A stretch of 26,648 bases of DNA from a virus. This document shows, one piece after another, positions 1 through 26,648 of this stretch. Position numbers and translations under genes: made by a program. Every line of letters begins with the position of its first letter. The stretch's first letter is position 1. The stretch is taken from positions 1 to 26,648 of the IMG/VR virus record IMGVR_UViG_3300037621_000109; one strand, given 5' to 3'. The notes beneath the pieces were generated by a model. It did no database searches, had not been told where the DNA came from, and saw only the letters and a list, made by a program, of their open reading frames with translations.

Positions 1-761
1 TTCTCGGTTATCGTATGAGTTGAATCTTTGTTTACTTCGTTCTTTGTTCCTTCGGCCGTGATTTCTGTTTCAGTACCACTGTGATGGTATAATAGAATAC
101 GCTCTTTGTTAGGCGTGTCGTCAAACTCTAATAGGTGGCCTGATTCGCTTTCATATACATGGCCGTATGGGTATTCAGTTGCGTATGTATTCTCAGGTAA
201 GGACCACACATCACCCTCCGACTGTGCTATATCTACTATGCCATCTGCAATAGGTAATATATTTGCACTAGGTACATTTGTATAAGAGGCCGCTCTAAAT
301 GTCTTACGAGCCTCTAGCGTAATGCTCTGATTGTCTGTGTCATTCCGTGCTAGTCTATTAACATCTGATTCATTTGCGTAACGTGGGTAGGTGCCATTAG
401 GGTCCGAGAAGCCTAGGCCCTCGGCCGCATTGAGAGCACCACTCTGCGTAGGTCTGCCAGGCAAACTCCCGAGTATTACTGCGTCTTGTTTCGTATCTGC
501 GTCCCTAAAGAAGCCAATCACCCACGAGCCTTCAAGCAGGCCAAGAGGAGTTTGCCCTATGCCAGATATGCCACTGGCAGTTATTGGCAGTAATGGATGT
601 GCCCAAGGTAAATCTGTAGTAGGTAAGGCCTCTTTGTCTTCCGTGTGATAACCTAGACACCTTACTCTTATTCGGCCTAATTTAAGCGGGTCTTGCCTGT
701 CTTCAACCACACCTGCGAACCAGATGAAGCCATCTCTGCCCATAAAATCTGTAGTACTCAT
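1..761 (-). CDS. 5: gp5-like baseplate hub / central spike protein (partial, C-terminus off the window)
   Basis: Open to the window edge; the first 253 codons are visible. It starts MSTTDFMGRDGFIWFAGVVE and carries the OB-fold found at the N-terminus of T4 gp5 and VgrG proteins (FxGxVEDRxDPxKLGRIRVRCLGYH, then ASGISGIGQTPLGLLEGSWVIGFF, about residues 14-90). After a linker it runs straight into the sequence that opens the beta-helical needle (HVYESESGHLLEFDDTPNKE, about residues 207-226, then RILYYHHSGTETEI). T4 gp5 has a lysozyme domain between these two parts; here none is present, so this spike probably lacks muralytic activity. The protein would sit at the tip of the tail tube on the gp27-like hub. 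The ATG follows the stop of the upstream small gene directly (TAA-ATG). Its GC content is clearly higher than that of its neighbours (roughly 45-50 percent in sampled lines). Confidence 0.9.
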   Translation of the reverse strand, partial: MSTTDFMGRDGFIWFAGVVEDRQDPLKLGRIRVRCLGYHTEDKEALPTTDLPWAHPLLPITASGISGIGQTPLGLLEGSWVIGFFRDADTKQDAVILGSLPGRPTQSGALNAAEGLGFSDPNGTYPRYANESDVNRLARNDTDNQSITLEARKTFRAASYTNVPSANILPIADGIVDIAQSEGDVWSLPENTYATEYPYGHVYESESGHLLEFDDTPNKERILLYHHSGTETEITAEGTKNEVNKDSTHTITE

Positions 762-920
762 TTATTTATTCCCATAAGTAGCCGTATTTAAAGCGGTCAC
801 CTGCTTATATTTATCCGTATTTTTAATAATTGCGTAGGCGCCGCGGTGCGTAGCACTTATTAGAGGCTTATCGTTGATACCTCTTATATTCATTGATCTT
901 TTGTGATATATTTCTTTCAT
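762..920 (-). CDS. Small hypothetical protein (52 aa) in the baseplate operon
   Basis: Reads MKEIYHKRSMNIRGINDKPL at the N-terminus and ends NTATYGNK-stop. It lies between the 50-aa gene (5-nt gap) and gp5 (stop abuts the gp5 ATG), so it fills the space in the structural operon exactly. No family recognised. Short, basic, no membrane segment and no cysteine. Position suggests a baseplate or spike accessory part, but that is inference only. Confidence 0.6.
   Translation of the reverse strand: MKEIYHKRSMNIRGINDKPLISATHRGAYAIIKNTDKYKQVTALNTATYGNK
763..770 (-). promoter_or_regulatory. Late-promoter-like box AATAAATA before gp5
   Basis: On the minus strand AATAAATA ends one base before the gp5 ATG, overlapping the stop codon of the upstream 52-aa gene. 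It matches the NATAAATA late box of T4-like marine phages. The very short distance to the ATG makes its use as a promoter for gp5 itself uncertain. Confidence 0.35.
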
Positions 921-925
921 ATTGT

Positions 926-1078
926 TCAAATTGTCTTTGGTCCTTTGTAAGATGAATATAGTTCGTTCTTACATTGTTTGTAGTTGTATTCTATTGTGGC
1001 CTCTCTTGTGGCCATGTCCTTATGTAAAAATTTTTCTACTTCGCAATAAGCGTTGAGGATATTCAATGTTTTGCCCAT
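926..1078 (-). CDS. Small hypothetical protein (50 aa) after the hub gene
   Basis: Reads MGKTLNILNAYCEVEKFLHK and ends YSSYKGPKTI-stop. Its ATG overlaps the TAA of the 663-aa hub gene as TAATG, the coupling arrangement used repeatedly in this genome. Probably mostly helical, two cysteines, no recognised domain. The overlap and open frame are the main support. Confidence 0.55.
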   Translation of the reverse strand: MGKTLNILNAYCEVEKFLHKDMATREATIEYNYKQCKNELYSSYKGPKTI

Positions 1079-3069
1079 TAAAAGAATCCCTTAAAGAAGC
1101 TCTTAGCACTTGACAAGTTCTTTTTAAACGCAACCATTGAGGATTGTACAAAACTATTGATGTTACCTTGCATAGTGCCTCTCATTGATGGTGGTATGTT
1201 GTTTACGTTAGATAGGTTGATACCACCTAGTGCTAACTTGGCCTTTTCTGCGATTTTCTCTACTACTGTCTTACGTTGAAGGATTGTACTGTTGATCTTC
1301 GCAAGGTGTTTGTTCATTAAAACTCTGTTGGAAGTACTGTTTAGGACGTTATTAACCGCCTTATTAGCGGCATCCTTGATGGACATGTCTGTACTACTCA
1401 AATCTACGCCTAAACTCTTAGCAATGTCTTCTACACTACTAATCTGTGGACTAGGTATTTTGCCGTCTAATTTGTTCTTAATAGGCACTAATGTTGATAT
1501 ATCTATGCCTGACCCTATTACATCTACAGGTTGTGATCTAAAGTGTGCATTTGCTTTAAATGTATCAGCGTTTGGTAAATCATTAGCAAATACGTTTCTG
1601 ACCACAGTCATGGCTGATGTGTGCTTTTGATCTATCATATCAATTTGATGGTGCAATGACTTGATTAGGTAACGACCTGTAAGGAATGGGTCTATTACGT
1701 CTTCTCTCATAACCTTACTGTCGGTTGTCATCTCTGCAGCGTTATATGATGGCACCTCACACCACACTAGGTCACCTACGTTGTATGTAAAGTTACCTGG
1801 TAAGTCTATGTCCATAGAGAAGTAATCTCTTGTTGCTTCTGATAGATTTTGTTTGGCTGTCATTCTAGGATCTAATTCCATACCTTCACTATTGAAATTA
1901 TGGTTTGATCTAGTAGCAGGTACAACAAATACACGAGCATAGTAATCGTCCATATACTTACGATTGTCAGCGCCTGTAGCCTTGGTCAGTTTACTAGCAT
2001 GTAATCGGTTGATTTGATTTTTGTTTTTTGAACCATATGATTTGTCATCTACTGTATAGTCATCATCAAAATCAGCAGGACCAGGTGGCATGATACCTTG
2101 ATATGTATTGCCAGCACCAGTCGGTGCGTCTATGTGTAATGCTTGTTCATAGTAGTTCGTATATGACATACGGCTCTTTGTAAATTTCTTATCTATTAGG
2201 TCGTGTGCATAGGTTACACTACCAAACATACCACGTCTTGTATTCTTCAATGTGTTATATGAATCGTTAAATGAAAACGCATATGGTTTTGTAATAGGAC
2301 TTTCTGACTCATTGTCAGGTGTACCAAAGTTAGGATTAAACGCTGATAGTAGGTCAACAAAAGCAACAAATGGTCTGTTACGTGTTGTGTCACCACTCTC
2401 TCTATACAATGACTCTAAACATCTAAAATGAAAACCTCTATTGTTTTCATAGAACATGTAATCAGGTGTTTTAAAATTAACAGGCTCTGACATGTAAGTC
2501 ATCATACGTACACCTTCAGCAGGTCGTACATTAGGAAAGGTATATTTGTAAGTGCCTAGTGTAGGGTCAATGAATAGGTCTTTTTTAGAATTAAGTAATT
2601 CGTTATCTGATTTAACTATCTTGTCAACCATTTCTGCATATGAACCTGATAGTGATTTTGATACACGTAATCGTTCATTTCGTATTGACTCAATAGATGT
2701 AAAGAATAAGGCAACGGCCTGTGTGTTTTGTGTTGTTCTTACAGATCGTTTTTCATATACTTGAAATCTATGGTTTGTAGCGTCTAGTTCTTCATCGCCA
2801 CCTGCGTCTATCGGTGTTCTAAATTTAAACTCTAAAAACTCGTTACCTATGATAGGTAACTTATTAACTGCACCTATGCTGTCAAAGAACATAAGGTTGC
2901 CTGATAAAAATGCTGAATCTAAATCTTGGTATATGTTGATTACGGCTGTAAGACCTGATATCTCTAACTGCGAGCCACCGTAACTGTATAGTACTATCTC
3001 ACCTGCTCTGAAGTCGCCAGGGTATCTGTTGTAGAAATCATCATATTTGGGAGCGCCTTGGTCGGACAT
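1078..3069 (-). CDS. Baseplate hub protein, gp27-like (663 aa)
   Basis: Large structural protein placed between gp53 and gp5, where T4-like marine phages carry the hub that holds the gp5 spike. The N-terminus (YPGDFRAGEIVLYSYGGSQL, about residues 16-35, then a beta-rich stretch SGNLMFFDSIGAVNKLPIIG) resembles the gp27 hub barrel. At 663 aa it is much longer than T4 gp27 (391 aa). A second beta-rich stretch (NFTYNVGDLVWCEVPSYN, around residues 427-444) may be another barrel, and the C-terminal 120 residues are Ser/Asn/Lys-rich and probably helical. A strong ribosome site (AGGAGG) precedes the ATG at 3069. The gp27 assignment rests on position and fold-like pattern, not on close identity. Confidence 0.72.
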   Translation of the reverse strand: MSDQGAPKYDDFYNRYPGDFRAGEIVLYSYGGSQLEISGLTAVINIYQDLDSAFLSGNLMFFDSIGAVNKLPIIGNEFLEFKFRTPIDAGGDEELDATNHRFQVYEKRSVRTTQNTQAVALFFTSIESIRNERLRVSKSLSGSYAEMVDKIVKSDNELLNSKKDLFIDPTLGTYKYTFPNVRPAEGVRMMTYMSEPVNFKTPDYMFYENNRGFHFRCLESLYRESGDTTRNRPFVAFVDLLSAFNPNFGTPDNESESPITKPYAFSFNDSYNTLKNTRRGMFGSVTYAHDLIDKKFTKSRMSYTNYYEQALHIDAPTGAGNTYQGIMPPGPADFDDDYTVDDKSYGSKNKNQINRLHASKLTKATGADNRKYMDDYYARVFVVPATRSNHNFNSEGMELDPRMTAKQNLSEATRDYFSMDIDLPGNFTYNVGDLVWCEVPSYNAAEMTTDSKVMREDVIDPFLTGRYLIKSLHHQIDMIDQKHTSAMTVVRNVFANDLPNADTFKANAHFRSQPVDVIGSGIDISTLVPIKNKLDGKIPSPQISSVEDIAKSLGVDLSSTDMSIKDAANKAVNNVLNSTSNRVLMNKHLAKINSTILQRKTVVEKIAEKAKLALGGINLSNVNNIPPSMRGTMQGNINSFVQSSMVAFKKNLSSAKSFFKGFF

Positions 3070-3070
3070 T

Positions 3071-3601
3071 TTATCCTCCTATCAAAGTTTTAAATTCTTG
3101 TGTAATCAGTTCTAAAAATTCAGGTTTGATTAATTTAATCCTTGCCTTCTTATTTTGTATTCTTAATTCATATTCATAGTTAGAAATAGGTGTAGCACCT
3201 GCTACGGTACTGTTTACTTCTATCATGTGTGAGTCATCAAATGATGTTGTAGGGCCAGAAGACTGAGCAATCTCGTAATGGTGTATGCCATTAGGTGCAC
3301 CATACTTATCTGCTACGTATTTCTCAAAATCTGCTTGAGCCAAAGGCCAGTCATAAAATCTGTCTTTGACATTGTTAAACAATAATATAATCCAATAGTA
3401 TCGTTGATCGCCATAAAACTGCTCTGCTACTGACTCTGGTGTGTCTTCACCTGATATGTCATATAGGTCAAATAGAGCAGCACTCTCTCTTAATCCTTCT
3501 TTGATCTGTACACGTCTTAATAGGTTTGTAACTAATTTGTAGTTACCTTTACCTACAGCGTCATAATAGATTTTAGGAAAATGTGAAAAATATGCTGGCA
3601 T
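3071..3601 (-). CDS. 53: Baseplate wedge protein gp53
   Basis: 176 aa, close to T4 gp53 (196 aa). The N-terminal block MPAYFSHFPKIYYDAV followed by a LysM-like segment (GEDTPESVAEQFYGDQRYYW, about residues 51-70, then IILLFNNVKDRFYDWP) is the signature of this family. gp53 links neighbouring wedges around the central hub in the baseplate. It lies between gp48 and the hub gene with 1-2 nt spacing, so it is part of one late translational unit. Confidence 0.9.
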   Translation of the reverse strand: MPAYFSHFPKIYYDAVGKGNYKLVTNLLRRVQIKEGLRESAALFDLYDISGEDTPESVAEQFYGDQRYYWIILLFNNVKDRFYDWPLAQADFEKYVADKYGAPNGIHHYEIAQSSGPTTSFDDSHMIEVNSTVAGATPISNYEYELRIQNKKARIKLIKPEFLELITQEFKTLIGG

Positions 3602-3603
3602 GA

Positions 3604-4716
3604 TTAATTCTGTCCTGGTGCACTATTTGTTGGTGCTGGTTGAGTGGCTGACATACGTAATTCGTTGTATCGTTTTCTTTCCATTAGTTCTAGTTCTCTA
3701 AATGATAGCGTTGCGTCTATTGACACAGGATCACCACTAGGGTGTGTTGAAAACTTGTCGCTACCATAATCTATATCAACACCTGTACAAGCACATAATC
3801 CTATTTGATCTATGTATGGGTTGATCGCTGTACCTTTCATAAATCTAATTACAAATTCATGTGGTACCTTGTATGCAGCAATACTGCTACCTTGACCATA
3901 TCGTTCAGGTAACATAGCGTCTTTGATAGCATGTAATATTTGATTAACCACATCTGACTCTTCTTTGCTACGTGGTGTAAACTTAAATGTAAAACTAAAG
4001 TTTCTATAATCTATGCCATTGAATATCATCTCTTGCATAGCTGCTGGTGCAATACCTGTTCTACGTTGTATAGCAGCGTTGACCCCAGCTCCTAGACCAC
4101 CAGTTGCAAATGCACCTACACCTGATATTGCCTTACCTGCCTGACTTGCAATTGCGCCTAAATCAGACCCAAAGAAGTCACCACTATTAAATGCGTCTTT
4201 TATTTTTGCCATAGCACCTGTTATCATACCGATTTCTTCAGCACCATAATCAGCCTGCATATTAAACTTTAAAGTCTGTGGCATGTAGATAGCGATTGTA
4301 TTTTTTACATCTCTAGCAGAACCTGTACCTGTAGGTATACCGAACCCTATGTTAGCAGTACCCTCACTAAAAAATCTATTTGCACCATAAACAACCTTAT
4401 CTAAATTATCTGCTCTTTTTGTTAGGCCTCTATTACCTACTTGTCCTGATTCTTTTGTTGCGTCTTTTGTACGTTCTATAATATCAAATAACATGTAATG
4501 CTCTTGGTCTTCATGGTTTATAGGATATACAAAAAAGTTATCTCTACTTGTATGACTTGAAGATGTATAATCAGCGTTCTTAGGATTGTATGATATGATA
4601 CCTTGTTTACTCGCTATTGTTCTAAATGACGGTATTGTACGACCAGGTAATACACTACCTTTGTTGTTTAGTCCTCTAAGGAGTGTTGTTAGTGCTTTGA
4701 AAGGTTTAAATGCCAT
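3604..4716 (-). CDS. 48: Baseplate tail-tube cap protein gp48
   Basis: 370 aa (T4 gp48 is 364 aa). The C-terminal half carries the tube-like fold shared with gp54 and gp19: FSFTFKFTPRSKEESDVVNQ (about residues 241-260), a MLPERYG segment, KVPHEFVIRFMKG, and a VDIDYGSDKF...GDPVSIDATLSFRELELM end. The central part has an Ala/Gly-rich helical insert. gp48 sits on the hub and seeds the tail tube together with gp54. A late-promoter-like box (AATAAATA) lies 5 nt before the ATG. Confidence 0.88.
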   Translation of the reverse strand: MAFKPFKALTTLLRGLNNKGSVLPGRTIPSFRTIASKQGIISYNPKNADYTSSSHTSRDNFFVYPINHEDQEHYMLFDIIERTKDATKESGQVGNRGLTKRADNLDKVVYGANRFFSEGTANIGFGIPTGTGSARDVKNTIAIYMPQTLKFNMQADYGAEEIGMITGAMAKIKDAFNSGDFFGSDLGAIASQAGKAISGVGAFATGGLGAGVNAAIQRRTGIAPAAMQEMIFNGIDYRNFSFTFKFTPRSKEESDVVNQILHAIKDAMLPERYGQGSSIAAYKVPHEFVIRFMKGTAINPYIDQIGLCACTGVDIDYGSDKFSTHPSGDPVSIDATLSFRELELMERKRYNELRMSATQPAPTNSAPGQN

Positions 4717-4721
4717 AGTAA

Positions 4722-4729
4722 TATTTATT
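4722..4729 (-). promoter_or_regulatory. Late-promoter-like box AATAAATA before gp48
   Basis: Minus strand reads AATAAATA-TTACT-ATG, with the box overlapping the TAA stop of the tape-measure gene. The same box-5 nt-ATG layout occurs before the 184-aa gene (9257-9264) and gp4 (9270-9277). Matches the NATAAATA late motif of T4-like marine phages. Confidence 0.5.
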
Positions 4730-6401
4730 AGGGTATAAGACTAAACTCTTTGACCAAATGGTCGTTATTTTTAGTACCTATTGTTGTTGATCCATATTCT
4801 GTTTTACTTACGTTACTTGATGAGTCTATGTTTGTGGTGTTTATATTAGTGCTACCATTGACACCAGTACCTATTGTAAGTTTATCTATTTTGTCTGCTT
4901 TTAATTCTTCTACTGTAGAGAGTTTTTTACTGTCGTTTTTTACAAGGCCTAAATCATCATGCTGTTCAGCAACAGACGGTGCGTCACTATCACCTGCAAG
5001 AAAGTTAGCAGTCTTTTTCTTATCAATCAAACCAAATGTAAGACCTGATAAGAACCCACCAAAACCTGCTGACGCCTTATCTCTAAATGTTAAATCTTCT
5101 TCATCTTTACCAAGCAATTCGCCTGTTTGTGCTACACCAGACGCAGCGTCAAATATTGACATCACGGCTGCAAGTGGTAAGAATACACGACCTGCAACTC
5201 TAGCGGCACCTTTTGCTACGTTACCTGCTATCTTAGCACCCTTCTTAACATTGTTTTTAACAAGAGCACCCTTATTAGTTTTTGTCATTGCAGCTGTTGC
5301 TGTTGTACTAGCACCTGCGGCTGTAAGAGCACCTGCCTTTGTAACCATTTTTGCACCTTTAGGTACAGTCTTTGATGGTGCTGTGCCTACAGGTCCTACT
5401 GGTGTTTTTACTGCCTTTGGTGGTAAGCCAACTAAACTTCTCATACTATTAGCCAAACTCAATTTCATTGCTGCTAGGCCTGTTGCAATAGCACCACCAC
5501 CTAATAAACTTGCAGCGATACCTCCCAATAAACCAGTACTCTTTTTCTCATTGTTGCCTAGTAATTCATTTGTAAGTTTAGACTCTTCGTAAATCTTTTC
5601 TAATAGATTTGATGATAACCCAAATTGTTTATCTGATTCTCTTTCTTCTTCAACCTGTTCTTCGCCATCACCACCGAACCCAGGCATAGATAAGTCCATG
5701 CCTAACGACCCAGCAGTTGCTCTTTTTGCTAAATCTTCCTTATCGTCTGGTGATCCCTCCATCGGTTGAGGTGCTGATGTATCACTCTTTAAATCTGCTT
5801 TTGCTGATTTTCTACGTAATTGTCTTTTCATCTGTAGACCACGTGCTTCTGCTCTGTCTTCAGATTCAATTGCTCTTTCTATCTTCTTACCTATGATAGG
5901 TACATTTGTAAGACCTATTCTTTTAGCAAGTTTAAGAGGTTTTAATTCTTTCTTAAAATCTCTAAATGATAATGATAATTTAGTTGATAGTCCTAATATC
6001 TTTTTTAATTCAGCATTCGTTTTACCTACAGTTTCTTTGATGTATATAATTTCTTCATCATTCAATACGCCTTTACTGTAAAGGCCTTCAAACTCTTTTA
6101 TACTCTTTTCTGTAGTTGCTTGCTGTGTCTTTGCCTCATCAAAATCCATACCTTTCAATGCGTCAAGGTCGCTCACGGTATAGTCTATTACAAAGTTAAC
6201 TATATCCTGTCGTATATTTGCCTTGTCAAGTTTCATCTGATTTGTGTAACCAGCATTCGATTCAAGTTGTGATTGAAACTCCTGCAATGAATCAGATATA
6301 GCAAACTTCGGGTCAGATTCTTGTTCTTTTTGTTTTTTAAGAATCGACTTGAAATTGCCTGCCTGAGCCTTTGTAAAGATTTTAGATTGTGGTGTTGCCA
6401 T
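4728..6401 (-). CDS. Putative tail tape measure / hub protein (gp29-like, 557 aa)
   Basis: Length is close to T4 gp29 (590 aa), the tape measure of the 100-nm tail. The first 220 residues are charged and predicted mostly helical (for example DFKKELKPLKLAKRIG), followed by an acidic linker. The middle and C-terminal parts contain Gly/Ala-rich hydrophobic helices (GLLGGIAASLLGGGAIATGL, about residues 289-308, and a VFLPLAAVMSIFDAASG segment near 405-421), typical of tape-measure proteins that may enter the membrane on DNA ejection. It follows the gp26/gp51-like frameshift pair and the small membrane gene and precedes gp48. The call rests on position, size and composition. Confidence 0.6.
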   Translation of the reverse strand: MATPQSKIFTKAQAGNFKSILKKQKEQESDPKFAISDSLQEFQSQLESNAGYTNQMKLDKANIRQDIVNFVIDYTVSDLDALKGMDFDEAKTQQATTEKSIKEFEGLYSKGVLNDEEIIYIKETVGKTNAELKKILGLSTKLSLSFRDFKKELKPLKLAKRIGLTNVPIIGKKIERAIESEDRAEARGLQMKRQLRRKSAKADLKSDTSAPQPMEGSPDDKEDLAKRATAGSLGMDLSMPGFGGDGEEQVEEERESDKQFGLSSNLLEKIYEESKLTNELLGNNEKKSTGLLGGIAASLLGGGAIATGLAAMKLSLANSMRSLVGLPPKAVKTPVGPVGTAPSKTVPKGAKMVTKAGALTAAGASTTATAAMTKTNKGALVKNNVKKGAKIAGNVAKGAARVAGRVFLPLAAVMSIFDAASGVAQTGELLGKDEEDLTFRDKASAGFGGFLSGLTFGLIDKKKTANFLAGDSDAPSVAEQHDDLGLVKNDSKKLSTVEELKADKIDKLTIGTGVNGSTNINTTNIDSSSNVSKTEYGSTTIGTKNNDHLVKEFSLIP

Positions 6402-6700
6402 TAGTCTTTGTTTTTAACCTTTGATGGTTTACCGCCTACATATATTGCAAACCAACCTGCACCAGCCCCAACTACTACTGACACTAACCCTGCCTGTGCT
6501 GTGTTAGGATTCTCTAGTGCCATAAACCAATTGATTACATCTAAAAATGCCCAAGCATAAGCAACCATTAATAGTCTTGGTACTAGTCTCCAGTTTGCCA
6601 TTAATTCAGGTATCTCTACCTCAATAAAATGCCATAATGATTTGATTCCATATTTGAAACCGTTCCACCCTTGTGTAAACATATTTTTTAAGAAATTCAT
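6401..6700 (-). CDS. Small membrane protein (99 aa) between chaperone and tape measure
   Basis: Two likely membrane segments: about residues 43-62 (LLMVAYAWAFLDVINWFMAL) and 70-90 (an AGLVSVVVGAGAGWFAIYVG stretch). The N-terminus is amphipathic and Trp-rich (QGWNGFKYGIKSLWHF) and the tail is Lys-rich. A good ribosome site (GGGAG) lies at the end of the gp51-like ORF, and the ATG of the tape-measure gene overlaps its stop. Holin-like topology is possible, but it sits in a tail-assembly operon, so a role in tail or DNA ejection is equally plausible. No family recognised. Confidence 0.75.
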   Translation of the reverse strand: MNFLKNMFTQGWNGFKYGIKSLWHFIEVEIPELMANWRLVPRLLMVAYAWAFLDVINWFMALENPNTAQAGLVSVVVGAGAGWFAIYVGGKPSKVKNKD

Positions 6701-6701
6701 A

Positions 6702-6839
6702 TTATCTCCCTTGTTTTTGTTTATCTCTTATTTTCTCGTTTTCTTCTCTTATATGCTGTACTAATAGTTCAACATATATTTCCCTCTCCCATGGTAACAT
6801 TCCTTCAAGGTCACCTAATGAGTATTTATGGTATTGCAT
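6702..6839 (-). CDS. gp51-like small ORF; T-domain of a gp26 frameshift fusion
   Basis: From the first ATG it is 45 aa: MQYHKYSLGDLEGML, then PWEREIYVELLVQHIREENE and a Lys-rich end. The pattern (short helix, M-[LP]-P-W-E-R-E-I-Y, long charged helix) resembles the T-half of tail-assembly chaperones and the small protein that follows gp26 in marine T4-like phages. The frame is open further upstream without an ATG, back through the end of gp26 to the T7 run at 6896-6902, so it can be reached by -1 frameshifting (see 6896-6902). Independent initiation at 6839 is also possible; no clear ribosome site is seen there. Confidence 0.72.
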   Translation of the reverse strand: MQYHKYSLGDLEGMLPWEREIYVELLVQHIREENEKIRDKQKQGR

Positions 6840-6868
6840 TAAAGCAAAGTTTGTCCTATAAAAACTCT

Positions 6869-7585
6869 CTAGGCTTTCATGTAAGAGGGTAACTGAAAAA
6901 AATCAGACGCTCCTTGTAATAACATCTCATGCTCTACACCAGATTTAGGGTTCTTGTATTTGATTGTATGACTTATGATAGGCAACTGTTCAAAAAAATC
7001 TTTTATCATTTTGAATTGTGGCATAGTCAAGTTGTCAACAAACTGCTCTAATTCTTTTGGGTCAAGGTCTTTTGATTCAAACACCTCATCACCATTGTAA
7101 ATTTGAGCAATACAATCTCTCATCAAATTAACTGTAAGGTCAATTATAGTTTTCTTATTTGCTACTTCTACTATAGTTGGCACTTTCATTATTACACCGT
7201 ACTCTTTTGTAAAAGGTATATGTGTGTTCACCTTTTTACTAAAGTCTGGTTTTACACTTTCAATTTTAAAATCATAATCTACAACTTGTGTTTCATCATC
7301 TGGACATTTTAGTTTTAGTTGTACAGTTTCACCTACTGACTTTGATCTTATGTTTAACCATAACCATTCAAAATCGTAAACTGGCAACCTTGTAACATCA
7401 ATACCATCTGTCAACACACAAGTTTGAACAGTTTTGATTAGTGTATCAATCATCTCCTGTTCTACGTTGTTCTCTACAGACATTAGCAAAATCTTTTCTT
7501 CTTTCACTAAAAAAGGTCTGTACTTTACCTTTGCACCATCTGACAAAATCAAGTCATGCTCAGGCGTCTTCATAAAATTAAGCAT
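6869..7585 (-). CDS. 26: Baseplate hub assembly protein gp26 (T4_baseplate family)
   Basis: 238 aa (T4 gp26 is 208 aa). Signature stretches: the N-terminal KVKYRPFLVKEEKILLMS (about residues 19-36), FEWLWLNIRSKSVGE and a LKLKCPDDET segment, all typical of the T4 baseplate-hub family PF12322. It is thought to act in assembly of the central hub and tape measure rather than as a major virion part. A clean ribosome site (AAAGGAG) precedes the ATG at 7585. The last codons (SDFF-QLPSYMKA-stop) contain a T_TTT_TTT slippery heptamer, and the -1 frame leads into the gp51-like ORF, predicting a second, 294-aa gp26-51 product. Confidence 0.85.
   Translation of the reverse strand: MLNFMKTPEHDLILSDGAKVKYRPFLVKEEKILLMSVENNVEQEMIDTLIKTVQTCVLTDGIDVTRLPVYDFEWLWLNIRSKSVGETVQLKLKCPDDETQVVDYDFKIESVKPDFSKKVNTHIPFTKEYGVIMKVPTIVEVANKKTIIDLTVNLMRDCIAQIYNGDEVFESKDLDPKELEQFVDNLTMPQFKMIKDFFEQLPIISHTIKYKNPKSGVEHEMLLQGASDFFQLPSYMKA
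6896..6902 (-). other. Predicted programmed -1 ribosomal frameshift site (T_TTT_TTT)
   Basis: On the minus strand gp26 reads GAT-TTT-TTT-CAG near its end. This is the canonical X_XXY_YYZ heptamer in the right register. A Shine-Dalgarno-like AAGGAG lies 7 nt upstream, similar to the stimulator of the dnaX frameshift. After a -1 slip the frame is open for 64 codons (SVTLLHESLE... to ...KQKQGR-stop at 6702), containing the whole gp51-like ORF. The zero frame stops 8 codons later at 6869. No strong downstream stem was found by eye. Confidence 0.7.
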
Positions 7586-7596
7586 TATTTACTCCT

Positions 7597-8697
7597 TTAA
7601 TATAATATATCACGTATAATTTTAGGATCAGGTAGACCCTTAGGAAATACACGACCTCCTGTTACTCGCCCAATGGGCAAATTTCTTCTTAATTTCTCAT
7701 ATACTTGTCTACCTGCTCTACCTATCTCGTTACCTATACCAAATGGCAAGTTGTCTAAAAAGCTAGTTTGTATCGCTGTAGTGTTTGTTCTATATTCGTA
7801 TCTATTTTTCTTGTTTCTTCTATTCTCTACTGTTGAAGTATCTTTTAGATAGTTCCATGCTGTTGTAGCATAATTTCTGTATGTAAATGTTACACTTGTT
7901 TTAACTATTTGATTTTGAGCGTCATATGCTAATACTTGAGCACCAATAGTTTTAGGCCATACTTCGTACATCTGTACCTGATATGATGAATAACCAGACG
8001 TGTCACCTAAACTCTTACGTATTGTCTCCCTATCTCTTACTGCGTCACCTGTTGGTTCAAAATTAGCAAGTGCTGATGTAAATGATTTAGTTAACGGTGT
8101 AATTGTTATCATACAAGGTGTAGCATAGTCATCATAGTAACCTACATTGTGAGTTATAGGGTCTACAATAGAGTTTTGCCATGCCTCAAAATATAATCTT
8201 TCATCATAATTAATACTTGTATAAAATTCTAGTGTAACTTCTTCAAAACTTACATTCTTAGCAATGGCTCTTTTAGGACCATAGTAAGTTTCATTTGTAT
8301 CGTCTGTAATAGTTTTACCTGGCATAGACACGTTTGAGCAAAATAGATCCATTCTGATCTGCATATTTTGTTTTATTGCACCTGCTAGTCTAGCACTTTT
8401 TATCATTCTAGCAGCCTGTTTTTTAGAACCTGTAGGATCAGCATAAACGTAATCACGTGGTAATGCTTTACTTTGTGGTCCATCAATCGTAACTAAAAAT
8501 TGTGTAGGTCTTGCTAACCCACCACCTTGTGTTAGACCTGATCTAAATTCATTAAATACTGAATTGAAATTAGATGAAACATTATTGTATGAGAATCTTC
8601 TATTAGTTTCTGTTGTACTAAATTGTGGTTTAGATGGTGGTATACCTAATCGTATATCCATATCACCTATTCTCTTACCTATACTAATTAGTGACAT
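7597..8697 (-). CDS. 54: Baseplate tail-tube initiator gp54
   Basis: 366 aa (T4 gp54 is 320 aa). Contains the gp19/gp48/gp54 tube fold: RPTQFLVTIDGPQSK (about residues 63-77), DLFCSNVSMPGKTITD, YYGPKRAIAKNVSFEEVTLE (about 138-157), YFEAWQNSIVD, a YYDDYATPCMITITPL stretch, YEVWPKTIG and VTFTYRNYATTAWNY. gp54 completes the baseplate and primes tail-tube polymerisation on gp48. Its ATG overlaps the end of the 184-aa gene, and gp26 follows after a 11-nt gap. Confidence 0.85.
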   Translation of the reverse strand: MSLISIGKRIGDMDIRLGIPPSKPQFSTTETNRRFSYNNVSSNFNSVFNEFRSGLTQGGGLARPTQFLVTIDGPQSKALPRDYVYADPTGSKKQAARMIKSARLAGAIKQNMQIRMDLFCSNVSMPGKTITDDTNETYYGPKRAIAKNVSFEEVTLEFYTSINYDERLYFEAWQNSIVDPITHNVGYYDDYATPCMITITPLTKSFTSALANFEPTGDAVRDRETIRKSLGDTSGYSSYQVQMYEVWPKTIGAQVLAYDAQNQIVKTSVTFTYRNYATTAWNYLKDTSTVENRRNKKNRYEYRTNTTAIQTSFLDNLPFGIGNEIGRAGRQVYEKLRRNLPIGRVTGGRVFPKGLPDPKIIRDILY

Positions 8698-9251
8698 TAA
8701 ATAAATCTCCTACTATCTGCATAAACTTTTCCTTCAGACGCCTTTTTAAATCTTTGTACAGGTAAGTATATTGCAACAGCGGCCTCGTCTGCATTTATTC
8801 TTAAAAATCCTGTTTGTACTTGTGAATACAAATATTTCTTAATTGTTGGTTTTACAATTGTTACATTCTTTACATCATCATAAGCAACATCAAATCTTGT
8901 ATTCTTGTCAAATCTACGATCGGATGCTGTTGCCTGCATACGTTCTAATAATCTAAATCTTAATAATGGTGGTAGATAATGAAAGTTCATACCCATAAAA
9001 CCACCTGGTATAGGCTCTAGTGGTAACACTAGTGGGAATATATCATAATAAGGTAACGTTTTTCTAAATTTAGGATTGTACCCAAATAAATTCAATCTGC
9101 CTACACTAGGACGACCATTTAGTTTGTTTTGTCTAAACAATTGTCTAGCAGTAGTACTGCTTGCTATCTTGTTTACTTGCGTTCTATACCAAGTAGCAGA
9201 TTTAGCACTATCCCCTTGTCTATTTTTGATTGTATCAAATACACTTGCCAT
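8697..9251 (-). CDS. Conserved marine T4-like virion/assembly protein (184 aa)
   Basis: Contains a pattern I recognise from T4-like marine phages next to baseplate genes: a basic N-terminus (KSATWYRTQVNKIASST, about residues 17-33), then PYYDIFPLVLPLEPIPGGFM (about residues 67-86) with GMNFHYLPPLLRFRLLERM after it. Function unknown; a structural or assembly role is inferred from its place at the head of the late block before gp54. Its ATG lies 5 nt after a CATAAATA late-type box. No signal peptide or membrane segment. Confidence 0.7.
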   Translation of the reverse strand: MASVFDTIKNRQGDSAKSATWYRTQVNKIASSTTARQLFRQNKLNGRPSVGRLNLFGYNPKFRKTLPYYDIFPLVLPLEPIPGGFMGMNFHYLPPLLRFRLLERMQATASDRRFDKNTRFDVAYDDVKNVTIVKPTIKKYLYSQVQTGFLRINADEAAVAIYLPVQRFKKASEGKVYADSRRFI

Positions 9252-9256
9252 ACTAC

Positions 9257-9264
9257 TATTTATG
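9257..9264 (-). promoter_or_regulatory. Late-promoter-like box CATAAATA (leftward)
   Basis: Minus strand reads CATAAATA-GTAGT-ATG in front of the 184-aa gene. It is one half of a divergent pair with 9270-9277. T4 late promoters start transcription a few bases past this box, so the message would begin almost at the ATG. Confidence 0.55.
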
Positions 9265-9269
9265 TTGGT

Positions 9270-9277
9270 AATAAATA
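9270..9277 (+). promoter_or_regulatory. Late-promoter-like box AATAAATA (rightward, gp4)
   Basis: Plus strand reads AATAAATA-GATTT-ATG in front of gp4, the only plus-strand gene seen. Same 5-nt spacing to the ATG as its leftward partner and as gp48. Confidence 0.55.
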
Positions 9278-9282
9278 GATTT

Positions 9283-9744
9283 ATGAAGAAGTTGAAGAAT
9301 ATAGATAGACGTCCGTATCAAGGTTTATATAAGCCAATGAACCCACAGAAATACAAAGGTAATGTCAACAATGTTATTTATCGTTCTAGTTGGGAGAAAC
9401 GTTTTATGCTTTATTGTGATAAAAATAGAGATGTTGTTGAGTGGGGTAGTGAGGAAATAGTAATATCTTATCGTTCAGTTGACAATAGACCTCATAGATA
9501 TTATCCTGATTTCTATATGAAAGTTAGACAATCAAATGGTACATTTGAAAGGTTTGTTGTAGAAATTAAACCTAAAAAACAAACACGTAAACCTAAAAGA
9601 CCTTTGAGAGAAACACGTACATATAAAAACGCATTGATAACTTATGAAAAGAATAGAAGAAAGTGGTCAACAGCGTATGCTTGGTGTATAAAACGAAACA
9701 TGAAGTTTCTAATACTGACCGAAGATCATCTTAAAACGTTTTAA
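9283..9744 (+). CDS. 4: Head completion protein gp4
   Basis: 153 aa from the ATG at 9283 (T4 gp4 is 150 aa). The frame is open further upstream, but that part is antisense to the 184-aa gene and reads as a hydrophobic shadow. The core is RSSWEKRFMLYCDKN, VEWGSEEIVISY, RYYPDFYMK and FVVEIKPKKQTRKP. The spacing of E38, D76, E94 and K96 gives a PD-(D/E)XK-like nuclease arrangement, known for the gp4 family (TnsA-related fold). gp4 acts with gp50/gp65-type proteins on filled heads before tail joining. The gene overlaps the ApaLI-like gene tail to tail by 14 bp, with no terminator visible. Confidence 0.88.
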   Translation: MKKLKNIDRRPYQGLYKPMNPQKYKGNVNNVIYRSSWEKRFMLYCDKNRDVVEWGSEEIVISYRSVDNRPHRYYPDFYMKVRQSNGTFERFVVEIKPKKQTRKPKRPLRETRTYKNALITYEKNRRKWSTAYAWCIKRNMKFLILTEDHLKTF

Positions 9745-10366
9745 AATCTTTTAATATCTGTAGTAAATCTATATTTGCCATTTGATTTATATATTCAAAT
9801 GCTTTATCTTGTGTGTAGGTCTTACCATGCTCATCATAGTAGTTTATAATTTTAGTTTGAGCTTTTAATGAGCGTTCTAGCTCTGGCATAAAAAACGTTA
9901 GTCTAATAGGTGTGTAACCTTGTTGAACAAGTAAATCTACTTTTCTAAATTCTTTGTTTGTGTGGTCGCCGTCTGTGCCTGCGTCACGCCATTTGACTTC
10001 GTATGCTAATTTCTTATCATGGTTTAGAATATCAATCTCAAATCTATTAGGGTGTGAACCAGGGTTGTCAATATATTCACTTTCACCACCTTCAATGTCT
10101 TGTATAATAAATTTAATTACTGTATCAAATATTCTTCCTGCGTTTGTACTTATTATTCTAGCTCTATTGTGATACATCTCCATTAGTTCTATTTCTTTTT
10201 TAGCGTAAAAGAGTTCATATATTAAATGATGATCGTTTGTAAAATCATTCATCTTATCCTGTGTATCATTAATGTTAGTCATAACTTTGCTATGATAATC
10301 GGAAATGATTTTATGAATATTGTTTTTGAAATAGTCTTTAGGTTTATCTAATTTTATAGGTAACAT
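9731..10366 (-). CDS. ApaLI-like type II restriction endonuclease homologue
   Basis: 211 aa. The core matches the ApaLI restriction-enzyme family (PF09499) as I recall it: HHLIYELFYAKKEIE, NRARIISTNAGRIFD (about residues 67-81), a SHPNRFEIDILN segment, LAYEVKWRDAGTDGDH (about 120-135), and GYTPIRLTFFMPE. The catalytic PD-(D/E)XK set is D112, E123 and K125. No methyltransferase gene is visible in the window. At least two GTGCAC sites (the ApaLI target, 3295-3300 and 3618-3623) exist in this same DNA, so either specificity differs, the phage DNA is modified, or the enzyme acts elsewhere. It lies between gp4 and gp32, outside the structural block. Confidence 0.8.
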   Translation of the reverse strand: MLPIKLDKPKDYFKNNIHKIISDYHSKVMTNINDTQDKMNDFTNDHHLIYELFYAKKEIELMEMYHNRARIISTNAGRIFDTVIKFIIQDIEGGESEYIDNPGSHPNRFEIDILNHDKKLAYEVKWRDAGTDGDHTNKEFRKVDLLVQQGYTPIRLTFFMPELERSLKAQTKIINYYDEHGKTYTQDKAFEYINQMANIDLLQILKDFKTF

Positions 10367-10381
10367 ATTAAAGAAATAATG

Positions 10382-10403
10382 TGGGTAGCCCGAAGGCTAC
10401 CCA
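10382..10403 (-). terminator. Hairpin terminator after gp32
   Basis: Minus strand forms GGGTAGCC-TTCG-GGCTACCC, an 8-bp (9 with the flanking T-A) stem closed by a C(UUCG)G tetraloop, 24 nt after the gp32 stop. It is followed by ACATTATTTCTTT, a broken U-rich tract. It would end or stabilise the 3' end of the gp32 message. Confidence 0.8.
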
Positions 10404-10426
10404 ATTGAGAAAGTGAGAGAGATAGA

Positions 10427-11326
10427 TTATGAATCGTCCTCAGCTAATTTACTAAAGTACGATAGGTCATCGCTATCGTTGGACGATTCAACTTTCTCTA
10501 CCGAATTGTTAGAAGACGTTGGTATGTCGTTACTGACAGGTGGGAGGTCAATATCTTCAACTGACTCGGTACTTCTTTGTCCAGTAAGGGTCTTATTCAG
10601 TTTCTCTTTGAGTTCGTCATAAGACTTGAAGTTACTTGGATCAATGAAGGGCTTGAGAGCGTATTGAGATTTCCATACTTGGTCAATCTCATCATCGGTA
10701 GGTTTCATTCTACTAACTGGCTCAAATTCTGATTTATCATAATTCCAGTAGCCGTCAACTTTTCTGATTTTTAGTTTAAAGTTTGCACCTTCCCAAAAAT
10801 CAAATGGGTTAACTGCCTTTTCATCTTCAAAAGCTGGGTTCATTGCTTCGGTAATCTTATCAAAGATTTTCTTACCAAACTTAAACAAGAACACCTTGCC
10901 TTCATTCTCTGGATGTTTAGGATCACTTACTACAAAGATATTAGAATAATATTGTAACTTTCTTTTTCTAATTCTAGCAATACCTTTGTCGGCTTCTATG
11001 CCTGTATTCCACAACCTTGTGTTTTCTTCACTAACAGGATCCTTTTTGTTTAGTGTAGTTAAAGAGTTCTCAATATACCATTGACCACCTGGTCCTTGAA
11101 AGGCGTGGTGCCAGACTCTCTGCCACGGCATATCTTCACCTTCAATTGCAGGTAAAAATCTTAACACGGCATAGCCGTTACCTGATTTATCAAGTTCAGG
11201 TTTCCATAACCTATCGTCTTGGTATTTGTTTTTCTTTTCTGGTTGATCTATTGTTTTTTCTAACTGTTTCGTTAGTGTGTCAAAATTTGATTTTGACTTC
11301 TTTAGGGCTTCTAATGCACTTGACAT
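10427..11326 (-). CDS. 32: Single-stranded DNA-binding protein gp32
   Basis: 299 aa (T4 gp32 is 301 aa). N-terminal Lys-rich cooperativity region, then the OB-core (GYAVLRFLPAIEGEDMPWQR, about residues 51-70, HHAFQGPGGQWYIENS, GIARIRKRKLQYYSNIFVV, GKVFLFKFGKKIFDKI), and an acidic Ser/Asp-rich C-terminal tail ending SKLAEDDS that recruits replication and repair partners. There is no cysteine in the protein, so the Cys/His zinc site of T4 gp32 is lost. An early (11425-11453) and a late (11387-11394) promoter stand upstream, and a UUCG-loop terminator lies downstream, so gp32 can be made as a single-gene message. Confidence 0.95.
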   Translation of the reverse strand: MSSALEALKKSKSNFDTLTKQLEKTIDQPEKKNKYQDDRLWKPELDKSGNGYAVLRFLPAIEGEDMPWQRVWHHAFQGPGGQWYIENSLTTLNKKDPVSEENTRLWNTGIEADKGIARIRKRKLQYYSNIFVVSDPKHPENEGKVFLFKFGKKIFDKITEAMNPAFEDEKAVNPFDFWEGANFKLKIRKVDGYWNYDKSEFEPVSRMKPTDDEIDQVWKSQYALKPFIDPSNFKSYDELKEKLNKTLTGQRSTESVEDIDLPPVSNDIPTSSNNSVEKVESSNDSDDLSYFSKLAEDDS

Positions 11327-11386
11327 TGTATTTTCTCCTTGTATATATTGTTGTACGTATTAATTGTATTAGTGTAAGTATAGTAT

Positions 11387-11394
11387 TATTTATA
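11387..11394 (-). promoter_or_regulatory. T4-type late promoter TATAAATA before gp32
   Basis: Exact T4 late consensus TATAAATA in the context GAGTATAAATAATAC on the minus strand, 61 nt before the gp32 ATG. An AAGGAG ribosome site lies near the ATG. Confidence 0.7.
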
Positions 11395-11424
11395 CTCTTT
11401 TTCATACTATTAAACCATTATTAT

Positions 11425-11453
11425 ATAATATCACCATTTACGCATATTGTCAA
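11425..11453 (-). promoter_or_regulatory. Early sigma70-type promoter for gp32
   Basis: Minus strand GC-TTGACA, 17-bp spacer, TATTAT, with TG one base upstream of the -10 (extended -10). The -35 lies inside the 3' end of the 296-aa gene. Confidence 0.75.
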
Positions 11454-12321
11454 GCAGCTGTGCTTGATTAATATATGTTAAATTCTTCTCGTTTCCTAGT
11501 AGTTTCTGATTAGTTGTATTATCATCATCTGCCTTATTTACCTTGTAAAATGACACGTTAGAGTTGTCTTTCAATACTCGTAACCACTCTGCTTCCCATA
11601 TGCCTGTAGGGCTGGGTTCATAATGTGCTGATGAGTAGTTTTTAGTCCCTTTGTACATGTTATTGTACATCTTTGTATCCGATCTTAAATCCATACCTAT
11701 CATATAAACCTCGTTTATTGTATCATACTTGCAAGCAACATGACCTGCTGTTGCACCAGCATGATAACCTGGGTCTTCCCATTCTTGTGTCTTGTCGCCG
11801 TCTGTTATCCAAGATACATAAATGTGGGCATTGTCAACATCTTTCTTATACTTCGTGCCGTCTTCTTTTCTTATCGTTGCTTCACCTTTGATTGTATGAG
11901 CATTCATAACATAGTAATTAGTTGGGCCTTTGTTTGTAATCATGCTATCTGCTTTGTCTTTGTCTTGTGCGTGTAACATGCCTAACACCATTGTATCATA
12001 CATGAAGTTAGGACATTTAGTCCACTCTCTAAAGTAACAAGGTATCTTATGAGCAATACCTTTGTGATATATTTCGTGTGTCATAGTGCTATCAACTGCG
12101 ATCAATACATCTGGTAAAGGATTATCTCTATAGTAGGCATTACAAGCATATATCTTACCATACTTTTTTAATGTTGTCAAGTCAAAGTCCTTACGTGACT
12201 CACCATTGCCTATAATAAATGCTCTTCTAATTCTATCTGCCTTGTTTCTTTTACTCATCTTCATACCTATATTCAACATCTCTTCCTCTTTAGGCCATTC
12301 TTCATGGAAGTATTTAACCAT
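11431..12321 (-). CDS. Rossmann-like phage protein, possibly DUF115/glycosyltransferase-related (296 aa)
   Basis: The N-terminal third has a nucleotide-binding-like pattern: beta-strand RAFIIGNGESRKDFDLTTLK (about residues 33-52), then YGKIYACNAYYRDN and PDVLIAVDSTMTHEIY. Similar GNGxSRKDFDL proteins occur in marine T4-like phages and resemble DUF115-type or sialyltransferase-like enzymes; this is recall, not a search. No signal peptide. It is coupled to the upstream membrane-protein gene by an 8-bp overlap. A role in modifying a surface sugar or a small molecule is possible but unproven. Confidence 0.6.
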   Translation of the reverse strand: MVKYFHEEWPKEEEMLNIGMKMSKRNKADRIRRAFIIGNGESRKDFDLTTLKKYGKIYACNAYYRDNPLPDVLIAVDSTMTHEIYHKGIAHKIPCYFREWTKCPNFMYDTMVLGMLHAQDKDKADSMITNKGPTNYYVMNAHTIKGEATIRKEDGTKYKKDVDNAHIYVSWITDGDKTQEWEDPGYHAGATAGHVACKYDTINEVYMIGMDLRSDTKMYNNMYKGTKNYSSAHYEPSPTGIWEAEWLRVLKDNSNVSFYKVNKADDDNTTNQKLLGNEKNLTYINQAQLLDNMRKW

Positions 12322-12628
12322 AATAATAATTTGCTAAACCTACAACTAATAGTGTAACAAGTATAGAGTTCAATACTAATAATGCCCTATCATGCCATAG
12401 ATATCCTACGTATGCCCAACCTATAGTTCCAAACAGACCGAACCACATATCTACTTGAGGTATTGATCCAACACTTCTGGCTACAGTTGCAAATAATATA
12501 AGAAATACTGATACCCATTTTACATACCAAGACAGGTCACCTCTAGGTGTAATCTTCTTAATAACTCTGCTACTGTTTAGTTTAGCAATCTTGTCATCTA
12601 GTTTTTCTCTTATAGGTTCAATTGTCAT
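12314..12628 (-). CDS. Three-helix inner-membrane protein (104 aa)
   Basis: After a basic N-terminus, three hydrophobic helices are visible: about residues 33-52 (WYVKWVSVFLILFATVARSV), 60-78 (VDMWFGLFGTIGWAYVGYLW) and 82-101 (ALLVLNSILVTLLVVGLANY). It looks like a small membrane protein widespread in marine cyanophages and pelagiphages (KWVS..., GWxxVGxxWxDRAL motif). Function unknown. ATGA overlap with the 55-aa gene upstream shows coupled translation. Confidence 0.75.
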   Translation of the reverse strand: MTIEPIREKLDDKIAKLNSSRVIKKITPRGDLSWYVKWVSVFLILFATVARSVGSIPQVDMWFGLFGTIGWAYVGYLWHDRALLVLNSILVTLLVVGLANYYYG

Positions 12629-12792
12629 TTCTTTTTATTCTTTGTTATATGTTTGTAATCTACGTATTGAGAACACCACTCGTAAAAACTATCATTATTA
12701 GCAGGCCAACATGCAGCAAATACTCTGTCCCTACGTTGTGATCTATATTCTTCTCTTACTTCTTGCTCTGTTAATTTACGCTCTTCGCTCAT
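12625..12792 (-). CDS. Small hypothetical protein (55 aa)
   Basis: Reads MSEERKLTEQEVREEYRSQR at the N-terminus, then RDRVFAACWPANNDSFYEW, ending in a Lys-rich tail. Both ends are ATGA overlaps: its ATG overlaps the gp59 stop (12789) and its stop overlaps the ATG of the membrane-protein gene (12628). This tight coupling makes it a convincing gene despite its size. Charged, helical, two cysteines, function unknown. Confidence 0.72.
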   Translation of the reverse strand: MSEERKLTEQEVREEYRSQRRDRVFAACWPANNDSFYEWCSQYVDYKHITKNKKK

Positions 12793-13391
12793 ACAAAAAT
12801 CTCTTTCATTATAAACTTACACTTTGTAAGATTAAACTTGATAAATGGTTTTAGTTTTTTTAACTTAAATGATTTTTCAGGCCAGATAACGTTTTCAGCA
12901 ATCTCTTTGTCCCAATTTTTAACAAACGACAGTATTTGATCCAAGATGATGAGTGTCTGTATTGATATTTTTTCAGATAGAAGTAGTCGTAGCAATCTTG
13001 GATGTTGCCCATTATGTACACTAAAGACATCATCAAACCGAATAGAATTATCATTAATAACATTATCAAGCAATACGCAATCGCTTCTAAAATTGTACGT
13101 AAATGATTGATTATACTTCTTCCACCTGCTGTAATAAGTTTCTCCATCTGCTCTAACTAAATTGCCTATCCATGTCTTTGAGTTATGGAAGAAATTGCAT
13201 ACAAAATATTCTAACATTTCTTCCTTATTGTATTTAGTAGTAAGTTTATGAAAAAAAAATCTATCATTACGTTTTAAAAATGTGTTAAATGATGAATTAA
13301 CTTTGGCATTGTGCCTGTAATAATCATAACTAGCGGAAGTGAAGTGTAGTTTAATAGCCAAATATAATGTATATGCCTCATAGCTGTTCAT
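12789..13391 (-). CDS. 59: gp59 helicase loader
   Basis: 200 aa (T4 gp59 is 217 aa). Matches T4 gp59 in order: YEAYTLYLAIKLHFTS (about residues 4-19), KRNDRFFFHKLTTKYNKEEM (about 40-59), YFVCNFFHNSKTWIGNLVRA, SVHNGQHPRLLRLLLSEKIS, and IQTLIILDQILSFVKNWDKE ending in the W-Pxx-S-x-K-L region. gp59 loads the gp41 replicative helicase onto gp32-covered forks. The gp33-gp59 gene neighbourhood is as in T4, and the overlap with gp33 (ATGA-type) supports coupled expression. Confidence 0.88.
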   Translation of the reverse strand: MNSYEAYTLYLAIKLHFTSASYDYYRHNAKVNSSFNTFLKRNDRFFFHKLTTKYNKEEMLEYFVCNFFHNSKTWIGNLVRADGETYYSRWKKYNQSFTYNFRSDCVLLDNVINDNSIRFDDVFSVHNGQHPRLLRLLLSEKISIQTLIILDQILSFVKNWDKEIAENVIWPEKSFKLKKLKPFIKFNLTKCKFIMKEIFV

Positions 13392-13609
13392 ATAGGTAAG
13401 ATCGCTGTGCTTGATCGTTCAACCAAGTTCAGCTTTTCTGCCTCTTCTTTAATTTTTTCCTTTAATGATTTGTTTATTAGTGGTCCTACAGAAGCTGTGT
13501 CTATATCATGTTCTTCACAATATTTGAGTACGGCATCCATATAGGACATTCTTTTCTCTTTGACTATCGCTTCTATTATTAATGCAAACTTTTTACTATT
13601 CATTAACAT
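13388..13609 (-). CDS. 33: Late transcription co-activator gp33
   Basis: 73 aa (T4 gp33 is 112 aa). Carries the core of the family: KKFALIIEAIVKEKRMSYMD (about residues 6-25), AVLKYCEEHDIDTASV, and a KSLKEKIKEEAEKLNLVE helix that in T4 binds the RNA polymerase beta flap. With gp55 and the sliding clamp it switches host polymerase to TATAAATA late promoters, several of which are present here. The gene is in the unit headed by the strong early promoter at 13850-13878, so the late switch is made early. Confidence 0.85.
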   Translation of the reverse strand: MLMNSKKFALIIEAIVKEKRMSYMDAVLKYCEEHDIDTASVGPLINKSLKEKIKEEAEKLNLVERSSTAILPI

Positions 13610-13824
13610 TAAAATTTTCTTACTATGTGTTTTCTTAATGCTCTTGTTAATTCTTCAATCTTATCTATGATTGATATTAGACTTGGGTCTGTAATAAAAT
13701 TCTTTTGTTCTTTTAACTTGTCGTATTCTTTTAGTGTTATTGTAACTGTTGATTGTTCATTTTCATAAGTTATATCTTGGTCATGCGAATCTCTATCTAT
13801 TTCATTGTCATTCATTATACTCAT
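13609..13824 (-). CDS. Small acidic coiled-coil protein (71 aa) before gp33
   Basis: First gene after promoter 13850-13878. N-terminus is Asp/Glu-rich; the C-terminal half is a likely coiled coil (LKEYDKLKEQKNFI, then IIDKIEELTRALRKHIVRKF). It holds the place of dsbA next to gene 33 in T4, but I see no convincing sequence similarity to DsbA. TAATG overlap couples it to gp33. Function unknown; a helper in the gp33/gp59 module is inferred from linkage. Confidence 0.7.
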   Translation of the reverse strand: MSIMNDNEIDRDSHDQDITYENEQSTVTITLKEYDKLKEQKNFITDPSLISIIDKIEELTRALRKHIVRKF

Positions 13825-13849
13825 AATTTACCTCACTTGTTATAATTAC

Positions 13850-13878
13850 ATTATATCTTAATATCAACGTTTTGTCAA
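13850..13878 (-). promoter_or_regulatory. Perfect-consensus early promoter (71-aa gene, gp33, gp59)
   Basis: Minus strand TTGACA (13878-13873), 17-bp spacer, TATAAT (13855-13850), exact sigma70 consensus at both boxes. Start of transcription would lie near 13843, about 20 nt before the ATG at 13824. It abuts the 3' end of the tmRNA. Confidence 0.88.
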
Positions 13879-14026
13879 GCCTGTTTCTGTTGCAAGGTAC
13901 AGGCAAACCCCGACTACCTAAGCAGCCATACGATAATCTATGTGATTGTCGTTTAAAGGTTAACAGTACGTTGTTAGCGATTTAACTCCAGTTAGGTTTA
14001 GTAGTAGTCGAATCTAACTCACCCCC
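13879..14026 (-). ncRNA. tmRNA coding piece with tag reading frame
   Basis: Begins GGGGGTGAG and carries GATTCGAC and the tag codons AAC GAC AAT CAC ATA GAT TAT CGT ATG GCT GCT TAG (11 codons before the stop). The frame is open two codons further upstream (CCT TTA, preceded by TAA), so the resume codon is one of these or AAC; none is the usual Ala or Gly. The tag ends MAA rather than the common LAA or VAA. The piece ends in a hairpin GCCTGT...ACAGGC (13904-13879). Confidence 0.85.
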
Positions 14027-14030
14027 AGCA

Positions 14031-14075
14031 TAACTACTCTATCCGTCTATAGACTATGCTTCGTAAGAGTAGTTA
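14031..14075 (-). repeat. Inverted repeat in the excised tmRNA spacer
   Basis: TAACTACTCT (14075-14066) and AGAGTAGTTA (14040-14031) are perfect 10-bp inverted repeats directly after the CCA and just before the 5' end of the coding piece. They extend the acceptor stem and would hold the precursor ends together for RNase P and 3' processing. The loop contains the palindrome GTCTATAGAC. Confidence 0.85.
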
Positions 14076-14140
14076 TGGTGGAGGTGGTGGGAATCGCACC
14101 CACGTCCTCACTAGTTATTGACTAACCTTCAACATTAAAT
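14076..14140 (-). ncRNA. tmRNA acceptor piece with T-arm and CCA
   Basis: Contains T-stem GTGGG/CCCAC around the 7-nt loop TGCGATT (14103-14087), acceptor strand CACCTCC, discriminator A and an encoded CCA (14078-14076). Its 5' part (GGTTAGT) pairs with the coding piece. The 5' end is not precisely known. Confidence 0.85.
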
Positions 14141-14142
14141 TC

Positions 14143-14517
14143 TTATGCTGGGTCACCAGGTTTTTCTAAATTAAAACTTCTATACATCATACAAGTTTCA
14201 TGTCCTGTTGGTGAAGTTATAGCAGCAACAGATTCATCGCCTTGCTTGTTGATATAGTATGCAACAAAATAGGATGGGTTGCCAGTTTCTTTAGCACCTT
14301 CTCTACCTAGTGATATGTTTTCTAATACAAATTCGTTATCAGAAAGATATCTTATTATCTCTGGTGATGTACCACAAACTACTGGTACGTGCATCCATCT
14401 AAAATCGTATTTTGTACTTTCCCAATCGTTAGTTTCTTCAGCAAATGATATACTAGACACTATTAATATAAAACTAACCAAGAAGGCAAGTAATAGATTT
14501 TCTTTTATTATTTTCAT
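14143..14517 (-). CDS. Secreted protein of unknown function (124 aa)
   Basis: A clear Sec signal peptide: Lys at the start, hydrophobic core LLLAFLVSFILIVSSISF, cleavage likely after SFA before EETNDW (about residue 26). The mature part has two cysteines (VVCGTSP and ETCMMY) that could form a periplasmic disulfide. Similar small exported proteins occur in marine phages but I cannot name a family. A TATAAATA late promoter (14564-14571) lies 46 nt upstream. The gene ends 3 nt before the tmRNA region, so the late transcript may also feed the tmRNA. Confidence 0.75.
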   Translation of the reverse strand: MKIIKENLLLAFLVSFILIVSSISFAEETNDWESTKYDFRWMHVPVVCGTSPEIIRYLSDNEFVLENISLGREGAKETGNPSYFVAYYINKQGDESVAAITSPTGHETCMMYRSFNLEKPGDPA

Positions 14518-14563
14518 CTATTAATCCTTTTTGCTGATAAATTGCTTTATCTTTTGTTTAAAG

Positions 14564-14571
14564 TATTTATA
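14564..14571 (-). promoter_or_regulatory. T4-type late promoter TATAAATA
   Basis: Exact TATAAATAC on the minus strand, 46 nt before the ATG of the secreted 124-aa gene, leaving room for a leader with an AAAAAGGA ribosome site. Confidence 0.7.
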
Positions 14572-14581
14572 ATAGATAGAG

Positions 14582-15277
14582 CTAAATCTTCTTCTTGTCC
14601 ATGAAGTCTTTAGTGTGTTTGTAAAATAACTCTTGGTGTTCTTTGATTTTGTCTTCGGTATGTATCCATTCTTGTACAAAACCGTCTTCACACGTGGCCA
14701 ATATAACAGTTTGTTCTATCTTGCAATTTGGGTATAGCTCTTCATACATTTTTGCATATGCTGAGCATTGTAAGAAGTTAGCATAATTGTAATTAGCATC
14801 CCTTCTTTTTGTAGATGTCTTAAAGTCTACCACAGATAGTTTGCCTTTGTATTCAGCAATACAATCTACTTGACCTGCAACACCTATTTCTTTTGAGTAT
14901 AGGTATTCTTCTAGGCAATGTATGTTATCTAGTCTAGCAAGATATGGTTTCATTATTCTAAAAAGTCCTAGTGGTGTAACAGCAGTTATACCTACTGACT
15001 TCTCATCTTCATTATTTAAGTGATTCTCAATTAAGGTATGAGTTGTCTTACCTCTATTAATAGCAGTTGTAGAAATATAGTTAGCCATCTTCTCGCCAAC
15101 TGCATTTCGCCATGCCTGTAGACCTACTTGTTTTTCTGGTATTTGTCCTAGTATGGATGTAACGGAAGGCATATTAACACCATCAATAGTATAATATCTT
15201 ACACCATCTTGGTTTTTACCTTTCACACCTAAACTTTTAGGCAATACTTCTTCATTCAATTTAACATGTTTAAACAT
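14582..15277 (-). CDS. PD-(D/E)XK exonuclease (Cas4/RecB-like)
   Basis: 231 aa. Motifs of the PDDEXK_1 superfamily are in order: NRGKTTHTLIENHL (His80, Glu84), GQVDCIAEYKGKLSVVDFKT (about residues 135-154: D138, D151, K153) and FLQCSAYAKMY (Gln170, Tyr174), the QxxxY helix of RecB/Cas4 nucleases. It probably processes DNA ends in phage recombination or degrades host DNA. No Cys cluster for an iron-sulfur site is visible, so it is the simple phage form. It is the first gene after the consensus early promoter at 15306-15334. Confidence 0.82.
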   Translation of the reverse strand: MFKHVKLNEEVLPKSLGVKGKNQDGVRYYTIDGVNMPSVTSILGQIPEKQVGLQAWRNAVGEKMANYISTTAINRGKTTHTLIENHLNNEDEKSVGITAVTPLGLFRIMKPYLARLDNIHCLEEYLYSKEIGVAGQVDCIAEYKGKLSVVDFKTSTKRRDANYNYANFLQCSAYAKMYEELYPNCKIEQTVILATCEDGFVQEWIHTEDKIKEHQELFYKHTKDFMDKKKI

Positions 15278-15305
15278 AATATACCTTCCTATATTTTATA
15301 TAATC

Positions 15306-15334
15306 ATTATATCAGATTCTTACAAGATTGTCAA
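15306..15334 (-). promoter_or_regulatory. Perfect-consensus early promoter (exonuclease gene)
   Basis: Minus strand GC-TTGACA, 17-bp spacer, TATAAT, with an extended -10 (TGA-TATAAT). About 30 nt before the ATG at 15277. Confidence 0.88.
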
Positions 15335-15413
15335 GCTATATACCCTTTTGCATATACAAGTCAATGATCTTGTTTTGTTCTATTATTCTGTCATCATTAA
15401 GACGTTCAGCAGC

Positions 15414-15884
15414 TCAATTAGGGTCATACGGTTCATATACCGTCTTGCCATCATCATTTCTGTATGCTCTTAATACTTGTTTTCTGTTTTCTTCTTTGTT
15501 TTTATAAGAACAATGTATCCACCCGCTATTAGGTTCTTCTGGATTGTGAAATTCTAATATCAATTGGTCAAAATCTAAAGTATCTATTATATACTTTGCT
15601 AGTTCAGCATTTGCTAAACCAAAGATTTCAAAGTCCGCAGCCTGGCCTTTAGCGTGCTGGGACTTCATACTTGATCCTATCTTTACACACAATTCAGGAC
15701 TACGATAGCCACTTGATACAGAAACCACTTTGCCATAATGATCTCTAATCTTTTGTAGTACATTCTCACATAGTTTTTTTAAGTTATCCATATGATCTTC
15801 GCTTGGATTATTACTAATACCATGTCTATCTGCCGTTTGAGAGGCAGTCATTTCTTTAAGCGAAAAGTTTTTGCTTAGTTGCAT
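15414..15884 (-). CDS. Peptidase M15-family endolysin-like protein
   Basis: 156 aa. Peptidase_M15_3-type motifs: VVSVSSGYRSPELCVKIG (about residues 53-70), KSQHAKGQAADFEIFG (Zn ligands His77 and Asp84) and GWIHCSYKN (His124). These enzymes cut peptide cross-links of peptidoglycan (D-Ala-D-Ala or L-Ala-D-Glu). No signal peptide, so a holin would be needed for release if it acts as endolysin. Promoter 15931-15959 lies within the upstream small gene. An in-frame TGA ends the gene and the frame continues open for 24 more codons. Confidence 0.85.
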   Translation of the reverse strand: MQLSKNFSLKEMTASQTADRHGISNNPSEDHMDNLKKLCENVLQKIRDHYGKVVSVSSGYRSPELCVKIGSSMKSQHAKGQAADFEIFGLANAELAKYIIDTLDFDQLILEFHNPEEPNSGWIHCSYKNKEENRKQVLRAYRNDDGKTVYEPYDPN

Positions 15885-16029
15885 TTAATTTATCCTTTGC
15901 TATAAGTTTAATTTTCTTTAAGGTTCTTAAATCATACCATGAACCTGTTGATCTGTCAACAGTTCTTTTATCTTCAACTTCATTCACTGCTCGTTTTAGT
16001 TCTTTATGATGAGCTTTTATTTCTAACAT
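15856..16029 (-). CDS. Small DUF465/YdcH-like protein (57 aa)
   Basis: Reads MLEIKAHHKELKRAVNEVED at the N-terminus, then STGSWYDLRTLKKIKLIAKD and KLNATKQKLFA-stop. The pattern H-x-x-L-x-x-x-(I/V)-x-x-x-E ... LKKxKLxxKDxL is that of DUF465/YdcH two-helix proteins. It overlaps the start of the peptidase gene by 29 nt. The early promoter for the peptidase (15931-15959) lies in the codons for TVDRSTGSWYD. A GGGGA ribosome site precedes the ATG. Confidence 0.65.
   Translation of the reverse strand: MLEIKAHHKELKRAVNEVEDKRTVDRSTGSWYDLRTLKKIKLIAKDKLNATKQKLFA
15931..15959 (-). promoter_or_regulatory. Early promoter inside the YdcH-like gene
   Basis: Minus strand TTGACA, 17-bp spacer, TATGAT, extended -10 (TGG-TATGAT). 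Directs transcription of the M15 peptidase gene, whose ATG is 47 nt downstream of the -10. Confidence 0.72.
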
Positions 16030-16030
16030 A

Positions 16031-16423
16031 TTATCCCCTTGTAAGTTTTAATATTTTATCCATTTGAGCCTTGATAATTGGTCCTCTGTTAGGCCAATGT
16101 ATATAAGGTTCTTTGGATTTTGAAAGATTATATAAAAACGGTAATACAATCTTCTCAATCTCTTTAAATCTTGCTGATACGTCAGCGTCCTGTATTTCTT
16201 TGTTAACAGAGTCTTTTTCTGCTACAATCTGCATAACCTCGTTCATCATTGATTTTATATCTGTTACATCTGCCTTAACTTTTGCTATCTCTAAACTAGA
16301 ATTTTCTACTACTTTAGGGTCAATAGCTGGTGATGTTTCTTCAACTGGTTTCTGCGATACAGGAGTAAAACCATAATCGGTATCTGTATCAAACTCCCTC
16401 ATAAAATCAGGTATGTCTGCCAT
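16031..16423 (-). CDS. Conserved marine T4-like phage protein with coiled coil (130 aa)
   Basis: N-terminus MADIPDFMREFDTDTDYGFT is an acidic motif I recall from cyanophage and pelagiphage proteins of unknown function. A coiled coil follows (EIAKVKADVTDIKSMMNEVM, about residues 45-64, then QIVAEKDSVNKEIQ), and the C-terminus has YIHWPNRGPIIKAQMDKILK. No catalytic motif seen. The 'YIHWPNR' box and the coiled coil suggest a binding or assembly protein. An AAGGAG ribosome site lies within the end of the small ORF upstream. Confidence 0.75.
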   Translation of the reverse strand: MADIPDFMREFDTDTDYGFTPVSQKPVEETSPAIDPKVVENSSLEIAKVKADVTDIKSMMNEVMQIVAEKDSVNKEIQDADVSARFKEIEKIVLPFLYNLSKSKEPYIHWPNRGPIIKAQMDKILKLTRG

Positions 16424-16518
16424 TAGTTTTCTCCTTGTTTAACTAGTAGGTGCAATGAGCGGATTGACTTATTAGACTCTGGTATACGACCGTTGTTTTT
16501 CAGTTGCTCGCTCTGCAC
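16423..16518 (-). CDS. Possible very small gene (31 aa, GTG start)
   Basis: From a GTG at 16518 the frame reads QSEQLKNNGRIPESNKSIRS, then LHLLVKQGEN-stop, with a TAATG overlap to the next gene. The residue content looks protein-like and the overlap is of the type used by real genes here. Against it: no ATG, no clear ribosome site, and the region also forms a strong hairpin (16449-16519), so it may be RNA structure rather than a gene. Confidence 0.35.
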   Translation of the reverse strand: MQSEQLKNNGRIPESNKSIRSLHLLVKQGEN

Positions 16519-16519
16519 C
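16449..16519 (-). other. Leader hairpin with 11-bp stem following TATAGGGG
   Basis: GGTGCA+GAGCG (16519-16509) pairs with CGCTC+TGCACC (16461-16457 and 16454-16449), with a 2-nt bulge. The stem follows CTAAATAATATAGGGG, which resembles the late box plus TATAGGGG seen at 21601-21616. It sits in the spacer between the 104-aa and 130-aa genes. Confidence 0.5.
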
Positions 16520-16525
16520 CCTATA

Positions 16526-16840
16526 TTATTTAGATTTTGCACGTTGTCTAGCCTTATGCTTTTTCATTACTTGCTCTGTTTTGATCTGTTTTGTTGACTT
16601 TGTACCCATTTCATTTGCTAAAGCACTCATTGGGTGTGCTTCTGCAACCTTTGATAGTGTTTCTTTCCAACCTTGGTCACTTCTATAACTTTGACCACTT
16701 ACACCTGCAACAATATTAATACTTGTTACTTGTTGTTTGATATGTTTGTTTTTTACTAGATATTCTTCCATCTCAGCAATAGACATCATGTCGGTAAATT
16801 TTCTACCTGTCTTTGTATTTTTAAATGAATATAGAGGCAT
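16526..16840 (-). CDS. FmdB-like small protein lacking the zinc cysteines (104 aa)
   Basis: N-terminus MPLYSFKNTKTGRKFTDMMS followed by IAEMEEYLVKNKHIKQQVTS resembles the start of FmdB-type zinc-ribbon proteins as carried by many marine phages (MPxYxFxNxxTGE...MxIxExExYLxxNP). The usual CxxC pairs are absent; there is no cysteine at all. The C-terminus is very basic (KKHKARQRAKSK) and may bind nucleic acid. Function unknown. Confidence 0.7.
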   Translation of the reverse strand: MPLYSFKNTKTGRKFTDMMSIAEMEEYLVKNKHIKQQVTSINIVAGVSGQSYRSDQGWKETLSKVAEAHPMSALANEMGTKSTKQIKTEQVMKKHKARQRAKSK

Positions 16841-16841
16841 T

Positions 16842-17222
16842 TTAGTTTAAAGATAAATGATAGAGTAACTGGTTTGTTACCACAAGCATATCTTCTAATA
16901 TGCTTTCTAAATCCATTTGACCTTGCACCTTACTGTGCTGTGTTATCTTCCCTATTCTGCTAACTTGTTTTTGCACTTCGCCTCTTACTTGAGCGTTATC
17001 AGCATAGTTCATTATACCAGGTCTTAATTCAGCACTAAATTTAATTCTTGTGCCTATCTTACCTTGGTAAGTTTCTACAAACTCGTCATTAAGTTTGCTA
17101 AATTTATCATAGTATTCACCTAGTTGTTCATGTTCGCTAAACGTTTCAGTTTGCCAATGATAACTTTGAATATCATTTAAAAAATTCATATTCAGTTGTA
17201 TAAAATCTGTTACATTATTCAT
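16842..17222 (-). CDS. Dps/ferritin-like phage protein (DUF5856-like, 126 aa)
   Basis: Helical throughout. The stretch SYHWQTETFSEHEQLGEYYD (about residues 20-39) followed by KFSKLNDEFVETYQGK looks like the Dps core HW...H..L...Y..L.D..VE..., with His22, His31, Asp46 and Glu50 in positions of a possible metal site. I recall this family in marine T4-like phages as DUF5856. It is shorter than Dps (about 160 aa), and the second half (ILEDMLVVTNQLLYHLSLN) provides the last helix. Iron storage or DNA protection is inferred from resemblance only. Sits beside SufE (4-nt gap). Confidence 0.6.
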   Translation of the reverse strand: MNNVTDFIQLNMNFLNDIQSYHWQTETFSEHEQLGEYYDKFSKLNDEFVETYQGKIGTRIKFSAELRPGIMNYADNAQVRGEVQKQVSRIGKITQHSKVQGQMDLESILEDMLVVTNQLLYHLSLN

Positions 17223-17226
17223 ATTT

Positions 17227-17589
17227 CTATTTAGTATTAGCTATTGCTACTATCCTCTGTATTAAACTTCCTAGACCATTCTGTCTTTGCATTGTTAATA
17301 ATTCTCTAATACCTAAAGGTATAAAGTCTTCTATTGTTAAGTTGGCAACTTCATCTTTAGTACACCCATTTACAAGGTCAGTTATTAGTTTTGCTGTACC
17401 TTTTGTTATAAATGAATCGGCGTCTATTCTATATATCATTGTGTTATCTTCTTTTGTTCCGCCTATCAACCATAAATTACTAGCACAGCCACGTATTTTA
17501 TTGTCATCTGTTTTAACTTCTTCTGGTAATGCTGGTACGTCTTTTGCAATGTCAATTAAATAAGCAAGTCTATCGTGTCCTTGCAACAT
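17227..17589 (-). CDS. SufE-like iron-sulfur cluster sulfur-acceptor protein
   Basis: The frame is open to 17691, but the extra N-terminus starts at TTG and overlaps the previous gene by 92 nt. I choose the ATG at 17589 (MLQGHDRLAYLIDIAKDVPA), 10 nt after that gene's stop, giving 120 aa (E. coli SufE 138 aa). Family motifs: LPEEVKTDDNKIRGCASNLW (about residues 21-40), with Cys35 as the sulfur-accepting cysteine, the ITKGTAKLI helix, and LTMQRQNGLGSLI near the C-terminus. SufE takes persulfide from SufS and passes it to SufB. In a phage this would boost host Fe-S assembly during infection. Confidence 0.85.
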   Translation of the reverse strand: MLQGHDRLAYLIDIAKDVPALPEEVKTDDNKIRGCASNLWLIGGTKEDNTMIYRIDADSFITKGTAKLITDLVNGCTKDEVANLTIEDFIPLGIRELLTMQRQNGLGSLIQRIVAIANTK

Positions 17590-17599
17590 TTTAAGGTCT

Positions 17600-18196
17600 T
17601 CACCCCTGGTCTGTATTCGCTGCTTTAACATCTGCGATCCCTTCGGCAAACCATTCAGGCATAACTGCACCTGGTTTTTCCCATTTAGCAAATCTTACTT
17701 TTTCAAATATGTAATACTTACGATATGAACCTACTACATCACCTGGTATCTTACAATACTCTGGCATTGCTGGTGTAGCGTCTGTAGCTACTACGTTAAG
17801 TGGTGCATTTTTAGGTGGGTACTTTAGTAGTTCAGCAAGTTTATCAATAGAAACATGATTGACATTTTTTTGCCATCTTAATCTGTATTCTTGGTTAAGA
17901 GCTACAAAGTGATTATATAACCATGTGTAATTGTATGCTGATTTAATAACCCATTGTGTACTAGGGTGACCTAGCCAACCTGCCTTGTATAAAGTTGCTT
18001 CTTCGTTAGAATTGTCTAATCGCCATCTTTTAATCTTACGACCATTCTTTGTAGTGTCAAAATATTCTGTACCGTCAAGCACACGTTTTGCTGTACATAA
18101 CATCTGAGCAGACTCTAATATCATTTTGATAATGTGTTTATCACACATCATCTTGGCTGCTGTTACAGGATTTTTATCAACATAAAATATATTCAT
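17600..18196 (-). CDS. Conserved marine T4-like phage protein of unknown function (198 aa)
   Basis: N-terminus MNIFYVDKNPVTAAKMMCDK followed by HIIKMILESAQMLCTAKRVL is a highly regular block I recall from many marine T4-like phages. Further blocks are GHPSTQWVIKSAYNYTWLYN (about residues 76-95) and a GSYRKYYIFEKVRFAKWEKP stretch near the C-terminus. Conserved-looking Cys18, His21, His77 and several Trp/Tyr suggest an enzyme or nucleic-acid protein. I cannot name the family with confidence. Promoter 18262-18290 lies in the gene upstream; the ATG overlaps that gene's stop (TAATG). Confidence 0.75.
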   Translation of the reverse strand: MNIFYVDKNPVTAAKMMCDKHIIKMILESAQMLCTAKRVLDGTEYFDTTKNGRKIKRWRLDNSNEEATLYKAGWLGHPSTQWVIKSAYNYTWLYNHFVALNQEYRLRWQKNVNHVSIDKLAELLKYPPKNAPLNVVATDATPAMPEYCKIPGDVVGSYRKYYIFEKVRFAKWEKPGAVMPEWFAEGIADVKAANTDQG

Positions 18197-18378
18197 TAGT
18201 GTATCAATTTTCTTGTAACATAATCTGTCATGTTATATTGTTTAGCAAGTTGCATAAGTTTATTATACCATAGTTTTTTGAAAGAGTCAAGTTGAGCATT
18301 AGAACATGCTTTTGCTAGTAACTTTAACTTTCTAATCTTTGGGTCTTCTTGTCTTTTAATGTCTTCTTCGTGTATCAT
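18196..18378 (-). CDS. Small basic hypothetical protein (60 aa)
   Basis: Starts MIHEEDIKRQEDPKIRKLKL and is helical and Lys-rich throughout. It lies directly behind promoter 18386-18414, with only about 7 nt between the -10 and the ATG, so its message may be nearly leaderless or start within. It ends with a TAATG overlap to the 198-aa gene. No family recognised. Confidence 0.6.
   Translation of the reverse strand: MIHEEDIKRQEDPKIRKLKLLAKACSNAQLDSFKKLWYNKLMQLAKQYNMTDYVTRKLIH
18262..18290 (-). promoter_or_regulatory. Early promoter inside the 60-aa gene
   Basis: Minus strand TTGACT, 17-bp spacer, TATAAT, extended -10 (TGG-TATAAT). Points at the 198-aa gene, ATG 66 nt downstream. Confidence 0.75.
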
Positions 18379-18385
18379 AGGGTCT

Positions 18386-18414
18386 ATTATATATCAATTT
18401 ATCTGCAAAGTCAA
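18386..18414 (-). promoter_or_regulatory. Early promoter upstream of the 60-aa gene
   Basis: Minus strand GC-TTGACT, 17-bp spacer, TATAAT. Lies in the 39-bp gap behind the 71-aa gene; tandem with 18262-18290 at 124 bp. Confidence 0.78.
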
Positions 18415-18417
18415 GCA

Positions 18418-18633
18418 TTAAAAATACTTGTTTTTATAGTACTTATAGAACGATTTATCAGTAAATAATTCTGCGATTTCGTTTGTAGGTACTTGATCCA
18501 TTCTAATACAATCTGCAAGTGATTCGTATTCCCATGTATCAACTTTACGTGTCATTTTTTTACCTTTAGCACTCTCTGCTAAAGTTCTAACATTTCTTTT
18601 GTGATTTTCTGTTTGAGCATAACTCATTGACAA
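18418..18633 (-). CDS. Small hypothetical protein (71 aa)
   Basis: Starts MSMSYAQTENHKRNVRTLAE with a basic first half and ends in an aromatic, basic tail (KSFYKYYKNKYF). A middle segment (WEYESLADCIRMDQVPTNEI) looks like a short helix-turn unit. The start overlaps the 61-aa membrane gene by 10 nt. Function unknown. Confidence 0.65.
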   Translation of the reverse strand: MSMSYAQTENHKRNVRTLAESAKGKKMTRKVDTWEYESLADCIRMDQVPTNEIAELFTDKSFYKYYKNKYF

Positions 18634-18809
18634 TCATCTGCTTTCCACCCAGGCATGTCTTTCATTAAATCATCCATAGGAGTTTTGACTTTCTTTTTAT
18701 ACGACTTCATATGATTTTTATTAGCAATTAGATATGCAATAAAGAAACCTATAAACGTTACTGAGCAACCTATGATTGCCATTAATAACCCATGTTGTAA
18801 ATCCATCAT
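18624..18809 (-). CDS. Small single-span membrane protein beside the glucosaminidase (61 aa)
   Basis: N-terminal hydrophobic helix about residues 8-28 (LLMAIIGCSVTFIGFFIAYL), then a Lys-rich cytoplasmic tail (KSYKKKVKTP) and DDLMKDMPGWKADDCQ. ATGA overlap with the stop of the glucosaminidase gene (18806). One-helix topology and gene pairing with a wall hydrolase are compatible with a pinholin/holin or spanin-like role, but the sequence is not diagnostic. Confidence 0.65.
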   Translation of the reverse strand: MMDLQHGLLMAIIGCSVTFIGFFIAYLIANKNHMKSYKKKVKTPMDDLMKDMPGWKADDCQ

Positions 18810-19399
18810 TGTTTTACCTCATATTCACTTCTTACTTTGGTTAATATACTTTTTATTTTTGAGAAATAATGTTTATCAGCTGCATATGCGTCAAGTGTTT
18901 CTACAAGTACATATGGATCATTCTGACCACTATCTATAAGATTTCTATACTTCTCATATGCACCACCATTGTTTAGCACTTGCATATAATTAAGTACACT
19001 ATCACATTCATGTGTATAAACTTTTACACCCCATTTTTTAGGATTATTAGAAGGCAACATATGTGGTTCTTTTAGATCATATGTTCTTATACCGAATAGA
19101 TTTTTACCTACTCTAGCAAATCTACTGTTTCCCCAACCAGACTCTAACGCTGCCTGAGCAATCAATAGTTCTAAATTTACAGGATAAACATCTGTGGTGT
19201 TGTGTTCAATATAATCAACACATTGTAAAACGTTGTCTATAAACTGTTGATTATTTGTGTGTTCAAAATCAGGAAGTGTAGGTATGTCTGCCTCTGCTCT
19301 AGCAGCGCCATCTTGTACATATCCGTAATACACTAATGATGTAAATAATAATATAACTACAACCATCAATGTTCTTACTATTGTTCTAAATGTTGCCAT
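18806..19399 (-). CDS. Membrane-anchored Bax-type glucosaminidase (endolysin candidate)
   Basis: 197 aa. An N-terminal signal-anchor (residues about 7-27, VRTLMVVVILLFTSLVYYGY) is followed by the glucosaminidase domain of the Bax/FlgJ type (PF01832): VNLELLIAQAALESGWGNSR (about residues 74-93) with catalytic Glu86, then FARVGKNLFGIRTYD, and the terminal YSNYxx-like and YAADKHYFSKIKSILTK parts. It would cut glycan strands in the periplasm. A signal-anchor-release endolysin, independent of a large-hole holin, is a reasonable model with the neighbouring 61-aa membrane protein. Confidence 0.82.
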   Translation of the reverse strand: MATFRTIVRTLMVVVILLFTSLVYYGYVQDGAARAEADIPTLPDFEHTNNQQFIDNVLQCVDYIEHNTTDVYPVNLELLIAQAALESGWGNSRFARVGKNLFGIRTYDLKEPHMLPSNNPKKWGVKVYTHECDSVLNYMQVLNNGGAYEKYRNLIDSGQNDPYVLVETLDAYAADKHYFSKIKSILTKVRSEYEVKQ

Positions 19400-19673
19400 T
19401 TTTAACCACCTCTTTTAAATCTTTGATTGATTTCTTTTTATCTATCATAACTTCATACCATTTGTATCTAACCATATGTTCATTTGATGGTCCGATTAAT
19501 GGTATATCGTATTGTCTTTGAAACGTTAATAGACCTTTTAGATATAAAGGTACGATTGTGTCTAGCACACTTACCTTGTCTTTAAAGTCTTTTGGTACTG
19601 TAGGTGTCTTAAAATGACCTTTACCTTTTATTAGTTCGTTTAAGATTTCTTTATGTTTTTTCAATAGTTTCAT
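19386..19673 (-). CDS. Basic hypothetical protein (95 aa)
   Basis: Starts MKLLKKHKEILNELIKGKGH and contains a hydrophobic middle (VSVLDTIVPLYLKGLLTFQR) that is probably an amphipathic helix, not a membrane span. Overlaps the glucosaminidase ATG by 14 nt and the gene before it by one base (stop/start). No family recognised. Confidence 0.62.
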   Translation of the reverse strand: MKLLKKHKEILNELIKGKGHFKTPTVPKDFKDKVSVLDTIVPLYLKGLLTFQRQYDIPLIGPSNEHMVRYKWYEVMIDKKKSIKDLKEVVKNGNI

Positions 19674-19951
19674 TATATACCTCTCTTTACATAATATTCA
19701 TAACCGTGTTCTTCAAACTTCTTTTGTATAAACACAAGGTTACTGTTGTTCAAATGGTTCCTATAACCTTTGAATATTTTTTTACTTGTTCTACCTGGAA
19801 AATTATTTAGAATATCTTTTTGTAGATGACCTGTATAATATAATTCCCACTTAATAACATTATTCTTAAATACATTATCAATAATGTTAATACCTTTTTT
19901 TATTTCTTTCTGTAGCCACTCATCTATATGATTCTTCTCACCTCTTTTCAT
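19673..19951 (-). CDS. Basic hypothetical protein (92 aa)
   Basis: The frame extends to a TTG at 19984, but that would overlap the SprT gene end; the ATG at 19951 (MKRGEKNHIDEWLQKEIKKG) with a GAAAGA ribosome site fits the gene spacing better. Rich in Lys, Asn and aromatic residues; the C-terminal half is KIFKGYRNHLNNSNLVFIQK. No recognised domain. Confidence 0.62.
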   Translation of the reverse strand: MKRGEKNHIDEWLQKEIKKGINIIDNVFKNNVIKWELYYTGHLQKDILNNFPGRTSKKIFKGYRNHLNNSNLVFIQKKFEEHGYEYYVKRGI

Positions 19952-19964
19952 AATATATCTTTCT

Positions 19965-20384
19965 TTATAGTTGTAAACCGACAAAGTTTACTTTTGGGCT
20001 AAACGACCAGAACACATCATTATGATTGCCTGTATCACCTAGATTTTGCATTTGATACAAATGTACCATCTCATGGACTAGTGTGTCCATAAAATCTCTT
20101 TTCTCTGGATAGTCAGGTAACATCTCTAACTTGTACATTCTTGTACCTTTACGTTTCCACTCAAACGTTACCACTTGTCCTACGCATTTTTCTCGTACTA
20201 AATCTTTGATCTGTATCTGCCCAAAAGGAGATAACTTGTTATCAAAAATAGCGTTGTTTAATTCTTTGAAATATTTTTTGATGTCTTTGTACGTAGTCTT
20301 ATATTTTCTTGTTACAGAAAATTCTTTTTTAAGTTTACGTTTAAGCTTAATTGCTTTTGATTTTCTAGTTATCATTTTCGCCAT
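19965..20384 (-). CDS. SprT-like zinc metallopeptidase
   Basis: 139 aa. Contains the SprT-family helix TLVHEMVHLYQ with the HExxH zinc motif (His104, Glu105, His108) and a third candidate ligand His121 in GNHNDVFW. The N-terminus is very basic (RKSKAIKLKRKLKKEF), then the family's KYFKELNNAIFDNKLSPFGQ strand (about residues 37-56). The C-terminal zinc ribbon of full SprT is missing, as in other marine phage versions. In cells SprT/Spartan relatives cut DNA-bound proteins; a role in clearing crosslinked proteins is inferred. Confidence 0.8.
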   Translation of the reverse strand: MAKMITRKSKAIKLKRKLKKEFSVTRKYKTTYKDIKKYFKELNNAIFDNKLSPFGQIQIKDLVREKCVGQVVTFEWKRKGTRMYKLEMLPDYPEKRDFMDTLVHEMVHLYQMQNLGDTGNHNDVFWSFSPKVNFVGLQL

Positions 20385-20685
20385 TCAAAATTTCCTTTTT
20401 ATATTCTTCGTCAAGTTTTAATCTTAAATCAGCAGCAACACCCTCTATAATCTGTGGAAGGTATGCCTGTAATATATTAACAGAGTCTATCAAAAATTTA
20501 TGAGCAAGTCGTTCTATCTCTTGCTCCATGATGTATGAAGTATCAATATCTGTACCTTTTATCTTTTCAGATATAACATGACTTATAACTTTTGTGTTAT
20601 AATCATCTGCCTTGGCAACATTAAAGATTGACCAAGACCAAGTATAGACAAATAATAAAAATAATATAAAGAAAGGTTTACGCAT
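20365..20685 (-). CDS. Secreted helical protein (106 aa)
   Basis: Sec signal peptide (MRKPFFILFLLFVYTWSWSI, then FNVAKA before DDYN; cleavage near residue 26). The mature part is helical and mixed-charge (EQEIERLAHKFLIDSVNILQ, then AYLPQIIEGVAADLRLKLDE). Overlaps the SprT start by 20 nt. Unknown periplasmic function. Confidence 0.68.
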   Translation of the reverse strand: MRKPFFILFLLFVYTWSWSIFNVAKADDYNTKVISHVISEKIKGTDIDTSYIMEQEIERLAHKFLIDSVNILQAYLPQIIEGVAADLRLKLDEEYKKEILNGENDN

Positions 20686-20872
20686 TAACGTGAGCCTCGT
20701 AAATCACTTCATCAATATTGTGTTCGTTGATACCGACAAGGTTCAAGTTGTCAACTTTCATAATTTCAGTTCTAGCGTCACTTCTATTGATCTCGCCAGA
20801 TGTCAGTTTACCAATAATCGTATCAACTGCTTCTTCGGCTGTATTTTCAGCCCATTGTTTTACTTTTGACAT
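20678..20872 (-). CDS. Small conserved phage protein (64 aa)
   Basis: Starts MSKVKQWAENTAEEAVDTII and ends NIDEVIYEAHVNA. Proteins with the same VKxWAExTAExAVDxIIxKL beginning are common in T4-like cyanophages; function unknown. First gene after promoter 20908-20936. Its ATG has an AAAGGAG ribosome site. Confidence 0.7.
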   Translation of the reverse strand: MSKVKQWAENTAEEAVDTIIGKLTSGEINRSDARTEIMKVDNLNLVGINEHNIDEVIYEAHVNA

Positions 20873-20907
20873 AATATAATCTCCTTTTTTGTTGTTTTCA
20901 TACTGCT

Positions 20908-20936
20908 AATATACACTAATTAGAAGCATAAATCAA
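20908..20936 (-). promoter_or_regulatory. Early promoter before the 64-aa gene
   Basis: Minus strand GC-TTGATT, 17-bp spacer, TATATT; weaker boxes than the others but the same spacing and GC-TTGA context. About 35 nt before the ATG. Confidence 0.62.
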
Positions 20937-20976
20937 GCAAAAAATGGATTAAAAGTATATATAAATCAAAGGTTTA

Positions 20977-21028
20977 ATAGGGTGCGACAAGTTGTCGGTA
21001 GATGTTCTACTTTTGTTCTGCACCCTAT
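20977..21028 (-). other. Structured leader element (9-bp closing stem, two inner hairpins)
   Basis: ATAGGGTGC (21028-21020) pairs with GCACCCTAT (20985-20977). Inside are two short hairpins, GTAGA-ACA-TCTAC and CGACA-ACT-TGTCG, giving a three-way-junction shape. It lies in the 195-bp gap between the 161-aa and 64-aa genes. There is no U tract directly after it, so it is not a simple terminator. Confidence 0.6.
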
Positions 21029-21056
21029 AGTTGAATTTTATAGAATCACTCTATAA

Positions 21057-21064
21057 TATTTATG
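21057..21064 (-). promoter_or_regulatory. Late-promoter-like box CATAAATA
   Basis: Minus strand CATAAATATTATAG just past the stop of the 161-aa gene and about 30 nt before the structured element 20977-21028. Confidence 0.45.
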
Positions 21065-21067
21065 ATA

Positions 21068-21553
21068 TTAGAAGGTTTTGTATTCTTCATTCCATCTAAA
21101 TGCGTCTTTGACCACAGCATCCGTTAAACCTTTATACATTTTATTGAGTTCTTTTTCTTTAACTGCAACTAAAAGTTTAGCGTCATCAGCGTGTAGGCCT
21201 TCTAACATTTGAATAAACATGATTTCTTTTTTAGATTTAGAAAGTTTTTTATCAGCACCTTCTACAAAATGCCATAGTCTTCTGGATTCTGTATGTAGTG
21301 TTGTATGTTCAGTACCTGCTGGTGCGTCATTCACTTTGTATGGTGGCGTACCCTCTGGTAAATCCCATTTGATTTTAGGATCAAAAGCACCTTTCAGTAT
21401 TTGTCTTAATGGTACTGAATCGTTTTCTCTTAATACGTCAATCTTCTTTGATTTGTCTTTAGCGTTGTTTACTTTAGTTAGAATTTCATGTAGTAATGGA
21501 GCAGATGAACCTGCTGTATCCATACCATGTAATTGTGATGATGTCATTGGCAT
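21068..21553 (-). CDS. Conserved marine T4-like phage protein (DUF6433-like, 161 aa)
   Basis: N-terminus SAPLLHEILTKVNNAKDKSK (about residues 17-36), then KIDVLRENDSVPLRQILKGA and FDPKIKWDLPEGTPPYKVND. This 'LHEIL...NAKxKxxKIxVLRENDSxxLRxILKGAFDPxIxWxLPEGxPPY' block is one I recall as DUF6433, widespread in cyanophages and pelagiphages. Function unknown; acidic-basic mixed helical protein. Late box 21609-21616 and a leader hairpin (21580-21601) precede it, so it is probably expressed late. Confidence 0.78.
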   Translation of the reverse strand: MPMTSSQLHGMDTAGSSAPLLHEILTKVNNAKDKSKKIDVLRENDSVPLRQILKGAFDPKIKWDLPEGTPPYKVNDAPAGTEHTTLHTESRRLWHFVEGADKKLSKSKKEIMFIQMLEGLHADDAKLLVAVKEKELNKMYKGLTDAVVKDAFRWNEEYKTF

Positions 21554-21579
21554 AATGCCCTCCTCATGTTGTTATGTAA

Positions 21580-21601
21580 AGGGGTAAGTATCCCTACCCC
21601 T
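21580..21601 (-). promoter_or_regulatory. 5'-leader hairpin of the 161-aa gene
   Basis: AGGGGTA-(8 nt)-TACCCCT on the minus strand, right after the expected late start site (context ATGTATAGGGGT). It may protect the 5' end of the message or control access to the GAGGAGGG ribosome site downstream. Confidence 0.6.
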
Positions 21602-21608
21602 ATACATT

Positions 21609-21616
21609 TATTTATA
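21609..21616 (-). promoter_or_regulatory. T4-type late promoter TATAAATA
   Basis: Minus strand GAGTATAAATAAATG: the exact late consensus with the same GAG prefix as the gp32 late box. 56 nt before the ATG at 21553. Confidence 0.7.
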
Positions 21617-21627
21617 CTCGTGGAGTA

Positions 21628-21960
21628 TTAGGCATTTTTATATGCGAACGGAGTCCCATATAATTTTTTGATACCAGCAGCGATAATCGCTTTTGTTGGT
21701 ACACCCATTCTGTATGAAGTACCTTTAGCAGTTTGGTTCACATATATCATGTTACCCTCTGCTCTTAACGTATCAACAAGTGCTCTTGGTGATACAAGGT
21801 CAAATCTGCTTCTTAAAGTTTTCCAAGTTACAGAGTCACCTTTTAACAAAAGGTTTAAAACTTTTTGTCTTTTAGACATAGTTTTTCTTCCTCTAGTTTC
21901 AGTTTTTTTTGATTTTGATACAACTCTTAATGAGTCATTTGCGAATAATGATTTAAACAT
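21628..21960 (-). CDS. Winged-helix DNA-binding-like protein (110 aa)
   Basis: Basic N-terminus (SKSKKTETRGRKTMSKRQKV), then a winged-helix-like core: VLNLLLKGDSVTWKTLRSRF (about residues 34-53), DLVSPRALVDTLRAEG as recognition helix, and NMIYVNQTAKGTSYRMG as the wing. Small proteins like this are common in marine T4-like phages and could act as transcription regulators. Target unknown. The ribosome site is AAGGAG. Confidence 0.7.
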   Translation of the reverse strand: MFKSLFANDSLRVVSKSKKTETRGRKTMSKRQKVLNLLLKGDSVTWKTLRSRFDLVSPRALVDTLRAEGNMIYVNQTAKGTSYRMGVPTKAIIAAGIKKLYGTPFAYKNA

Positions 21961-22046
21961 TCAATTCACTCCTTCTATTATGGCATTGATTAAAGTTACT
22001 AACTTTGCCAGCATTAGCAACTACCCCAAAGTGCTTTATGGAATTC

Positions 22047-22424
22047 TTAAAATTTTGTATAGTCAATAGTAATAGCATATGTGTCTTTACCTTCACCTTT
22101 TGTTGTTATTGATCTATCTACTCTATCTTGTAGTGGGTGTTTCATATGTACAACCCTCAACAACATAGACTTAATTGCTTCTAGTGATAGTTTATAGTCA
22201 CTTAAAAACGTTTTAGTTGTTATGTCAATATTTTCATCTCTTAATGTCAATAACATTGATTCTGTTAACTGTTCACTTATAGCCTGTACGTAAACCTTAT
22301 TGTGTTGTAATCTCATCATCTCTTGTCGTTTAGCGTCTAACTCCATTGCTTTTTGATTAGGTCTTCTCATAGGAATTTTAGGAAACAATATTATGTTATC
22401 TGGATTTTCTTTGTCTGTCATCAT
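22047..22424 (-). CDS. Conserved phage protein with ILFPK motif (125 aa)
   Basis: N-terminus MMTDKENPDNIILFPKIPMR, similar to the 'xxxVVxFPK' start of small proteins seen in cyanophages; the rest is helical (EAIKSMLLRVVHMKHPLQDR). ATGA overlap with the 42-aa gene upstream. The C-terminus ends AITIDYTKF. Function unknown. Confidence 0.65.
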   Translation of the reverse strand: MMTDKENPDNIILFPKIPMRRPNQKAMELDAKRQEMMRLQHNKVYVQAISEQLTESMLLTLRDENIDITTKTFLSDYKLSLEAIKSMLLRVVHMKHPLQDRVDRSITTKGEGKDTYAITIDYTKF

Positions 22425-22549
22425 TTATTCATAGGTTTCATTATGCCTTCAGGCCAAAATACTTCATCATTGAGTTTTTTGATAGCAATTGAATTACATA
22501 CTGCTATAGTCAGTAGTACTAAAAGTAAAACAGTATTTAATTTGTGCAT
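22421..22549 (-). CDS. Tiny membrane/secreted peptide (42 aa)
   Basis: Reads MHKLNTVLLLVLLTIAVCNS and continues IAIKKLNDEVFWPEGIMKPM-NK. One hydrophobic helix (residues 5-18) then a short polar tail. Its ATG overlaps the TAA of the 70-aa gene (TAATG) and its stop overlaps the next ATG (ATGA), which strongly supports it as a real gene. Possible anchor, signal or leader peptide. Confidence 0.62.
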   Translation of the reverse strand: MHKLNTVLLLVLLTIAVCNSIAIKKLNDEVFWPEGIMKPMNK

Positions 22550-22761
22550 TACTTAACACTCCTTCTATGAGCTGTTATGTTGTTGACAAAGACTCTTATT
22601 AACCTTGATATGTCAACTTCGTATGGTTTTAAGTCTTTAGGATCTGTAAATTTAACTTTTAAATCATTCACAGGTCTAATAATTGTACCATGTTCATCTA
22701 CTACAACAGCGTCATCTGTATGTTTACGCCAATCGTGTGAAGAATAATCTGATATTGCCAT
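22549..22761 (-). CDS. Small hypothetical protein (70 aa)
   Basis: Starts MAISDYSSHDWRKHTDDAVV and contains a beta-rich middle (VKFTDPKDLKPYEVDISRLI). TAATG overlaps with both neighbours (glutaredoxin upstream, 42-aa gene downstream). No family recognised. Confidence 0.65.
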   Translation of the reverse strand: MAISDYSSHDWRKHTDDAVVVDEHGTIIRPVNDLKVKFTDPKDLKPYEVDISRLIRVFVNNITAHRRSVK

Positions 22762-23030
22762 TATATTTTCTCACCTTTAAAGTTTACTAAACCTTTATCA
22801 GCAAAGTATTCAATTAGTTCGTTATACCCACCGATATGTTTATCATCTATTATAATTTGAGGCATAGTTCGTACTTGTTTACCTACGGCCTCGTAAAGTT
22901 GTTCGGGAGATGTAAAATCTTTACCGAACATCTTTTCTTCGTATTCAAAGCCTAGTGACTTCACAAGATGTTTTGATTTCTCGCAATAGACACAATTAGG
23001 CTTTGAGTATATTTCAATCTTATGAGTCAT
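22761..23030 (-). CDS. Glutaredoxin
   Basis: 89 aa from the ATG at 23030 (MTHKIEIYSKPNCVYCEKSK). A longer reading from 23054 adds 8 residues overlapping the lipoprotein gene and is less likely. Dithiol active site C13-V-Y-C16, cis-proline in TMPQIIID (Pro57) and the GGYNEL glutathione-binding motif are all present. It reduces disulfides with glutathione; in T4-like phages it serves ribonucleotide reductase. The start overlaps the lipoprotein stop by 11 nt. Confidence 0.92.
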   Translation of the reverse strand: MTHKIEIYSKPNCVYCEKSKHLVKSLGFEYEEKMFGKDFTSPEQLYEAVGKQVRTMPQIIIDDKHIGGYNELIEYFADKGLVNFKGEKI

Positions 23031-23628
23031 TAGCGATAATTTCAACCTCATCATAAGCTTTATCAGCCATTTCTTTTAACTTGAAAGCGTCAACAACAGT
23101 TTCAATAGAGTAGTTGTACATCTTATTGTACTCACCCATAGGTAATCTTAAACCAATCCATGATCTGTAGTATCCGTTCTTTGTTAGAGTTACCTCTTGT
23201 GCAAATACTTCATAACCTCTTACAGGCGTCTGTTTGATTATATTTACCAATGTAGTTTCTACATCTGTTACAACAGTTTTATTAGTATTCTTACCTAATT
23301 CTGTAGTAAATATTTTTGCTTTCTTATTCATCTCACCTTTTACTTTGTCAGCAAGTTCAGCCTTTGCAATCATCATACCTTTTTCAATTGCAAGTTCTAA
23401 ATCTGGTGAAACACTTGTGCCGACACCAAAGATACAAACTTTATCTTTGCCTTTGCCGAACGTTTTAGTACCACATTCTTTTTTCTCGTTATAATCTTTC
23501 ATATACCAAGACGGTACCTTTAGGACTTGTTTGTCCTTCTCTTGTTTTATCTTATAAGTACTACTTGAACAATTTGCAAGTGTAACACCCATAAGACCTA
23601 TCATTATATATTTGAGTACTTTACTCAT
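23020..23628 (-). CDS. LPP20-like lipoprotein (202 aa)
   Basis: Signal peptide with lipobox L-A-N-C (Cys20) followed by SSSTYK. The mature part VPSWYMKDYNEKKECG, VCIFGVGTSVSPDLELAIEK (about residues 64-83) and a GMMIAKAELADKVKGEM helix resembles LPP20/LPP20-type bacterial surface lipoproteins (VGTSxxxDxxxAxxxAxxxAxxxLA). It would be attached to the outer or inner membrane of the infected cell. Behind early promoter 23657-23685, so it is probably made early. Confidence 0.72.
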   Translation of the reverse strand: MSKVLKYIMIGLMGVTLANCSSSTYKIKQEKDKQVLKVPSWYMKDYNEKKECGTKTFGKGKDKVCIFGVGTSVSPDLELAIEKGMMIAKAELADKVKGEMNKKAKIFTTELGKNTNKTVVTDVETTLVNIIKQTPVRGYEVFAQEVTLTKNGYYRSWIGLRLPMGEYNKMYNYSIETVVDAFKLKEMADKAYDEVEIIANDS

Positions 23629-23779
23629 TCACCTTCTCCTTTACATTATTAAACACATTATATACTATATCTTTTGTTTTGTCAACAGCCTGTGTTTTAT
23701 TAACTATTGATGTAAATGGATCCCATGCAAAAGCAAGGATAACCCATAAAATTGTAAGTGTCAGTAGACCTCTTATCAT
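23621..23779 (-). CDS. Small single-span membrane protein (52 aa)
   Basis: Reads MIRGLLTLTILWVILAFAWD, then PFTSIVNKTQAVDKTKDIVY and NVFNNVKEKVNE. One membrane helix (about residues 4-19), then a charged helical tail. ATGA overlap with the 131-aa secreted gene upstream, and the stop overlaps the lipoprotein start. Its codons for AVDKTKDIVYN contain the complete promoter 23657-23685. Confidence 0.7.
   Translation of the reverse strand: MIRGLLTLTILWVILAFAWDPFTSIVNKTQAVDKTKDIVYNVFNNVKEKVNE
23657..23685 (-). promoter_or_regulatory. Perfect-consensus early promoter within the 52-aa gene
   Basis: Minus strand TTGACA, 17-bp spacer, TATAAT; -10 is about 30 nt before the lipoprotein ATG (23628). Confidence 0.85.
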
Positions 23780-24171
23780 TTTTTTACCTCCCAATTACCA
23801 TCTTTATCAAGGCAAACTTTGCCAGGTTTATGATAGGCATGTTTCGGCCTTTCATAATATCTGCAATAGGCAGGTGTAAACATATCTCTATAGTAAAATT
23901 GAGCATACAACTCCCAATAACTAGGTCCGTCATATGCTTTTCTACCGTCAGCACACTCTACAACCTCTTGTTTAACAATCTCCCCATTGTCTAATTCTTT
24001 AATCTGTATCTTTATAAAACAATATTGATCCTTAATAGGTTGTATCTTATCATATTCAACCTTTGTAGAATTGTTTTCTAATGCCTCTAGTTTCTTCATT
24101 GTGTTTTCAAAACTATCTTCAGCATATACACTTGTAGCAAATAGTAATATAAAAAATAATCTAATCAACAT
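23776..24171 (-). CDS. Secreted cysteine-containing protein, surface-antigen-like (131 aa)
   Basis: I choose the ATG at 24171 (MLIRLFFILLFATSVYAEDS), which gives a clean signal peptide cleaved after VYA; the longer frame to 24252 has no signal at its start. The mature part has cysteines in QYCFIKI, VECADGR, PAYCRYY and KVCLDKDGNW. The C-terminal pattern 'xxCxxxxxxxGKVCLDKDGNWEV' recalls the end of the 17-kDa surface-antigen family and resembles the end of the neighbouring lipoprotein (EVCKMPDGRWMYV). Overlaps that gene by 11 nt. Confidence 0.68.
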   Translation of the reverse strand: MLIRLFFILLFATSVYAEDSFENTMKKLEALENNSTKVEYDKIQPIKDQYCFIKIQIKELDNGEIVKQEVVECADGRKAYDGPSYWELYAQFYYRDMFTPAYCRYYERPKHAYHKPGKVCLDKDGNWEVKK

Positions 24172-24652
24172 ACATCCATCTCCCATCAGGCATTTTACAA
24201 ACTTCATGCCATTGCATTTGTCTATACGGATTACCATATAGTATTGAATCAAAGAACCTTGTATTGTCTAAATTCTGATCGTGTGTAGTTTCAACCATAG
24301 CACACTTGATAGGTCCTTTTAGATAAAAACCTGTAGTCTTAATAATACCATTACTATTAGTTTTAGGATTCATCCATGTAGTAAAACCAGGACTATTAGG
24401 TGCATTGTCTAAATGATCTACAAAAGCCCTCGTCATAAGTTGATCGTCTGTTTCTGCTGACATGAAGTCAGCGCCTTTAAATGAACCTGCAACAGCACAC
24501 GTGGCCACAACAGCAGGATTATCACTCAAATACGTATAACACGCTGTACCAGCAACAACCGCTGTGGTGGACGCACCAATAGTGGATTGATTCATGCTAG
24601 TACAGTTAGAGAGCAACAACAAACTAGTTAATAGATACAACAGTTTTTTCAT
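24161..24652 (-). CDS. Outer-membrane lipoprotein, 17-kDa surface-antigen-like (163 aa)
   Basis: Signal peptide with lipobox L-S-N-C (Cys17). A hydrophobic Ala/Gly-rich segment (STIGASTTAVVAGTACYTYL, about residues 23-42, and PAVVATCAVAGSF) resembles the glycine-zipper part of the rickettsial/rhizobial 17-kDa surface antigens. The C-terminal half has FTTWMNPKTNSNGII, IKCAMVET and WHEVCKMPDGRWMYVD, similar to the TWRNPxTGNxG...CRQPDGSW end of that family. Likely displayed on the host envelope during infection. The ATG lies within the end of the 123-aa gene (29-nt overlap). Confidence 0.68.
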   Translation of the reverse strand: MKKLLYLLTSLLLLSNCTSMNQSTIGASTTAVVAGTACYTYLSDNPAVVATCAVAGSFKGADFMSAETDDQLMTRAFVDHLDNAPNSPGFTTWMNPKTNSNGIIKTTGFYLKGPIKCAMVETTHDQNLDNTRFFDSILYGNPYRQMQWHEVCKMPDGRWMYVD

Positions 24653-24995
24653 CTTCTTTTTCTTTCAATTTTTTAGCAGCTTCTTTTTCTTTTTGTTTTT
24701 CTGTAAGGTCTTCAATTCTCTTATCATGTGTATATTGTGATAAAGATTTGCCGAATACAGTTTTATAAAAATGATCTACAGGTACAGGTGCCGAGTAAGC
24801 AAGTATTAGATTATCAAAATTAATATCTAAATGTCTGTATGATCTAGGATGTGATTTCTTAGCATCCTTATGAGATTTCAACACGTTAAGTCTATTTGTA
24901 AACACATTCTCATACGGTGGTTCACTTGTTGATTTTGCAATATCTTTTTCTTTTGCAATCTTAAATTCTTCAAATACTTGTTCTTTAGTCATCAT
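24624..24995 (-). CDS. Hypothetical protein with charged coiled-coil tail (123 aa)
   Basis: Starts MMTKEQVFEEFKIAKEKDIA; the middle holds RSYRHLDINFDNLILAYSAP; the C-terminus is a highly charged helix (EDLTEKQKEKEAAKKLKEKE). Behind early promoter 25026-25054. No recognised domain. Confidence 0.65.
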   Translation of the reverse strand: MMTKEQVFEEFKIAKEKDIAKSTSEPPYENVFTNRLNVLKSHKDAKKSHPRSYRHLDINFDNLILAYSAPVPVDHFYKTVFGKSLSQYTHDKRIEDLTEKQKEKEAAKKLKEKEDEKTVVSIN

Positions 24996-25025
24996 AATGT
25001 AGTCCTTTTGTTAGTTTATTTGTTA

Positions 25026-25054
25026 ATTCTATCATACAATTGTCTATTTGTCAA
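25026..25054 (-). promoter_or_regulatory. Early promoter before the 123-aa gene
   Basis: Minus strand GC-TTGACA, 17-bp spacer, TAGAAT, extended -10 (TGA-TAGAAT). About 30 nt before the ATG at 24995 and directly after terminator 25060-25086. Confidence 0.78.
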
Positions 25055-25059
25055 GCGTT

Positions 25060-25086
25060 AAAAACCCTTATAAATCATAGGGTTTT
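25060..25086 (-). terminator. A/T-flanked hairpin terminator after the 62-aa gene
   Basis: AAAACCCT-(10 nt)-AGGGTTTT followed by T on the minus strand; the stop codon of the 62-aa gene lies in the hairpin. The A tract and U tract on the two arms make it look functional in both directions. It separates two transcription units. Confidence 0.7.
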
Positions 25087-25256
25087 GTGTCGCTACTGAC
25101 AATTTTACACATGGATTGTATATCTTCCACAAGATGATTGCACTCAGCGTCACGCTCAGGCGTCTTTGGATGTCTGTATTTTAAAGTGTACAGTTTATCT
25201 GCCTGAGCTTTGATACTATCAATCTTCTTACAAAAATCACTAATCTTGTGTAGCAT
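25068..25256 (-). CDS. Small helical protein (62 aa)
   Basis: Starts MLHKISDFCKKIDSIKAQAD; contains KYRHPKTPERDAECNHLVED and ends SSDTKPYDL. Three cysteines and two histidines (including AECNHL) could bind a metal but show no clear motif. Overlaps the 75-aa gene by 17 nt. Unknown function. Confidence 0.65.
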   Translation of the reverse strand: MLHKISDFCKKIDSIKAQADKLYTLKYRHPKTPERDAECNHLVEDIQSMCKIVSSDTKPYDL

Positions 25257-25467
25257 TTTTCTTCCTAAACATGTTTAATATTGATTCTTTTGTATTTGTT
25301 AATTGGGTTTTACTATCTGCCCAACTCTTTGTTTGATACTCAACAATTTTGTTTTTCTCATTTGTCAACCAGTTACTTACTGGATTTGCACTTGCCATAT
25401 TCATTGATACTAGTATTACTGCAACTAATAACGTAGCAAATAGCAATGATTTTTTCATATTCCACAT
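25240..25467 (-). CDS. Small secreted protein (72-75 aa)
   Basis: ATG at 25467 (MWNMKKSLLF...) or, more typical for a signal peptide, ATG at 25458 (MKKSLLFATLLVAVILVSMN). The signal ends MASA before NPVSNW. The mature part is a short helical, Lys/Thr/Asn-rich chain (LTNEKNKIVEYQTKSWADSK). Start overlaps the stop of the 124-aa gene. Function unknown. Confidence 0.65.
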   Translation of the reverse strand: MWNMKKSLLFATLLVAVILVSMNMASANPVSNWLTNEKNKIVEYQTKSWADSKTQLTNTKESILNMFRKKNATQD

Positions 25468-25841
25468 TATATTTTCCTTCCTGCTGTTTTGATATCCTCT
25501 TTTGCAATGACCTGATAAGGTCCTTTGTTGTAAGCTGGGGCAATAGTAAATCTTTTACTCACCTCAATCTTCCAAGAGTTATCTGGTTTAGTACCGCCAC
25601 TACCCATTTTGTTAGACAAAGGAATAGATACTCTTTTAGGGGTTTCGTAGGGTACAAACGTATTGATTTTATATCTACCTTTCTTATCTAATTTTATTCT
25701 GCCTTTTGCGTCAACTTTAAAACCTAGTTTACGTAAATATTGTACGTGTTTAGCAAGAGCAACTAAATATTCTTTAGTTGGTTTCTTTCTTCGTAATCTA
25801 CGAATAGCACCACTTGTATTTTTTGTATATAATAACGCCAT
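25467..25841 (-). CDS. Basic conserved phage protein (124 aa)
   Basis: N-terminus MALLYTKNTSGAIRRLRRKK, then KEYLVALAKHVQYLRKLGFK; the C-terminal half (GSGGTKPDNSWKIEVSKRFT, about residues 81-100, then IAPAYNKGPYQVIAKEDIKT) matches a pattern I recall at the end of small proteins in marine T4-like phages. Strongly basic N-terminus suggests nucleic-acid or membrane contact. Function unknown. Confidence 0.68.
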   Translation of the reverse strand: MALLYTKNTSGAIRRLRRKKPTKEYLVALAKHVQYLRKLGFKVDAKGRIKLDKKGRYKINTFVPYETPKRVSIPLSNKMGSGGTKPDNSWKIEVSKRFTIAPAYNKGPYQVIAKEDIKTAGRKI

Positions 25842-25842
25842 A

Positions 25843-26238
25843 TTATCTTCCTATATATTTGATTTTACCTTCTACGTAACCATACTTCTTAATGTTTGTA
25901 TCTGGTTTTGTAAACATAGAATTTGCGTCACCTTGTTTGTAACCTTGTTTATGTGACAAGGTAATATGAGCAGCACCTTTATCATTTCTTTTAATTTTGT
26001 TGCCATCTTTATCAAACATATTATCAACCCATAATGCGTCAATGTGGTCGTTTGATCTGTAGCCTTTAATAAACACACCTACTTTTTTATCTATAAGTTT
26101 GATGTATCTTTTGTAAATATTATTATCTGGATTGTAAGCAAGTGTAACGTGATCTGAAACAAGTACAGGCATTGTAGCAAGTTTCTTAACTACATTACAA
26201 CTTTGTTTATCTAACTGTACAGCAAAATATCCGTTCAT
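25843..26238 (-). CDS. 2H phosphoesterase-superfamily protein (131 aa)
   Basis: From the ATG at 26238 (TAATG overlap with the 89-aa gene; a GTG start 4 codons upstream is less likely) the protein begins MNGYFAVQLDKQSC. It carries two H-x-T-x motifs, HVTLAYNP (His30, Thr32) and HITLSHKQGY (His91, Thr93), about 60 residues apart, the hallmark of 2H phosphoesterases (LigT, CPDase, AKAP7, T4 Acb1). Such enzymes open 2',3'-cyclic or cyclic oligonucleotide phosphates. In a phage the two best ideas are RNA (tRNA) repair and destruction of CBASS cyclic-nucleotide signals. Substrate is not readable from sequence. Confidence 0.75.
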   Translation of the reverse strand: MNGYFAVQLDKQSCNVVKKLATMPVLVSDHVTLAYNPDNNIYKRYIKLIDKKVGVFIKGYRSNDHIDALWVDNMFDKDGNKIKRNDKGAAHITLSHKQGYKQGDANSMFTKPDTNIKKYGYVEGKIKYIGR

Positions 26239-26507
26239 TACTTCCACCACTCAATCTCTTGTTCGTCTGCAATTTCAACATCTGAACCTTCTTTTGTTGA
26301 TACAGATTTTATCTGAGCAAAATAGCACCAGTTAGAGCCAAAGGTAACTGCACCTGTATATCCTAGATCAGTATCATACTCTTTAGCATTTAATGAGTTA
26401 TCATCTTCAGCAGCAATATCTTCTTTTCTTACTGCGATACCGATATTGATTATCTCACCAGTTCTACCTTTTTCATCTGTTATCATATCTCCTAATTTAA
26501 TTTGCAT
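26238..26507 (-). CDS. Small beta-rich conserved phage protein (89 aa)
   Basis: Starts MQIKLGDMITDEKGRTGEII and is beta-rich (AVTFGSNWCYFAQIKSV), with an acidic middle and end (AEDDNSLNAKEYD; DEQEIEWWK). Resembles small marine phage proteins of the 'IxxGDxVTDxxGRTGxI' type with an SH3/KOW-like beginning. AAAGGAG ribosome site before the ATG. Function unknown; partner of the 2H gene by overlap. Confidence 0.68.
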   Translation of the reverse strand: MQIKLGDMITDEKGRTGEIINIGIAVRKEDIAAEDDNSLNAKEYDTDLGYTGAVTFGSNWCYFAQIKSVSTKEGSDVEIADEQEIEWWK

Positions 26508-26517
26508 AGTGTCTCCT

Positions 26518-26648
26518 TTAGTTTAAGTTGTAAATATAATTTGGGTTAAGTTTTTTTGTTTTGTAATTCTTTGTGAAATCAGGATCAAAATCTTTTCTGA
26601 AGCCTTGTCTGCCATTGAATAACTGACCGAAGTCATTGAATAGATTGT
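26518..26648 (-). CDS. C-terminal end of an unidentified protein (partial)
   Basis: Open frame entering from the window's right edge and ending at a TAA (26520-26518), 10 nt before the next ATG. The visible 42 residues read NLFNDFGQLFNGRQGFRKDF, then DPDFTKNYKTKKLNPNYIYN-LN. Too little to name. Its Phe/Asn/Lys-rich tail is compatible with other small genes here. Confidence 0.6.
   Translation of the reverse strand, partial: NLFNDFGQLFNGRQGFRKDFDPDFTKNYKTKKLNPNYIYNLN

Follow-up and report, generated by a model that had tools for sequence, protein, structure and literature searches.

A circularly permuted tmRNA gene with a recoded tag at a variable locus of T4-like phages

The virus contig analysed here over its full length of 26,648 bases (hereafter, the window) carries on its minus strand, at approximately 14150-13879, a complete circularly permuted tmRNA gene. 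This gene is very probably a working phage ssrA of the alphaproteobacterial permuted type, the RNA of which would be processed, charged and, together with host partners, employed to rescue stalled ribosomes. This reading best accounts for the Rfam and ARAGORN matches, the covariation, the conserved tag frame, and a locus that is common to the phages Mosig and HTVC008M and to many virus contigs. Two observations are new. First, the small group of phages that includes the window recodes the tag to D...RMAA, unlike the tags of the sampled SAR11 bacteria; second, the locus between the exonuclease gene and gp33 shows a cassette-like pattern of alleles and clean empty sites. We found neither the recoding nor this pattern described in the consulted passages of PMC9004378 and PMC11915505.

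Rfam and ARAGORN agree on the gene call. When the window was scanned with the whole of Rfam (cmscan), only two matches scored above the cut-offs, namely, RF04321 (tmRNA_permuted) at 14139-13918 (81.7 bits, cut-off 47, E 1.8e-14) and RF01849 (alpha_tmRNA) at 14174-13876 (70.5 bits, cut-off 50, E 1.4e-17). ARAGORN reports a permuted tmRNA at 14171-13827, minus strand, with the tag DNHIDYRMAA. These matches, along with the T4-like neighbours and the origin of the record from a virus contig, bear out the initial annotation, which had recognized a phage-borne, alpha-type permuted tmRNA from the letters of the sequence. The features of the locus, in the direction of transcription, are:

14582..15277, minus: phage exonuclease gene, the upstream marker of the locus (PHROG 298, E 1.2e-54)
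14143..14517, minus: small protein with no assigned function, variable in relatives; its 3' end runs into the outermost 5' part of the precursor
13879..14150, minus: permuted tmRNA (ssrA) precursor (ARAGORN, RF04321, RF01849, covariation); outer ends approximate
14076..14140, minus: acceptor piece (read directly; covariation)
14140-14134, 14127-14122 and 14113-14110, minus: 5' strands of the inter-piece helices, in the acceptor piece
14103-14087, minus: T-arm GUGGG-UGCGAUU-CCCAC, in the acceptor piece (read directly)
14086-14080, minus: 3' acceptor strand CACCUCC, in the acceptor piece
14079-14076, minus: encoded ACCA, in the acceptor piece
14027..14075, minus: 49-nt spacer with the 10-bp inverted repeat UAACUACUCU/AGAGUAGUUA (read directly; fold)
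14007..14026, minus: 5' acceptor strand GGGGGUG and D-loop analogue GAUUCGAC; G3 pairs with U70 (alanine identity)
13961..13979, minus: pseudoknot before the tag, CG/CG plus UAACA/UGUUA (changes on both sides)
13918..13950, minus: tag frame (ARAGORN; alignment with relatives)
13912..13927, minus: hairpin GGCUGC-UUAG-GUAGUC, its loop holding the stop codon (fold; like pairing readable in relatives)
13879..13910, minus: 3' H-type pseudoknot, GGGU/ACCU plus GCCUGU/ACAGGC (changes on both sides)
13850..13878, minus: sigma-70-type promoter TTGACA-17-TATAAT, perfect (12/12), directly after the tmRNA 3' end
13609..13824, minus: small protein with no assigned function between the tmRNA and gp33, also in HTVC008M
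13388..13609, minus: gp33, late-transcription coactivator, the downstream marker of the locus (PF16805, 84.1 bits; PHROG 254)

Along the minus strand, 5' to 3', the acceptor piece precedes the coding piece. The 5' strands of the inter-piece helices, GGAC, the T-arm, and CACCUCC-ACCA are followed by the spacer and then by GGGGGUG, GAUUCGAC, the 3' strands of the inter-piece helices, a pseudoknot, the tag, the stop-codon hairpin, and a second pseudoknot that ends at 13879. Thus, the T-arm, acceptor stem, CCA, GAUUCGAC, inter-piece helix and tag frame listed in the initial annotation can all be read directly, as can its 49-nt spacer (14075-14027) with a perfect 10-bp inverted repeat; the strand, which was missing there, is the minus one. 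The acceptor stem, GGGGGUG/CACCUCC, contains the alanine-identity pair G3-U70, and the CCA is encoded. In the predicted fold, the inverted repeat of the spacer is continuous with the acceptor stem, forming one long hairpin (minimum free energy of -39.3 kcal/mol vs -22.4 in shuffles, z -5.8). The spacers in most of the close relatives differ from that of the window and are shorter, ~18-30 nt. The spacer is expected to be excised by tRNA-processing enzymes. A canonical T-loop of the UUCRANU type is usual in tmRNA but not strictly defining, and UGCGAUU of the window is non-canonical. This is no bar to membership because the accepted tmRNAs of the sampled SAR11 hosts deviate too (GGCAGUA, GGCGGUA); by the same token, a phage-specific T-loop signature, which we considered, was dropped.

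To assess the pairing, we aligned 36 distinct phage homologues from the exonuclease-gp33 locus and scored a structure of 46 pairs read from a single member, the window. Standard pairs occupy 94.1% of the cells (81.2% in shuffles), and changes on both sides are found in 28 of the 46 pairs (16.8 in shuffles), including pairs in each of the two pseudoknots that flank the tag. The covariation score is 0.354, compared to 0.134 in shuffles and at most 0.056 with slid partners; relatedness inflates the shuffle comparison, but the slid controls preserve relatedness and yet score far lower. The G3-U70 pair is invariant (36/36), while two acceptor-stem pairs switch among the C-G, A-U and U-A types. Some of the homologues were fetched with a pattern that fixes the acceptor sequence; the acceptor alleles GGGGUGG, GGGGUAG and GGGGAUG, which were reached via neighbouring proteins, also retain G3-U70. 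As judged from these substitution patterns, the pairing of the tmRNA is maintained by selection.

The tag frame, GAC AAU CAC AUA GAU UAU CGU AUG GCU GCU UAG, encodes DNHIDYRMAA followed by a stop. Because GAC aligns with GCU or GCA of the relatives, we take Asp to be the resume codon. Accordingly, the leading N (AAC) of the initially proposed tag, NDNHIDYRMAA, lies one codon too early, whereas the rest of that peptide stands, and so does the remark that the resume codon is other than Ala or Gly. The A located four bases 5' of GAC corresponds in position to A86, described as setting the reading frame in the E. coli tmRNA (PMC2481249), and the C-terminus, MAA, is small and hydrophobic. The frame is kept across the relatives, with only in-frame length changes, as in L257, where the tag, DNESYRMAA, is one codon shorter. 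ARAGORN provides the fair tally of tags, with 59 of the 60 distinct phage tags ending in AA; our custom motif finder required the final AA, falsely extended some N-termini, and missed the tmRNAs of L059 and L077, both of which were recovered by Rfam. The sole tag lacking the final AA (L051, 10382-10443 region, EKKNDYKIIIGRPA) perhaps reflects a misread coding part. Very long tags of ~22-30 residues, where ten is usual, are predicted for the phage tmRNAs of L094, L079, L030, L028 and L036 (for example, ANDKALDNVSFVNFGEQKDVRLSEDFALAA). Among the distinct tags at the locus in the matches listed, D in the first position or R in the fourth from the end is confined to the small group of the window.

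The tmRNA gene is surrounded by T4-like genes, including gp32, gp59 and gp33, as well as the phage exonuclease gene. Among named phages, Pelagibacter phage HTVC008M comes closest (gp32 DNA 81.4% identical) and, by sequence affinity, the window belongs to a T4-like ocean phage akin to phages of SAR11 bacteria. The same T4-like genome encodes an ApaLI-like restriction endonuclease (PF09499, 97.9 bits; 9731-10366, minus). For the host side, we sampled SAR11 genomes, that is, records titled Pelagibacter, fetched with a proteorhodopsin sequence that served as bait only. RF04321 was detected in 112 of the 147 genomes; the probable incompleteness of many of these genomes may explain the missing matches in the others. 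The tags in the 35 SAR11 loci that were read are ANDKFALAA, ANESYALAA, ANESYAIAA, ANEQFALAA and ANNKFALAA, all starting with Ala and ending in ALAA or AIAA, compared to Asp and RMAA in the window. The early suggestion that the tag may differ from that of the host is upheld for these sampled bacteria. The SAR11 tag ANESYALAA recurs unchanged in many phage relatives and ANEQFALAA in one, and the codons used are similar; these identical peptides suggest kinship.

If the gene is a working ssrA, the host tRNA-processing enzymes would cut the transcript into the acceptor and coding pieces, which would remain paired; the host alanyl-tRNA synthetase would charge the RNA through G3-U70; and the host SmpB would deliver it to ribosomes that have stalled on broken mRNA. 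The unfinished chain would then be extended by Ala and DNHIDYRMAA, with release of the ribosome at UAG. Searches of three large or complete records, those of HTVC008M, Mosig and a relative of 165 kb, found no SmpB, ClpP or SspB, so the tmRNA probably relies on partners supplied by the host. The likeliest benefit for the phage would be additional ribosome rescue during mRNA breakdown in the infected cell, and the proposal of the initial annotation, rescue on cleaved mRNA and steering of degradation, is reasonable. The changed end of the tag may also shift the degradation rate of tagged proteins: given that the terminal ALAA is described as the signal read by ClpX and ClpA (PMC3985003), altered degradation of proteins tagged with RMAA is plausible.

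A refinement of the working-ssrA reading, rather than a challenge to it, is that the altered tag is the point, with D...RMAA acting as a poor degradation signal such that tagged proteins are spared or rerouted to another protease. The joint replacement, in one small group, of the host-like ending by RMAA and of the Ala resume codon by Asp speaks for this possibility, as does the role of ALAA as the ClpX/ClpA signal, but the tag retains both the Tyr and the terminal AA, and many relatives have MAA endings preceded by Ala, so that we regard it as tentative and rather doubtful.

The locus itself is variable. Counting near copies, at least 170 loci have both the exonuclease gene and gp33, and in most of them a tmRNA lies between the two; this arrangement persists down to relatives whose exonuclease is only 39% identical. 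Among the 64 distinct close relatives in the matches listed (exonuclease at least 70% identical, window included), 37 carry one of several tmRNA alleles and 27 have none; these counts rest on the matches listed and are not frequencies in nature. With 27 of the 64 apparently lacking the gene, the tmRNA seems to be dispensable in this group. Samples of the empty loci were also negative for tmRNA in Rfam searches (for example, L127, L131, L148, L166, L168, L193 and L270). The empty sites are clean, in phages with ~93% identical flanks: almost directly after the stop codon of the upstream gene comes GCTTGACA, with which the sigma-70-type promoter starts, and in the window, the final tmRNA bases, AGGC, abut the TTGACA that is also seen in the empty relatives. 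The exonuclease tree of the 64 listed close relatives requires at least 11-12 state changes; in this tree, the window groups with 22 rows, 17 of them empty and 5 with other alleles, and its tmRNA groups with that of L261, which sits elsewhere in the exonuclease tree. On these comparisons, the tmRNA gene behaves as a cassette between the exonuclease gene and gp33. The promoter at 13850..13878 is retained where the tmRNA is missing and therefore probably drives the downstream small gene and gp33. Candidate promoters of the tmRNA itself are limited to weak nearby sites (9/12, at chance level). A 12/12 promoter-like site with TG before the second hexamer is located upstream of the exonuclease gene (15334-15306, minus), so that transcription of the tmRNA by read-through is possible; an 11/12 site, also with TG before the second hexamer, lies upstream of the M15 peptidase/endolysin gene (15959-15931, minus).

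It is conceivable, although we would not expect it to be the case, that phages of this group exchange the alleles as a tag-switching cassette, encoding either the host tag or a recoded D...RMAA that rescues ribosomes but alters what becomes of the tagged proteins in a way that benefits the phage. Still less likely is that the captured tmRNA is a selfish or neutral passenger that is moved among phages by recombination and confers little benefit. Such a passenger would fit the clean empty sites and the changes of presence and allele over short time scales, but not the strong selection for pairing, the invariant G3-U70, the kept tag frame and the position that is preserved among distant relatives. 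A decoy role, in which the RNA would dampen host rescue by competing for SmpB or alanyl-tRNA synthetase with the tmRNA of the host, has a precedent in the tmRNA of phage DS6A, which is described as lacking a coding sequence (PMC11915505), and SmpB would have to be shared given that none was seen in the three large relatives; nevertheless, the gene of the window departs from that of DS6A in having a complete and conserved tag frame, stop codon and pseudoknots, making this scenario highly improbable. In the tmRNA tree, which is short and has many weakly supported forks, the SAR11 genes form a clade of their own, and the window falls with L261, L269, L016 and L257 into a separate phage clade; recent capture from the sampled hosts is thus unsupported. 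Although host tmRNA genes are described as frequent integration sites of genomic islands (PMC11915505), an origin as host DNA within the contig, or as a leftover of integration into a host ssrA, can be practically dismissed because the gene is complete, has T4-like genes on both sides, groups with phage tmRNAs outside the SAR11 clade, and occupies the same place in the isolates Mosig and HTVC008M, a synteny in complete phage genomes that already contradicts this origin.

The tmRNA gene of the window belongs to a natural set: phages with near-identical flanks have no tmRNA or one of several versions, and relatives carry tags that either exactly match those of hosts or are recoded. Contrasts within this set bear on why phages retain a tmRNA, as they would set the gain from freeing ribosomes apart from that of choosing targets for degradation.

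Two-piece phage tmRNAs are already known: the SsrA of Mosig is annotated, that of Melnitz is published, and HTVC008M has an unannotated copy. The two-piece tmRNA of the OM43 phage Melnitz and its relatives was described in 2022 (PMC9004378), where two-piece forms are given as 53 of 133 distinct phage tmRNA structures, 50 of the 53 coming from phages of marine or aquatic origin, and where a tmRNA is listed for 17 of 47 Melnitz-like contigs; a 2025 tmRNA database is described as containing 79 distinct phage sequences (PMC11915505). Compared by its description in PMC9004378, the Melnitz tmRNA resembles that of the window in being a two-piece alpha-type RNA that adjoins a transcription coactivator gene, but is described with a glutamine riboswitch. 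Rfam detects no such riboswitch in the window, and we rejected glutamine-riboswitch control of the tmRNA of the kind claimed for Melnitz. A glutamine riboswitch (57.3 bits) is present in L077 (1871-1823, minus) between the tmRNA, which ends ~300 nt upstream of it, and gp33; from this position, it is more likely to control a downstream gene than the tmRNA. Away from this locus, the Alcaligenes phage vB_Af_QDWS595, a schitovirus, carries an unannotated permuted tmRNA with the tag ANDNVYAAAA beside six tRNA genes (L004 1940-2316).

The tmRNA of HTVC008M, a reference pelagiphage (KC465899, ~145120-145461; L002 7939-8280, plus), is unannotated in the GenBank record and shares the locus and gene order of the window, including the small protein before gp33, with 67.5% nucleotide identity at 63% query coverage; its tag is ANFNEYALAA, in contrast to DNHIDYRMAA. 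The SsrA of Mosig EXVC030M, annotated in GenBank, is likewise of the permuted two-piece alpha type, lies between the exonuclease gene and gp33, and keeps G3-U70, but its tag is GEDNFALAA, and it is immediately followed by gp33 and then thyX. This order in Mosig (L003 6274-7109), together with the ssrA described beside thyX in Candidatus Pelagibacter ubique (PMC2704228), is a possible hint of joint capture. The chromosomal ssrA of SAR11 (Pelagibacter) is of the same permuted alpha type as the window gene and differs in the T-loop and in the RF04321 score, which is 121-145 bits compared to 81.7 for the phage copy. The Caulobacter-type alphaproteobacterial permuted tmRNA (RF01849) shares with the window the permuted layout, the pseudoknots and G3-U70.
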